A stretch of DNA of 44,673 nucleotides from a virus. The notes below the pieces were generated by a model that was not told where the DNA came from, did not search any database, and worked only from the letters and a program-made list of their open reading frames with translations. The stretch covers positions 1 to 44,673 of IMG/VR virus record IMGVR_UViG_3300043425_000408; one strand, written 5' to 3'. Positions 1-44,673 of the stretch are shown here, in pieces (the first letter of the stretch is position 1; each line of letters starts with the position of its first letter). A program made the position numbers and the translations under genes.

Positions 1-48
1 CGTGTTAGTTGGTGGATCGTTCCGGGCATGTTGAACTTGGAGGATTGA
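1..48 (+). CDS. 3' end of an unknown gene (partial)
   Basis: Only the last 15 codons of an open frame are inside the window; it ends in TGA at 46-48 with the residues NLED. The next start (ATG 51) follows after 2 bases, the tight spacing typical of this genome. Nothing can be said about its function. Confidence 0.5.
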   Translation, partial: RVSWWIVPGMLNLED

Positions 49-50
49 TA

Positions 51-360
51 ATGAAAGTATTGGAATGAAGGACAGACACAATACCGCAGAATACTTTATG
101 AACCGTATTCTACCAGAAACAAGTATGCTATTGAAGCGTATGCGTTTTGGTTCGGATACAATGATGAAGGCGGAACTATAATGGCACAGTTACAAATTGA
201 TCCAGATAAACTTGAAGTTGGTGATATGATTTTGGTTGAAGGATTTGTTGTTGGATTTACAGAAGATCCAAGCACATTTGCACCTGAGGCGATTATTGAC
301 TTTGGAACACTTAAACCAGCAAATGTCAAATATACAAGGATTAGAGAAATCCTAAAATGA
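51..360 (+). pseudogene. small hypothetical gene with an apparent 1-base frameshift near its start
   Basis: A strong ribosome binding site (GGAGG at 39-43, 7 bases upstream) points to ATG 51, but that frame stops after five codons (M-K-V-L-E). One frame over, a protein-like reading runs from about 61 to the stop at 358-360 with no start before ATG 181. Dropping one T from the TT at 60-61 would join them into one product of about 102 residues starting M-K-V-W-N-E-G. The region after 181 (LEVGDMILVEGF) could also be made alone, using a weaker GGCGGA site at 171-176. The stop overlaps the next ATG (357). A sequencing error, a real mutation or a programmed shift cannot be told apart here. Function unknown. 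Confidence 0.5.
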
Positions 361-548
361 AAACAATCACACAGTCTGAATACAACAAACTGTTTGATGA
401 TTATATAAAAGAACAAAAGTTCGACGGTGGAGATCGGGACAGATGGTATTCTAACCATGTTATCAAGTTTTTCAAGATGACAACGGAAGATACAGATATC
501 CGTCCTGGTTTTCACGTAAATGAAGTAGGCGAGAGAGTAGATGAATGA
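357..548 (+). CDS. hypothetical small protein (63 aa)
   Basis: Start overlaps the previous stop as ATGA. The product is charged and soluble, with no signal peptide, membrane segment or known motif. Its 3' end overlaps the next gene by 8 bases, so it is part of a translationally coupled run of small genes. Early phage genes of this size often encode host-interaction proteins, but nothing in the sequence says so here. Confidence 0.65.
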   Translation: MKTITQSEYNKLFDDYIKEQKFDGGDRDRWYSNHVIKFFKMTTEDTDIRPGFHVNEVGERVDE

Positions 549-783
549 CCACGACGAAATAATCAAGCAACTACACGAGTTAGCAGATTGGATCGAAAAG
601 AACAATCATGTTCAATGTATGTCTGTTCCTCGTAAGGCTGCCTATCTCATTACAGCATTGCAGGCTGATTATGATAGATTGTGGTTGCTTAACAACAAGC
701 GTGACGTTTATCTGACGGACTATATCAATCGAGTCGTTGGTTTCATAAGACTCCAGTGGTATCTTTTTAGAAAGAAAAAGTAA
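541..783 (+). CDS. hypothetical small protein (80 aa)
   Basis: Overlaps the upstream gene by 8 bases; an AG-rich stretch (GGCGAGAGAG) just upstream can serve as ribosome binding site. The predicted product is mainly helical with a strongly basic tail (FRKKK) that could contact nucleic acid or membrane. It resembles the small helical 'LxELADWIE' proteins seen in tailed phages, but no function is recognised. Confidence 0.65.
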   Translation: MNDHDEIIKQLHELADWIEKNNHVQCMSVPRKAAYLITALQADYDRLWLLNNKRDVYLTDYINRVVGFIRLQWYLFRKKK

Positions 784-786
784 TGT

Positions 787-1044
787 ATGATGAAATATTT
801 GACCTTGATCTTAACTCTGGTATCCCACACGGCTAATGCACAAGTGCCAATGACTACTGATAATCGTTCACTCGGTCCTGGCACATATGAAGAAAGTATG
901 GCACAAATCAACGGTGCTTCACCTCCATCTGGTGGTTATACAAAAGGATGGCAATCATCAAGACCTGGCACAAGTGTGTCATATGGTGGTGCCACAGGAA
1001 CTGTTCCTCTTCCTAATAACATGGCAGAAGTTCCTGATGAATGA
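787..1044 (+). CDS. small secreted protein (about 85 aa)
   Basis: Begins with a clear signal peptide (MMKYLTLILTLVSHTANAQ, predicted cleavage after A-N-A) followed by a Gly/Ser/Pro-rich mature part of about 65 residues without cysteines. Two adjacent ATG codons (787 and 790) are possible starts. One of several small exported proteins in this window (see 3210, 3934, 4218, 22614). Export to the periplasm during infection is inferred from the signal sequence only. Confidence 0.65.
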   Translation: MMKYLTLILTLVSHTANAQVPMTTDNRSLGPGTYEESMAQINGASPPSGGYTKGWQSSRPGTSVSYGGATGTVPLPNNMAEVPDE

Positions 1045-1051
1045 CAACAAG

Positions 1052-1070
1052 GTGTGACAATATGTCGCAC
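1052..1070. promoter_or_regulatory. possible operator: imperfect palindrome abutting the -35 box
   Basis: GTGTGACA (1052-1059), a 3-base spacer, then TGTCGCAC (1063-1070) form a near-perfect inverted repeat that ends exactly where the -35 box begins. A similar palindrome occurs at 15659-15675 upstream of another promoter. Repressor binding is inference. Confidence 0.35.
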
Positions 1071-1099
1071 TTGACAAACCTCAAATAAGCCTGTATAAT
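1071..1099 (+). promoter_or_regulatory. sigma70-like promoter
   Basis: TTGACA (1071-1076), 17-base spacer, TATAAT (1094-1099): a consensus host promoter. Expected transcription start is near 1106, about 18 bases before the start codon at 1124. Confidence 0.85.
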
Positions 1100-1123
1100 G
1101 GTTTCAGTTTTATGGGGGTTTAC

Positions 1124-1519
1124 ATGCCGCTTTTACCAGCCTATTATACCACAACCAATCAGCGCAAGCGCAAGCAACGCAAATACGACCGTTCCGAGCA
1201 TGACGCTTGGCTTATCAAGATGGGTGTGTCACCCCAACAAATCAAAATAAAAAAGTCTAAGAATACTTCCTGGGCAAAAGAATATGCCGAGTCTCTAAAA
1301 GTAGATCGGTCAACGGCTCAATACGAATCCGCAGGCATGTCAGGTGATGCGTCTTCCTGCGCCAATCGTTCTATCATGGCTAATCTACACAAGGAGCCCG
1401 AGCATGTGAGAGAGGCAATCTTGGCCAAGGCAAAGCGTGTCGGACCTTTATGGAACAAAGGTGGTCTTATGTTTATTACTGATGATCAAGATTTGACAAC
1501 TTTGGGTAAAAAGGTTTAG
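1124..1519 (+). CDS. hypothetical basic protein (131 aa)
   Basis: ATG 1124 is chosen because GGGGG (1114-1118) lies 5 bases upstream; an in-frame ATG at 1112 lacks a site and sits too close to the promoter. The first 60 residues are rich in Lys/Arg (RKRKQRK), which suggests nucleic-acid contact. The middle contains a Cys/Ser-rich stretch (GDASSCANRS). Driven by the consensus promoter at 1071, so probably early. The 3' end overlaps the convergent HNH gene by 44 bases, so the homing gene may have altered its C-terminus. Not assigned to a known family. Confidence 0.7.
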   Translation: MPLLPAYYTTTNQRKRKQRKYDRSEHDAWLIKMGVSPQQIKIKKSKNTSWAKEYAESLKVDRSTAQYESAGMSGDASSCANRSIMANLHKEPEHVREAILAKAKRVGPLWNKGGLMFITDDQDLTTLGKKV

Positions 1520-1973
1520 GTTCTATTCCAACTCTCTTTCTGCCATTCCCTCTGTTCTTTACTTTATAAGTATCAGTTTGGGAATGGCAGTTAGGACATA
1601 GTAATCTAACATTTACCAACCCGTTATCGTTGGAGTTACCGTTGATGTGGTCTAAATCTAAAATAATAGGTTTTCCGTTCCATTCGCTAATGTCACATTC
1701 TTCGCATTTATATCCTCGGGTTTCGGATAGGAATCTTTTGGTTGATCCTATTCCTGCTATACCGAGGTCTATTGCCCGCTTTCTATTATATTCATGCTGG
1801 CATTTGTTATTATTACAAAACTTTTTAGGACGGTTTGCTCTTACTCTTGGTCCGAGTTCGGTACCGCAGTTTAGGCATTTGTCTATTAGATCCTTATTCT
1901 TTACTCTTTTATCTTGAAAGGAACCATTATTCTTCCTTTCTCTATACTCGGCCATATATTCTGCTCTTGACAT
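1476..1973 (-). CDS. HNH homing endonuclease
   Basis: A 165-residue protein. The C-terminal half carries an HNH motif: D-L-D-H-I-N-G around residue 109, then N-x-R-L-L-C-P-N-C-H-S. Two upstream CxxC knuckles (CLNCG near residue 34, CEECD near 92) complete zinc sites. The N-terminus (MAEYRERK) is the usual DNA-contacting lead of phage HNH proteins. It lies antisense to its neighbours with its own site (AGGAGG before ATG 1973) and an ACTAAATA late-type motif 31 bases upstream, so it looks like an independent mobile gene. The expected activity is nicking or cutting DNA to promote its own spread by homing. Confidence 0.9.
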   Translation of the reverse strand: MSRAEYMAEYRERKNNGSFQDKRVKNKDLIDKCLNCGTELGPRVRANRPKKFCNNNKCQHEYNRKRAIDLGIAGIGSTKRFLSETRGYKCEECDISEWNGKPIILDLDHINGNSNDNGLVNVRLLCPNCHSQTDTYKVKNRGNGRKRVGIEPKPFYPKLSNLDHQ

Positions 1974-2003
1974 TGTGTCCTCCTTGTGATATGATGTCTA
2001 TCT

Positions 2004-2011
2004 TATTTAGT
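2004..2011 (-). promoter_or_regulatory. late-type promoter motif for the HNH gene
   Basis: On the minus strand this reads ACTAAATA, one base from the T4 late element TATAAATA with a C at position 2, and lies about 31 bases before the HNH start codon. A TTGACA further upstream on the same strand (about 15 bases from TAAGAT) is a weaker sigma70-like alternative. Confidence 0.4.
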
Positions 2012-2047
2012 TTTAGAATGTGTCAACATTATGTTACAGGTGAAGAA

Positions 2048-2332
2048 ATGACCGATAAAATGACAAATGAAGAACTTGTAAAACGTCTCCGTAACTGGGA
2101 TGAATGTAGCCAGGATGACTATAACGAGGCTGCTGACCGCATTGAACGAATGAGTAAGTTCCTTCGTCACAATGTTTTTCCTGAGAAACTATTTGGTGTC
2201 TTTTTCATTTGTGGTGAAGCAGGTGAAAAAGATAGCAATGGTATTCCTGAACGGATACATATTTGTCCTGCATACGGATCGGATGTATCGTATGTTTTTA
2301 CTCGTGGCAAATCATTCGCACCGGAGTGGTAA
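2048..2332 (+). CDS. hypothetical protein (94 aa)
   Basis: ATG 2048 follows AGGTGAAGA. The N-terminal third (EELVKRLRNW, then NEAADRIERM) matches the pattern of a small phage helical module that appears in many unrelated phage proteins ('LVKRLR-AADxIE'). The C-terminal part is a short beta-rich segment. No catalytic motif. The following gene starts one base after its stop. Confidence 0.65.
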   Translation: MTDKMTNEELVKRLRNWDECSQDDYNEAADRIERMSKFLRHNVFPEKLFGVFFICGEAGEKDSNGIPERIHICPAYGSDVSYVFTRGKSFAPEW

Positions 2333-2333
2333 G

Positions 2334-2561
2334 ATGAAAGTGGAAGTTAATATACCTGATCCGCAGATTGATAGAATGGTTGTGGAGTCTTTGAAAGAAG
2401 CATATCGATTGAACTGTAAACCGGATAAGATTGATAACTCCGATGATGTTATTGGTGTTGATGATGAACTACTAAACGCCTTTGATCTGGTAATCTCATA
2501 CCATGTCACACAGGAAGAATACCAAGAGTGGGTCAACGAGAAAATCAACTATACTAAATAA
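2334..2561 (+). CDS. hypothetical acidic protein (75 aa)
   Basis: ATG 2334 is preceded by GGAG (2323-2326) 7 bases upstream, inside the end of the previous gene. The product is acidic, begins with a short beta segment (MKVEVNIPD) and continues with helices. Similar 'MKVEVNIPDPQIDRMVVESLKEAY' style small proteins occur in several large phages, but no function is known to me. A CTAAATA motif lies across its stop codon. Confidence 0.65.
   Translation: MKVEVNIPDPQIDRMVVESLKEAYRLNCKPDKIDNSDDVIGVDDELLNAFDLVISYHVTQEEYQEWVNEKINYTK
2552..2560 (+). promoter_or_regulatory. late-type promoter motif (weak)
   Basis: TACTAAATA matches the motif found before other genes in this window, but the next ATG (2567) would fall almost at the transcription start, so a functional role is uncertain. 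Confidence 0.25.
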
Positions 2562-2566
2562 CTAAC

Positions 2567-2878
2567 ATGCTGAAAATCTGGTACGAGAAGAAACCATTTA
2601 CATTTGGTGCGGTGTTCATATTCTTTTATATGACCATACCTATTCTCGACCAGGTTTTCATCATACCAACAATGAAGCCGCCACAATGCGGACAGATTAG
2701 AGAATGTGACAATTGGATCCACAACAAGGAAACAAATCATGTTCGAACTCCTCAACGAGGATCTGGAAGACTGTATAGAGATATTGAGAGAGATAAGTTC
2801 CTGCAAGAACAGGAACGAGCAATTACAGATTTTGGCAGAACACCAGATACGTTTAAAGGATTTACAAAAAACTATTGA
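2567..2878 (+). CDS. small single-pass membrane protein (up to 103 aa)
   Basis: The N-terminal 40 residues contain one good hydrophobic segment (FGAVFIFFYMTIPILDQVFI). From about residue 58 onward the reading overlaps the gene at 2739 in another frame and looks less protein-like (Arg, Gly and Thr rich). The true product may be this full length, or the frame may have been extended by loss of an earlier stop. Function unknown. Confidence 0.5.
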   Translation: MLKIWYEKKPFTFGAVFIFFYMTIPILDQVFIIPTMKPPQCGQIRECDNWIHNKETNHVRTPQRGSGRLYRDIERDKFLQEQERAITDFGRTPDTFKGFTKNY

Positions 2879-2927
2879 CTTATGCAAACTAATGGTGTAT
2901 TATGACGACAGAATCAAAGATAGATAA
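2739..2927 (+). CDS. small coiled-coil protein (62 aa)
   Basis: ATG 2739 is preceded by AAGGAAAC (RBS) 5-10 bases upstream. The product is strongly helical, with heptad-like spacing of Leu and Ile (LLNEDLEDCIEILREIS). It overlaps 2567-2878 out of frame by 140 bases and the next gene by 26 bases. The amphipathic pattern supports this frame as the main coding one in the overlap. Function unknown. Confidence 0.65.
   Translation: MFELLNEDLEDCIEILREISSCKNRNEQLQILAEHQIRLKDLQKTIDLCKLMVYYDDRIKDR
2875..2903 (+). promoter_or_regulatory. sigma70-like promoter
   Basis: TTGACT (2875-2880), 17-base spacer, TATTAT (2898-2903). The -10 box overlaps ATG 2902, so a transcript from here (start near 2910) would serve the gene at 2999 and those after it rather than the 2902 start. 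Confidence 0.6.
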
Positions 2928-3114
2928 GCGGGTAGAGGTCTTAAAGATCCTTCGCACATATGAAGCGGATCATGAACATACTTTGGAGATGGCTGAACAT
3001 GTCTGGCAAAAAGTCAAAGGTTATCCAATTCCCGACTCATACTCGGTCGAAGATCGTTTGTCAATATTCGAGCGGTACTACCACCGAGCCAGCGCCCAGT
3101 CGCAAGGTGAGTGA
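2902..3114 (+). CDS. hypothetical acidic/helical protein (70 aa)
   Basis: Begins within the 3' end of the 2739 gene and on the -10 box of a promoter. The product is hydrophilic and rich in Glu/His (HEHTLEMAEHVW), without membrane segments. Its second half is overlapped out of frame by the membrane protein gene at 2999. Likely expressed from upstream read-through. Function unknown. Confidence 0.6.
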   Translation: MTTESKIDKRVEVLKILRTYEADHEHTLEMAEHVWQKVKGYPIPDSYSVEDRLSIFERYYHRASAQSQGE

Positions 3115-3208
3115 TAATCTGGAGTTGAAACTATTAGGTGCGGTTATTGGAGGCTCATTGATGTTAGGTATTATGTACCTTTCAGCATTAACAATTTATG
3201 GAGTATAG
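2999..3208 (+). CDS. small C-tail-anchored membrane protein (69 aa), overlapping
   Basis: Chosen start ATG 2999 has GGAG about 10 bases upstream. The product has a basic, soluble N-terminal part (MSGKKSKVIQF) and one clear hydrophobic segment at the C-terminus (LLGAVIGGSLMLGIMYLSAL), a tail-anchored layout. It overlaps the gene at 2902 out of frame by 116 bases and stops one base before the next ATG at 3210. The membrane segment and the tidy junction argue that this is a real gene rather than a shadow. Function unknown; a membrane or lysis accessory role is only a guess. Confidence 0.6.
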   Translation: MSGKKSKVIQFPTHTRSKIVCQYSSGTTTEPAPSRKVSDNLELKLLGAVIGGSLMLGIMYLSALTIYGV

Positions 3209-3209
3209 T

Positions 3210-3374
3210 ATGAAAGAATTAGTCTTTGCTGTTATCAGCATTTGCTTACAGTCAGGTGAGTGTGAAACACACCAGATGAAAGTTGAGCCACGTGTTTGTC
3301 ATCTTAAATCAGTTCAAGCGCAGGTGCCTATGGGCGGTGAGTGGAAAGATGCCGTCGTAAAGTTTAAATGTTAA
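3210..3374 (+). CDS. small secreted cysteine-containing protein (54 aa)
   Basis: Starts at ATG 3210. A hydrophobic N-terminus (MKELVFAVISICLQ) is followed by a short mature part with four further spaced cysteines-or-histidine rich positions (SGECETHQ, RVCHLK, FKC), suggesting disulfides in the periplasm. Short proteins of this layout recur in phages of alphaproteobacteria. Stop TAA at 3372-3374. Confidence 0.6.
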   Translation: MKELVFAVISICLQSGECETHQMKVEPRVCHLKSVQAQVPMGGEWKDAVVKFKC

Positions 3375-3385
3375 GGGAGATAGAA

Positions 3386-3598
3386 ATGCTCGTAGAAGAT
3401 AAGGTTAGCCATTCCGCCGTTTCAGAGGCATATTGCCTTCTGTCATCATACATTCGTGAAGAAGGTAAGCTGGGAGCCAATTACGACAAAGAAAAGATTT
3501 TAGAGTTTTGTAAGTTTGTTGCGGAAATTTTGAAGCACCCAGAAAACTTTGTGAATAAGGTAGAGCATGATAACACAGCAGGCGTTGATAGCAACTAG
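3386..3598 (+). CDS. hypothetical protein (70 aa)
   Basis: ATG 3386 is chosen over an in-frame ATG at 3368 because AGGGAG (3374-3379) lies 6 bases upstream. The product is helical and soluble (EKILEFCKFVAEILK). It overlaps the next gene by 32 bases. No family recognised. Confidence 0.65.
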   Translation: MLVEDKVSHSAVSEAYCLLSSYIREEGKLGANYDKEKILEFCKFVAEILKHPENFVNKVEHDNTAGVDSN

Positions 3599-3917
3599 TA
3601 TTTGGGTAGTTGCAATTGTAATCGTATATGGGCATTCAGGTTTCGATAAGATTCGTGATTGTTATGGCATGTGGTTTACGAAAGAATACTGGACTAACTA
3701 CAATATAGTCGAAGCCCTGTCTTGGGCTGCCAAAGCAATCATCATCATTCCAGGTTTGATTTGGGGTTATCAAATCTGGTGGTTATACATTCTAACCCTG
3801 GCAACGTCACTCTCACTAATCTGGGCAAGCAATAAGAAGTTGTTACCGACTCTCGTTGGTTTCAATACCATTTGGGCATGGATTAGTTTGATGGTGATAT
3901 CGCAACATATATTCTAA
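3567..3917 (+). CDS. multi-pass membrane protein (116 aa)
   Basis: Three to four hydrophobic segments are visible: residues 6-23 (ALIATSIWVVAIVIVYG), about 52-75, about 75-90 and 97-115. AAGGTAGAGC precedes the ATG. Length and topology fit a small inner-membrane protein; it is not a recognised holin, though a membrane role in lysis or exclusion would be possible. Starts inside the preceding gene. Confidence 0.65.
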   Translation: MITQQALIATSIWVVAIVIVYGHSGFDKIRDCYGMWFTKEYWTNYNIVEALSWAAKAIIIIPGLIWGYQIWWLYILTLATSLSLIWASNKKLLPTLVGFNTIWAWISLMVISQHIF

Positions 3918-3933
3918 CATAAAGGTGAACATA

Positions 3934-4221
3934 ATGAATAAGGTAATTCTATCAGCAGCAATGGTTCTCGGTCTAACGGTTTCTGCATCCGCTCTAACCA
4001 CTCTGGACGAGACACACAACGGTAAGACTGTTGCTGTTCCTGGTGCAACCAAGAGCAACGGTGTCTATGCACCAGCCGCACAGTATACCCCACACGGTCT
4101 TGTTGTTACGGCTCCTCCAGGTGCTGACGTTGATGTTGATAACGATGGTTCTGATATCTCTATTGATATCACTCCAAAGGGCAAGCGTGGCCTTCTTGGC
4201 CTTGGTGTTCTCGGACTATGA
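3934..4221 (+). CDS. secreted protein with Asp-rich repeat (95 aa)
   Basis: ATG 3934 follows AAAGGTGAAC; a GTG at 3925 is an alternative. A signal peptide (MNKVILSAAMVLGLTVSASA) is followed by a mature domain with an Asp/Val alternation (GADVDVDNDGSDISIDI) and a Gly/Leu-rich tail (GLLGLGVLGL). The Asp run could bind calcium. Stop overlaps the next start as ATGA. Probably periplasmic or cell-surface. Function unknown. Confidence 0.7.
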   Translation: MNKVILSAAMVLGLTVSASALTTLDETHNGKTVAVPGATKSNGVYAPAAQYTPHGLVVTAPPGADVDVDNDGSDISIDITPKGKRGLLGLGVLGL

Positions 4222-4466
4222 TCCGTTACTTTGCTATGATTGCTGCGGTGCTTATTAGCACCTCGGCTTTCGCCCACAATCATGTTCCTTATGGAACATA
4301 CTATAACCCTGTGCAGGATCCGCCCTTCGCTGGTGACTGGTCTGTTCCGGTTCATCGTGGTATGTATTGTGTTGGTGGAACTTGGCACTATGGTTGGCTT
4401 CGTCCGTGGGAACGTTCCCCTGTGATCAAGCCATCTTGTGGTACGGCAATCTATCAGATTAACTAA
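4218..4466 (+). CDS. small secreted protein (82 aa)
   Basis: Start overlaps the previous stop (ATGA). A signal peptide (MIRYFAMIAAVLISTSAFA) precedes an aromatic- and Pro-rich mature part with two cysteines (GMYCVGG and PSCGT) that could form a disulfide. It forms a tandem of secreted proteins with the 3934 gene and overlaps the next start by one base. Function unknown. Confidence 0.7.
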   Translation: MIRYFAMIAAVLISTSAFAHNHVPYGTYYNPVQDPPFAGDWSVPVHRGMYCVGGTWHYGWLRPWERSPVIKPSCGTAIYQIN

Positions 4467-5332
4467 TGAGCATTTCGTTTAATGAGATAAAAAGTCTCTT
4501 TAACGAAGATGAATGGGATGTAGGGTATCTTTCTGCGGAAGCATTAAGAAGATGTGCCCTGCATCCCATTAAACTAATCAACCTTTACATACCAGAAAAC
4601 TTCACCAACAACATATACTTTAAAGAAACCGAAGCCATTGTTCTAATACGTTCGGGTCATACATGGGATTATACCTTGTATGGTGAGTCGGTAAACATTC
4701 TAAGTAAAACAGATTACAAGTTCCATCAGATACACACCAACTATAAAGAAGCTGCCATATTGGCAGGACTTGGAGTTCGTGCCAGAAACTCTCTAATCTA
4801 TTCTTACAGGTTCGGCTTTGATCATCATATTGCCGCTTTCAGATTTGATGATAAGATAACAGATATACCGACACATACCAGAGTAAACTACAAACTATGG
4901 AACAGGTGTGTAGGTTGTGACGATTGTATCAAAGCATGTCCTGTAAATGCGATACATGCTGACGGTGAACCATTATCATGGTGGCTGGACTCTGGTAAGT
5001 GTAATGACTTTCTGACATATGGTAATGATAAGAACATACCATCAGTCAAACAGTTCTGGCACAAAAACTTATATCCAGAAATACCTGATGAGCAGGTAGA
5101 GAAACTAACATCATCATCGGAGCCTATTGAAGGCACTATAACGGCGTCAGATAGATATAAAAGAGGTCTACAGCCATGGGAAAGAAACCTGCCGTGGAAC
5201 AAGAATGGCTATAGTTTCGATGGTCAAGTGGTCAGAAAAGATGGTCAGGTGGTTGATGTTCCTATTTGTCGTGAATGTACCTCACAACCCAGATGTTCTA
5301 AGTGGAATGGAAAGTATCCATATGAGAGGTGA
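4466..5332 (+). CDS. QueG-like iron-sulfur protein (epoxyqueuosine reductase-related)
   Basis: A 288-residue protein. It has a [4Fe-4S] ferredoxin motif CxxCxxCxxxCP at C148, C151, C154 and C158 (CVGCDDCIKACP), a following Cys (C179, SGKCNDFLTYG) at the place of the 'CISYLTIE' Cys of QueG, and a C-terminal CxxCxxxxxC (ICRECTSQPRC) that may complete a second cluster. The AAILAGLGVRARNSL stretch (96-110) resembles the 'AxxAGLGWxGKNT' region of QueG. QueG uses cobalamin and two clusters to reduce epoxyqueuosine in tRNA. This protein is shorter than typical QueG and its substrate is unproven; a related iron-sulfur reductase is possible. The following gene, an Fe(II)/2OG oxygenase, is 3 bases away, suggesting a redox pair. 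Confidence 0.65.
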   Translation: MSISFNEIKSLFNEDEWDVGYLSAEALRRCALHPIKLINLYIPENFTNNIYFKETEAIVLIRSGHTWDYTLYGESVNILSKTDYKFHQIHTNYKEAAILAGLGVRARNSLIYSYRFGFDHHIAAFRFDDKITDIPTHTRVNYKLWNRCVGCDDCIKACPVNAIHADGEPLSWWLDSGKCNDFLTYGNDKNIPSVKQFWHKNLYPEIPDEQVEKLTSSSEPIEGTITASDRYKRGLQPWERNLPWNKNGYSFDGQVVRKDGQVVDVPICRECTSQPRCSKWNGKYPYER

Positions 5333-5335
5333 TAG

Positions 5336-5923
5336 ATGATCATTATTGATGACCTGTTGACGAAAGATCAGCAAGATTTGATAGAGACGACGGCACTCCG
5401 AATACCATGGTTCTATCAAGACAATACTTGTGACTTCTCTTACATACCTAACTATCCTCAACAGATAGAAGGCGTAAAAGAGACTCCGTTCTTTGTTAAC
5501 ATGCTATATGATGAATTTCAATCACAATCCGATTACTCTATATACTTTACACCAATTGTGAGAGTTCTAGAACAACGGCTGAAACGGCCTTTCATGAAAC
5601 GTCTGTTTCGTATGAAGGCCAACATGTATCTACAGCAACCTAACTATCCGGATGGTTGCTTTCACACTCCGCATGTGGACGTGTATGACGAAAAGACAGA
5701 TACGATTGGAGAGGGTGAGATTTTTCTATACTATGTGGACGCCAGCGATGGACCTACGTATATGTTCAACGAGAGATTTCCATCGGCCAGCGTAACCAAG
5801 ACTGCCTGGGTGATTCCGGAGAAGGGTAAGGGTGTTCTATTTGATCTTCAAACTCAACATGCTTCCTCACCACCAAGATTCCATGAGAGACGGATTACTT
5901 TAAACTTCGTATTCACTAAATAG
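5336..5923 (+). CDS. 2-oxoglutarate/Fe(II)-dependent oxygenase
   Basis: A 195-residue protein with the iron triad of the 2OG oxygenases: HxD at H113-D115 (TPHVDVYD) and a distal His at H175 (TQHASS), followed by R186 (HERRITLN) expected to bind 2-oxoglutarate. It is paralogous to the gene at 21647: both share an N-terminal 'LLxxxxQ' start, a FRMKANMY/WRIKANLY block, the EKGK(G/S)VLF strand and the RITLNFVF end. The acceptor substrate is unknown; phage members of this group are usually proposed to hydroxylate proteins or nucleic acid. Starts 3 bases after the QueG-like gene. A late-type promoter motif overlaps its end. Confidence 0.85.
   Translation: MIIIDDLLTKDQQDLIETTALRIPWFYQDNTCDFSYIPNYPQQIEGVKETPFFVNMLYDEFQSQSDYSIYFTPIVRVLEQRLKRPFMKRLFRMKANMYLQQPNYPDGCFHTPHVDVYDEKTDTIGEGEIFLYYVDASDGPTYMFNERFPSASVTKTAWVIPEKGKGVLFDLQTQHASSPPRFHERRITLNFVFTK
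5914..5922 (+). promoter_or_regulatory. late-type promoter motif with 5' hairpin, holin-like gene
   Basis: CACTAAATA (T4 late-like) ends at 5922. Five bases further a small hairpin starts (GTCC 5928-5931, loop AATTCC, GGAC 5938-5941), close to the expected transcript start. The lysis gene at 5960 follows, which fits late timing. Confidence 0.5.
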
Positions 5924-5959
5924 TATTGTCCAATTCCGGACGATATTATGGAGTGTCTA

Positions 5960-6184
5960 ATGAACCTCGCAAACCTAAAGGCTAACTGGAAGACCACCGT
6001 TGCCGCTCTTATTCCGCTGGTAGCTTATGGTCTAAAGTATGCTGGTGTTTGGCCAGAGTCAATGCCTCTTCCTCCACTGGATGAAGTATGGCCATTCGTT
6101 CTCGGTCTAATTGGTGTTGGTGTTGCCGCTAAGGATAACAACGTTACTAACGCCTCACATCCAACGGATCCAACCAAACTCTAA
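5960..6184 (+). CDS. holin-like small membrane protein (74 aa)
   Basis: ATG 5960 is preferred over ATG 5948 because GGAG lies 6 bases upstream. Two hydrophobic stretches are visible (TTVAALIPLVAYGLKYAGVW and VWPFVLGLIGVGVAA), followed by AKDNNVTNAS, a tail typical of a group of small phage holin-like proteins. Its neighbours are a convergent spanin pair, which makes a lysis cassette likely: the holin would permeabilise the inner membrane to release or activate an endolysin. The endolysin is not adjacent; the M15 peptidase at 27665 is a candidate. The last 4 bases overlap the o-spanin gene end. Confidence 0.65.
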   Translation: MNLANLKANWKTTVAALIPLVAYGLKYAGVWPESMPLPPLDEVWPFVLGLIGVGVAAKDNNVTNASHPTDPTKL

Positions 6185-6441
6185 CGCTCAATACGGGCTT
6201 TAGAATCCGTTAGATACTTACGAATGGCATCGATGGAGGCTTTACAACGGGTGTTGTTCTTATAGAGTTCAACAATCGTTTTGGCCACCTCGGTGTCATT
6301 TAGTGTCTTATAGTTGGGCCACTTTGTCTTGATAGGGCAATCATACATTTGATCTGGAGGTGTAATGACTTCCACTCTTGTCGTAACTGCGGTAGACTGG
6401 CAACCAGCCAAGAATAGACAGGCGATTATTAGTCTTTTCAT
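6181..6441 (-). CDS. o-spanin (outer-membrane lipoprotein, Rz1-like)
   Basis: An 86-residue protein starting MKRLIIACLFLAGC, a signal peptide with a lipobox (L-A-G-C, Cys 14), so it should be lipidated and anchored in the outer membrane. Two more cysteines follow (DCPIK, TRCKA). It lies directly downstream of a membrane-anchored coiled-coil protein on the same strand with an ATGA overlap (6438-6441), the standard i-spanin/o-spanin arrangement. Spanins fuse inner and outer membrane in the last step of lysis of Gram-negative hosts. Confidence 0.8.
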   Translation of the reverse strand: MKRLIIACLFLAGCQSTAVTTRVEVITPPDQMYDCPIKTKWPNYKTLNDTEVAKTIVELYKNNTRCKASIDAIRKYLTDSKARIER

Positions 6442-6779
6442 TGTGATAGTTCCTTGAAGGTTCTCTTTAAGACTTCCGATGATTGTTTCTGATCCTTGGG
6501 TTGGTTGTCAAGATATACATCAAGGCTCTTAAACTTCTCATTCATCTCAATAGTCTTGTTTTTGAGGTCAGCCACAATCTCGGTACTTTCTCTCAACATG
6601 GCAGCGGTATCTTTCATTGCTTTTTCTTGTTGCTCTAACATCTTTTCTATTTGCTGCGTCTTGTATTCGATCAAGGCTTTTGCTTCAATGGAAGACTTCC
6701 ATACGTAGATGCCACCACCTACCATGACGGAAAAAATGAGTCCTAAAACAAGATTTATTGTCCAACTATTGATAGGCAT
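6438..6779 (-). CDS. i-spanin (inner-membrane coiled coil, Rz-like)
   Basis: ATG at 6779 is chosen because GGAGG stands a few bases upstream on the minus strand; an in-frame ATG at 6866 would run through a promoter. The 113-residue product has one N-terminal membrane segment (INLVLGLIFSVMVGGGIYVW) and then a long periplasmic coiled coil rich in Glu, Lys and Gln, ending KELSQ. With the lipoprotein gene that overlaps its stop it forms a spanin complex. This pair is one of the few minus-strand gene groups here. Its RBS lies on the bases that are the spacer of the divergent + strand promoter. Confidence 0.8.
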   Translation of the reverse strand: MPINSWTINLVLGLIFSVMVGGGIYVWKSSIEAKALIEYKTQQIEKMLEQQEKAMKDTAAMLRESTEIVADLKNKTIEMNEKFKSLDVYLDNQPKDQKQSSEVLKRTFKELSQ

Positions 6780-6780
6780 G

Positions 6781-6808
6781 TTGACACCTCCGAGGCTTCT
6801 GCTATAAT
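6781..6808 (+). promoter_or_regulatory. sigma70-like promoter
   Basis: TTGACA (6781-6786), 16-base spacer, TATAAT (6803-6808), followed by AGGAGAGGA and ATG 6832. The spacer overlaps the RBS of the divergent i-spanin gene, so early + transcription and late - transcription may interfere. Confidence 0.8.
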
Positions 6809-6831
6809 ATATAGTATTAGGAGAGGAAGCA

Positions 6832-7023
6832 ATGATCTTATGTTCCTGTAACGCCCTATCTTCCAATACTGTTAAACAAATCCTTGAGCATCATGAAGGT
6901 GATGTTCCGTCCGTGCAAGAGATTATGGAAAAGCACGGTTGTTCCGTAGTCTGCGCTTCCTGCGCTTATAACATTAAAGTTGAAATAAGGAAACATTATG
7001 AAAGTTTATCTCGGACCGTATAA
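6832..7023 (+). CDS. Bfd-like [2Fe-2S] ferredoxin (63 aa)
   Basis: The four cysteines sit as CxC at residues 4-6 (ILCSC) and CxxC in the second half (VVCASCAYNIK), with an extra Cys (HGCS), and a helical middle region (SVQEIMEKHG). This matches the compact fold of bacterioferritin-associated ferredoxin (Bfd), which donates electrons to release iron from ferritin. It is preceded by a consensus promoter, so likely early. Iron mobilisation for the several Fe enzymes of the phage would make sense but is inference. Overlaps the next gene by 26 bases. Confidence 0.7.
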   Translation: MILCSCNALSSNTVKQILEHHEGDVPSVQEIMEKHGCSVVCASCAYNIKVEIRKHYESLSRTV

Positions 7024-7612
7024 AAACTGGTGGGGTCCCTACCAAATCGCAAATCTCATTCCATTCGCAAGTGAAGAAACCAGAGACAAGATTGGTGATT
7101 GGCTTGCCAAGACTTGGGTGAGTGATCTTTGTGATCGGATTCATAAAATCCGTGGTGAGCGTGATATCAAGGTTCGTATTGATAAGTATGATACTTGGTC
7201 AATGGATAACACTCTCGCACACATCATCCTTCCAATGCTCAAGCAACTACAGGAAACCAAGCACGGTTCTCAACTGGTTGATGACGAAGATTTGCCTCCA
7301 TATATGCGATATGGCAATCCTGATGGCCATGATAACTGGGTCCATTACAGATGGGAATGGGTTCTCAATGAAATGATCTTTGCCTTTGAAAGCAAACTTG
7401 ATGATTCCTGGGAAGATCAGTTCCGTCATGGTGAAACGGATTATGAATGGACTCTTGTTTCAGGTAGTGAAGATGATGAAAACGCCATGTATCAAGTAAA
7501 TCAAACCAATCCAGACTATTGGGTTGACTTTGATGGCATGAAGTTGTATAATGACAGAATACAAAACGGCTTCCGACTATTCGGAAAGTATTATCAAGGT
7601 CTATGGGACTAA
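6998..7612 (+). CDS. conserved phage hypothetical protein (204 aa)
   Basis: Aromatic- and Asp-rich soluble protein; starts MKVYLGPYKNWWGPYQ and contains the pattern DNTLAHIILPMLKQL followed by DDEDLPPYMRYG. Proteins of this pattern are common in T4-like and other large phages with no assigned role. AAGGAAAC upstream of the ATG serves as RBS. It overlaps the Bfd-like gene by 26 bases. No catalytic motif recognised. Confidence 0.75.
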   Translation: MKVYLGPYKNWWGPYQIANLIPFASEETRDKIGDWLAKTWVSDLCDRIHKIRGERDIKVRIDKYDTWSMDNTLAHIILPMLKQLQETKHGSQLVDDEDLPPYMRYGNPDGHDNWVHYRWEWVLNEMIFAFESKLDDSWEDQFRHGETDYEWTLVSGSEDDENAMYQVNQTNPDYWVDFDGMKLYNDRIQNGFRLFGKYYQGLWD

Positions 7613-7623
7613 GGAGATTGCGT

Positions 7624-7830
7624 ATGATTACAAGTGAAAAGAATATGAAGGTTTATGAGGTCGAGTTCAAGCAGCGGGCTTTCGACGGTAAGTGGGAGCG
7701 CATTGGTAAGATTGCTGATGAGGACAATGCTTACACTTACACTAATGAATATGGTAGTCGGGTGACTACTGTACCATTCAAGTGGATCACACTTGGAGTT
7801 TATGACTATCTAATGGAGATTGCAGACTAA
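7624..7830 (+). CDS. hypothetical protein (68 aa)
   Basis: ATG 7624 is chosen for the AAGGAG site 7 bases upstream rather than the frame-mate at 7603. The product is a mix of strands and charged residues, starting MITSEKNMKVYEVEF. Its stop overlaps the next ATG as TAATG. Its place ahead of the Sm-like protein and polymerase suggests co-expression with the replication genes. Function unknown. Confidence 0.65.
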   Translation: MITSEKNMKVYEVEFKQRAFDGKWERIGKIADEDNAYTYTNEYGSRVTTVPFKWITLGVYDYLMEIAD

Positions 7831-8138
7831 TGGCTACAAATGTAACACTTATCAAGTTCCTCGGTGGTGAGGAAGTTATCGCTGAGGTTCTATCAGAGAC
7901 CGATAACACTCTTACAGTTAAGAATCCTGTCCGTATCGTTGTGATTCCGGACCGTATGGATGCCAAGACACCACAGGTTGGTCTTGCACCATACCTACAA
8001 TTCAGCGAGACGAAAGAACTAACCTTCAATCGTAACCTCGTTGTAACAACAGCAGTACCACTAACAGACTTTCTAAATCAGTATAACAGTCTGTTCGGTG
8101 GAATCCAGTTACCCTCAAGCAAGATTATCACACCTTAA
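7830..8138 (+). CDS. Sm/Hfq-like small protein upstream of DNA polymerase
   Basis: A 102-residue beta-rich protein whose N-terminal part (TNVTLIKFLGGEEVIAEV, then NTLTVKNPVRIVVI) has the strand pattern and the glycine turn of the Sm1 motif of LSm/Hfq-like phage proteins. Such genes occur near gp43 in T4-like phages of cyanobacteria and marine bacteria. RNA binding or ring formation is expected from the fold but not shown. Starts with TAATG coupling and ends with TAATG coupling to the polymerase. Confidence 0.6.
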   Translation: MATNVTLIKFLGGEEVIAEVLSETDNTLTVKNPVRIVVIPDRMDAKTPQVGLAPYLQFSETKELTFNRNLVVTTAVPLTDFLNQYNSLFGGIQLPSSKIITP

Positions 8139-10681
8139 TGAATAGATTTTATACTAATGTTGAGGTATGGGGCGGCAAGATCCTATACCGTGGTGTTCAG
8201 GATGGCCGTCGGGTTAATCAAAGAATTGATTATAACCCGACGCTATTCGTGCATTCCGATAAGCCAACCAAATACAAGACCATTCACGGACAATATGTTG
8301 GACCTGTTAAGCAAGGTTCAATCCGTGAGGCTCGTGACTTTATCAAGCAGTATGAAGGCGTTGAAAGTTTCAAGATTTATGGCAACAATCGTTATCAGTA
8401 TTGTTTCATTGCTGACGAGTTCCCTGGCCAGATTGATTGGAACATCAATGACATTAATGTTGCCAACATCGATATTGAAACGGGTTCTGACAATGGCTTT
8501 CCTGAACCTGACGATGCCAATGAACCTCTAATAGCCATCACAGTTCACATGAATAACATGTTCACTACATTCGGTTGTGGTGACTATGATAACACTCGTG
8601 ACGATGTGATCTATTACAAATGTTCGGATGAGTTTGACCTCGTTCGTAAGTTTGTTGGCTGGTGGCAATCTAACACACCTGACGTTGTGACTGGCTGGAA
8701 TATTGAAGCGTTCGATATCCCTTACATGGTCAACCGTATCATCAAGCTATTTGGTGATAGTGAAGCTAAGAAGCTATCACCATGGAATGTTATATCTCCA
8801 CGACTCGTTGACGTTGGTATGAAGAAGGTGAATACTTATGGTATTCTTGGTGTACCTCTACTTGATTTCATGAAGCTATACCGTTGGTATGCTCCTGATG
8901 GCAAGTCACAAGAATCCTATAAGTTGGATAATATCGGTCACGTTGAACTGGGTGAACGCAAGTTATCGTATGAGGAGTATGGCTCTCTCCATAACCTGTA
9001 TAAAGAAAACTATCAAATGTTCATTGACTATAACATCAAAGACGTTGATATCGTTCGCAGGTTGGAAGAGAAGCATAAGCTAATTGAATTGGCTCTTACT
9101 CTCTCATATGATAACAAGTGTAACTATGAGGACGTGTTTACACAAGTCCGTATGTGGGACGTTATCTGTTACAACCATCTTAAGGCAAAGAACATTGTAG
9201 TTCCACCTATTGAAAGGCATGAGAAAGATGCTGCATACGTTGGTGCTTATGTTAAAGACCCTATTGTGGGTTTTCACAATTGGGTGGCTTCTTTCGATGT
9301 TAACAGCGAGTATCCGTCTGTTATTATGGGAAGCAACATTTCTCCCGAAACCATTGTTGAAGTGGACGATTATACTGATGATATGCGTCGTCTTATCTCC
9401 GATGGGGTATCCGTTGATAAACTTCTTTGTAAGGGCATCGACACATCTTGCCTTAACGCTGACAATGTTTGCCTGACGGCTAACGGTCAGTTCTATCGCC
9501 GTGACAAGCAAGGCTTTATGCCTGAAATGATTGAGAAGATGTTTGCTGACCGCAAAATCTATAAGAAGGCTATGTTAGATGCTGAAACAAAATACGAGGT
9601 TGAGACTGACCCGCAAAAGAAAGCACAACTCAAAAAAGAGATTGCAAAGTTCAAGAACCTCCAGCTTTCTAAAAAGGTATCCCTTAACTCCCTATACGGT
9701 GCAATGGGTTCGCAGTATTTTAGGTTCTTCGACCTACGTAATGCGATTGCGGTCACGACTACGGGTCAGCTTTCCATACGGTGGATCGAAAATAGACTTA
9801 ATACATATCTCAGAAAGGTATTAAAGACAAATGAAGATTTCGTTATTGCAGTCGATACTGACTCCGTGTATCTCAACCTTGCAGAAGTGGTATATAAGAC
9901 GCTGCCTGGTGATGTTAAAGATCCTGCGAAAGCCATCCATTTCCTGGACAGAGTATGTGAAAGTAAACTGCAACCTGTTATTGATCAGGCTTGCGGAGAA
10001 CTTGGCGAATACACTAACGTCTTTCAACAAAAGATTGTCATGAAGCGTGAAGTCTTGGCAGACAAAGCAATCTGGACTGCCAAGAAACGATACATTCTAA
10101 ACGTCCATAACTCCGAGGGTGTGCAGTATGCCCAGCCAAAGAAGAAGGTTATGGGCCTTGAAATGATCAAGTCATCCACACCTACAGCATGTCGAGAGAA
10201 ACTAAGGGAATCTATTGATGTTATCTTTGGATCAGACGAAGCGGCTATTCAGTCTTTCATTGAAACTTTCCGTGGTGAATTTGAAACTCTGCCTTTGGCG
10301 GACATTTCATTTCCTCGTGGCCTCAATGCTCTCGTTAAGTGGCAAGATAAAAAGAGCCTATTTGCATCCGGATGTCCTATTCATGTTCGTGGTGCTATCT
10401 TATATAATCACCTTCTATGGAGCAATAGCCTTGTTTCTAAGTATCCGATGATTCAGACTGGTGAGAAACTTAAATACATATACTTGAAAGAGCCAAACCA
10501 TATTCAGTCAAACATCATTAGCTTCCCAGCCAGTGGTTTGCCGGAAGAGTTTGACTTACACAAGTATATCGATTATAATACACAGTTCGATAAGGCGTTC
10601 CTTGAACCATTGAAGATCATTCTCAATGCTATTGATTGGAAAGCGGAACGTGTAGCAAGTCTGGAGGATTTCTTCTCATGA
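8138..10681 (+). CDS. 43: family B DNA polymerase (T4 gp43-like)
   Basis: An 847-residue protein with both domains complete. Exonuclease: motif I DIE (D112-E114), motif II WNIEAFD (D193), motif III YNIKD (D302). Polymerase: motif A FDVNSEYPS (D387), motif B KKVSLNSLYG (near 520) and motif C DTDS (near 575). Length is close to T4 gp43 (898), and the catalytic acids are intact, so it should be a proofreading replicase. It is the first large gene of the replication block; the Sm-like gene overlaps its start and the halogenase gene overlaps its stop (ATGA). Confidence 0.97.
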   Translation: MNRFYTNVEVWGGKILYRGVQDGRRVNQRIDYNPTLFVHSDKPTKYKTIHGQYVGPVKQGSIREARDFIKQYEGVESFKIYGNNRYQYCFIADEFPGQIDWNINDINVANIDIETGSDNGFPEPDDANEPLIAITVHMNNMFTTFGCGDYDNTRDDVIYYKCSDEFDLVRKFVGWWQSNTPDVVTGWNIEAFDIPYMVNRIIKLFGDSEAKKLSPWNVISPRLVDVGMKKVNTYGILGVPLLDFMKLYRWYAPDGKSQESYKLDNIGHVELGERKLSYEEYGSLHNLYKENYQMFIDYNIKDVDIVRRLEEKHKLIELALTLSYDNKCNYEDVFTQVRMWDVICYNHLKAKNIVVPPIERHEKDAAYVGAYVKDPIVGFHNWVASFDVNSEYPSVIMGSNISPETIVEVDDYTDDMRRLISDGVSVDKLLCKGIDTSCLNADNVCLTANGQFYRRDKQGFMPEMIEKMFADRKIYKKAMLDAETKYEVETDPQKKAQLKKEIAKFKNLQLSKKVSLNSLYGAMGSQYFRFFDLRNAIAVTTTGQLSIRWIENRLNTYLRKVLKTNEDFVIAVDTDSVYLNLAEVVYKTLPGDVKDPAKAIHFLDRVCESKLQPVIDQACGELGEYTNVFQQKIVMKREVLADKAIWTAKKRYILNVHNSEGVQYAQPKKKVMGLEMIKSSTPTACREKLRESIDVIFGSDEAAIQSFIETFRGEFETLPLADISFPRGLNALVKWQDKKSLFASGCPIHVRGAILYNHLLWSNSLVSKYPMIQTGEKLKYIYLKEPNHIQSNIISFPASGLPEEFDLHKYIDYNTQFDKAFLEPLKIILNAIDWKAERVASLEDFFS

Positions 10682-12258
10682 GTAAACCAATCAATAAGAT
10701 TGTCATTGTAGGCGGTGGTTCAGCCGGTTGGATGACCGCTGCCACCCTTATACAAAGATTACCAGGACGAGAAGTGGTTCTTATTGAGGATCCCAACACC
10801 CCTACAGTGGGTGTTGGTGAATCCACTTTAGGCTTCATCAATGAATGGCTGCGTCTATTACAGATTAAAGATACTGACTTTATGAAGGCCTGTGATGCCA
10901 CTTATAAGATGTCTATTAGTTTCACTGACTTTTATAAGAAGGGCGCAGGCACATTCCATTATCCATTCGGTGGTATTGATGTTACAGGTAACAAGTATGC
11001 CAAGAATGATTGGTATCTAAAAAAGTTCCTCTATCCTAACACACCTGTATCTGACTATGCTGATTGTGTCTATCCAATCATGTCACTGGTTAATGCTAAC
11101 CGTGTTGATATCGATGCCAAGATTCCCAGCTTTCTATTTCAACGAGATGTTGCATATCATTTTGATGCTGTAAAGTTTGCTATATGGCTTCGTGACAACT
11201 ATGCCGTGCCACGAGGTGTAAAGCATATCAGAGCATTGGTCAAAGACATATTGACAAATGAAGAAGGTATTGAAAAGCTGGTACTGGACACGGGCGAGGA
11301 GATTACTGCCGATCTATTCATTGACTGTACCGGTTTCAGATCAATCCTTCTTGGTGGTGCCTTGAATGAACCATTCAATTCATATGAGGACATTCTACCA
11401 AACAACTCTGCATGGGCAGCACAGATTCCATATGATAACAAGCGTGAGGAGATTGTGCCTTACACCGATTGTTGGGCTATTGAAAATGGCTGGGTGTGGA
11501 ATACTCCACTATGGAGCCGACTTGGCACTGGTTATGTCTTTTCTGATAAGTATGTTTCCGATGAGCAAGCATTGGAAGAATTTAAGGCACACCTAAAGCG
11601 CAAGGGTAAATTGCGTGAAGATCAAAAGTTCCGCAAGATCCAGTTTAGAACAGGAATCTACAATCGTCTATGGGTTAAGAATGTTTGTGCCATTGGTCTA
11701 TCTGCTGGCTTCATCGAGCCATTAGAAAGCAACGGGCTATATTCGGTTCATATGTTCCTTGTTCGTCTGCTTCGTGCTATTGATAGAGACCAAGAAGCCC
11801 ATATGGTTTCAGAGTTTGATCGTAATAGTTTCAACTGGTCTTGTCGTTCTATGTTTGACGGCTTTGCACAGTTTGTTGCCTTACATTATTCTCTTTCATA
11901 TAGAGATGATACTGAATATTGGCGTGATGTTGGTAGAAGAAGCTATTGCGATGTTGATAAGTCTTTACATCGTGGCAATTCAAGAGATGACTCATTCATC
12001 CAGGCATTTGATGCCAAGTTCAATGTAACAAGGTTTAACAATGATGGTATGAATGCCGTGGCCACTGGTCTGCATTACTATTCTACTGACCTACATTTCA
12101 TTCATTCGGCTAATGACGCAGGAGTAAATCTGGCAGAGGAGTTTGAAGAAGTAACCAAGAACTTAAACACCAAGAAAGAACTATGGGACTTTTTAGCGTC
12201 CAAGTGTCCAACTGTATATGACTTTACCAAAGAAAGGATCTATCATGGCGAAGAATAA
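10678..12258 (+). CDS. flavin-dependent tryptophan halogenase-like protein
   Basis: A 526-residue protein starting MSKPINKIVIVGGGSAGWMT: the FAD dinucleotide motif GGGSAGW (12-18). Further family marks are GVGEST (45-50), the Lys of the ATYK block at K77 (position of catalytic Lys79 in PrnA), the halogenase signature WxWxxP read as GWVWNTP, and IEPLESNG with the expected Glu/Ser. ATG 10678 is chosen for GGAGG upstream and the ATGA overlap with the polymerase. Such halogenases chlorinate or brominate an indole or related ring with reduced FAD and O2. Members are known in T4-like marine phages, with unknown substrates. The position between polymerase and UvsX is notable. Confidence 0.9.
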   Translation: MSKPINKIVIVGGGSAGWMTAATLIQRLPGREVVLIEDPNTPTVGVGESTLGFINEWLRLLQIKDTDFMKACDATYKMSISFTDFYKKGAGTFHYPFGGIDVTGNKYAKNDWYLKKFLYPNTPVSDYADCVYPIMSLVNANRVDIDAKIPSFLFQRDVAYHFDAVKFAIWLRDNYAVPRGVKHIRALVKDILTNEEGIEKLVLDTGEEITADLFIDCTGFRSILLGGALNEPFNSYEDILPNNSAWAAQIPYDNKREEIVPYTDCWAIENGWVWNTPLWSRLGTGYVFSDKYVSDEQALEEFKAHLKRKGKLREDQKFRKIQFRTGIYNRLWVKNVCAIGLSAGFIEPLESNGLYSVHMFLVRLLRAIDRDQEAHMVSEFDRNSFNWSCRSMFDGFAQFVALHYSLSYRDDTEYWRDVGRRSYCDVDKSLHRGNSRDDSFIQAFDAKFNVTRFNNDGMNAVATGLHYYSTDLHFIHSANDAGVNLAEEFEEVTKNLNTKKELWDFLASKCPTVYDFTKERIYHGEE

Positions 12259-12433
12259 GAAAGACGAAAAGTATAAACATTCACCTGCTCGTCTTTATGA
12301 GTTTGTGCCAGATGAGAGTATAGATACTAATAACATCATCGAACTTGCTAACGTGGTTCGTGTAGGTGTGGGTGGTGACCTGTTAAAGAAACTATCACCC
12401 GAATTGCAAAAACACTTTAAGGAAGTTGCGTAA
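12245..12433 (+). CDS. small hypothetical protein (62 aa) between halogenase and uvsX
   Basis: ATG 12245 lies inside the halogenase 3' end (14-base overlap), with AAAGG about 7 bases upstream. The product is basic at its N-terminus (MAKNKKDEKYKHS) and helical at its C-terminus (DLLKKLSPELQKHFKEV). It lies just before the recombinase and may be co-transcribed with it. Function unknown. Confidence 0.65.
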   Translation: MAKNKKDEKYKHSPARLYEFVPDESIDTNNIIELANVVRVGVGGDLLKKLSPELQKHFKEVA

Positions 12434-12474
12434 CGAGATTGTTATAGCGACTGACTGACAACAAGGAGAAACTT

Positions 12475-13530
12475 ATGTCAGATATTTTTAACCAGCTAAT
12501 TTCAGAGATTGATAACGAGTATGCAGGCATTGTCGATGACGGTGTTGCTGCTGGTGACGTTTCAGGTTTCATTGGCACTGGCTCATATGCCATGAATGCC
12601 TTGCTATCTGGTTCAATCTATGGTGGACTACCACAGAACAAGGTTACAGCATTTGCAGGTGAGCCTTCTGTTGGTAAGACATTCTATGCTCTCAATGTGG
12701 CAAAGCAGTTCTTGGAAGATAATCCAAACGGCTTTGTTTTCTACTTTGAGTCCGAGTCTGCCATTTCTAAACAGTTTATTACTGATCGTGGTATTGATGC
12801 CAAGCGTGTGGCTATTGTTCCTGTTGCTACTGTTCAGGAGTTCCGCACACAGGCAGTCAAGATCCTGGACAAGTATATTGAAGGCAAAGAAAAGCCACCA
12901 ATGATCTTCGTCCTCGATTCACTTGGTAATCTATCAACTGATAAAGAGATGCAGGACATTGCCGACGGTAAAGATACTCGTGATATGACCCGTGCCCAGT
13001 TGGTGCGTGGTGCGTTCCGTGTTCTTACACTTAAACTTGGTAAGGCACGAGTTCCACTAATCGTTACCAATCATGTCTATGATGTAGTTGGTTCATATGT
13101 TCCAATGAAGAAGATGGGTGGTGGTTCAGGTCTTGAATACGCCGCTTCAACCATTGTCTTTCTATCAAAGAAGAAGGACAAGACGCTGGACGACGATGAC
13201 GGCCGCACCGGTGCGGTCATTACTGCACACCTTAAGAAGTCACGTATGACCATTGAGGATCGCAAGGTAGAGACTTGGCTAAACTATCAGGAAGGTCTGG
13301 ACAAGTATTATGGTCTATTGACACTTGCTGAAAAGTATGGTATTGTAAAGAAAGTATCAAACAAGTATGAGTTCCCAGATGGTCGTAAAGAGTTTGAAAA
13401 GGCCATCAAAAAGAACCCTGAAAAGTTCTTTACACAGGATGTTCTTGACTTGATTGAAGAAGGTTGTCAAGCAGACTTCCTTTATGGCAAATATAATGCG
13501 GAGGTAGAAGAAGATGGAACTGGGAACTGA
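12475..13530 (+). CDS. uvsX: UvsX-like RecA-family recombinase
   Basis: A 351-residue protein with a Walker A motif GEPSVGKT (62-69), a Walker B strand MIFVLDSL (about 142-149), and the RecA core glycine- and basic-rich L2 region ([15 protein letters not shown]). Length agrees with T4 UvsX (391) and the neighbouring gp41 helicase fits the T4-like gene order. It should form filaments on ssDNA and drive strand invasion for recombination-dependent replication. RBS AAGGAG precedes ATG 12475. It overlaps the next gene by 17 bases. Confidence 0.93.
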
Positions 13531-13885
13531 TTACAAGTTTCGAGATGACTTGTTTAACCCTAAAGAGGATGGTTCTACCTGTCCTATTGAATTAATGCTT
13601 GACCCATTCGCCGGAGTGGTGTATCATTACACCACTGTCGCATTTAAGTTAGGAGAGGATGACATTCCTCGAATATCTTTTGAATATGAGATCGACAAGA
13701 CAAACGATCTATCTATGGTAACATTGAGGAAGAATGAAAAGTTCAATGCTGCATTGGGCTTGATTTTAAATACTCTATTGTTAGATGCATCGGAAGCGGA
13801 GGGTATGAGTGAGACTGGAACAAACGATACTAAAGAACCTGATCAAGAACGAGGATTACACGAGGAAGGTTCTACCGTTTCTTAA
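13514..13885 (+). CDS. conserved hypothetical between uvsX and gp41 helicase (123 aa)
   Basis: Acidic protein containing [31 protein letters not shown] and a helical block ([18 protein letters not shown]). It begins inside uvsX and its last 77 bases overlap the helicase start out of frame, an unusually long overlap for this block. A gene in this position is conserved in T4-like phages; no function is established to my knowledge. The tail (residues 98-123), which lies in the overlap, is low complexity. Confidence 0.75.
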
Positions 13886-15188
13886 AGAGGAATACTTTTC
13901 CAGTATGGAAGACCGGCTACTTTTTAACGAAGTAGCCGGCTTCGTCCTTAAATACAATCAACAACCAACCTTTGATGCTCTTGATATTGAGATTAGTAAC
14001 ATTCGTGGAACGACGGATGATACTGTTAAGAACTTGCGTGAAACATTAAAAGAACTTAATGATGACGCAGAAAAGACTAACACAGATTGGCTTTTGGACA
14101 ATACTGAAAAGTTCTGTCAGGAGAAGGCCATCTATAATGCCATCACTACATCATTGGAGATTATGAATGGGCGAGGGAAACAGACTAAGGGCGCTATACC
14201 TTCTTTATTGTCTGATGCTTTGGGTATATCTTTTGATCCGAATGTTGGTCACGATTATATAGAACAAGCCAATGATCGTTTTGAATACTACCACCGTGTA
14301 GAAGAAAGACTGCCATTTGACTTGGATTACTTTAACAAGATTACCAAGAATGGCATTCCTCGAAAAACTCTCAACATCGTTATGGCTGGTGTCGGTGTCG
14401 GTAAGTCACTTACTCTTTGTCACTTTGCTTCTGGTTACATAAACCAGGGTAAGAATGTCCTGTATATCTCAATGGAACTTGCCGAAGAAGAAGTCGCCAA
14501 ACGTATCGATGCCAATGTTCTTAACATCTCAATGGACGACCTCATGGTTCTTCCAAGAGACTTGTATGATAAGAAGATTGAGAACCTTAAGAACAAGACC
14601 AATGGTAAGTTGATTGTCAAGGAGTATCCAACTGCCTCGGCGTCCACTGTCCATTTCAGGTCATTGTTGAACGAATTGAACCTCAAGAAAGGATTCGTGC
14701 CAGATGTTATCATGGTTGATTATCTTAACATTTGTGCCTCGGCTCGTATCAAGCCAGGCAACGGTGTCAATTCATACACCTATATCAAATCGATTGCCGA
14801 AGAATTGCGAGGATTGGCGGTAGAGTTCAATGTGCCTATCTGGTCAGCCACACAGTTGACCAGAGGTGGCTATGGTTCATCCGACCCTGACCTTACTGAT
14901 ACTTCCGAGTCTTTCGGTCTTCCTGCAACCGCAGACTTCTTTGTGGCCCTTATTGTTACAGAACAGTTAGAGCAGTTGAACCAGATTATGGTTAAGCAAT
15001 TGAAGAACCGCTATGCGGATCCTTCACGGCACAAAAGAGATGTCATAGGGGTTGACAAGACGAAGATGAGGCTGTATGATGTAGAAGCATCAGCAAAGGA
15101 CATTGTTGATACAGGTGAGGATTTCAAACCTACTCCTGCACCAACAGGTAACTTCAAGAGCAACAAATTCAAAGGACTTAAAGTATGA
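13809..15188 (+). CDS. 41: replicative DNA helicase, gp41/DnaB family
   Basis: A 459-residue protein. The start is a GTG at 13809 with GGAGGG a few bases upstream. The N-terminal domain is helical; the RecA-like ATPase has a P-loop AGVGVGKS (193-200), a Walker B strand (FVPDVIMVDYLNI, about 300) and the H3/H4 DnaB motifs (SATQLTRGG; KNRYAD). It is the 5'-3' helicase that travels on the lagging strand with the gp61 primase (39448). A 10-bp perfect hairpin lies inside codons 35-44. It overlaps the gene on both sides (77 bases and ATGA). Confidence 0.93.
   Translation: MRLEQTILKNLIKNEDYTRKVLPFLKEEYFSSMEDRLLFNEVAGFVLKYNQQPTFDALDIEISNIRGTTDDTVKNLRETLKELNDDAEKTNTDWLLDNTEKFCQEKAIYNAITTSLEIMNGRGKQTKGAIPSLLSDALGISFDPNVGHDYIEQANDRFEYYHRVEERLPFDLDYFNKITKNGIPRKTLNIVMAGVGVGKSLTLCHFASGYINQGKNVLYISMELAEEEVAKRIDANVLNISMDDLMVLPRDLYDKKIENLKNKTNGKLIVKEYPTASASTVHFRSLLNELNLKKGFVPDVIMVDYLNICASARIKPGNGVNSYTYIKSIAEELRGLAVEFNVPIWSATQLTRGGYGSSDPDLTDTSESFGLPATADFFVALIVTEQLEQLNQIMVKQLKNRYADPSRHKRDVIGVDKTKMRLYDVEASAKDIVDTGEDFKPTPAPTGNFKSNKFKGLKV
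13913..13939. repeat. 10-bp perfect inverted repeat inside the helicase gene
   Basis: CCGGCTACTT (13913-13922), loop TTTAACG, AAGTAGCCGG (13930-13939). No U-tract follows, so it is not a terminator. It sits about 100 bases into the helicase reading frame and just past the overlap with the upstream gene. Confidence 0.7.
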
Positions 15189-15418
15189 AGCACTATGAAT
15201 ATTACCACGAGTTCGATGCCGATGACCAGCTATACTGGCGTGTGTATGAAAAGGCCAGTGAGCAGGTTGTTGCGGAGTTTTTCTTTGAAGATGACGCACA
15301 GGAACTATGCCAATTCCTTGAACGTGGAGGTGGCTTCGCTGGCTTCACTCCTTCCTTTATTCTACAGAAAGTTCCTGTGAAAAACATAAATGAAAATTTT
15401 TTGGCAAATTTTGCTTGA
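15185..15418 (+). CDS. hypothetical acidic protein (77 aa)
   Basis: Begins with ATGA overlap on the helicase stop. The protein is acidic and aromatic (HYEYYHEFDADDQLYW), followed by a helical block (DDAQELCQFLERGGGF). It ends at 15418, inside the -35 box of the promoter for the tRNA array. No known family. Confidence 0.65.
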   Translation: MKHYEYYHEFDADDQLYWRVYEKASEQVVAEFFFEDDAQELCQFLERGGGFAGFTPSFILQKVPVKNINENFLANFA

Positions 15419-15443
15419 CAAATCGTCCGGGTGCCTATATACT
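15415..15443 (+). promoter_or_regulatory. sigma70-like promoter of the tRNA array
   Basis: TTGACA (15415-15420), 17-base spacer, TATACT (15438-15443). Expected start near 15450, a few bases before the first tRNA at 15463. Confidence 0.85.
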
Positions 15444-15462
15444 ATTCGGACAATTCAGAAAT

Positions 15463-15539
15463 GGTTCCGTAGTTCAGCTGGATAGAACAGGGGATTTCTA
15501 CTCCCAAGGTCGAGGGTTCGAATCCTTCCGGGACCGCCA
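15463..15539 (+). tRNA. tRNA-Arg(TCT)
   Basis: Acceptor GGTTCCG/CGGGACC, CCA encoded, T-loop TTCGAAT. Anticodon loop TTTCTAC gives TCT (reads AGA). First gene of the array. Confidence 0.9.
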
Positions 15540-15545
15540 TTCTAT

Positions 15546-15621
15546 AGAGGTGTAGCCAAGTGGTTAAGGCCATCCGCTCATAACGGATTTACCGTGGGTT
15601 CGAATCCCTCCGCCTCTACCA
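15546..15621 (+). tRNA. tRNA-Met or tRNA-Ile2 (CAT)
   Basis: Acceptor AGAGGTG/CGCCTCT, A73, CCA encoded. Anticodon stem ATCCG/CGGAT with loop CTCATAA. CAT is read as Met, or as Ile (AUA) if C34 is made lysidine; the sequence alone does not decide. Confidence 0.85.
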
Positions 15622-15658
15622 GGTATGTCAACAGTCTACAAAGTCAATAGATTAAGGG

Positions 15659-15675
15659 TGCGTCAAGTTGTCGCA
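15659..15675. promoter_or_regulatory. possible operator, palindrome like that at 1052
   Basis: TGCGTCA (15659-15665), 3-base spacer, TGTCGCA (15669-15675). The right arm and spacer length match the palindrome beside the 1071 promoter. It lies 20 bases upstream of the -35 at 15696. Confidence 0.3.
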
Positions 15676-15695
15676 GAAAAAAGTGAAAAAAGTTC

Positions 15696-15724
15696 TTGAC
15701 TTTGTGTTTTAGAGCCTATATAGT
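15696..15724 (+). promoter_or_regulatory. sigma70-like promoter inside the tRNA array
   Basis: TTGACT (15696-15701), 17-base spacer, TATAGT (15719-15724). Expected start near 15731, ahead of the gene at 15749 and of the following tRNAs. Confidence 0.75.
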
Positions 15725-15748
15725 ATGCGAACGATTGAGAGAGATGAC

Positions 15749-15934
15749 ATGAAGGACGAAACTGTTAAACGAGATTACTTTTGGATAGTTGAAGCCTCTG
15801 ATCGTAACGGTCGGGTAAACTATCGTAAAGAGTACCACGATAAAGATGGTTCGGCATTCAAGGACTATACTCGCTTGAAGGCGCAAGGTACTGTTACCTT
15901 ACAGCGCAAGTATAAAGAGTATAAGATTGCCTAA
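15749..15934 (+). CDS. small hypothetical protein in tRNA array (61 aa)
   Basis: ATG 15749 is preferred because the frame-mate at 15725 lies on the -10/start region of the promoter; a GAGAGA stretch provides a ribosome site. The product is basic and strand-rich (YFWIVEASDRNGRVNYRKEY), with a Lys/Tyr-rich tail. It may be a small RNA- or DNA-binding protein. Function unknown. Confidence 0.6.
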   Translation: MKDETVKRDYFWIVEASDRNGRVNYRKEYHDKDGSAFKDYTRLKAQGTVTLQRKYKEYKIA

Positions 15935-15973
15935 CTAAAGGCTGTTTGACAATTGAATATGGTTATAGTAACT

Positions 15974-16048
15974 GGTCTGCGGGTCGGATGGTAAGGCACA
16001 GGACTGCAAATCCTTGAGGACTCGGTTCAATTCCGAGGCAGACCTCCA
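15974..16048 (+). tRNA. tRNA-Cys(GCA)
   Basis: Acceptor GGTCTGC/GCAGACC, discriminator T73 as usual for Cys, CCA encoded. Anticodon loop CTGCAAA gives GCA. Confidence 0.92.
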
Positions 16049-16068
16049 TTTACTATTAATAGATTTAT

Positions 16069-16147
16069 TCCGGAGAATCCGAGCAAGGTGCATGGACGTG
16101 ACTGTTAATCACTGGTTAGTGGGGTTCGATTCCCCAATCCGGAGCCA
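16069..16147 (+). tRNA. tRNA-Asn(GTT)
   Basis: Acceptor TCCGGAG/ATCCGGA (last pair mismatched), G73, CCA encoded. Loop CTGTTAA gives GTT; T-loop TTCGATT. Confidence 0.88.
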
Positions 16148-16151
16148 ATAC

Positions 16152-16226
16152 GGCCCCTTCGTCTATCGGTTAGGACACGAGACTTTCAATCTTGTAAGAG
16201 GAGTTCGATTCTCCTAGGGGTCACCA
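16152..16226 (+). tRNA. tRNA-Glu(TTC)
   Basis: Acceptor GGCCCCT/AGGGGTC, A73, CCA encoded. Anticodon stem CGAGA/TCTTG, loop CTTTCAA gives TTC. Confidence 0.92.
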
Positions 16227-16233
16227 ATTATAT

Positions 16234-16309
16234 GGACCGTTAGCTGAGTTGGTTTTAGCAGGAGACTCTTAATCTCTTGACGGGGGTTCGAATCCCTCAC
16301 GGTCTACCA
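16234..16309 (+). tRNA. tRNA-Lys(CTT)
   Basis: Acceptor GGACCGT/ACGGTCT, A73, CCA encoded. Stem GGAGA/TCTCT, loop CTCTTAA gives CTT. Confidence 0.92.
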
Positions 16310-16314
16310 TTTAT

Positions 16315-16391
16315 GTTCTGTCTGGCATGGTGCCGTGAAGGGATTTATAACCCTGGATCGAATGACCGTTCGAATCGGACGCAGGACGCCA
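16315..16391 (+). tRNA. degenerate tRNA, probably Ile(TAT)
   Basis: Acceptor GTTCTGT/GCAGGAC, encoded CCA and T-loop TTCGAAT are recognisable, but the D-arm is reduced (GGCA, 3-base loop, TGCC) and the anticodon stem has an A.C mismatch at 31-39. Loop TTTATAA gives TAT (AUA codon). A shifted reading would give TTA, but that puts T at position 37. Functional status uncertain. Confidence 0.5.
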
Positions 16392-16395
16392 ATTT

Positions 16396-16476
16396 GGAAC
16401 ATAACAACAGGACGCTGGCTCTGTGAAGTAAGATATCGGGTTGATCTCCGAGAAGGTATGGAGAGTGTTATGTTCC
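16396..16476 (+). ncRNA. structured non-tRNA element A in the tRNA array
   Basis: A perfect 10-bp terminal stem (GGAACATAAC at 16396, GTTATGTTCC at 16467) encloses about 60 bases with at least two smaller hairpins (ACAG...CTGT and TCTCC...GGAGA). No anticodon arm, T-loop or CCA is seen. T4 also carries small stable RNAs of unknown function within its tRNA cluster, so this may be a comparable RNA. A decayed tRNA is an alternative. Confidence 0.5.
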
Positions 16477-16487
16477 TACTTTATTTT

Positions 16488-16563
16488 GGATCCATAGCTT
16501 AATAGGTAAAGCACTGGCCTTTTAACCCATGGGATTCCAGTTCAAATCTGGATGGATCCTCCA
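16488..16563 (+). tRNA. tRNA-Lys(TTT)
   Basis: Perfect acceptor GGATCCA/TGGATCC, CCA encoded. Loop CTTTTAA gives TTT. Oddities: C.C mismatch at 31-39 and T73 where Lys normally has A73. Confidence 0.82.
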
Positions 16564-16568
16564 TTAAT

Positions 16569-16641
16569 GCGGGCGTTCTCCTGGGAGAGGACACAGCCTT
16601 CCAAGCTGTTGGAATCGGTTCGAATCCGGTCGCCCGCTCCA
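16569..16641 (+). tRNA. tRNA-Gly(TCC)
   Basis: Perfect acceptor GCGGGCG/CGCCCGC, T73, CCA encoded. Stem ACAGC/GCTGT, loop CTTCCAA gives TCC. Confidence 0.93.
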
Positions 16642-16646
16642 AGTTT

Positions 16647-16720
16647 GCGGATGTAGTATAAAGATATTACGATACGTTGCCAACGTATAGAAGGTGGGTT
16701 AGTACCACCCTTCCGCTCCA
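16647..16720 (+). tRNA. tRNA-Gly(GCC) with unusual T-loop
   Basis: Acceptor GCGGATG/CTTCCGC (one T.T mismatch), T73, CCA encoded. Stem ATACG/CGTAT, loop TTGCCAA gives GCC. The T-stem GGTGG/CCACC closes a loop GTTAGTA in place of the near-universal TTCRANN. Confidence 0.82.
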
Positions 16721-16724
16721 AGTG

Positions 16725-16825
16725 TGCCCCGAAAGGGGAGCGTGAGGTCACTCCTCACCTACGATAACAAGTTCGGGAGTGGTTAACAGCCGTTGACGCT
16801 AAACCGAGAGCCGAATAGTTATCGT
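16725..16825 (+). ncRNA. structured non-tRNA element B in the tRNA array
   Basis: Three consecutive hairpins: GCCCC-GAAA-GGGG (tetraloop, from 16725), GTGAGG-TCACT-CCTCAC (16742-16758) and a long arm closed by ACGATAAC (16761-16768) with GTTATCGT (16818-16825), inside which TTCGG pairs with CCGAA and GGTT with AACC. No anticodon or CCA. Looks like a compact folded RNA; function unknown. Confidence 0.5.
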
Positions 16826-16833
16826 CAGTTTAT

Positions 16834-16915
16834 CTCCACGTATCCGCCGGCGCTACGAACGTCGAGTAAGGTAACTGGAACGTAAATGCAGGTTCGACTC
16901 CTGCCGTGGAGGCCA
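16834..16915 (+). tRNA. atypical tRNA-like gene, possibly Arg(ACG)
   Basis: Acceptor CTCCACG/CGTGGAG, T-arm GCAGG-TTCGACT-CCTGC and encoded CCA are perfect. The best anticodon arm CGGCG-CTACGAA-CGTCG gives ACG, but then only 7 bases separate it from the acceptor (no D-arm) and 23 extra bases precede the T-arm. Anticodon and function are uncertain. Confidence 0.5.
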
Positions 16916-16917
16916 GT

Positions 16918-16985
16918 TTAGTGGTGCCTATCGTTTATTGATTTAGGGCTGATAGGTTAAATGAGGGCATGTGTCAAGCCACTAA
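16918..16985 (+). ncRNA. structured non-tRNA element C in the tRNA array
   Basis: Terminal 7-bp perfect stem (TTAGTGG 16918-16924; CCACTAA 16979-16985) around an inner perfect hairpin CCTATC/GATAGG (16928-16933; 16951-16956). 68 bases, without CCA or T-loop. Similar in plan to elements A and B. Confidence 0.45.
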
Positions 16986-16995
16986 TATAGTTTAT

Positions 16996-17070
16996 TGCGG
17001 GTGGGCGGTATAGTATCGCAGGTGTCTCATACGCACCTAAAAGTGGGGGCAGTTTCCACACCCGCACCCA
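16996..17070 (+). tRNA. tRNA (CAT anticodon) with unusual T-loop
   Basis: Acceptor TGCGGGT/ACCCGCA, C73, CCA encoded. Stem GGTGT/GCACC, loop CTCATAC gives CAT. The T-stem GTGGG/TCCAC closes a loop GGCAGTT without the TTC motif. It lacks the G-C rich anticodon stem and 1-72 mismatch of an initiator. Met or Ile2. Confidence 0.75.
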
Positions 17071-17071
17071 T

Positions 17072-17145
17072 ATCGGTGAAGTGTTACGGTAGCACGGTGG
17101 TCTCCAAAACCGCAAGCCCAGGTTCGACTCCTGGCACCTTTGCCA
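17072..17145 (+). tRNA. tRNA-Trp(CCA)
   Basis: Acceptor only 5 of 7 paired (ATCGGTG/CACCTTT). G73 as expected for Trp, CCA encoded; stem GTGGT/ACCGC, loop CTCCAAA gives CCA; T-loop TTCGACT. Confidence 0.85.
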
Positions 17146-17152
17146 GTATAAT

Positions 17153-17228
17153 CTGGGTATGGCTCAATTGGTAGAGCATCCCGTTTGGGGCGGGAAGGTT
17201 GTTGGTTCAAGTCCAGCTACCCAGACCA
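17153..17228 (+). tRNA. tRNA-Pro(TGG)
   Basis: Acceptor CTGGGTA/TACCCAG, A73, CCA encoded. Stem TCCCG/CGGGA, loop TTTGGGG gives TGG. Confidence 0.93.
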
Positions 17229-17248
17229 TTTAGAGAAGGTGATATATA

Positions 17249-17362
17249 ATGAATAGAGAACAACTAAAATTGCAGGCTATCTTTAGGCTTGCCTTGTTCT
17301 TTGCTATCGCTGTCACTGTAGGATTCATTGTAAGCGATATTAACATTCTAATGAGCCAATGA
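17249..17362 (+). CDS. small membrane protein inside the tRNA array (37 aa)
   Basis: GAGAAGG about 8 bases upstream of ATG 17249. The product has a short polar lead (MNREQLKLQ) and one hydrophobic segment of about 20 residues (LALFFAIAVTVGFIV), then NILMSQ. Stop TGA 17360-17362 overlaps the RBS of the next mini-gene. Function unknown. Confidence 0.6.
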   Translation: MNREQLKLQAIFRLALFFAIAVTVGFIVSDINILMSQ

Positions 17363-17370
17363 GGTAAGAA

Positions 17371-17511
17371 ATGTTTAACTTGACAGATGAAACAAGAAAT
17401 GCTATCATCTCCATCCTTCGTGACAAGTTCGGTGTAACACAGACGGATGATGAAATCAATACGGTCATTGACGAAATCGTTGATACTGTAAAACGCCAGT
17501 TTGGAATGTAA
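17371..17511 (+). CDS. mini-protein inside the tRNA array (46 aa)
   Basis: GAGG at 17361-17364 precedes ATG 17371. The product is helical and acidic (TDETRNAIISILRDKFG, DEINTVIDEIVDTVKRQF). Its second half resembles the second half of the following mini-protein (DD-x-INxIV/IDE pattern), so the two may be tandem duplicates. Function unknown. Confidence 0.6.
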   Translation: MFNLTDETRNAIISILRDKFGVTQTDDEINTVIDEIVDTVKRQFGM

Positions 17512-17512
17512 C

Positions 17513-17668
17513 ATGACAGAAGTATCACAAGAAGTAAAAGATCAGCATTTTGCTATTATTAAGAAACATGCACCAAACTTGGATGATGCAACTATCAATG
17601 CCATTGTAGAAGATACTACAAACCTTATTAATGAGAGACTTGCAAAGGTAGTTATTTTACCACGTTAA
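17513..17668 (+). CDS. mini-protein inside the tRNA array (51 aa)
   Basis: Starts one base after the previous stop. Helical product; residues 24-43 (LDDATINAIVEDTTNLINER) align by eye with DDEINTVIDEIVDTVKRQF of the upstream mini-protein. The tail ends VVILPR. Located immediately before tRNA-Ser(GCT). Function unknown. Confidence 0.6.
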   Translation: MTEVSQEVKDQHFAIIKKHAPNLDDATINAIVEDTTNLINERLAKVVILPR

Positions 17669-17676
17669 GTTATAAT

Positions 17677-17766
17677 GGAGAGTTGGCTGAGTGGTCGAAA
17701 GCGGCCGTTTGCTAAATGGTTGAGCCTTAATCGGCTCCATAGGTTCGAATCCTATACTCTCCGCCA
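17677..17766 (+). tRNA. tRNA-Ser(GCT)
   Basis: 90-base class II tRNA with long variable arm. Acceptor GGAGAGT/ACTCTCC, G73, CCA encoded; loop TTGCTAA gives GCT. Confidence 0.93.
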
Positions 17767-17770
17767 ATAT

Positions 17771-17854
17771 GGAGGATGCCGTGCCTGGGGCACAAACAGT
17801 CTTGAAAACTGCGGCACCGAAAGGTTGATGGTTCGATTCCTTCATCCTCCGCCA
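17771..17854 (+). tRNA. tRNA-Ser(TGA)
   Basis: 84-base class II tRNA. Acceptor GGAGGAT/ATCCTCC, G73, CCA encoded; loop CTTGAAA gives TGA. Confidence 0.93.
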
Positions 17855-17857
17855 ATT

Positions 17858-17932
17858 GCGGGATTAGTTCAATGGCAGAACACCTGTTTTACACGCAGGG
17901 TGTCGGTGGTTCGATTCCATCATTCCGCACCA
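17858..17932 (+). tRNA. tRNA-Val(TAC)
   Basis: Acceptor GCGGGAT/ATTCCGC, A73, CCA encoded. Stem CCTGT/GCAGG, loop TTTACAC gives TAC. Confidence 0.92.
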
Positions 17933-17937
17933 ATTAC

Positions 17938-17994
17938 CCTCGAATGTGGCGAGGAAGTAGTCTCACTGTCATTTTGCCACTGTTGGCGTGAGAC
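17938..17994 (+). ncRNA. structured non-tRNA element D in the tRNA array
   Basis: Hairpin CCTCG/CGAGG (17938-17942, 17950-17954), then GTCTCAC (17960-17966) paired with GTGAGAC (17988-17994); inside it GCCA-CTGT-TGGC (17976-17987) forms a hairpin directly stacked on the outer stem. No CCA, anticodon or T-loop. Confidence 0.45.
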
Positions 17995-18001
17995 GAAATA
18001 T

Positions 18002-18078
18002 GCCCCAGTAGCCCAATTGGTAGAGGCGTCTGACTTAGGATCAGAAGGTTGGGAGTTCGACTCTCTCTTGGGGCACCA
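18002..18078 (+). tRNA. tRNA-Leu(TAG), short variable loop
   Basis: Acceptor GCCCCAG/TTGGGGC, A73, CCA encoded. Stem TCTGA/TCAGA, loop CTTAGGA gives TAG (reads CUA, common in these genes). The variable loop is about 5 bases, whereas bacterial tRNA-Leu normally has a long class II arm. Confidence 0.85.
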
Positions 18079-18087
18079 AATATAAAT

Positions 18088-18165
18088 GGCTCGTGAGTCG
18101 GATTGGTTTAAGACGCTGCCCTGTCACGGCAGAGATAAGGGGTTCAAATCCCCTACGAGTCGCCA
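18088..18165 (+). tRNA. tRNA-Asp(GTC)
   Basis: Acceptor GGCTCGT/ACGAGTC, G73, CCA encoded. Stem CTGCC/GGCAG, loop CTGTCAC gives GTC. Confidence 0.93.
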
Positions 18166-18169
18166 TTAT

Positions 18170-18245
18170 GGGCGTGTGGCGCAATTGGGAGCGCAACTCC
18201 TTTGCACGGAGAAGGTTGGGGGTTCGATTCCTCTCACGTCCACCA
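18170..18245 (+). tRNA. tRNA-Ala(TGC)
   Basis: Acceptor GGGCGTG/CACGTCC, A73, CCA encoded. Loop TTTGCAC gives TGC; T-loop TTCGATT. Confidence 0.92.
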
Positions 18246-18416
18246 AAGGTAGCCATGATCTCTGTTTCCGGAATTATGTCGGGTGGGTTAGTCGCCACAG
18301 GCCTGGATCAAATCATGCCTCTCGGTTCTATTCGTGACTGTTTAGAATTTGCAGGAGAGAGGGCGCTGTCGAGGAGCAGCAGGCGAGGGGTTGGGAGCCT
18401 CATCCTCATTTATTAT

Positions 18417-18491
18417 GCTCGTATCGTCTAGTGGTCAGGACGCCACCCTCTCAAGGTGGAGAGTTCGGTTCAAATCCGGATATGAGCGCCA
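18417..18491 (+). tRNA. tRNA-Glu(CTC)
   Basis: Acceptor GCTCGTA/TATGAGC, G73, CCA encoded. Stem CCACC/GGTGG, loop CTCTCAA gives CTC. The 171 bases before it hold no convincing gene. Confidence 0.92.
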
Positions 18492-18494
18492 TTT

Positions 18495-18570
18495 GTGTCC
18501 CTGGTGTAGGTGATCCGCACGTCGGCTTGAAGTACCGAAGGACTTAGTTTGATTCTAAGGGGACGCACCA
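18495..18570 (+). tRNA. tRNA-Phe(GAA)
   Basis: Acceptor GTGTCCC/GGGACGC, A73, CCA encoded. Loop TTGAAGT gives GAA, with a C.A mismatch at 31-39; T-arm CTTAG-TTTGATT-CTAAG. Confidence 0.85.
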
Positions 18571-18574
18571 TTAT

Positions 18575-18676
18575 AGGTCAGTGACGTAATAGTAACCGTG
18601 GCGCTAACGCTGGGCGCTGTTTTCTTTCTTCCGGACGAAAGAAAACGTGTAGGTGCAACTCCTACCTGGCCTACCA
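18575..18676 (+). tRNA. 102-base tRNA-like gene with extended arm, anticodon unclear
   Basis: Acceptor AGGTCAG/CTGGCCT, A73, encoded CCA and T-arm GTAGG-TGCAACT-CCTAC are good. Between the anticodon position and T-arm lies a 10-bp perfect hairpin (GTTTTCTTTC/GAAAGAAAAC, loop TTCCGGAC). The anticodon arm (GCGC...GCGC) has no T33 at the expected place, so no anticodon can be assigned. Could be a very long variable arm or a non-translating tRNA mimic. Confidence 0.5.
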
Positions 18677-18682
18677 TATAAT

Positions 18683-18758
18683 GCCCTCGTAGCCAAACGG
18701 TAAAGGCAATCGGCTCAAACCCGTAGATGTGTCAGTTCGAATCTGACCGAGGGCACCA
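18683..18758 (+). tRNA. tRNA-Leu(CAA), short variable loop
   Basis: Acceptor GCCCTCG/CGAGGGC, A73, CCA encoded; T-arm GTCAG-TTCGAAT-CTGAC. Loop CTCAAAC gives CAA (UUG), but only three anticodon-stem pairs (CGG/CCG) form. The long Leu variable arm is missing. Confidence 0.8.
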
Positions 18759-18762
18759 ATTT

Positions 18763-18836
18763 GCTGGGGTAGTGTAATGGAAGCACCCGGGTTTGTGGAG
18801 TCCGGAGCCTAGGATCGATACCTAGTCCCAGTACCA
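18763..18836 (+). tRNA. tRNA-His(GTG), alphaproteobacterial type
   Basis: Acceptor GCTGGGG/TCCCAGT with G1.U72 and A73, and no extra paired G-1/C73. Loop TTGTGGA gives GTG; CCA encoded. The lack of G-1 with A73/U72 is the known derived state in a large clade of alphaproteobacteria. Confidence 0.9.
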
Positions 18837-18837
18837 T

Positions 18838-18912
18838 GCTCCTGTAGTTATAATGGTAAAACAGTCCCTTGGTACGGGACAGTCGGTAGTTCGATTCTAC
18901 CTAGGAGCACCA
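18838..18912 (+). tRNA. tRNA-Thr(GGT)
   Basis: Acceptor GCTCCTG/TAGGAGC, A73, CCA encoded. Stem GTCCC/GGGAC, loop TTGGTAC gives GGT. Confidence 0.93.
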
Positions 18913-18918
18913 GTTTAC

Positions 18919-18992
18919 GCCGGTTTAGTATAATGGCATTACAGTGGTTTCGTAGTCCTCTGATAGCGGTTCGATTCCGTTAACCGGCACCA
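18919..18992 (+). tRNA. tRNA-Thr(CGT), mismatched anticodon stem
   Basis: Perfect acceptor GCCGGTT/AACCGGC, A73, CCA encoded. Loop TTCGTAG gives CGT (ACG); the stem GTGGT/TCCTC has two T.T mismatches. A TCG (Arg) reading is possible but fits worse. Confidence 0.75.
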
Positions 18993-18998
18993 TTTAGC

Positions 18999-19027
18999 TT
19001 GACATTCCTTTCCGAATGTGCTATTAT
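18999..19027 (+). promoter_or_regulatory. sigma70-like promoter, copy 1 of a near-identical pair
   Basis: TTGACA (18999-19004), 17-base spacer, TATTAT (19022-19027), then TAGACATAATG. The stretch from the spacer end to the transcript start is nearly identical to the promoter at 22274. Confidence 0.85.
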
Positions 19028-19052
19028 TAGACATAATGAGAAAGGAAAAGGA

Positions 19053-19517
19053 ATGAATAAGGTTTGGATTTTTGATATTGACGGCACTCTGGCCGATAAT
19101 GAACACCGTATGCACCATCTTGAGAATGGTAAAAAGGAATGGGATGCGTTCTTTTCAAAGCAGCATTTGGATGAACCTTATCAGCCTGTGTTAGACGTTC
19201 TACATGCTTTGGCTAATGATCGGCTGGGTGATAAGGTCATTATCGTTACTGCCCGTGATGAACGTTTCCGTGAGGCTACTTTAGATTGGGTCAATAAACA
19301 TATTCCTTGGATGTCAAATGATGATGTGTATATGCGTCCGTTTGGCTTTCGTGGTGATGATGACAAGATGAAGGTTGGAATTATCAAATGGTGGCTTGAA
19401 AAGAATCCTGGTTTCCAGGTTGGTGCCATGTTTGATGATCGTCATCGTATCATCGATGCCTGCCGTGCTGAAGGTTGGTACACTTTCGAATGTAACCAGT
19501 CTCGTAAGGAGTTTTGA
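19053..19517 (+). CDS. HAD-superfamily phosphatase (PseT 3'-phosphatase-like)
   Basis: ATG 19053 is preceded by AAAGGAAAAGG. The 154-residue protein has the HAD motifs in order: DIDGTLAD (motif I, nucleophile Asp near residue 7), VTARDE (motif II, Thr), and FDDRHRIID (motif IV acids). This is the pattern of the C-terminal phosphatase of T4 polynucleotide kinase (PseT), without a kinase domain. It may remove 3'-phosphates from cleaved RNA or tRNA, which would suit its place in the tRNA array, but the substrate is inferred. Driven by the promoter at 18999. Confidence 0.85.
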   Translation: MNKVWIFDIDGTLADNEHRMHHLENGKKEWDAFFSKQHLDEPYQPVLDVLHALANDRLGDKVIIVTARDERFREATLDWVNKHIPWMSNDDVYMRPFGFRGDDDKMKVGIIKWWLEKNPGFQVGAMFDDRHRIIDACRAEGWYTFECNQSRKEF

Positions 19518-19518
19518 T

Positions 19519-19707
19519 ATGATTGACTTGACAAAAGAAGGTAAACAGTATATAGTGTTTATCAAAGATGGTAGCAATACATACCAAACTTCTTTTAGAA
19601 ACTGGGAAGATACAGAAAGTTTCATTGCTACTTGTAGAGGAGTTTCAAAGATTGTGTCAGTGGAGTCCTATGAGATTCCATTGACCGGTCTAAAGTTAAA
19701 GAGTTGA
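19519..19707 (+). CDS. small hypothetical protein (62 aa)
   Basis: ATG 19519 lies one base after the phosphatase stop, with AAGGAG upstream. The product is a strand-rich single small domain (QYIVFIKDGSNTYQ, SFRNWEDTESF). Its TGA (19705-19707) directly abuts tRNA-Ile(GAT), so tRNA processing would define the mRNA end. Function unknown. Confidence 0.65.
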   Translation: MIDLTKEGKQYIVFIKDGSNTYQTSFRNWEDTESFIATCRGVSKIVSVESYEIPLTGLKLKS

Positions 19708-19781
19708 TGTCCCTTAGCTCAAAGGTAGAGCAATCGCTTGATAAGCGATAGACGATGGATCGATACCATCAGGGACAACCA
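19708..19781 (+). tRNA. tRNA-Ile(GAT)
   Basis: Acceptor TGTCCCT/AGGGACA, A73, CCA encoded. Stem ATCGC/GCGAT, loop TTGATAA gives GAT. Starts on the base after the preceding stop codon. Confidence 0.92.
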
Positions 19782-19785
19782 TTAT

Positions 19786-19869
19786 GCCGAGACCGCCTGA
19801 GTGGACGGGCACCCGACTGTAAATCGGACGCTTAAAGCACGGTAGGTTCGAACCCTACTCTCGGCACCA
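19786..19869 (+). tRNA. tRNA-Tyr(GTA)
   Basis: 84-base class II tRNA. Acceptor GCCGAGA/TCTCGGC, A73, CCA encoded; loop CTGTAAA gives GTA. Confidence 0.93.
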
Positions 19870-19876
19870 TCTTTAT

Positions 19877-19951
19877 TCGGGGATAGTTAAATTGGCATAA
19901 CTATGGTTTCTGGGTCCATCGTTCTTGGTTCGAGTCCAAGTCCCCGATCCA
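19877..19951 (+). tRNA. tRNA-Gln(CTG)
   Basis: Perfect acceptor TCGGGGA/TCCCCGA, T73, CCA encoded. Loop TTCTGGG gives CTG, with a T.T mismatch at 31-39. Last gene of the array. Confidence 0.82.
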
Positions 19952-19969
19952 ATCTAACAAGGATACATT

Positions 19970-20452
19970 ATGAATAAAGTGTTTACTACTATAGCCCTAT
20001 TCATCACCCTCACAACCTCTGCCGCCGCTGACCCATTATCCGATTTTTTCGGTGGAGTCTTTGGCGGTCAGTCTCAACCACCACAGACAGTGAAAGGAAA
20101 AAGTAGACATGGCCGCAGCGTTCAAAGCAATGATAATGACTCTTGGTTTGCTGGTAGCAGTTCTCATGGTTCTGGAGGGAGTCGCATGGTGGCTTCATTC
20201 TACGGGCACGGTGAAAGACTTTCCAGGCACACCGCTTCGGGGGCAGTTTTCAACCCTCATGGATACACCGCAGCCCATCGCACACTTCCGTTCGGCACTC
20301 ATCTAAGAGTTTGTCACCATGGATGCACCACTGTTGTTGTTAATGATCGTGGCCCTTTTGTGCGGGGTCGTAGTCTCGATCTCTCTTACGGTGCTGCTCG
20401 TGCTATCGGCATGGGAAGCACATCGTCAATCTCGGTCGAAAGACTAAACTGA
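19970..20452 (+). CDS. RlpA-like septal/peptidoglycan protein (DPBB domain)
   Basis: A 160-residue protein. A signal peptide (MNKVFTTIALFITLTTSAAA) is followed by a low-complexity linker (about 30-70) and a C-terminal double-psi beta-barrel: VASFYGHGE, TASGAVFN, AAHRTLPFGTHLRV and VVNDRGPFVRGRSLDLSYGAA. RlpA proteins are lytic transglycosylases acting on denuded glycan strands. Here the SPOR domain is missing, so it is a bare catalytic domain. It may help modify the wall for entry, superinfection control or lysis. Part of the gene is overlapped by a possible gene in another frame (20109). Confidence 0.85.
   Translation: MNKVFTTIALFITLTTSAAADPLSDFFGGVFGGQSQPPQTVKGKSRHGRSVQSNDNDSWFAGSSSHGSGGSRMVASFYGHGERLSRHTASGAVFNPHGYTAAHRTLPFGTHLRVCHHGCTTVVVNDRGPFVRGRSLDLSYGAARAIGMGSTSSISVERLN
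20109..20306 (+). CDS. possible nested gene in rlpA: small membrane protein (65 aa)
   Basis: Lies wholly inside the RlpA gene in a different frame. It has its own ATG with AAAGGAAAAA 6-15 bases upstream and encodes one strong membrane segment (IMTLGLLVAVLMVLEGVAWW) followed by a soluble tail of about 35 residues (GTVKDFPGTPLRG). It begins over the low-complexity linker of RlpA, where such overprinting costs little, and runs into the start of the barrel domain. Nested membrane genes are typical of lysis regulation. Chance hydrophobicity cannot be excluded. Confidence 0.4.
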   Translation: MAAAFKAMIMTLGLLVAVLMVLEGVAWWLHSTGTVKDFPGTPLRGQFSTLMDTPQPIAHFRSALI

Positions 20453-20878
20453 ATGAAGAAAATCCTGATCATGGGTTTGCCTGGTTCTGGTAAGACAACG
20501 TTTGCAAAAGCATTGTTAGACAAGTTAGGTGAACACAAGATATCATATGCATGGTACAATGGTGATCATGTTCGTAAGATGTATGATGATTGGGATTTTT
20601 CATTAGATGGTCGTCTCCGCCAGGCACAAAGAATGGCGGAGAAGGCCAACGTTTGTAAGAACTTAGGTATAGTTGCTGTCTCTGATTTTGTTTGTCCATC
20701 AGAATACTATCGTGACATGTATCAACCCGACATTCTTGTTTGGATGGACACTCTCGAAAAATGTGAGTATGAGGACACTAATCAGTTATTTGAAAAGCCA
20801 AGTGACTATGATTATTGTGTCACGCAGTTCTATCAAAATGCTTTTGTGATTGACGATATCATAAGAAACCTTAAATGA
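20453..20878 (+). CDS. adenylylsulfate (APS) kinase-like protein
   Basis: A 141-residue protein. P-loop GLPGSGKTT (8-16), then the APS kinase signature region NGDHVRKMYDDWDFS (D38, R41; compare LDGDNVRxGL...LGFS), a helix with DGRLRQAQRMAEKA, the strand GIVAVSDFVCPSEYYRD (compare TAFISPYxxxRD) and VWMDTLEKCEYED. All key landmarks of CysC are in order; the protein is shorter than the usual 180-200 residues and lacks the C-terminal lid. The expected product is PAPS. The next gene, a sulfotransferase, overlaps it by 4 bases (ATGA), which strongly supports the call. Confidence 0.75.
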   Translation: MKKILIMGLPGSGKTTFAKALLDKLGEHKISYAWYNGDHVRKMYDDWDFSLDGRLRQAQRMAEKANVCKNLGIVAVSDFVCPSEYYRDMYQPDILVWMDTLEKCEYEDTNQLFEKPSDYDYCVTQFYQNAFVIDDIIRNLK

Positions 20879-21660
20879 GCCAGACTATTCATTTCTATGC
20901 CGGACTCCATCGATCTGGCGGCACAGTCTTGGCAAGCATACTCTCCCAAAATCCTAAAGTATATGTAACATCTAATACTGTGTTACATGATGTCCTCTCC
21001 GTTGCAAACAAAACGTGGAACGAGGCTCCTTCCGTAATCACCCATCCTATGCCAGAGCAACTTGCTAATATGAACAGGGGTATAATTGAGTCGATGTGGA
21101 GTCATCGACCAGAACCTATCATCATTGACCGCAATAGAAACTGGTCACATTGTATGCCTGAAACAAGTAAGTGGTTTGGTAAAGATATCAAAGTTATTGC
21201 CTCTATAAGGGATATCCCTGGCATTATGGCAAGTTGGGTCACTCTATACAAAAGAGAAAAGAAAGACCACTCAAAAGCGGCTATTGAACATTTTGCTTTC
21301 AAGATGTGGAATCTATACACCAAAGAGTATGTGGATTCTTTCGTAAAGATGAAACGTGAAGCTGGTGATAGAGTCCACTTTTTTAGCTATGATGACATTG
21401 TATCAAACCCAAGATATCACCTCTCCCACATAGAACACTTTTTAGGTATACCACACTTTGATTATGACTTAGACAACATACATGGTGACTTTCAGGATTC
21501 AAACATCATACCAGAAGGCTTCGAAGGCCTTCACCGTATTAGACCTAAGTATGAGAAGGTGTCTATACCACCAGAAGAAGAATTAGGTCCAAAACTATAC
21601 AAGAAGTTCTTAGAGTTAGACGAACATTTCAAAAGCGAGTTACATCATGGAAATCATTAG
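20875..21660 (+). CDS. sulfotransferase
   Basis: A 261-residue protein. The 5'-phosphosulfate loop is FYAGLHRSGGTVLASIL (R13-T17 of the RSGGT turn) and the 3'-phosphate site is KVIASIRDIPGIMASW (R112, S120), the two defining PAPS-binding elements of sulfotransferases. It starts on the stop of the APS kinase gene and its last 14 bases overlap a 2OG oxygenase gene, so the three form a single translational unit. The acceptor is unknown; candidates are host surface glycans, a phage protein or a metabolite. No signal peptide, so it acts in the cytoplasm. Confidence 0.85.
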   Translation: MSQTIHFYAGLHRSGGTVLASILSQNPKVYVTSNTVLHDVLSVANKTWNEAPSVITHPMPEQLANMNRGIIESMWSHRPEPIIIDRNRNWSHCMPETSKWFGKDIKVIASIRDIPGIMASWVTLYKREKKDHSKAAIEHFAFKMWNLYTKEYVDSFVKMKREAGDRVHFFSYDDIVSNPRYHLSHIEHFLGIPHFDYDLDNIHGDFQDSNIIPEGFEGLHRIRPKYEKVSIPPEEELGPKLYKKFLELDEHFKSELHHGNH

Positions 21661-22255
21661 CAACCTTCTATCAAGAGAAAAACAGAATGAAATCGAGAGT
21701 GAGTTTCTAAACGGGAGTTTTCCTTGGTACTATAACTCCGTTGCCACTTATGATCAGTTTAATGACCATCGAACTTTAAACACACCGTTCTTTGGTCATA
21801 TGTTCTTTATCAATAACGAGATTGTTTCAAGTCATTACTATCCAAAAGTGGTTCAACCAATCGTTGAAGCCCTTGAACGCTATAAGGGCAAAAGATTCCA
21901 GAATCGTATCTGGCGTATCAAAGCCAATCTATACACAAAAGATGGTTCTTATCCTGAGGACTTTCACCATCCACCGCATATCGATAATGGTGATGAGAAC
22001 TTTAGAGGTGAGACTTTCCTCTACTTTGTGAATGATGCTGATGGTGATACCTTTATGTTCAATGAGCATTATGATTATGTGCATAAGAGATATGGACCTG
22101 AGAATTGGAATGGTAACTTTACCAACCAGCTACGTATCACCGCCGAGAAGGGTAAGTCGGTATTGTTTCCTTTGACCCAGTGCCACACCTCTTCCGTTCC
22201 GAGAAGTGGCGGTCCTCGTATCACCCTTAACTTCGTTTTCGGTGAGTATTACTAA
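21647..22255 (+). CDS. 2-oxoglutarate/Fe(II)-dependent oxygenase (sulfation cassette)
   Basis: A 202-residue paralogue of the oxygenase at 5336. Iron ligands H111 and D113 (PPHIDNGDE), H180 (TQCHTSS), 2OG-binding R191 (GGPRITLNFVF). The gene starts 14 bases before the sulfotransferase stop, which ties it to sulfation. It could hydroxylate the acceptor to create the hydroxyl that is then sulfated, or process the sulfated product; both are inference. Some 2OG enzymes also act on sulfonates and sulfate esters, so the reverse role is possible. Confidence 0.85.
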   Translation: MEIISNLLSREKQNEIESEFLNGSFPWYYNSVATYDQFNDHRTLNTPFFGHMFFINNEIVSSHYYPKVVQPIVEALERYKGKRFQNRIWRIKANLYTKDGSYPEDFHHPPHIDNGDENFRGETFLYFVNDADGDTFMFNEHYDYVHKRYGPENWNGNFTNQLRITAEKGKSVLFPLTQCHTSSVPRSGGPRITLNFVFGEYY

Positions 22256-22273
22256 GGCATAGATAAATATTGA

Positions 22274-22302
22274 TTGACATTCCTTTTCCAGTGTGCTATT
22301 AT
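22274..22302 (+). promoter_or_regulatory. sigma70-like promoter, copy 2 of a near-identical pair
   Basis: TTGACA (22274-22279), 17-base spacer, TATTAT (22297-22302), followed by TAGACATAATG as at 18999. A GATAAATA motif lies just upstream (22262-22269). Confidence 0.85.
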
Positions 22303-22330
22303 TAGACATAATGTGAGAGGAGATACGGAA

Positions 22331-22600
22331 ATGGTTACCAAGACTGTTTATCGGGAAGTCGCCGTTGATGTTGATGTTGACCTGTGTGATTATGATACGG
22401 ACGAGTTGATCGAGGAAATCGAGTATCGTGATGGTGGTAACAAATGGGAAGTTGTCGATAAGGAAAACACCGAGTTTGTAGCGCCTCGTGTCTATGATGA
22501 AATCTATGAATTGTATCGGGACTATATAAGTCGCAGTCCTTCTTTCGAAGCAAACCTTAAAGACTTCTTCGAAAACTATGCTGGTTCTATCGTTCTCTGA
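22331..22600 (+). CDS. hypothetical acidic protein (89 aa)
   Basis: ATG 22331 has GAGGAG upstream. The product is acidic, with a strand of alternating Val-Asp (VAVDVDVDLCDYD) followed by DELIEEIEYRD, a pattern I associate with small phage proteins of unknown role, and a helical C-terminus. Transcribed from the 22274 promoter. Its end overlaps no downstream gene. Confidence 0.65.
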   Translation: MVTKTVYREVAVDVDVDLCDYDTDELIEEIEYRDGGNKWEVVDKENTEFVAPRVYDEIYELYRDYISRSPSFEANLKDFFENYAGSIVL

Positions 22601-22613
22601 AAGGAACACTGAA

Positions 22614-22949
22614 ATGAGAAACAAGTTTATCGCATTGGTTGCCGCTCTCGGCATTGCTTTTGCTGTTGCCACTCCCGCTAAGGCCCAGTTTTGGGGTCCT
22701 TATTACGGCGGTTATGGATACGGTTGGGGATATGGTGGCTGGGGCTACGGTGCCGCTGCTGGTCTGGCCATTGGTGCTATTGCTGGTGCCGCTATTGCTA
22801 ACCAGACATATCCTTATTATGGTGGTGGTTATTACTACGAAGGTTATGCACCTGCTGTTGCTGCACCTCGTGTATATCAGAAGAAGCAGATTATCATCCG
22901 TAACAGTCCTGGTGCTCGGGTGATCGAACAGGATGTGTTTGATTGGTGA
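22614..22949 (+). CDS. secreted Gly/Tyr-rich protein (111 aa)
   Basis: ATG 22614 follows AAAGGAAC. A signal peptide (MRNKFIALVAALGIAFAVAT, cleavage near AKA-Q) precedes a glycine/tyrosine/tryptophan-rich segment (YGGYGYGWGYGGWGYG), a small hydrophobic Ala/Gly helix (AAAGLAIGAIAGAAIA) that could insert into a membrane, and a basic tail. This layout is common in small exported proteins of alphaproteobacteria, so host origin is possible. Function unknown. Confidence 0.7.
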   Translation: MRNKFIALVAALGIAFAVATPAKAQFWGPYYGGYGYGWGYGGWGYGAAAGLAIGAIAGAAIANQTYPYYGGGYYYEGYAPAVAAPRVYQKKQIIIRNSPGARVIEQDVFDW

Positions 22950-22958
22950 GGTGCTGAT

Positions 22959-23249
22959 ATGTGCTATTACACCGTAACACTGGATCACAATGTTCCTGCC
23001 GAGGGTCATAAACGTGCGATTATGATCCTTGACGCTAAAGACAAGAATGAAGCGACCGCTAAGTTTCTAAACACATTCGGTCCTCAATACTACAATGAAA
23101 TCGATCTTGTAGAAGGCATACATATACCCGAAGGCTTTGATCGTCTATTGACAGAACAGGCCAGAAAGTATATACTAAAAGTCAAGACTAAGGCGGAAGA
23201 TGCACCGCCATTAATGTCCTATCAGAACATGTTGCATCTGACATATTGA
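22959..23249 (+). CDS. hypothetical protein (96 aa)
   Basis: RBS GAGGTG upstream of the ATG. The product starts MCYYTVTLDHNVPAEGHKRA, then a helix with DKNEATAKFLNTFG; the strand-helix order suggests a small alpha/beta domain. No motifs. Followed by a small membrane gene. Confidence 0.65.
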   Translation: MCYYTVTLDHNVPAEGHKRAIMILDAKDKNEATAKFLNTFGPQYYNEIDLVEGIHIPEGFDRLLTEQARKYILKVKTKAEDAPPLMSYQNMLHLTY

Positions 23250-23256
23250 GGTAAGT

Positions 23257-23421
23257 ATGGAATATATTTTGATCAATGAGTGGTATAGCATTTGGTATGC
23301 CACTATCGTGCTAGGGTTTCTAACGATGATGAATATCCTCGTCTTTACTGGCGTGGTGTTTGTTGTTACAGTTGTCTATGATATTGTCAAGCAGGTCTTG
23401 TCAAAGTGGAGAAAGAAATGA
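23257..23421 (+). CDS. small membrane protein (54 aa)
   Basis: GAGGTAAGT lies just before ATG 23257. Two hydrophobic stretches (YATIVLGFLTMMNILVF and VVFVVTVVYDIV) are followed by a basic tail (KQVLSKWRKK), a layout with positive inside charge. The stop overlaps the next ATG (23418). Holin- or antiholin-like proportions, but not recognised. Confidence 0.6.
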   Translation: MEYILINEWYSIWYATIVLGFLTMMNILVFTGVVFVVTVVYDIVKQVLSKWRKK

Positions 23422-23792
23422 AACTACGTCATGTTGCATATTTTCTGGCTGGCTTCATCCCTGCCACTCTTTTCAATCTTTATGCGGATCATGCCAGAAG
23501 TGCCGAAGCGCCTAAGAAAGATGAAAATGAAAAAATGATCTGCCTTACTAATGCGGATCTTGATAAGACCATGACTGAAAAAGGTTATGACATTCTATTG
23601 AACATGACAAACAGTGAAGGTATTGTTGAGTCAATCTGGACAAGTGGACAGTCTATTGCTATTACCGCTGCTGTTCCGAATGAACAGAAAAGCTGCCTAC
23701 TGGCAACAATGACCAAGGTGACATATAATCCCAAGGCTATTGAAGAAGTCTGGGAAACATATAAGAAACAGACTAAGCAAAGGGATATCTAA
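23418..23792 (+). CDS. exported protein (124 aa)
   Basis: ATG 23418 has GGAG upstream and ATGA coupling to the previous gene. A signal peptide or anchor (HVAYFLAGFIPATLFNLYA) precedes a soluble domain with two cysteines (MICLTNADLD and KSCLLATM), spaced as in small periplasmic proteins. The stop overlaps the SpeD-like gene start by one base (TAATG). Function unknown. Confidence 0.65.
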   Translation: MKLRHVAYFLAGFIPATLFNLYADHARSAEAPKKDENEKMICLTNADLDKTMTEKGYDILLNMTNSEGIVESIWTSGQSIAITAAVPNEQKSCLLATMTKVTYNPKAIEEVWETYKKQTKQRDI

Positions 23793-24139
23793 TGGCATGG
23801 GGTTATCATCTTGTTCTCGACTGCTACAATGCGGACAAAGAACTCATTACAAGCAAAAACAATATTGAGGCCTTTGCCAAGGCTCTTGTGAAGAAGATCA
23901 ACATGAAGGCCTACGGTGAGCCTCAGGTTATTCACTTTGGTGAAGATGACAAGCAGGGCTATACATTAGTCCAGCTTATTGAAACCTCGAACATCGTAGC
24001 ACATTTTTGTGATGACTCTGGCAACTTCTACCTTGATGTATTCTCATGTAAGCCATATGAGAATGCCCTGGTAGTTGAGACTGTTAAACAGTTCTTTGCA
24101 CCAGAGCGTATAGTAGAGCGTTACTTAGAAAGAGAATGA
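23792..24139 (+). CDS. SpeD-family (AdoMet decarboxylase-like) protein with altered substrate residues
   Basis: A 115-residue protein, the length of a bacterial class 1B AdoMetDC subunit. The start (WGYHLVLDCYNADKE) matches the family lead (GRHLVAEFYECDRE). Aligned without gaps from the central His, it keeps the processing Ser (S66), the His (H71) and the Cys (C86, DVFSC), with spacings of 5 and 15 as in Thermotoga AdoMetDC S63/H68/C83. The pyruvoyl chemistry can therefore survive. The conserved substrate block TWPE is replaced by FCDD, and the HL after the Ser by NI. A changed substrate is plausible: the SpeD family includes members that decarboxylate arginine or ornithine. Overlaps the following 2OG oxygenase start (ATGA). 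Confidence 0.7.
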   Translation: MAWGYHLVLDCYNADKELITSKNNIEAFAKALVKKINMKAYGEPQVIHFGEDDKQGYTLVQLIETSNIVAHFCDDSGNFYLDVFSCKPYENALVVETVKQFFAPERIVERYLERE

Positions 24140-24753
24140 TGCATACCACGTATGGAATATTCCCTGTACCTATCTACTGCAATGACCTCGGAAGAGGATT
24201 CACTGTAGAGGAAATGGATGCTATACAGTCATATTCTACCGATTGCCAAGTTGGTATTAGCGGTAACAATATGTCTAATAGCGCCTCGGTATTGGACAAT
24301 CCTGTCCTAAAAGATTTGAAGGCATTTGTTGAGCAGAACATTGCCACATATCTTGCCGAGGTTGAGGAACCTTCGGATGATGTTGGCGCCTATATAACCC
24401 ACTCCTTCTTGAATTTTATCGATAAGGGACAGGGACATTTCAGACATGCTCACTTTAATAGTTTCATATCTGGCGTCCTCTATATAAATGCTAATGGAGA
24501 TACGGATAGAATACACTTTTATCGTGAGAAGTATTCATACTTTCCACACTTCAACAGGAAAAGTAACAACGGTTTCAATGCGGACAATTGGCGATTCCCT
24601 GTGTGGACAGGTCGATTAGTGTTATTCCCATCGCACATTCAACATAGCGTGGAAGTAACTGATAGCGACTATACCAGAATTAGTCTGGCATTCAACACCT
24701 TTCTAAAAGGTGAAATAGGTAACAAAGAAACATACGACAACTTAAGGTTATAG
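24136..24753 (+). CDS. 2OG-Fe(II) oxygenase-like protein (TIGR02466-type)
   Basis: A 205-residue protein with the pattern HFRHAHFNSFISGVLYI (H104, H106) and a distal FPSHIQHSV followed by DYTRISLAFN, the layout of a phage/bacterial oxygenase group with cupin fold. It is not close to the two oxygenases at 5336 and 21647 and so is a separate lineage. It overlaps the SpeD-like gene by 4 bases (ATGA), linking the two. Substrate unknown. Confidence 0.75.
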   Translation: MMHTTYGIFPVPIYCNDLGRGFTVEEMDAIQSYSTDCQVGISGNNMSNSASVLDNPVLKDLKAFVEQNIATYLAEVEEPSDDVGAYITHSFLNFIDKGQGHFRHAHFNSFISGVLYINANGDTDRIHFYREKYSYFPHFNRKSNNGFNADNWRFPVWTGRLVLFPSHIQHSVEVTDSDYTRISLAFNTFLKGEIGNKETYDNLRL

Positions 24754-24762
24754 GAGAGAGTT

Positions 24763-25227
24763 ATGGTACGGAGGTTAGATTTAGATGAAGTTAGAGAATA
24801 CATTGAAAACACCTCCGAATCAACTCGAATCTATATCGGAGCCGACTCGGAGCGTCATCGTCGTGGCGGAGTTTGGTTCGCTGATTATGCTACAGTGGTG
24901 GTGGTACACATTGATGGTAACCGAGGCGCAAAGGTCTTTGGTGAAATCACTACGGAACGTGACTACGACCAGTCAAAGGACAGACCAAAAATCAGACTGA
25001 TGACCGAGGTTATGAAGGCAGCCCAGTTGTATCTGGACTTGGCAGAAGCCATCGGTGACAGAAAGTTTGAGGTACATATTGATATCAATCCAGACCTCAA
25101 GCATGGTTCGTCTTGCGTTATAAGTGAAGCTATGGGCTATATTAAGGGAATGACTGGTGTTACACCAATGGTGAAGCCAGCCGCTTGGGCAGCGTCTATT
25201 GCTGCCGACAAGTTCCCAAGCCTGTAG
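24763..25227 (+). CDS. RNase H-like nuclease (DUF458/YkuK-type)
   Basis: A 154-residue protein. The start of the fold, IYIGADSERHRR, carries the first acidic residue of an RNase H fold, followed by strands WFADYATVVVVHI, then VHIDINPD (second acidic pair) and a C-terminal region with GSSCVISEAMGYIKG. This is the YkuK-like arrangement. Activity on RNA or RNA-DNA hybrids is expected from the fold only. GGAGAGAG precedes the ATG. Confidence 0.65.
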   Translation: MVRRLDLDEVREYIENTSESTRIYIGADSERHRRGGVWFADYATVVVVHIDGNRGAKVFGEITTERDYDQSKDRPKIRLMTEVMKAAQLYLDLAEAIGDRKFEVHIDINPDLKHGSSCVISEAMGYIKGMTGVTPMVKPAAWAASIAADKFPSL

Positions 25228-25414
25228 ATTTACTAAATAGATTATACGGGCTTGCGACCTTGCGGTCCGTATAACCGCCGCCTGACCACGGATGTAATGG
25301 CAGGTGGCACCCTAACCTCCTCCTCGTCGGCTTCGGCCAAATCAATCCCACATTTCATTCATCTTTCGTTGTCGTGGCATTGTGCGTGGAGGCGCATAAC
25401 AGAAAGGTACTATT
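25228..25414 (+). promoter_or_regulatory. late-type motif and structured leader of the 25415 gene
   Basis: TACTAAATA (25231-25239) is followed 3 bases later by a perfect 8-bp hairpin (TTATACGG 25242-25249; CCGTATAA 25267-25274), then a second stem GCCGCCTG/CAGGTGGC (25277-25284; 25301-25308), then a pyrimidine-rich stretch with CCTCCTCCTC, complementary to a ribosome binding site. No gene is seen in these 187 bases. A leader that controls translation is inference. Confidence 0.5.
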
Positions 25415-25918
25415 ATGAAGAAGGTTTTATTTGCTCTCTTTACGGTACTTGCTTTGGCGGGCACCGCAGAGGCAAGAAGCCGCTATTCAGCGCCATCCGT
25501 TGCTGAGGAAACCGATCCGATCACCGCCATTATTGGTGGTGGAAACGAAGATTGGGCAGTCTCACCTCAGCCACGTTTTAAGAACAAGAGACAGGCCATG
25601 GCGTATAAACAGGAGCAAGAAGATCACTGGGGTTTCGGTCATGCTTCAAACTCCTTAGTCGCCCTCGGCTATGACTTGCAGCGTAGGGGCTTCCGTGTAT
25701 CGGAGCATCCAAGATTTGGAGGAGTCCATCATGTTCATCATGGTTGGGCACACTACGCAGGCCGTGCCATCGACATTAATGTGGGTCGTGGCGTGGTTGA
25801 AGCACGTTCTGGATATGCAAATCGATTTGATCACCTCGCCAGCGAACTAAGGAGCGAGGGATATACGGTGTTGTGGCGAGTTGCCGGACACTTTAATCAT
25901 ATGCATGTGCAGCGATAA
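25415..25918 (+). CDS. exported M15-like metallopeptidase
   Basis: A 167-residue protein with a signal peptide (MKKVLFALFTVLALAGTAEA). The C-terminal domain has HYAGRAIDINVG (His and Asp zinc ligands, compare SxHxxGxAxD of VanY/M15) and a final HFNHMHVQR (HxH ligand). A His-rich loop (VHHVHHGW) precedes. This fits a D,D- or L,D-peptidase fold trimming peptidoglycan stems. Export by a signal peptide distinguishes it from the cytoplasmic M15 protein at 27665. RBS AAAGG lies upstream and a terminator follows. Confidence 0.75.
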   Translation: MKKVLFALFTVLALAGTAEARSRYSAPSVAEETDPITAIIGGGNEDWAVSPQPRFKNKRQAMAYKQEQEDHWGFGHASNSLVALGYDLQRRGFRVSEHPRFGGVHHVHHGWAHYAGRAIDINVGRGVVEARSGYANRFDHLASELRSEGYTVLWRVAGHFNHMHVQR

Positions 25919-25922
25919 TATG

Positions 25923-25949
25923 AGGGCGGGGAGAGATCCCCGCTCTTTT
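25923..25949 (+). terminator. rho-independent terminator
   Basis: GCGGGG (25926-25931), loop AGAGAT, CCCCGC (25938-25943), extendable by three outer pairs, then TCTTTT. It follows the M15-like gene. Confidence 0.85.
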
Positions 25950-25962
25950 GCTATATAAGGTT

Positions 25963-26160
25963 ATGCTGAAACTTGAAACGGCTTATACTCGCAGGAGAGA
26001 AAAAGCAAAAGACAGATTGGACATATGTAAAGAATGTGACCAATACGTGGCATCAACTACACAGTGTAAAGAGTGCTGGTGTTTTATGAGTGCCAAAACT
26101 ATGTGGCCCAGCGCCGAATGTCCACTCGGTAAATGGCAATCATATAAGGAGCAAAAGTAA
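25963..26160 (+). CDS. zinc-ribbon protein (65 aa)
   Basis: CxxC (ICKECD) and CxxCxC (QCKECWCF) knuckles, with a further Cys (AECPLGKW), make one zinc-ribbon-like site. This composition (CKxC...KxCPLGKW) is seen in small proteins of many T4-like phages. ATG 25963 is used; a TTG at 25948 is an alternative, and no good ribosome site is seen for either. Overlaps the next start (TAATG). Function unknown. Confidence 0.7.
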   Translation: MLKLETAYTRRREKAKDRLDICKECDQYVASTTQCKECWCFMSAKTMWPSAECPLGKWQSYKEQK

Positions 26161-26792
26161 TGGCATTCTTATTCAGAAACTACTGGCCACAGCCAGCACC
26201 AGGTTATCTTTCAGTTCATAACTTTGGCACCGGTGCTGATGGCAAACCATACTCATTCATGGTGTGGAACTCTGGCGACTCTCGACATTTCTATCAAGAG
26301 GATTACCACGACAACAAGTGGACCTCCACTTGGGTGATGGACTATCTTGGAGAACGAGGGGTAACCGAGAGTGCCGACATTTACCCAAGACGATCATATC
26401 AGTTTTGGACACAGTATAGAACAACGGCCTTCGTCAAAGGAAAAGAGATTTTCTGGGGTGGACTACAAAACATCGGTGACGAGTTTAACGCACCTATTCA
26501 GATTGACCCTATTGCTTCCACTAAGTTTGAAGTTGGCACACCTGGTAATCAAAGAGTAAAGTTCTGTAATCAGTATAGCTATCTTTTAGGCTACAATGAT
26601 GTTATTGAGATTGAATATGACCAGTCATTCGGTTCAGGTAAGGCCGCAGGCTGGCGTGCGTGGCATGCCCGTGATGTTGGCATTATACAGATACAGTGGC
26701 GCTATGACGGCAAAGATATTGGTAGAACTATTCCTGGTACCGTATCAGTCGTCAAAGGAAAGATTGTCAATAAGTATCCTGTCTTGACATAA
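26160..26792 (+). CDS. hypothetical protein (210 aa)
   Basis: Soluble, aromatic, strand-rich protein (HNFGTGADGKPYSFMVW, RRSYQFWTQYRTTAF, YDQSFGSGKAAGWRAWH), possibly a jelly-roll or lectin-like fold. Its N-terminus has the WPQPAPGY segment, and no signal peptide is seen. The -35 of the deaminase promoter lies inside its last codons. Not assigned. Confidence 0.65.
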   Translation: MAFLFRNYWPQPAPGYLSVHNFGTGADGKPYSFMVWNSGDSRHFYQEDYHDNKWTSTWVMDYLGERGVTESADIYPRRSYQFWTQYRTTAFVKGKEIFWGGLQNIGDEFNAPIQIDPIASTKFEVGTPGNQRVKFCNQYSYLLGYNDVIEIEYDQSFGSGKAAGWRAWHARDVGIIQIQWRYDGKDIGRTIPGTVSVVKGKIVNKYPVLT

Positions 26793-26812
26793 GACTCATT
26801 CTCTTATATAAT
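26784..26812 (+). promoter_or_regulatory. sigma70-like promoter (possibly leaderless start)
   Basis: TTGACA (26784-26789), 17-base spacer, TATAAT (26807-26812). The start codon at 26819 is only 7 bases from the -10, so the transcript may begin at or next to the ATG. Confidence 0.85.
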
Positions 26813-26818
26813 GTTATT

Positions 26819-27232
26819 ATGAAAAATGTGAACGAAGGTATTCTACATACTCTGGCGAAAGTAGCCGCAGCTAATCCTGGTCTCCGGGAAAAGTTTGCGG
26901 CTGCTGTCGTTTACCGTAACCGTATCATTTCCATTGGTATGAATAGTATGAAGTCCCATCCAATGGCAGCCAAGTATGGTAAGAATGAACATGCCATATT
27001 CCTACATGCCGAAGTGGCAGCAATCAAAAACGCATTGAGAGAACTTGATGTGGATGACTTTTCCAAGTGTGACATTTATATCACACGAGTTAAGAAGGAA
27101 AAGCCGTTCACTAAAAAGTTTGTTTGGGGTTTGGCTAAGCCGTGTCCTGGTTGCGAAAGAGCAATCGCCGAGTTTGGTCTTAGACGGACGATATACACTT
27201 GTGATGATGGTGACTATGAGGTAATAGAATGA
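26819..27232 (+). CDS. deaminase-like zinc protein (cytidine/dCMP deaminase fold)
   Basis: A 137-residue protein with the deaminase zinc motifs: HAE at H63-E65 (FLHAEVAAIKNAL) and PCPGC at C109/C112 (KPCPGCERAIAEFG). The spacing agrees with the cytidine/deoxycytidylate deaminase superfamily. Substrate is undecided; dCMP or a tRNA base is possible. No ribosome site precedes the ATG, consistent with a leaderless mRNA. It overlaps the next gene by 4 bases (ATGA). Confidence 0.8.
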   Translation: MKNVNEGILHTLAKVAAANPGLREKFAAAVVYRNRIISIGMNSMKSHPMAAKYGKNEHAIFLHAEVAAIKNALRELDVDDFSKCDIYITRVKKEKPFTKKFVWGLAKPCPGCERAIAEFGLRRTIYTCDDGDYEVIE

Positions 27233-27540
27233 AACAGATTACAATAAACATTAGACCAATTGAAGAAGCTGAAAAGAATGATAAGGCCAAACTATCATGG
27301 CAAGGTAATCGACCAGTTCTTATTGGTTGGGCAGAGAAAACCCGAACCGAGTTTTTTACCGAACCGTGGTATAAACTATGGTTTCCAAATCATCGCACCG
27401 TTGATGATGGCTCTGAATGGTACTTCGTCAATTTCAATCCCGTAACAGCCCAGTATGAATATACTGTTCCTTGTGGTCTATTTGTGCCAGAGGTGTTTGC
27501 GGAACTACCGATGCTTTGTCATGCCAAGGAAGATAATTGA
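27229..27540 (+). CDS. hypothetical protein (103 aa)
   Basis: Starts with ATGA overlap on the deaminase stop, so probably co-expressed. The product has strand-rich content, with a WYKLWFPN segment and an acidic C-terminus. No signal peptide or motif. About 120 bases with no convincing gene follow. Confidence 0.65.
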   Translation: MKQITINIRPIEEAEKNDKAKLSWQGNRPVLIGWAEKTRTEFFTEPWYKLWFPNHRTVDDGSEWYFVNFNPVTAQYEYTVPCGLFVPEVFAELPMLCHAKEDN

Positions 27541-27664
27541 TATATATTCATGAGATAGCAACCTTAGCAAGATCCAATCGTGACTATTGGTGTTGTGAAT
27601 ATGTTATCACTTATCACGTTGCTAATGGCATTAGTGATTGCGATTTAAGAATAGGAGAAGTTTA

Positions 27665-28327
27665 ATGGCTACATTTAAAGAAGCATTTGCCGCAGCAAGA
27701 AAAGCTGGCAAGGACGTATTCATTTACGACGGCAAAGTTTATACTACAAAGGTCGCTGCTAAGGAAGCAGACGAAACAAAGTTCGTTGACGTTACTAATA
27801 CTGTAAAGGACTCTTCGGTCGTTACTGTTGGTCGTCTAAAGAAGAACGTATGGCCACTACAGTCAGAGTTGCGTAAGAAGTTCGGCACACCTGATTACGG
27901 CGGAACATTTAAGAAGAATATGGTTCAAGTCCAGCTACCATATACAATGTGGATGGATGATATGAAGATCACCAAGTGCTGGATGAATAAGTCTTGTTCC
28001 GATTCTCTTGTTCGTGTTCTTACATATGTGTGGGACGAGAACGGTAGAGACTATGATAAGATCAAGGCTCAACAGCTACACATTTTCTCTGGCTCATGGA
28101 ACATTCGCAACATGCGTGGCGGACATTCTCTATCTACCCATGCATTTGGTGTTGCAATTGATATCGCAGCCCCTTATAATGCTCTTGGCAAGAAGCCAGG
28201 ATATAACAAGTATTCTTTCACCAAGGATTCACTAATCGTTAAGGCTTTCCGTGAAGAAGGCTGGACATGGGGTGGTGAATGGACCCGTGGTGACGGTATG
28301 CATTTCCAGGCTGCACGAGTCGGCTAA
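27665..28327 (+). CDS. M15 peptidase (VanY/endolysin-like)
   Basis: ATG 27665 has GGAG upstream. A 220-residue protein. The N-terminal 40 residues (FKEAFAAARKAGKDVFIYDG) are a short module that I recognise from other phage proteins; the C-terminal domain has HSLSTHAFGVAIDI (SxHxxGxAxD, zinc His and Asp) and WGGEWTRGDGMHFQ (final His). This is the D-Ala-D-Ala carboxypeptidase/L-Ala-D-Glu peptidase fold used by endolysins. With no signal peptide it could be the endolysin released by the holin at 5960, but the N-terminal module may instead tie it to the virion. Confidence 0.8.
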   Translation: MATFKEAFAAARKAGKDVFIYDGKVYTTKVAAKEADETKFVDVTNTVKDSSVVTVGRLKKNVWPLQSELRKKFGTPDYGGTFKKNMVQVQLPYTMWMDDMKITKCWMNKSCSDSLVRVLTYVWDENGRDYDKIKAQQLHIFSGSWNIRNMRGGHSLSTHAFGVAIDIAAPYNALGKKPGYNKYSFTKDSLIVKAFREEGWTWGGEWTRGDGMHFQAARVG

Positions 28328-28343
28328 CATTGGAGTTTTTGTT

Positions 28344-28634
28344 ATGAAGATGATCTACAAGTATCCGCTGGGTATGGATATCCATCACAATGCGGTATAT
28401 GAAATTGAAATGCCCAAGGCCGCTAAGATTTTGACAATTCAGGAGCAGGGTGGTTTTCCTATGCTCTGGGCTGTTGTGAATCCTAAGAAAGAGAAGCGCA
28501 AGTATGTCTTTCAGGTGTTTGGCACAGGCTTTGAAATGCAGGACTATGATAAGAAGCATTATGAATATGTCGGCACAGTCCAGCAGAAGGGTATGACCAC
28601 TCTCGTTTGGCATGTTTTCGAGGTGCATGAATAA
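28344..28634 (+). CDS. hypothetical protein (96 aa)
   Basis: ATG 28344 has TGGAG 8 bases upstream. The product is a compact strand-rich domain (MIYKYPLGMDIHHN, IEMPKAAKILTIQEQGG, FGTGFEMQDY); this pattern matches small single-domain proteins widespread in phages (often 'DUF7352'). Function unknown. The stop overlaps the next start. Confidence 0.7.
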   Translation: MKMIYKYPLGMDIHHNAVYEIEMPKAAKILTIQEQGGFPMLWAVVNPKKEKRKYVFQVFGTGFEMQDYDKKHYEYVGTVQQKGMTTLVWHVFEVHE

Positions 28635-29458
28635 TGGCTATCAATATCAAATCAATGAAAGTTGCGATGGGCGCCGCATCGGCGATTCCACCCGGATGGA
28701 ACTATTCTGCTATGAGGGATGGATATGATGGCCCTAATGGTGAGTATATTTCTAAAACGGATATTACGGTTGAAGGATCTTTTGCAAAGGCATTTGCGAA
28801 AAAGTATGGTGTAATGGGCGCATCAAATCAAATGGCGTCTGCGCCTGGTGCTAATGGACCAGCAGGACCATATACGAAACATTCTCATAGTCATATAGCA
28901 CCTACCAGTCCTAATGTTGGTGATATGTGGACCGAACCCGTTACTGGTAAGATTTATGTCTATGCTCCTCCTAACGGCTGGGTAGTTACTGCCGCTAATG
29001 CTGCCAATCCGTTTATGAACGCCCCTATGGCTACAAACATTCCTAACGCATCAATCACGAACGGTACTCTTTCGATAGGTAAGGGTCATCCATACGCATT
29101 TCACGAGTCACTAACAAATGTTATTGCTATCGAAACTAAAGTTGGTAGAGTTGGAATTAATACTGAAACTGGTGATATTACTATTCCACCAGGCATCGGT
29201 CGTGACGAAGCAATACGTGAGTTCTGGTTCGGCTTTCAGAAACACTTTCAGCCTACTAATAAGACAAGATATGAGGAAGAGATTAAATATCTAAAGAGAG
29301 ATTTGGCGGGTGCCAAGGCCTCGGCTGTTCTAATGAAACAGGAAGGTGAAAAACATGCCAACAAAAGGGTAGCCGAGAAGGTCCGAAAGAAGTATGGCAA
29401 TGAGAAGTTCATCATGCTCAAGCCAGAGGATCTAATCAAGTTTATTGAAGAAGCCTAA
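28634..29458 (+). CDS. putative structural protein (274 aa)
   Basis: Gly/Ala/Pro-rich N-terminal half (APGANGPAGPYTKHSHSHI, WTEPVTGKIYVYAPPNGWVV) resembles phage neck, fibre or decoration proteins; the C-terminal third is a helical coiled-coil region with many Lys and Glu (RYEEEIKYLKRDLAGAK, then RVAEKVRKKYG). It ends convergent with the minus-strand gene (4-base overlap). Virion role is inferred from composition and position. Confidence 0.6.
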   Translation: MAINIKSMKVAMGAASAIPPGWNYSAMRDGYDGPNGEYISKTDITVEGSFAKAFAKKYGVMGASNQMASAPGANGPAGPYTKHSHSHIAPTSPNVGDMWTEPVTGKIYVYAPPNGWVVTAANAANPFMNAPMATNIPNASITNGTLSIGKGHPYAFHESLTNVIAIETKVGRVGINTETGDITIPPGIGRDEAIREFWFGFQKHFQPTNKTRYEEEIKYLKRDLAGAKASAVLMKQEGEKHANKRVAEKVRKKYGNEKFIMLKPEDLIKFIEEA

Positions 29459-30195
29459 CCTTTCAATACGAATGGATTCTTCTTGCCGGTGCCCTTCTTA
29501 ACAGAATAATCGGAATGCGGCATCTTCTTAATTTTAATCTCTGCCTGAACCTCATAAAACTCCGAGCGAGTGGCCACACGGACTTTGAAGTCACCTGTGC
29601 CTTTAAGAACAGGAATCTTATTAGATAGACCCAGTGGATTTGCTTTTGAGATAAGATAAAAATCATCACCCGCCTGCATATAGTAGGCGGGTTCTTTTTT
29701 GCCCTTGGTATAATGGGCGGTTACAAGATCGCCCAGAGGTGAGTTTTCTTGATTAGCAATATATCTTGTGATACCAGGTTGTTCAAAATATTGTTTCATA
29801 ACATCTAATGGTACAGCATTAGGATCAGATAGCATACCCTTGTTGGTTGGAATGATGACTTTCGCAACTGGGATTCCAGCATACTTAGCAATATCACGAA
29901 CAAACTTCTTGGCTTGTGTTGAGTTGTTTAGAATCTCGACTGCTGCGGCCGCTGTTGGAGTCTTATATGTGGTCTGCCACTTACCTTTGGCATAGAATAC
30001 ACGAGGGTTAGATAGGTTGTCGGTGTGGTTCATCTTGACCTCAACCCAAACCTTATCAACAGGCTTGTTATTAAATTTGACTATCTTAACATCCGACAAG
30101 GCGGTATCGGCAGTCGGTCTAATAGCCGTAACTCCCTTAACAGAGTTGATGGCTTTGGCGATATTGGCTTCAAATAGATCGGATGCGGCGCTCAT
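29455..30195 (-). CDS. possible PD-(D/E)XK nuclease-like protein
   Basis: ATG at 30195 is chosen for GGAG upstream on the minus strand; a frame-mate at 30261 would start over the late promoter. 246 residues. The N-terminal third has DLFEANIAKAINSVKG, then DTALSDVKIVKF and VWVEVKMN (D...ExK), compatible with a PD-(D/E)XK nuclease site; the C-terminal part is strand-rich. Nuclease assignment is tentative. It is one of the few minus-strand genes and runs convergent to a structural gene; a terminator for the opposing transcript is embedded in its sequence at 29668. Confidence 0.5.
   Translation of the reverse strand: MSAASDLFEANIAKAINSVKGVTAIRPTADTALSDVKIVKFNNKPVDKVWVEVKMNHTDNLSNPRVFYAKGKWQTTYKTPTAAAAVEILNNSTQAKKFVRDIAKYAGIPVAKVIIPTNKGMLSDPNAVPLDVMKQYFEQPGITRYIANQENSPLGDLVTAHYTKGKKEPAYYMQAGDDFYLISKANPLGLSNKIPVLKGTGDFKVRVATRSEFYEVQAEIKIKKMPHSDYSVKKGTGKKNPFVLKG
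29668..29700 (+). terminator. rho-independent terminator inside the opposing gene
   Basis: ACCCGCCT (29668-29675), 9-base loop, AGGCGGGT (29685-29692), then TCTTTTTT: a perfect 8-bp stem with U-tract on the + strand. It would end + transcription from the 28.6-kb genes, about 210 bases past their last stop, while being coding for the minus-strand protein. Confidence 0.75.
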
Positions 30196-30212
30196 ATGAT
30201 ACTCCTTTCCTC

Positions 30213-30220
30213 TATTTATA
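30213..30220 (-). promoter_or_regulatory. T4-type late promoter, minus strand
   Basis: The minus strand reads TATAAATA exactly, the T4 late -10 element, 18 bases before ATG 30195 with GGAG between. Divergent from the + motif at 30225. Confidence 0.7.
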
Positions 30221-30224
30221 ACTA

Positions 30225-30233
30225 TCATAAATA
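30225..30233 (+). promoter_or_regulatory. T4-type late promoter, plus strand
   Basis: TCATAAATA, one base from TATAAATA, 27 bases before the start codon at 30260. Forms a back-to-back pair with the minus-strand element. Confidence 0.6.
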
Positions 30234-30259
30234 GTAAGTCAATAATATTTTGAGGCACC

Positions 30260-31501
30260 ATGAAAAGATTTTCACAGTATCTAACAGAAGCAGCCGCAGA
30301 GAAAGACCGTCACCTCACACATATTGAGGATGCGGTATTGGAGGGTGGTGTCGCTGGCACCCGTAACGCCATAGAGTTTCTCCGTTCTCTCCGTGATATG
30401 TTTGCTGATGACGGCCAGACACTATCAGAGGCCCGTGGTTCTCTCATTCTAAGAACCAAGTTCGACGGTGCGCCTGCTATCTATGCTGGTATCAATCCTG
30501 AAAATGGAAAGTTCTTTGTTGGTTCTAAATCTATCTTTGCCAAGAATGCCAAGCTAAACTATACCGAAGCTGATGTTCGTGCTAACCATGTCGGTGGCCT
30601 GGCTGATAAGCTATCGGCTGCCTTGAAATATCTACCAGAACTTGGTATCACCGGTATCGTTCATGGTGACTTTATGTTTTCTCATAATGAACTAAAGTCA
30701 GAGACCATCGACGGTAAGAAGTATATCACATTCCGTCCAAACACCATCACCTATGCCGTACCAGCCAATAGTGCCTTGGCTCGTCAGGTTCTTTCAGCCA
30801 AGATCGGTATTGTATTTCATACCACATACCATGGCAAGACCATGGACACTCTACAGACACACTTTGATATCAATGTCAATAACTTTAGACCATCTAAGAA
30901 TGTCTGGTATCGTTCTAACAAGTTCACCGATGTTACTGGTCGTGCTACTCTCACCAAGTCAGAGAACGATAAACTAACCAAGATACTTTCACAGACTGGT
31001 TCGACATTCAGAACCATCCCAGCATCAACTCTAAACTTTATTGCTACCAACGAAACATACCGTATTCATATCATGTCATTCTATAATCAGAAAGTCCGTG
31101 CTGGTGAGCATATGGGCGCTGGCCATACGGCCGCTTTGATTAAATGGGTGGGAGATAAATACCAAAAGGGTATTGACGAGGCCAAGATGCCAGCCACTAA
31201 AGCCAAGCGAAAGGCTGAGCGTGACACGGTATTGAGATGGTATCGTCAAAATGCTGGTGATCTCAAAAAGATATTCCAGCTACAGAACCTATTGATAGAT
31301 GCCAAGATGATGCTGATTGCTAAGTTCAATCAGGTCAATGATCTTGGTACATTCTTACATACCGCCGATGGTGGATACAAGGTGACCACTCCAGAAGGAT
31401 ATGTGGCTGCTTGGTCTACTGGTGGTGATGCTGTCAAGTTAGTAGACCGTCTGGAGTTTAGCCGTGCTAACTTCCTGGCGGTGAAGAATTGGGGCAAGTA
31501 A
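30260..31501 (+). CDS. KxDG nucleotidyltransferase/ligase-like phage protein (DUF6267-type)
   Basis: A 413-residue protein. LRTKFDGAPAIYAG (residues 71-78 for KFDGAPAI) has the K-x-D-G motif I of nucleic-acid ligases and capping enzymes, where Lys is adenylylated or guanylylated. Downstream GIVHGDFMFS resembles motif III and IGIVFHTTYHG could be motif IV. The assignment to the covalent nucleotidyltransferase superfamily is a motif-level inference; the group is often left as a DUF in T4-like phages. It is followed by a 40-residue gene and the nucleotidyltransferase fusion, an association that suggests a common nucleotide- or RNA-modifying task. Late promoter motif upstream. Confidence 0.6.
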   Translation: MKRFSQYLTEAAAEKDRHLTHIEDAVLEGGVAGTRNAIEFLRSLRDMFADDGQTLSEARGSLILRTKFDGAPAIYAGINPENGKFFVGSKSIFAKNAKLNYTEADVRANHVGGLADKLSAALKYLPELGITGIVHGDFMFSHNELKSETIDGKKYITFRPNTITYAVPANSALARQVLSAKIGIVFHTTYHGKTMDTLQTHFDINVNNFRPSKNVWYRSNKFTDVTGRATLTKSENDKLTKILSQTGSTFRTIPASTLNFIATNETYRIHIMSFYNQKVRAGEHMGAGHTAALIKWVGDKYQKGIDEAKMPATKAKRKAERDTVLRWYRQNAGDLKKIFQLQNLLIDAKMMLIAKFNQVNDLGTFLHTADGGYKVTTPEGYVAAWSTGGDAVKLVDRLEFSRANFLAVKNWGK

Positions 31502-31623
31502 TGTCTAAGATCAAAGAACATTGTGGCTGCGACAAAGGCCACCCTGAAATAAAGCCAGTTCCCGTGGTGAAAACGATCAGAAAGATCGTCAAGAAGGCTC
31601 GGGAGAAGGATAAATATAAATAA
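31501..31623 (+). CDS. small basic protein (40 aa)
   Basis: Starts on the previous stop (TAATG). The sequence begins MSKIKEHCGCDKGHPE, with a C-x-C and two His that could bind a metal, and continues as a Lys-rich helix (KTIRKIVKKAREKDKYK). The last codons contain the late promoter TATAAATA of the next gene. Function unknown. Confidence 0.6.
   Translation: MSKIKEHCGCDKGHPEIKPVPVVKTIRKIVKKAREKDKYK
31615..31622 (+). promoter_or_regulatory. T4-type late promoter (exact TATAAATA)
   Basis: TATAAATA 25 bases upstream of the start at 31647; AGAGGTAAG provides the ribosome site between them. Confidence 0.7.
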
Positions 31624-31646
31624 TATTAACATACCGCAGAGGTAAG

Positions 31647-33689
31647 ATGAAAAAAGTAGTATTCACATTCGGCCGTTATAATCCACCTACCAAGGGCCAC
31701 GCAGAACTAATCACATATGCGGTAAAGTATGCCCACCAGCACGGTGCGGAACATCGCATTTACACCTCCCAGTCACACGACCCAGCCAAGAATCCTCTAT
31801 CGGCTGCCCAGAAAATCAGATTCCTTCGTATGATATTCCCTGGTGTCAATTTCGTGGCCGACCGTTCAGCTATCACCGCTTTTGCTATTGCCAGAAAGCT
31901 GGCCGATGAAGGTTACGAGGATGTGACATTCGTGGTCGGTGATGACCGTGTAGCAGATTTTAGAACCCAGCTTGGTAAGTATGTCAAGCCCAAGACTGCC
32001 AAAGACTTCGATCCAAAGAAGCATTATCCATTCAAAAAGTTTCAGGTCATTTCATCTGGTGCCCGTAAGAAGGGTATTTCAGGTACAGACCTACGTGCGG
32101 CTGTTCGCAAGGGTGACTTTGCTACATTCGCCAAGGCATCCGCTGCCACTGATAAGACACTGGCCAGAAAGATATTTGATACCACCAGAGCCCAGCTAAA
32201 TGAACATATGATTAACGAGGAGATGGGTCGTAAAGAGTTTACCGATCATCTCAACTCATTCGTTGATTTTTGCTGTGGTAAACTGGGTATTGAAGGTAAG
32301 CCAACCCTCAAGTTCAAAGAGCCTGACGATCAAGGTGAGCAACCATCATTTGCTGCCTATGCACCAGGTTCCAAAGAAGTCATGGTAATGTCCAAGAACC
32401 GTCATCCAATGGATATCTTCCGTTCGGTTGCTCATGAGTTGGTACACCATAAACAGAACGAAGAAGGTCGTATTGGTAAAGATGTGGCCAAAGAAGGTGC
32501 TACTGGCTCTGATATTGAGAACGAGGCCAACTCCCGTGCCGGTGAACTAATGCGCTGGTATGGTAAAGCCAACCCACATTGCTTTGGTATGTCATATGTC
32601 AAAGAGAGCAAGGCTATCGTCATGGGCGGTGTGCCTGGTTCTGGTAAAGATAGAATCCTTAAAGAGGCTATTCTACCACACGGATTTAGAGAGATTCCTG
32701 ACTCCACATTCACCGTCGAAGATTGTACCGGTGAAAATCTGGTAGTCAATGGCACCATGTCAAATGTAGAAACCACCAGACGCATTAAGAATATTCTTGA
32801 AGGTGCTGGCTACGATACTATTATGGTGTTTGTCAATACCTCTAATGAAGTATCAAAGCAGCGTAACGAGGCTCGTGCTGAAACTGGTGGTCGTGTGATT
32901 GAGGAAGCCAGACGTTTCACCAAGTGGAAGTCAGCACAAGATAACCTTGATCGTTTTGATGAGATGTTTGGATCAGTCATCGTGGTTCAGAATGACCTCA
33001 ATCTAAACGAGTCGGTTGATGTTATTCAAAAGACCCATGAGAAGCTAATCGAGTTTGTCTCCGAAGATATCCGTAAGTTTGTTCTATCACCTACCGATAA
33101 ACAGTTTGAGCGTATGTTGGAAGGTTATTCTGACTTTGGTCCGCAACCCAAGAACAATCCGGTTGGTGGTGCTGGTAACTGGGGCACCTCTAAACTTACC
33201 GATCGATATAAGAACGATACACCAGGCCAGTTCCCTGGCGGCAATATGCCTATGGGTTACTTTCAGCAAAAGAAGCCAAAGGTCAAGGTATTCGGAAATC
33301 TACCCAAGTTTGGTGACAGACTTGGTGCTACCTATACCTCTGCCAAGAATCCATCATTCGTTGGTGATATCACCAGTGATCAGAATGTATTCTTGCCAAG
33401 TGAACCAATGTCCAAGTGGTCAGCTATTGACCGTTGGATGATGAAAGAAGAAACTCGCAAGAGATTCAAAGCAAAGTATGGAAAACTTGCTGAACAAAAG
33501 ATACAAGAGACCGCAGAGAAACTACGCAATGAAGGTTTGTGGGATGCCTCCGCATCATCTGGATTTACAGGTGCTACACCAAATGCTGGTAATGCATCTG
33601 ACGATGGAAGACCTGATATAAACGCAGAGTTTGAAAAGATGGCTATTATGAAGCCTAAGAAAAAGCTAAATACCAAGAATCAATCCTAA
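31647..33689 (+). CDS. three-domain fusion: nucleotidyltransferase + metallopeptidase-like + P-loop kinase
   Basis: A 680-residue protein. Domain 1 (about 1-175): cytidylyltransferase-type, with FTFGRYNPPTKGHAELI (T15-x-G17-H18) and the C-terminal GISGTDLRAAV (ISxTxxR). Domain 2 (about 195-315): VAHELVHHKQ, an HExxH zinc motif at H263-H267, with ENEANSR (E293) as likely third ligand. Domain 3 (about 320-450): P-loop kinase with VMGGVPGSGKDRI (327-334). The last 200 residues are Pro/Gly-rich with no motif. NadR-type enzymes pair domain 1 and a kinase, but an intervening metallopeptidase is unusual. Related single-domain genes occur near head genes of T4-like phages. The cellular role is unknown. 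Exact late promoter upstream. Confidence 0.75.
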   Translation: MKKVVFTFGRYNPPTKGHAELITYAVKYAHQHGAEHRIYTSQSHDPAKNPLSAAQKIRFLRMIFPGVNFVADRSAITAFAIARKLADEGYEDVTFVVGDDRVADFRTQLGKYVKPKTAKDFDPKKHYPFKKFQVISSGARKKGISGTDLRAAVRKGDFATFAKASAATDKTLARKIFDTTRAQLNEHMINEEMGRKEFTDHLNSFVDFCCGKLGIEGKPTLKFKEPDDQGEQPSFAAYAPGSKEVMVMSKNRHPMDIFRSVAHELVHHKQNEEGRIGKDVAKEGATGSDIENEANSRAGELMRWYGKANPHCFGMSYVKESKAIVMGGVPGSGKDRILKEAILPHGFREIPDSTFTVEDCTGENLVVNGTMSNVETTRRIKNILEGAGYDTIMVFVNTSNEVSKQRNEARAETGGRVIEEARRFTKWKSAQDNLDRFDEMFGSVIVVQNDLNLNESVDVIQKTHEKLIEFVSEDIRKFVLSPTDKQFERMLEGYSDFGPQPKNNPVGGAGNWGTSKLTDRYKNDTPGQFPGGNMPMGYFQQKKPKVKVFGNLPKFGDRLGATYTSAKNPSFVGDITSDQNVFLPSEPMSKWSAIDRWMMKEETRKRFKAKYGKLAEQKIQETAEKLRNEGLWDASASSGFTGATPNAGNASDDGRPDINAEFEKMAIMKPKKKLNTKNQS

Positions 33690-33711
33690 TTTAATCAAAA
33701 AGGAACCAAAA

Positions 33712-34944
33712 ATGTTTAATAACCCATTTCTAAAGAAGGACCCTCTATTAGAGGCTGTCAAGACTGCCCAGGCCGATGGCGCCACCCGCCGTGCTGCCGT
33801 TGCTATGGTCAATGAGGAGTTTGGTGTATATTCACGCAATGCAGTCGTTCGTGAAAACCTTGCTGCCTACGATGCCCGTATTGAAGAAACCTATAAGGCT
33901 CTTAAAGAAGGCAATAAAGAGAATAAAGAAAAGAAGAAAGAGCATGAAGAAAAGACTGGCATGGAGCACATCAAAAAGATGGGCGGCTTCCCAGGTCAAT
34001 CACTAAAAAGAACCGCTCGTGAACTAACAAAAGAAGGCTGGGAAGGCTCTAAGGAAGATAGAGACGAAGATGCCAAACTTGCTAAGAAGCATGGCATGAC
34101 CATGAAACAGTGGGAAAAGTCTGCTGCTGATAAGAAGCATGACGCCAAAGAAAAGAAGATGGACGAAGCCAAGAAGGCCGACAAGGACTATGACCGTGAC
34201 GGCAAGATTGAGTCGCCAAAAGACGAAGTTTGGGGTTCTCGCTTCCGTGCTGCTAAGATGGCTGGCAAGATGGAAGAAGAACAGATTGATGAACTATCAA
34301 AAGACACTCTACAATCCTATGTCGATAAGTCTTATGATAGATATCATGGATATGCCCAACCAAAGGAAAGAAAAGGTAAGAGAATGGCAGGTCGCACCCT
34401 GGCCGTAACAAAAATGGGCCACGGTATTAAAGGACTCCACAAAGAACCTAAGGTTATGGCAAAAGAAGAAACCGATTACTCTGCACAGGATCGTGCGCCA
34501 GTAACCAAGTCTGCTCCTAAGGAAGATCCATCAACACCAAAGTCATATCCAGGTGCTGCATCTTCACTAACTGCTGGCAACCCAACTTCACAGCGCATGT
34601 CAAACGCTAAGGCTGCTGTTTCTCCTATTAAGGAAGCACAGATTGACGAGATTTCAAAAGAATTAGCTGGTAAGTATATCAAGCACGCCGATTACAAGCG
34701 TTCTGAATCTTCTTTCCAGTCTGGTAAAGTATATGGCAAGGAACTTGCTACAAAGAAAAGAACAAAGCAGGACGTTGAAACAGCCCGTAAGCATAATCGT
34801 GATTCCTTCAAGCGTGAAAAGGGTGTCAACATGGCTGTTAATAAACTAACAGGTCGTGCTAAGGTTCAAGCTAATGAAGCAATGATGGAGTCCATCAAGG
34901 CTAAACTTGCTAAAAAGTATGTAAAGGAAGACCAGTCTTTCTAA
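33712..34944 (+). CDS. Lys-rich virion-associated protein, possible -1 frameshift donor
   Basis: A 410-residue, highly charged, low-complexity protein. It has an EF-hand-like loop (KDYDRDGKIES), a long Lys/Glu helix and repeated modules: EEQIDELSKDTLQSYVDKS and EAQIDEISKELAGKYI, related to modules at 37780 in the 36840 gene. RBS AAAGGAACC. The frame ends at TAA 34942-34944, but a second frame open from 34914 continues without its own start (see 34945), so about half of the predicted long product may be made only by -1 shifting near TTTCTAA or TAAAAAG. Late timing and the charged composition suggest a head or core component. Confidence 0.7.
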   Translation: MFNNPFLKKDPLLEAVKTAQADGATRRAAVAMVNEEFGVYSRNAVVRENLAAYDARIEETYKALKEGNKENKEKKKEHEEKTGMEHIKKMGGFPGQSLKRTARELTKEGWEGSKEDRDEDAKLAKKHGMTMKQWEKSAADKKHDAKEKKMDEAKKADKDYDRDGKIESPKDEVWGSRFRAAKMAGKMEEEQIDELSKDTLQSYVDKSYDRYHGYAQPKERKGKRMAGRTLAVTKMGHGIKGLHKEPKVMAKEETDYSAQDRAPVTKSAPKEDPSTPKSYPGAASSLTAGNPTSQRMSNAKAAVSPIKEAQIDEISKELAGKYIKHADYKRSESSFQSGKVYGKELATKKRTKQDVETARKHNRDSFKREKGVNMAVNKLTGRAKVQANEAMMESIKAKLAKKYVKEDQSF

Positions 34945-35912
34945 ACGCACAGGCAACTGGTAAGTCGGTAAACGAAGCTGAGGATACTGGAGTAATAGCA
35001 AGAAGAAACATCCGTCAAGGATCTAAAAACACTCTTGCTAATATATTACAAGGTAAGATTGGTGCTGCTTTTAAAAGCGCCGGACAGTTTGCTTCCGGTA
35101 TTGGACAAGGTACATCACATGCAGCCGGTGTCATTAGAGACTATGGTAATGCTGCTGGTAAGGCTCTTGAAGAACCTACATCAGCAACAGCGGCACCAGC
35201 TGATAAACCTTCTGCATCTGTTTCAGTAGCTAAGCCAGCGGCAGTATCGACACCTACTGCTGCTCCGGCAACAAGCACCCCGGTACCAGCACCAGTAGCG
35301 GCAAAAACATCCGCTCCTGTTGCCAAGCCGATGGCAGCCGCTGCTACTAAACCAGTTGCGCCGGCCGCTAAGCCTGTGGCACCACCGATGCAGGGAAAGA
35401 ATTTACAATCCACAATCTCTAACATTGCTAAGTCAAACAAGATTGCGAATGTAAATAAAATCTATGCAGGTAAGACTCTCGACCTTGGCACCGGTAGTAA
35501 ATATACTATTCAGAAAGGTGATACTCTAACCAAGATTGCCAAGAATTTGGGAACCGGTAGTCAAGCTGCTGCACCAAAATCATCTGTGGCATCTAACAAT
35601 GCTGATATTGCTACACAGGTTGCAAAAACACCTCTTGCAAAACCTGAAAGTGTGGCAACCAGCACCGGTATGAAATCTACAAATATAAATGATATGAACA
35701 AAAGTGTAAACATGAGTCCTAAAACATCTGGAGCACCTACTACATTCCAGAATACTGCACCATCTCCGGCAAAAAATCCTGATCTGGGATCAGCAAGCGC
35801 TATGGCAGCCGATGTTGAAAAGAAAAAGGCAGAAGGACCTGCAAAGACTCCTACTGTCCGTCCTATGCAGGAATGCGTCCAAGTTGGTGACAATAAATAC
35901 AGGATCGTATAA
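34945..35912 (+). CDS. LysM-domain extension in the -1 frame (frameshift product)
   Basis: The frame is open from 34914 and reaches the stop at 35910-35912; the first ATG (35331) has no ribosome site and lies inside the Ala/Pro-rich part. No ATG, GTG or TTG exists upstream of it in frame. Content from about 34944: a Gly/Ala helical part (GKIGAAFKSAGQFASGIGQG), a Pro/Ala linker, then a LysM-like motif (YTIQKGDTLTKIAKNLG) at about 35505-35555, and a low-complexity tail. LysM binds peptidoglycan. Most likely made as a -1 extension of the 33712 product. The start coordinate given is the first base after the upstream stop. Confidence 0.6.
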
Positions 35913-36157
35913 TGGTACATAGACCAGATATTAAGAGTGTTTTTGGACCTAACAAATTGGTCCCGAATGATAGACAAGCCTCTCGTAAAGCGGTAGGCAA
36001 TCAAAATCTAACACCGGGACGATATAATGTGAATGAAGAAGTAAAGGATGGCACACAGCGAGCCATTCAAAAAGCACAAGATGTAAAGAAACATAGGGGT
36101 GATATCGTAGTGATTGATCCCGTCAAGCCGGATGCAATCGGCCAAACTTATAACTAA
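35912..36157 (+). CDS. hypothetical protein (81 aa)
   Basis: TAATG coupling to the LysM reading frame. Basic, soluble protein with a Pro/Asn-rich start (VHRPDIKSVFGPNKLVPND) and a helix ending VKKHRGDIVV. Fits a small structural or assembly protein, with no motif. The next gene follows after 14 bases. Confidence 0.6.
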   Translation: MVHRPDIKSVFGPNKLVPNDRQASRKAVGNQNLTPGRYNVNEEVKDGTQRAIQKAQDVKKHRGDIVVIDPVKPDAIGQTYN

Positions 36158-36171
36158 GAAGGAAAACTAAA

Positions 36172-36828
36172 ATGCCACTATGGGGTAATTACGACAACGC
36201 AGCCAATTCAGACATTGGCGTGCTAATGCAGGTTAATCAGTCTGCGGCTAACACCACAGCAAGAGACCTACTATTCAATAACACAACCGCTAACACAGTT
36301 GTAAAGAGCGCCAAGGGTGCCGGTAACGTAGTTGTTGGTCAGTTCTTTGCTAACACTGCCGAAATGCAAGCGGCCCAGGCTTCACCAGGTGGCGCACATC
36401 CACAACATGCTGGCTGGGTTCTTCGTCACGAAGGCCGTGGTCTAAAGGCTGGTCGTGTATGGTACGAAACACTTGTAGCTATGGGTTCATCAAAGAGCGA
36501 TGCTTCCGATGATACATACTTTCCAGATTATGCTATCGTCATTTCATCAAATGCTTCAAGCAACACACTATCAACCAGAGCAAACGTCAACTTTACTGTT
36601 TCTGCTACCACTGTTCCAACTGGTGGTACTCTACAGTATTTCTGGCAGAAGAACGACAATGGTTGGGCAAACGTTGCCAACACCAATGGTACATATACCA
36701 ACAATACATCACCAACATTCACTGCCAACAATGCTCTTGCAAACGGCAATGTGTTCCGTGTAATGATCATGACCGCTGGTGGCAATACAGTCTACTCAAG
36801 CAACGCTACAATCAGCTACGTAGTCTAA
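36172..36828 (+). CDS. virion protein with C-terminal Ig-like domain
   Basis: A 218-residue protein. N-terminal 100 residues have a Gly/Ala/Asn-rich fold (WGNYDNAANSDIGVLMQVN, GRVWYETLVAMGS); the last 100 are an Ig-like beta sandwich (VNFTVSATTVPTGGTLQYFWQ, PTFTANNALANGNVFRVMI). Phage Ig-like domains are surface modules for weak binding to cell carbohydrates. Position in the late region supports a capsid or tail decoration role. AAGGAAAAC precedes the ATG. Confidence 0.75.
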   Translation: MPLWGNYDNAANSDIGVLMQVNQSAANTTARDLLFNNTTANTVVKSAKGAGNVVVGQFFANTAEMQAAQASPGGAHPQHAGWVLRHEGRGLKAGRVWYETLVAMGSSKSDASDDTYFPDYAIVISSNASSNTLSTRANVNFTVSATTVPTGGTLQYFWQKNDNGWANVANTNGTYTNNTSPTFTANNALANGNVFRVMIMTAGGNTVYSSNATISYVV

Positions 36829-36839
36829 GGAGTCACTAA

Positions 36840-37913
36840 ATGAAAAACTTTCGTGACTTTCTAAAAGAAGAGGTTCTGCCAACAGTCCAAGTGGCTGATG
36901 GCGGCCTCGATATCAGTAAGCCGGCCGTTCGTGCTGCTATTAACGCTGCTATCGCTGGTGTGGTTTCACAGCCAGCGGTAACTCCTTATGTTGTGTTCAA
37001 TAGACTTTCAAAGCTACTTGCACAGTACCACATCGTTCTACCTAAGAGATTCCTTGAAGGTGATAAGGGTGTTGAGGTATTCGAGGTTAAGCAGTTTGGT
37101 CACAAGATGGGTATGACCGACTCTGGTGAGTTTGTCAATGAGGTTCCATCAACTCATTACCTATTCTTGCAGTATGGTATTCTATCTCCAATGGGCATTA
37201 CATATGCTAAGCCAGTTGTTGGTGGTATGTTCCGTGTTACTGCTAGACTAGTTGATAAGGATGAACTTGACAAGCTACTGGACATGGCTGAAATCACCAT
37301 GTCAGAGGAAGCCGAGGTTCGTCAGATGGCAGCTAAGGCAATGGCACCAAAAGAGCCAATGCATGATATCACTTCCGATGAAAAGAAGAAGGGTAACAAG
37401 GAAGCAGTTGCTACCTCTGAAAAGGATCTAAACGAAGTTTCACTTGGCAAACTTGTAAGATATCGTCGTGGTGCTGAACAAGAAGTTGGTGATATCAAGC
37501 ATTTCAAGAAGAATCCAGGTCAATATCCTGCGGCCACTTCTGATGACAAGAAAAGAGCCGAGCGAAGCGAAAAGACCCGTGAAGCAGGCATTAAACTTGC
37601 TGATAAGAAGATGAAAGGCAAGGCCAAAGTCAATGCTTCTATGCCTAAGACTCCTTACATGGAAGAAGAAAAAGGTCCATGTTGGAAGGGTTATGAAATG
37701 GTTGGTATGAAGAAGAAGGCAGGCAAGCCTGTTCCTAATTGTGTGCCAGTCAAAGAAGAACAGATTGATGAAAAGGCTCCTCCAGGTGCTAAGTATGAAA
37801 GAATGGTCAAGCACATCAAAGACAAATTTTCTAAGAACGGTCTAACCGCCAAGGAAAAGTCAATCGCTTACGCTACAGCATGGAAAGCCAAGAACCGTGA
37901 AAAGGGTGAGTGA
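36840..37913 (+). CDS. modular charged phage protein (357 aa)
   Basis: RBS AAGGAG. The first 150 residues form a compact domain (VLPTVQVADGGLDISKPAV... VFNRLSKLLAQYHIVLPKR). The rest is a string of modules: LNEVSLGKLVRYRRGAEQ, GPCWKGYEMVGMKKKAGKPV, EEQIDEKAPPGAKYERMVK and GLTAKEKSIAYATAWKAKN. Similar modules recur in the 33712 protein and in proteins of T4-like marine phages. A virion-associated or scaffold function is likely from composition and place, without proof. Overlaps the next gene start. Confidence 0.7.
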   Translation: MKNFRDFLKEEVLPTVQVADGGLDISKPAVRAAINAAIAGVVSQPAVTPYVVFNRLSKLLAQYHIVLPKRFLEGDKGVEVFEVKQFGHKMGMTDSGEFVNEVPSTHYLFLQYGILSPMGITYAKPVVGGMFRVTARLVDKDELDKLLDMAEITMSEEAEVRQMAAKAMAPKEPMHDITSDEKKKGNKEAVATSEKDLNEVSLGKLVRYRRGAEQEVGDIKHFKKNPGQYPAATSDDKKRAERSEKTREAGIKLADKKMKGKAKVNASMPKTPYMEEEKGPCWKGYEMVGMKKKAGKPVPNCVPVKEEQIDEKAPPGAKYERMVKHIKDKFSKNGLTAKEKSIAYATAWKAKNREKGE

Positions 37914-38151
37914 TCACTTAGAGAAAAGCAGAACAACATACACGGCTCACCTCAAATGGGCCGTGTATTCTGGCTTCTATCTGATATATCTCGGTATTGC
38001 TTCTATTATACATGGCATTGTTCCTTCATGGTTTGAGGGAACAACCGCCAAGGCCATCATCAAGTTATTCTATCAGCACCTATACAATCACCCAAACAAA
38101 GACTACCAATACAAGATCATGAAGGAAATGAAAAAAGCAAAGCGTAAGTAA
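37897..38151 (+). CDS. small membrane protein (DUF6356-like)
   Basis: The predicted start is GTG 37897 (or GTG 37906), overlapping the previous gene. 84 residues. LKWAVYSGFYLIYLGIASII is a membrane segment, followed by HGIVPSWFEGTTAKAIIKLF and HLYNHPN, a pattern I associate with DUF6356 of alphaproteobacteria and their phages. Basic tail (KEMKKAKRK). Topology: one or two segments. Function unknown. Confidence 0.6.
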   Translation: MKRVSDHLEKSRTTYTAHLKWAVYSGFYLIYLGIASIIHGIVPSWFEGTTAKAIIKLFYQHLYNHPNKDYQYKIMKEMKKAKRK

Positions 38152-38537
38152 TGTTTGATCTAAACGATGAATCCTTTTTGATCTATGCTGCCAAGTATTA
38201 TGATCGTCCTCATATGCTCCAATCGGAGTTTGAGGAAGATATCAACCGCTTAAAGTATGTCAAAAGGCTTTTGAGAAAGTATAGACAAACCGGTGAGTTC
38301 AAAGAACGTCTAATTCTAAATCATGTCATCATCCTTGCCAATGTCTTTGGTGTAGAAGCTGCTACCAATATGCTGTTCTTCAAGATTGATGAAGAAGATT
38401 ACCCCATACTCAAAACAATTTTAATATATCTTAACTACTTACCTGCACATCTAAAAGTCACGTTTCATAAATACTACGTCAGACAGGAAGAGATACCTGT
38501 GGACTTAAAGATAGCAAAAATATTGAGGACGATATGA
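38151..38537 (+). CDS. conserved phage hypothetical (128 aa)
   Basis: Mainly helical, starting MFDLNDESFLIYAAKYYDRPH, with INRLKYVKRLLRKYRQTGE and a hydrophobic middle (HVIILANVFGVEAATNMLFF) that fits a buried core. Proteins with this 'FLIYAAKYYDRP...LNHVIILANVFG' layout are common in T4-like phages, usually without function. It overlaps the previous stop by one base and the next start by 4. Confidence 0.7.
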   Translation: MFDLNDESFLIYAAKYYDRPHMLQSEFEEDINRLKYVKRLLRKYRQTGEFKERLILNHVIILANVFGVEAATNMLFFKIDEEDYPILKTILIYLNYLPAHLKVTFHKYYVRQEEIPVDLKIAKILRTI

Positions 38538-38917
38538 TCAAAGAAGATGCTCCTGTAAACAACGTAGGATCAGGCAATATACCTGGTGCCGGCGTGGCTG
38601 CTGCTGGTAAGCCAGCAAACTTTGGCGATGCTATCGTCAGTTCTGGTGCTGCTAAACAATGGAAGAAACAAAACGCCATGTTTCGCAGAAAGAAGCCTAT
38701 TATGGAAGAAACATTTGCTGGTGCCACAGTGTTTGAAGTAAACTCAAAACTATTTCATTCTCTAACATTGGCAAAGCGCAAGGGTAAGCATTGGCGCACA
38801 TACTTAGAGGAAGATGATTGTTACGCTGAAATCCGTGAGTGGGCTATCAAGAACCCTAAGAGTAAGATTGTAGTTCGCAATGAATCCACTGGTGAAATGC
38901 GTTATATCAGATATTGA
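38534..38917 (+). CDS. hypothetical protein (127 aa)
   Basis: ATGA coupling. N-terminal part is Gly/Ala-rich and looks like a processed or flexible lead (NVGSGNIPGAGVAAAGK), then a basic stretch (QWKKQNAMFRRKKP) and a C-terminal domain with DDCYAEIREWAIKNPKSKIV. Virion or assembly role possible by position. Not assigned. Confidence 0.65.
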   Translation: MIKEDAPVNNVGSGNIPGAGVAAAGKPANFGDAIVSSGAAKQWKKQNAMFRRKKPIMEETFAGATVFEVNSKLFHSLTLAKRKGKHWRTYLEEDDCYAEIREWAIKNPKSKIVVRNESTGEMRYIRY

Positions 38918-38925
38918 GAACAATC

Positions 38926-39054
38926 ATGGCTATCTTGTTTATAGGGCAGGAAATAAAAAGAACGAGATTGTTCAGACAAATAGCCGTGATCAATAACGGG
39001 TTAAACCTCCCTAAGACCCTGCAAACGAGGGAGGCAAGAAAGGATTGGAACTAA
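38926..39054 (+). CDS. tiny basic ORF (42 aa), low certainty
   Basis: Open from ATG 38926 to TAA 39054 without a clear ribosome site. The translation is basic (MAILFIGQEIKRTRLFRQIA). It contains a 7-bp perfect inverted repeat CCTCCCT/AGGGAGG (39006-39012; 39028-39034). It may be just the leader region of the next gene. Confidence 0.35.
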   Translation: MAILFIGQEIKRTRLFRQIAVINNGLNLPKTLQTREARKDWN

Positions 39055-39056
39055 CA

Positions 39057-39389
39057 ATGTCAGACAAAGACACCAACGAATTTGAAAATGCTGTTGGTGC
39101 TGCCGTAACGAAACTGCCACCTGTAATAACCACCATACTTGCTGTAGGTGGACTGGTAGCGGCTTACTTCATGACAATAGGCGAGTTCAAAGTTAAGGAC
39201 ATGGAAATCCAACAGAAGGTCATTTACCTTGAACAGAAGGTAGACCACATAGAAGAAACAATGGATTCCATTAAATCTAAACTTGATGCTCGTGTTCCTG
39301 TTGTTGATGCTGATAGACAAGACTTGAGGAAGGAAATTGATAGCCTCAAGCAAGTTATCCAGGAAATGAAACCTTTACTTAAAAGATAA
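39057..39389 (+). CDS. membrane-anchored coiled-coil protein (110 aa)
   Basis: ATG 39057 (a TTG at 39045 is less likely). A polar lead, one membrane segment (VITTILAVGGLVAAYFM) and then a long coiled coil (VIYLEQKVDHIEETMDSIKS, DLRKEIDSLKQVIQEM). The layout is like XhlA- or i-spanin-type lysis accessory proteins, but the anchor is farther from the N-terminus and no partner lipoprotein is adjacent. Role inferred only from architecture. Confidence 0.65.
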   Translation: MSDKDTNEFENAVGAAVTKLPPVITTILAVGGLVAAYFMTIGEFKVKDMEIQQKVIYLEQKVDHIEETMDSIKSKLDARVPVVDADRQDLRKEIDSLKQVIQEMKPLLKR

Positions 39390-39392
39390 CAC

Positions 39393-39421
39393 TTGACATA
39401 GTGTCGAGTGAATGATATAGT
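39393..39421 (+). promoter_or_regulatory. sigma70-like promoter of the primase
   Basis: TTGACA (39393-39398), 17-base spacer, TATAGT (39416-39421). Start near 39428, about 20 bases before ATG 39448, with CCAGGTG as ribosome site. Confidence 0.8.
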
Positions 39422-39447
39422 CTGTGTTCATTATGTCCAGGTGAATT

Positions 39448-40488
39448 ATGTCGGTATACATTGATAAGAAATACATATCTCTCCTCGCTCCTAAACTGGC
39501 AATGTTCAAGCAGCGGGGAGAGTTTTTATGGAACTTTAGATGCCCTGTCTGCGGTGACTCGCAGAAGGATAAGATCAAGGCAAGAGGATACATTTACAAG
39601 CGCAAAGAAAACTTTGGCTTTATGTGTCACAATTGCGGATCAACAATGAAACTGAATAAGTTTATCAAGTATGTTGATCCTGCATTGTATAACGAATACC
39701 AGTTAGAAACATTCGTTAAGGCTAATACGGAACCTAAGGTTGATGTTAAACAGTTTGTCACCAGACCTGTCTTTAACATTCCTGTTCCGCCGCCGAGAAT
39801 AGTGTCAACAAATAACAACTTCTATGAACTAGATGGCATTGTTCCTTGTCATGTGTTGGAGCCAAAGAATCCTGCGAAAAGGTATCTGAAAGAGAGACAG
39901 GTTCCTCTTGAAAAACTATTCTACACGGATGACTTTGCACAGTTTGTTAAGACATACTTTCCAAATGTGGACAAGCAACTATATAAAGAAGCAAGGATTG
40001 TAATACCCTTCTTCAATAAGGATGGATTCCTAATCGGCGTTCAAGGTCGTGCGATTGGCCCATCTAAGATCAAATACATAACGATTAAGATAGATGACAG
40101 TGTTCCTAAAATTTTTGGTTGGGATAGATTGGATCCATTGCAAACTGTGTATGTGGTTGAGGGACCAATCGATTCTCTTTTCCTTACTAATAGCGTGGCT
40201 ACTATGGATGCAGCATTATATACTGCTCCTGGCATCATAGGTCTTGACAAAGATTATGTTTTTGTATATGATAATGAACCTCGTAACAAACAGATAGTGT
40301 CCAATATGCGGAAGACTGTTGAAATGGGTCGGAAAGTATGTGTCTGGCCAGATACTATTCAATACAAAGACATTAATGAAATGGTGATGGGCGGAATGCA
40401 TCCAAGTGAAATCCAACACATCATAGATAGGAACACATACGAAGGACTGATGGCGACTATGAAAATGAACCAGTGGGAGAAACTATGA
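39448..40488 (+). CDS. 61: DNA primase, gp61-like
   Basis: A 346-residue protein. N-terminal zinc ribbon CPVCGD (residues 30-35) with CHNCG (around 63); a toprim-like region with VYVVEGPIDSLFLTN and a following acidic strand YVFVYDNEP. This is the T4 gp61 plan, the partner of the gp41 helicase in making lagging-strand primers. Length agrees with gp61 (342). The thyX gene overlaps its stop (ATGA). Confidence 0.88.
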   Translation: MSVYIDKKYISLLAPKLAMFKQRGEFLWNFRCPVCGDSQKDKIKARGYIYKRKENFGFMCHNCGSTMKLNKFIKYVDPALYNEYQLETFVKANTEPKVDVKQFVTRPVFNIPVPPPRIVSTNNNFYELDGIVPCHVLEPKNPAKRYLKERQVPLEKLFYTDDFAQFVKTYFPNVDKQLYKEARIVIPFFNKDGFLIGVQGRAIGPSKIKYITIKIDDSVPKIFGWDRLDPLQTVYVVEGPIDSLFLTNSVATMDAALYTAPGIIGLDKDYVFVYDNEPRNKQIVSNMRKTVEMGRKVCVWPDTIQYKDINEMVMGGMHPSEIQHIIDRNTYEGLMATMKMNQWEKL

Positions 40489-41279
40489 ACGACGCTAAGA
40501 TTATTGCAGTAACACAGCCGCTTATTGAATCGTATAAAGATTTGGCTAATAATCCTGTCTATATGACACCCAATGAGTTTATCGCATACACCGCACGAGT
40601 ATCAAATCCATCCAATCAGCATAACACACTAACATCAGAAAAACTCCTAAAGTATCTAATCGAACATAAGCATTGGTCACCTTTTGAAATGGTTTCTATC
40701 ACAATGGAAATCAATACAACTCGTGATATCTCTCACCAGATCATTCGCCATCGTTCATTCTCATTCCAAGAGTTTAGCCAGCGTTATGCCGATCCTACTA
40801 AGGACATGTCGTTTGTAACGAGAGAGGCAAGACTACAGGACGCCAAGAACCGTCAGAATAGTATTGAGGTTGATGATTTTCAACTACAGAATAAATGGGA
40901 ATTACAACAACAATGGGTAATAGATCGTGCGAATTTAGCATATCAATGGGCTATCAAATATGGCATAGCAAAGGAACAAGCCAGAGCAATTCTACCAGAA
41001 GGTCTAACCACAACCCGTCTATATATGTCAGGGACGCTTAGGAGTTGGATACATTTTGTCGATGTAAGGGCAGAACAGGGAACTCAAAAAGAGCATAGAT
41101 TGGTAGCAGAGTCAGCAAGAGAAGAAATACTAAAACACTTTCCTTCTCTACAAGATTACTGGTTTCCTGAACCAATCAAAATGGAGCGTTTGGGTGAAGA
41201 ATTTGAGAAAGTTCTTTACGATAACCTAGATGATTTATATGTGACGGACGAGAAGAAACCTTGGTGGAAGTTCTGGTAA
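40485..41279 (+). CDS. thyX: FAD-dependent thymidylate synthase ThyX
   Basis: ATG 40485 has GGGAG 5 bases upstream and overlaps the primase stop; a GTG at 40473 is less likely. The 264-residue protein carries the ThyX motif RHRxxSxxxxSxRY as RHRSFSFQEFSQRY, plus further conserved blocks (ARVSNPSNQ, LPEGLTTTRLYMSG, RAEQGTQKEHR). ThyX methylates dUMP using methylene-THF and FAD, replacing ThyA; its presence fits a phage boosting dTMP for its replication. Companion of the RNR gene at 41880. Confidence 0.95.
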   Translation: MNDAKIIAVTQPLIESYKDLANNPVYMTPNEFIAYTARVSNPSNQHNTLTSEKLLKYLIEHKHWSPFEMVSITMEINTTRDISHQIIRHRSFSFQEFSQRYADPTKDMSFVTREARLQDAKNRQNSIEVDDFQLQNKWELQQQWVIDRANLAYQWAIKYGIAKEQARAILPEGLTTTRLYMSGTLRSWIHFVDVRAEQGTQKEHRLVAESAREEILKHFPSLQDYWFPEPIKMERLGEEFEKVLYDNLDDLYVTDEKKPWWKFW

Positions 41280-41290
41280 AAGTGAAAGAT

Positions 41291-41356
41291 TACTAAATAG
41301 ATGTGTAGGCCACGGTTGGGGAACCCGCCTACTCTAACGCTTTAGGGAGCGCCAGC
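41291..41356 (+). promoter_or_regulatory. late-type motif and hairpin leader of the GIY-YIG gene
   Basis: TACTAAATA (41291-41299). Hairpin 1: GTAGGC (41305-41310)/GCCTAC (41327-41332), with inner GGTT-GGGG-AACC. Hairpin 2: CGCT/AGCG (41338-41341; 41348-41351), which overlaps the AGGGAG ribosome site. T4 homing genes are similarly controlled by late promoters and hairpins that hide the ribosome site. Confidence 0.5.
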
Positions 41357-41911
41357 ATGTCTATTTATAATCAATCCTATTACATCTACGCCTATATCAG
41401 GCAAGACGGAACTCCATACTATATCGGTATGGGTCAAGGTCGCCGTGCTTGGGAGAAGAAGGCACACAACCGTCATAACATAGCGGTACCACCAGACAAA
41501 GAACGCATAGTGATTATGGAGAACAATCTATCACAGGTAGGTGCCATAGCATTAGAAAGATTCTATATTAGATGGTATGGTAAAAAGTGCGATGGAGGAA
41601 TACTAAAGAATGTTGCTGACGGTGGAGAAAGTGGTTGTACCGGATACAAGTTTAGTGAGGAACAACTACGAGTCCGTGGTGAAGCAATAAGTAAAGGTAA
41701 AACGGGCAAGAAAACTGGCCCACAATCAAAAGAGTTGATAGAGAAAAGAGCAAAGGCCATTTCTTTAGCACAGATGGGTAAAAAGAGACCACGAAAGATT
41801 TGTCCTGTATGTGGTGCTAATCTTGACCCAATGAACTATAGTAAGCATGGCCATGGAAAACAATGTAAGAGGAAGCATAATGGACAGTTTATATCAGGAA
41901 TTTATCTATAA
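41357..41911 (+). CDS. GIY-YIG homing endonuclease
   Basis: A 184-residue protein. The N-terminus YIYAYIRQDGTPYYIGMGQG is the GIY-YIG motif pair, with a catalytic Arg/Glu region (AWEKKAHNRHN, ALERFYIRWYG). The second half has Lys/Gly-rich DNA-binding repeats (SKGKTGKKTG, SLAQMGKKRPRK) and a CPVCGANLDP zinc-like knuckle with CKRKH. It lies between thyX and the RNR gene, a classic spot for homing genes of nucleotide-metabolism loci, and overlaps the RNR start by 32 bases. Preceded by a late-type promoter and hairpins. Confidence 0.9.
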   Translation: MSIYNQSYYIYAYIRQDGTPYYIGMGQGRRAWEKKAHNRHNIAVPPDKERIVIMENNLSQVGAIALERFYIRWYGKKCDGGILKNVADGGESGCTGYKFSEEQLRVRGEAISKGKTGKKTGPQSKELIEKRAKAISLAQMGKKRPRKICPVCGANLDPMNYSKHGHGKQCKRKHNGQFISGIYL

Positions 41912-43772
41912 GAGCAGATACTCACGCTATCTGCCAGAACAAAATCGCCGTGAGAATTGGGAAGAGACTATCAATCGTTATCTTGACTTTATGGAATCAC
42001 ACCTAAAGGACAAGTATGGTTATAATATGTTCTCTATGCGTGATCGTCTATTCAATGCTATTCATGACATGAAGGTTATGCCTTCCATGAGAGCATTGAT
42101 GACATCTGGTAAGGCACTTGAACGTGATAACACTTGTGGTTATAACTGTTCATTCCTACCTATCGATGATCCAAAGGCTTTTGACGAAGCCATGTTTATT
42201 CTTCTATGTGGTACTGGTGTTGGTTTCTCTGTTGAACGTCAGTTCATCAATCAACTACCAGAGATTCCAGAGAAAATGTTTGATTCTGAAACTATCATAT
42301 CTGTCCGTGATAGTAAGGAAGGATGGGCCAAGGCTTTGCGTATGCTTATCGCATTGCTATACACGGGTGAGATTCCCAAGTGGGATCTGACAAAGGTTCG
42401 ACCAGCAGGTGCTCCTCTAAAGACATTTGGTGGTCGTTCGTCAGGTCCTGGCCCGCTTTCAGAATTGTTTAAGTTTGTTGTTAAGATGTTTAAGAACGCA
42501 CATGGTCGTCGTCTAACATCATTAGAATGTCATGACATTATGTGTAAGATTGGTGAAGTGGTTGTAGTTGGTGGCGTTCGCCGTTCAGCAATGATTTCAC
42601 TTTCTAATTTATCAGATGACCGTATGCGTCATGCTAAAGCAGGTGCTTGGTGGGAAGCAAATCCACAGCGAGCCCTATCAAACAATAGTGCTGTGTATAA
42701 TGAGAAGCCAGAAGTTGGTACATTCATGCAAGAATGGGTTTCACTATACGAAAGCAAATCAGGAGAGAGAGGTTTATTCAGTCGTGAAGCATGTCAGAAA
42801 ATCGCAAAACGAAACGGAAGAAGAAATGCTGACCAGTTATTCGGCACCAATCCGTGTAGTGAAATTATCCTTAGACCGTATGGATTTTGTAACCTTACCG
42901 AGGTGGTTATCAGAGCCACAGACACTATCGAACAGATTAAGGAAAAGATTGAGATTGCTACTATTCTCGGTACTTTCCAATCTACTCTCACTGATTTCCC
43001 GTATCTAAGAAAGATTTGGGTTAAGAACGCCGAAGAAGAAAGGCTACTTGGTGTTTCTCTTACAGGCATCTATGACTCCAAGTTGTTTAACAATCCAGAA
43101 GATAAGAATATAAAGGAGAGACTAAGTGAACTCCGTGATCATGCGATCAACACCAATGCTAACCTCGCCGACACACTCGGCATCAACGCAGCAGCAGCCA
43201 TCACCTGTGTTAAGCCATCAGGAACAGTCTCACAACTCTGTGACTCCGCTTCTGGCATTCATCCTCGCCATTCCAATTATTATATCCGTCGTGTGCGTGG
43301 TGATAACAAGGATCCTCTCACCCAATTCATGAAGGACAAAGGTGTACCATGGGAGCCTGACGTTATGAAGCCAGAATCCACAACTGTATTCTCTTTCCCA
43401 ATGAAAGCACCAAAGGGTGCAGTTGTAAGAGACGATATTGACGCAATCAAGCATCTTGAACTATGGGCTATCTATCAGGAAGCATGGTGTGAGCATAAGC
43501 CATCAGTCACCATTAACGTCAAAGAAAACGAATGGATGAAAGTTGGTGCGTGGGTGTATGATCACTTTGACGAAATGTCTGGTGTATCATTCTTGCCTCA
43601 TGATGGTGGTTCATATCGTCAGGCTCCATACGAGGAAATCACACAAGACTTGTATGAAGCAATGCTACCAACAATTCCAGAACATCTTGATTGGGACACA
43701 TTGATTGAAATGGATGACAATGTTGAAGGTGTTCAAACATTAGCATGTACCGCAGGAGGTTGTGAAATATGA
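41880..43772 (+). CDS. nrdJ: class II (adenosylcobalamin) ribonucleotide reductase
   Basis: ATG 41880 is preferred because AGAGGAAGC precedes it; an in-frame ATG at 41847 lies deeper in the endonuclease. 630 residues. Landmarks: NTCGYNCSFLP early, the finger-loop and active-site block NPCSEIIL, CVKPSGTVSQLCDSASGIHP, and C-terminal redox pair CTAGGC. No separate small subunit is near. Class II enzymes use cobalamin to start the radical and so work with or without O2. It fits with the cobalamin-using QueG-like protein, ThyX and the deaminase in DNA precursor supply. Confidence 0.9.
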   Translation: MDSLYQEFIYKSRYSRYLPEQNRRENWEETINRYLDFMESHLKDKYGYNMFSMRDRLFNAIHDMKVMPSMRALMTSGKALERDNTCGYNCSFLPIDDPKAFDEAMFILLCGTGVGFSVERQFINQLPEIPEKMFDSETIISVRDSKEGWAKALRMLIALLYTGEIPKWDLTKVRPAGAPLKTFGGRSSGPGPLSELFKFVVKMFKNAHGRRLTSLECHDIMCKIGEVVVVGGVRRSAMISLSNLSDDRMRHAKAGAWWEANPQRALSNNSAVYNEKPEVGTFMQEWVSLYESKSGERGLFSREACQKIAKRNGRRNADQLFGTNPCSEIILRPYGFCNLTEVVIRATDTIEQIKEKIEIATILGTFQSTLTDFPYLRKIWVKNAEEERLLGVSLTGIYDSKLFNNPEDKNIKERLSELRDHAINTNANLADTLGINAAAAITCVKPSGTVSQLCDSASGIHPRHSNYYIRRVRGDNKDPLTQFMKDKGVPWEPDVMKPESTTVFSFPMKAPKGAVVRDDIDAIKHLELWAIYQEAWCEHKPSVTINVKENEWMKVGAWVYDHFDEMSGVSFLPHDGGSYRQAPYEEITQDLYEAMLPTIPEHLDWDTLIEMDDNVEGVQTLACTAGGCEI

Positions 43773-44170
43773 GAAAGATTATCGTAATGATGGCGATGCT
43801 GGCTTCCATGCCAGCGTTCGCCGAAACCAATATCACTATTAGCAAGTCTCACCAGTTGATGCAGGTTGATAGTGATTATGGCTCGTATCAGTGGCGAGTC
43901 TCAACCGCCCGCAAAGGTTATTATACTCCCACTGGTACTTTCCATCCTTATTCCCTTCAACTAATGCACTACTCAAAGAAATACGACAATGCCCCTATGC
44001 CTCATTCTATCTTTTTTAGCGGTGGTTATGCTATTCACGCTACGCCTCATGTGGGTAATCTGGGTCGTCCTGCTTCTCATGGTTGTGTCCGTTTGTCGCC
44101 TAGTAATGCGGCTACGCTCTATAGCATTGTAAAGCAGGATTCAGACACAACGATAAGGATTGTACCATGA
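43769..44170 (+). CDS. L,D-transpeptidase (YkuD domain)
   Basis: A 133-residue exported protein. A signal peptide (MRKIIVMMAMLASMPAFA) precedes a compact YkuD domain with the active-site motif HxnSHGCVRL read as GRPASHGCVRLS (catalytic Cys). Start overlaps the RNR stop (ATGA). The enzyme forms 3-3 crosslinks or attaches proteins to peptidoglycan in the periplasm. With RlpA and the M15-type peptidases it makes a notable set of phage wall enzymes. Confidence 0.9.
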   Translation: MRKIIVMMAMLASMPAFAETNITISKSHQLMQVDSDYGSYQWRVSTARKGYYTPTGTFHPYSLQLMHYSKKYDNAPMPHSIFFSGGYAIHATPHVGNLGRPASHGCVRLSPSNAATLYSIVKQDSDTTIRIVP

Positions 44171-44388
44171 TAAAGACTTGGAAAGGAATGGACCTCAACT
44201 ATGTTAGCAAAGACGTTGCTAACCGTTTCTTCGGTGACATTATCAATATGTCAAGAGAAGAACTTGTAAAGCAGATTGTGGAATCACCCATATATAATCT
44301 TCTTCCTAAAGAGGATGCTGAAAAACTCAAGTATGAGAATGTGATTGAATTTCTTGATGCGAAGAAGAAACTGGAAGAAGCACAATGA
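44167..44388 (+). CDS. hypothetical protein (73 aa)
   Basis: ATGA overlap with the L,D-transpeptidase stop. Helical product: KTWKGMDLNYVSKDVANRFF, then LVKQIVESPIYNL and a charged tail (LDAKKKLEEAQ). No export signal. Its stop overlaps the next start, so it may be translated with the phosphoribosyltransferase. Function unknown. Confidence 0.65.
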   Translation: MIKTWKGMDLNYVSKDVANRFFGDIINMSREELVKQIVESPIYNLLPKEDAEKLKYENVIEFLDAKKKLEEAQ

Positions 44389-44673
44389 ACCTATTTCAAC
44401 TCGGTAAGTTTACCTCACATGCTGGCAATGAACTTGATTGGAAAATTGAGTGTGACGCACTCACTGACGATGACTGGGAATGTCTTGCTAAGATGATTAG
44501 CGAAAAGACAGAGTTTGGTTCTGTCTATGGCATTCCTCGTGGTGGCACCAAACTTGCTAATGCATTAGAAAAGTATAAGACACCAGGCAGTATCATTCAT
44601 CTTGTAGTAGATGATGTATGGACAACCGGCAAATCAATGCGTGAAGTAATGAAGAAAGGTGACCTTGGCTTTG
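44385..44673 (+). CDS. phosphoribosyltransferase-like protein (truncated by window end)
   Basis: Starts with ATGA overlap. The visible 96 residues contain the PRPP-binding motif IHLVVDDVWTTGKSM (compare VLVVDDVxTTGxS) and a GSVYGIPRGGTKLAN strand before it, as in orotate and related phosphoribosyltransferases. Expected to act on a nucleobase and PRPP for nucleotide salvage. The C-terminus is outside the window. Confidence 0.75.
   Translation, partial: MNLFQLGKFTSHAGNELDWKIECDALTDDDWECLAKMISEKTEFGSVYGIPRGGTKLANALEKYKTPGSIIHLVVDDVWTTGKSMREVMKKGDLGF

Follow-up and report, generated by a model that had tools for sequence, protein, structure and literature searches.

Organization of the locus

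The window, that is the entire stretch of DNA analysed here, corresponds to a viral record 44,673 bases long. It contains three overlapping open frames on the + strand, which we call K, S and O. K and S overlap by 4 bases and S and O by 14 bases, and these overlaps, like the coordinates of the frames, confirm what a preliminary description of this DNA had reported. That description had also taken the three genes to form a unit of their own. The overlaps uphold their joining, but the gene count needs correction because a fourth gene, encoding an RlpA-like protein, abuts K: its stop codon TGA immediately precedes the ATG of K, and the unit thus comprises four genes in the order RlpA-K-S-O. The features of the locus are:

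19528-19556, + strand: sigma-70-like promoter TTGACA-17-TATAGT (consensus scan, 11/12 matches), a sequence match that does not by itself establish function
19970-20452, + strand: RlpA-like (DPBB_1) protein (Pfam DPBB_1, 6e-19) with an N-terminal signal-peptide-like stretch
20453-20878, + strand: K, a short single-domain APS-kinase-family protein of 141 aa (Pfam PF01583, 1.7e-13; fold; residues)
20875-21660, + strand: S, a PAPS-dependent-type sulfotransferase of 261 aa (Pfam PF13469, 4.5e-14; motifs; fold)
21647-22255, + strand: O, an Fe(II)/2OG-dependent oxygenase-like protein of 202 aa (HxD...H...R; PF13640, 26.4 bits; phrog_274)
22274-22303, + strand: promoter-like element TTGACA-17-TATTAT (consensus scan), with a near-identical copy at 18999-19028

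The element at 19528 is the nearest strong promoter-like match that the consensus scan finds upstream of the four-gene unit, and the one at 22274, as the next such match, bounds the unit on its downstream side. The latter and its copy at 18999-19028 share TTGACATTCCTT...TGTGCTATTATT, which occurs twice in the window as against zero occurrences expected in shuffles, and the paired elements are likely to be early promoters. From this arrangement we infer joint expression of the genes of the unit. The same RlpA-K-S-O order is common to the IMG/VR contigs of the window lineage (L003 and L005-L007), and comparison with L003 reveals purifying selection on all three of K, S and O (dN/dS 0.29, 0.10 and 0.01, respectively). 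Just upstream of the unit the window encodes a stand-alone PNKP-type HAD phosphatase (18999-19517), and further away a full-length flavin-dependent tryptophan halogenase (10636-12258; Pfam 7e-104).

Relationship of K to the APS kinases

K matches the Pfam APS_kinase profile with 51.3 bits (cut-off 21.1, E 1.7e-13), and a PDB search with a profile of 36 K relatives places APS kinases first (6.5e-12). Its AlphaFold2 model (pLDDT 95.6) likewise retrieves APS kinases in 50 of the best 50 Foldseek matches, with TM scores of up to 0.86. In the CysC protein of M. tuberculosis, APS is held by Asp480, Arg483, Phe492, Arg497 and the P-loop Lys456 (PMC4373884). Alignment to 2yvu and 2pey, together with motif spacing, equates these residues with D38, R41, F49, R54 and K14 of K, all of them invariant in 36 family proteins, so that K possesses the complete APS-binding core of an Asp, two Arg, a Phe and the P-loop Lys. 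The lid of K is about 20 residues shorter than that of CysC, and in a motif alignment it is devoid of equivalents of Lys562, Arg559 and Phe576; N110 and E107 occupy the positions of Lys562 and Arg559, respectively, and Phe576 is without a counterpart. K also falls far below the cut-off of the NCBIfam apsK equivalog TIGR00455 (43.9 bits versus 138.7). By its profile, fold and active-site residues K belongs to the APS-kinase family as a divergent representative, related to CysC as the preliminary description had proposed. It resembles APS kinases in fold and phosphosulfate pocket, yet is no standard CysC, and it probably makes PAPS.

S as a sulfotransferase

S is recovered by the Pfam Sulfotransfer_3 profile with 53.7 bits (cut-off 27, E 4.5e-14). 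The PSB and PB features that define sulfotransferases (PMC11625862) are both discernible in it: the 5'-PSB loop GLHRSGGT spans residues 10-17 and the 3'-PB element extends from R112 to S120. Across 30-32 relatives G10, R13, G15, R112 and S120 never vary, and at least 90% retain S14 and T17. A Foldseek search with the fold of S returns sulfotransferases, with TPST1/2 on top (E 1e-8), and a profile search of solved structures also places tyrosylprotein sulfotransferases first. The acceptor of S is not readable from sequence. A search of genome contigs additionally yielded a single, weak relative of S, on a MAG contig.

Linkage of K and S across phages

We examined the linkage of K and S from both sides. 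In a sample of 21 non-redundant S relatives or clusters at a minimum of 38% identity, K lies within 6 kb of S in 14 and abuts it in nine, and in two more S is followed directly by a protein in which a beta-helix-like domain is fused to K. The idea that every one of the closest relatives of S has K adjoining it was abandoned as the product of a biased sample, the counts just given being those of the S-only sample. More distant S clusters have K in only 3/19 cases (p = 0.0016). Viewed from the K side, an S-family protein is found within 6 kb in half of 38 non-redundant K clusters (19/38), with many of the flanks truncated. K precedes S in the window lineage and S precedes K in the others, and abutting genes are seen in both orders. 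A control set of 44 records selected by terminase contained K in four and S in five, with S in 4/4 K carriers (Fisher p = 3.7e-5; p = 8e-4 when confined to records of more than 20 kb); the terminase profile used for the selection derives from the K/S-bearing clade, and these p-values ignore relatedness, so they serve as guides. A fifth K match in this set, of 45 residues (G004), was left out of the count. Among sequenced isolates we saw no genome with K and S together. The link between K and S is real beyond the window genome.

PAPS also has a use in assimilatory sulfate reduction, for which a PAPS reductase (PF01507, CysH) would be expected in the same phage. None was detected in the 38 K-bearing records, many of them fragments, by a search that recovered the enzyme in 14/14 control genomes. 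A sulfotransferase (PF13469) is present in 28 of these 38. Seven of the full set of 38 had been found via S, and among the smaller records some were chosen knowing that S was present. When only K-found records of more than 30 kb are considered, the sulfotransferase is present in 10/17 and the reductase in 0/17. Phages seldom carry CysH in any case (167 in 7,334 genomes; PMC10914622), and the zero count is for that reason no proof of avoidance. These data show that K is coupled to a sulfotransferase and not to a reductase, a pattern that favours sulfation over sulfate reduction as the role of phage cysC.

A probable phage sulfation pair

The variable region that harbours K and S in related T4-like phages lies between RCC1-repeat tail genes and neck/terminase genes. 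Beside the pair are genes for GT2, GT9, GT25 and GT1 glycosyltransferases, for FkbM and other methyltransferases, for a carbamoyltransferase and UDP-galactopyranose mutase, and for heptose and sugar-nucleotide functions (the labels RCC1, neck, terminase and heptose reflect our own interpretation of the sequences). Such a setting points to the decoration of a glycan or surface structure. It is one seen in the relatives; in the window, none of the proteins scanned was recognised as a glycosyltransferase.

Because K is related to CysC, and because K and S co-occur and often abut, a cassette for PAPS supply and sulfate transfer is the best supported reading of the two genes. K would convert host-made APS and ATP to PAPS, and S would then move the sulfate from PAPS onto an acceptor. 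The likeliest acceptor is a glycan or a protein that is produced in the course of infection and belongs to the tail of the virion or to the cell surface, since in the T4-like relatives the pair adjoins tail-fibre, glycosyltransferase, methyltransferase and sugar-nucleotide genes. That K and S work together in sulfation as a phage gene pair, with an acceptor of this kind, and that O acts independently of them, appears to us probable, if some way from assured. The preliminary description had likewise combined a PAPS supply with a sulfate-transfer step. The K-S part of that proposal is borne out by the profiles and by the co-occurrence of the two genes in related phages, which abut often and in either order. 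Its suggestion of a PAPS supply of the phage's own finds support for the final step only, that of K: among the window proteins scanned, none was recognisable as an ATP sulfurylase, so K would furnish only the last step to PAPS and APS must come from the host. The further suggestion, that an oxygenase makes or removes the acceptor hydroxyl, is dealt with below.

Fused relatives of K and the possibility of another substrate

While the window K has no such extension, most T4-like K proteins are extended at the C terminus by a domain of some 115 residues that bears the motifs GRxQPxHxGH and ISxTxIR (e.g. L040:6001-6837 and L008:2341-3144). It is closest to NMN adenylyltransferases (PDB profile 5e-9; NCBIfam NadM matches). 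We rejected its identification as an ATP sulfurylase, as the profile finds NMN adenylyltransferases and no ATP sulfurylase, and a single weak Pfam match (0.006) is insufficient. The fusion could be a compact PAPS synthase or an NAD enzyme. In Sanovirus it is found beside a NADAR gene, far from any sulfotransferase. In the isolate Stenotrophomonas phage Bhz60 (L085:5559-6735) a NADAR gene adjoins it, and in the isolate DLP_6 (L086:5471-7729) it follows an Fe(II) oxygenase and a phosphatase; no sulfotransferase was seen at either locus. In small phages K is located among replication genes and RNR. Close upstream of K at such loci in smaller phages is a protein of about 187 residues (L031:1580-2137, L013:1976-2536) with sulfotransferase-like motifs (IPRSGSTKY, SRQNVQNSMWS) and, for the L017 copy, no Pfam match; this is perhaps a second, hitherto unrecognised sulfotransferase paired with K. 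Another nucleotidyltransferase-kinase combination is present in the window itself, namely a protein of 680 residues (31647-33689) with a cytidylyltransferase-like domain at its N terminus as well as a zeta-toxin/AAA_33-type kinase domain.

K might accordingly be imagined as a kinase that phosphorylates some other small substrate (a sugar, a nucleotide or nicotinamide riboside) and so supplies an adenylyl- or cytidylyltransferase, with its nearness to S being due to a shared variable locus. The NadM-like fused domain, the NADAR neighbour in Sanovirus, the replication-gene setting in small phages and a lid unlike that of true APS kinases are all consistent with this. It is harder to reconcile with the invariance of both phosphosulfate-binding Arg residues and the adenine-stacking Phe, with fold neighbours that are APS kinases only, and with a gene pair that abuts in both orders and co-occurs against the control, and we deem it unlikely. 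It is mainly because the fused domain could make APS or serve NAD metabolism that we withhold higher confidence in K.

O and the case for a three-gene pathway

O scores 26.4 bits against PF13640 (2OG-FeII_Oxy_3), just short of the cut-off of 27, and a single-sequence PDB search with it gave chance matches only. Its identity as an Fe/2OG-type protein is settled by the invariance in 10 homologues of H111-x-D113, H180 and R191, that is, of the metal triad and the 2OG-binding Arg. Given the conservation of this HxD...H...R signature, we reject the label "DNA endonuclease V", attached to phrog_274 and to many cyanophage records, both for O and for its paralogue (39%) elsewhere in the window (5336-5923). 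The window encodes a further 2OG oxygenase (PF13759; 24136-24753), which is cleanly missing from L006 and L007.

The three genes would constitute one pathway if O hydroxylated the acceptor and S then sulfated it. Such a chain, which the preliminary description had envisaged, draws on the 14-base S/O overlap and on a gene order that is constant in all close relatives. It might also draw on a beta-helix-like domain with partly conserved metal-ligand motifs, which occurs near K-S or fused to K directly behind S (L108:2892-3806, L095:6776-7666). We do not call this domain a 2OG oxygenase: its first motif is not invariant and a PDB profile search matched nothing, which weakens it as a substitute for O. 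In two other fusions of this type (L073:2-1018, L074:5037-5996) the P-loop of the K domain is degenerate. O homologues are common in cyanophages (51 records), mostly in 2OG oxygenase arrays that include neither S nor K. Only in the window's own close relatives does O consistently accompany K and S, and beyond this lineage O-type genes are near S in just two other S clusters (at least 38% identity). Together with the paralogue elsewhere in the window, this leaves a three-step chain rather improbable and deprives O of the standing of a conserved partner; it is probably an independent 2OG oxygenase that shares the transcript by chance in this lineage.

Tyrosine sulfation and sulfate reduction as possible alternatives

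Since TPST1/2 are the nearest structures to S by both profile and fold, S could also be a protein-tyrosine sulfotransferase acting on a phage or host protein. Two genes downstream of it, at 22578-22949, is an ORF for a short Gly/Tyr-rich, presumably secreted protein with a signal-peptide-like start, which varies between close relatives and is a possible candidate acceptor. The catalytic Glu that follows the PSB helix in TPST aligns with S33/N34 in S and with Ser/Thr in the S family, and for this reason we do not file S as a TPST. Moreover, the base and PAPS fold of TPST are grouped with those of the sugar-acting NST and 3-OST (PMC11625862), and tyrosine as the target strikes us as doubtful. 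No sulfated, glycosylated tail fibre of a phage turned up in a literature search.

That K is an auxiliary gene of assimilatory sulfate reduction for cysteine supply, with S unrelated, is the published, unvalidated reading of phage cysC (PMC10914622, PMC9529941 and PMC12713726), but the adjacency of K to S and the prevalence of a sulfotransferase over PF01507 in K-bearing records make it very improbable here.

Comparison with known systems

Genes for phage cysC and for phage sulfotransferases are each known and have been reported separately, the former being read as assimilatory. PMC10914622 records 62 cysC genes in 7,334 freshwater phage genomes, at times highly transcribed, and PMC9529941 presents models of short viral CysC proteins. 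K is comparable to these short APS-kinase-like proteins of environmental phages, but differs in its linkage to a sulfotransferase rather than to a PAPS reductase; those sources report no sulfotransferase partner in the text available. The function of phage sulfotransferases has been called unclear (PMC10580990). The Sulfotransfer_3 (PF13469) genes of cyanophages and OM43 phages belong to the same Pfam family as S, and that of the cyanophage S-SRM01, situated near glycosyltransferase and epimerase genes, is 28% identical to it; unlike the window, these sulfotransferase-bearing isolates yielded no K.

The linkage of K to S, taken with the lack of PAPS reductase in the same records, offers a common and testable purpose for both genes. 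This speaks for sulfation as the actual role of a widespread phage "sulfur metabolism" gene, the pair being carried by a freshwater-type phage and kept by its relatives. If phages do sulfate their virions or the cell surface, this would be a modification that we did not find in the literature searched; adsorption, superinfection exclusion or the evasion of host defence would likely be affected, and the counting of viral "sulfur cycling" genes would change. A bolder generalization would hold that phage "cysC" genes are mainly sulfation genes, that tailed phages make PAPS and sulfate glycans or proteins of their own tails or of the infected cell surface, and that the K-nucleotidyltransferase fusion is an independently built compact PAPS synthase whose NMNAT-like domain makes APS; we regard this as speculative and, in its entirety, improbable.

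Among cellular enzymes, TPST1/2 are the best structural and profile relatives of S, which differs from them in that the catalytic Glu is not conserved and a Golgi membrane anchor is lacking. The cyanophage phrog_274 2OG-Fe(II) oxygenases are of the same family as O and display its HxD...H...R signature, but they reside in oxygenase arrays rather than with K or S. Animal PAPS synthases (PAPSS1/2), in which an APS kinase is joined to an ATP sulfurylase, have the same domain order as the K fusions, both combining an N-terminal APS-kinase-like domain with a C-terminal nucleotidyltransferase; ATP sulfurylase belongs to the same superfamily as the latter domain of the fusions, which displays HxGH and SxTxIR motifs. 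Unlike in PAPSS1/2, this C-terminal domain resembles NMN adenylyltransferase, and not ATP sulfurylase, in the PDB profile search.
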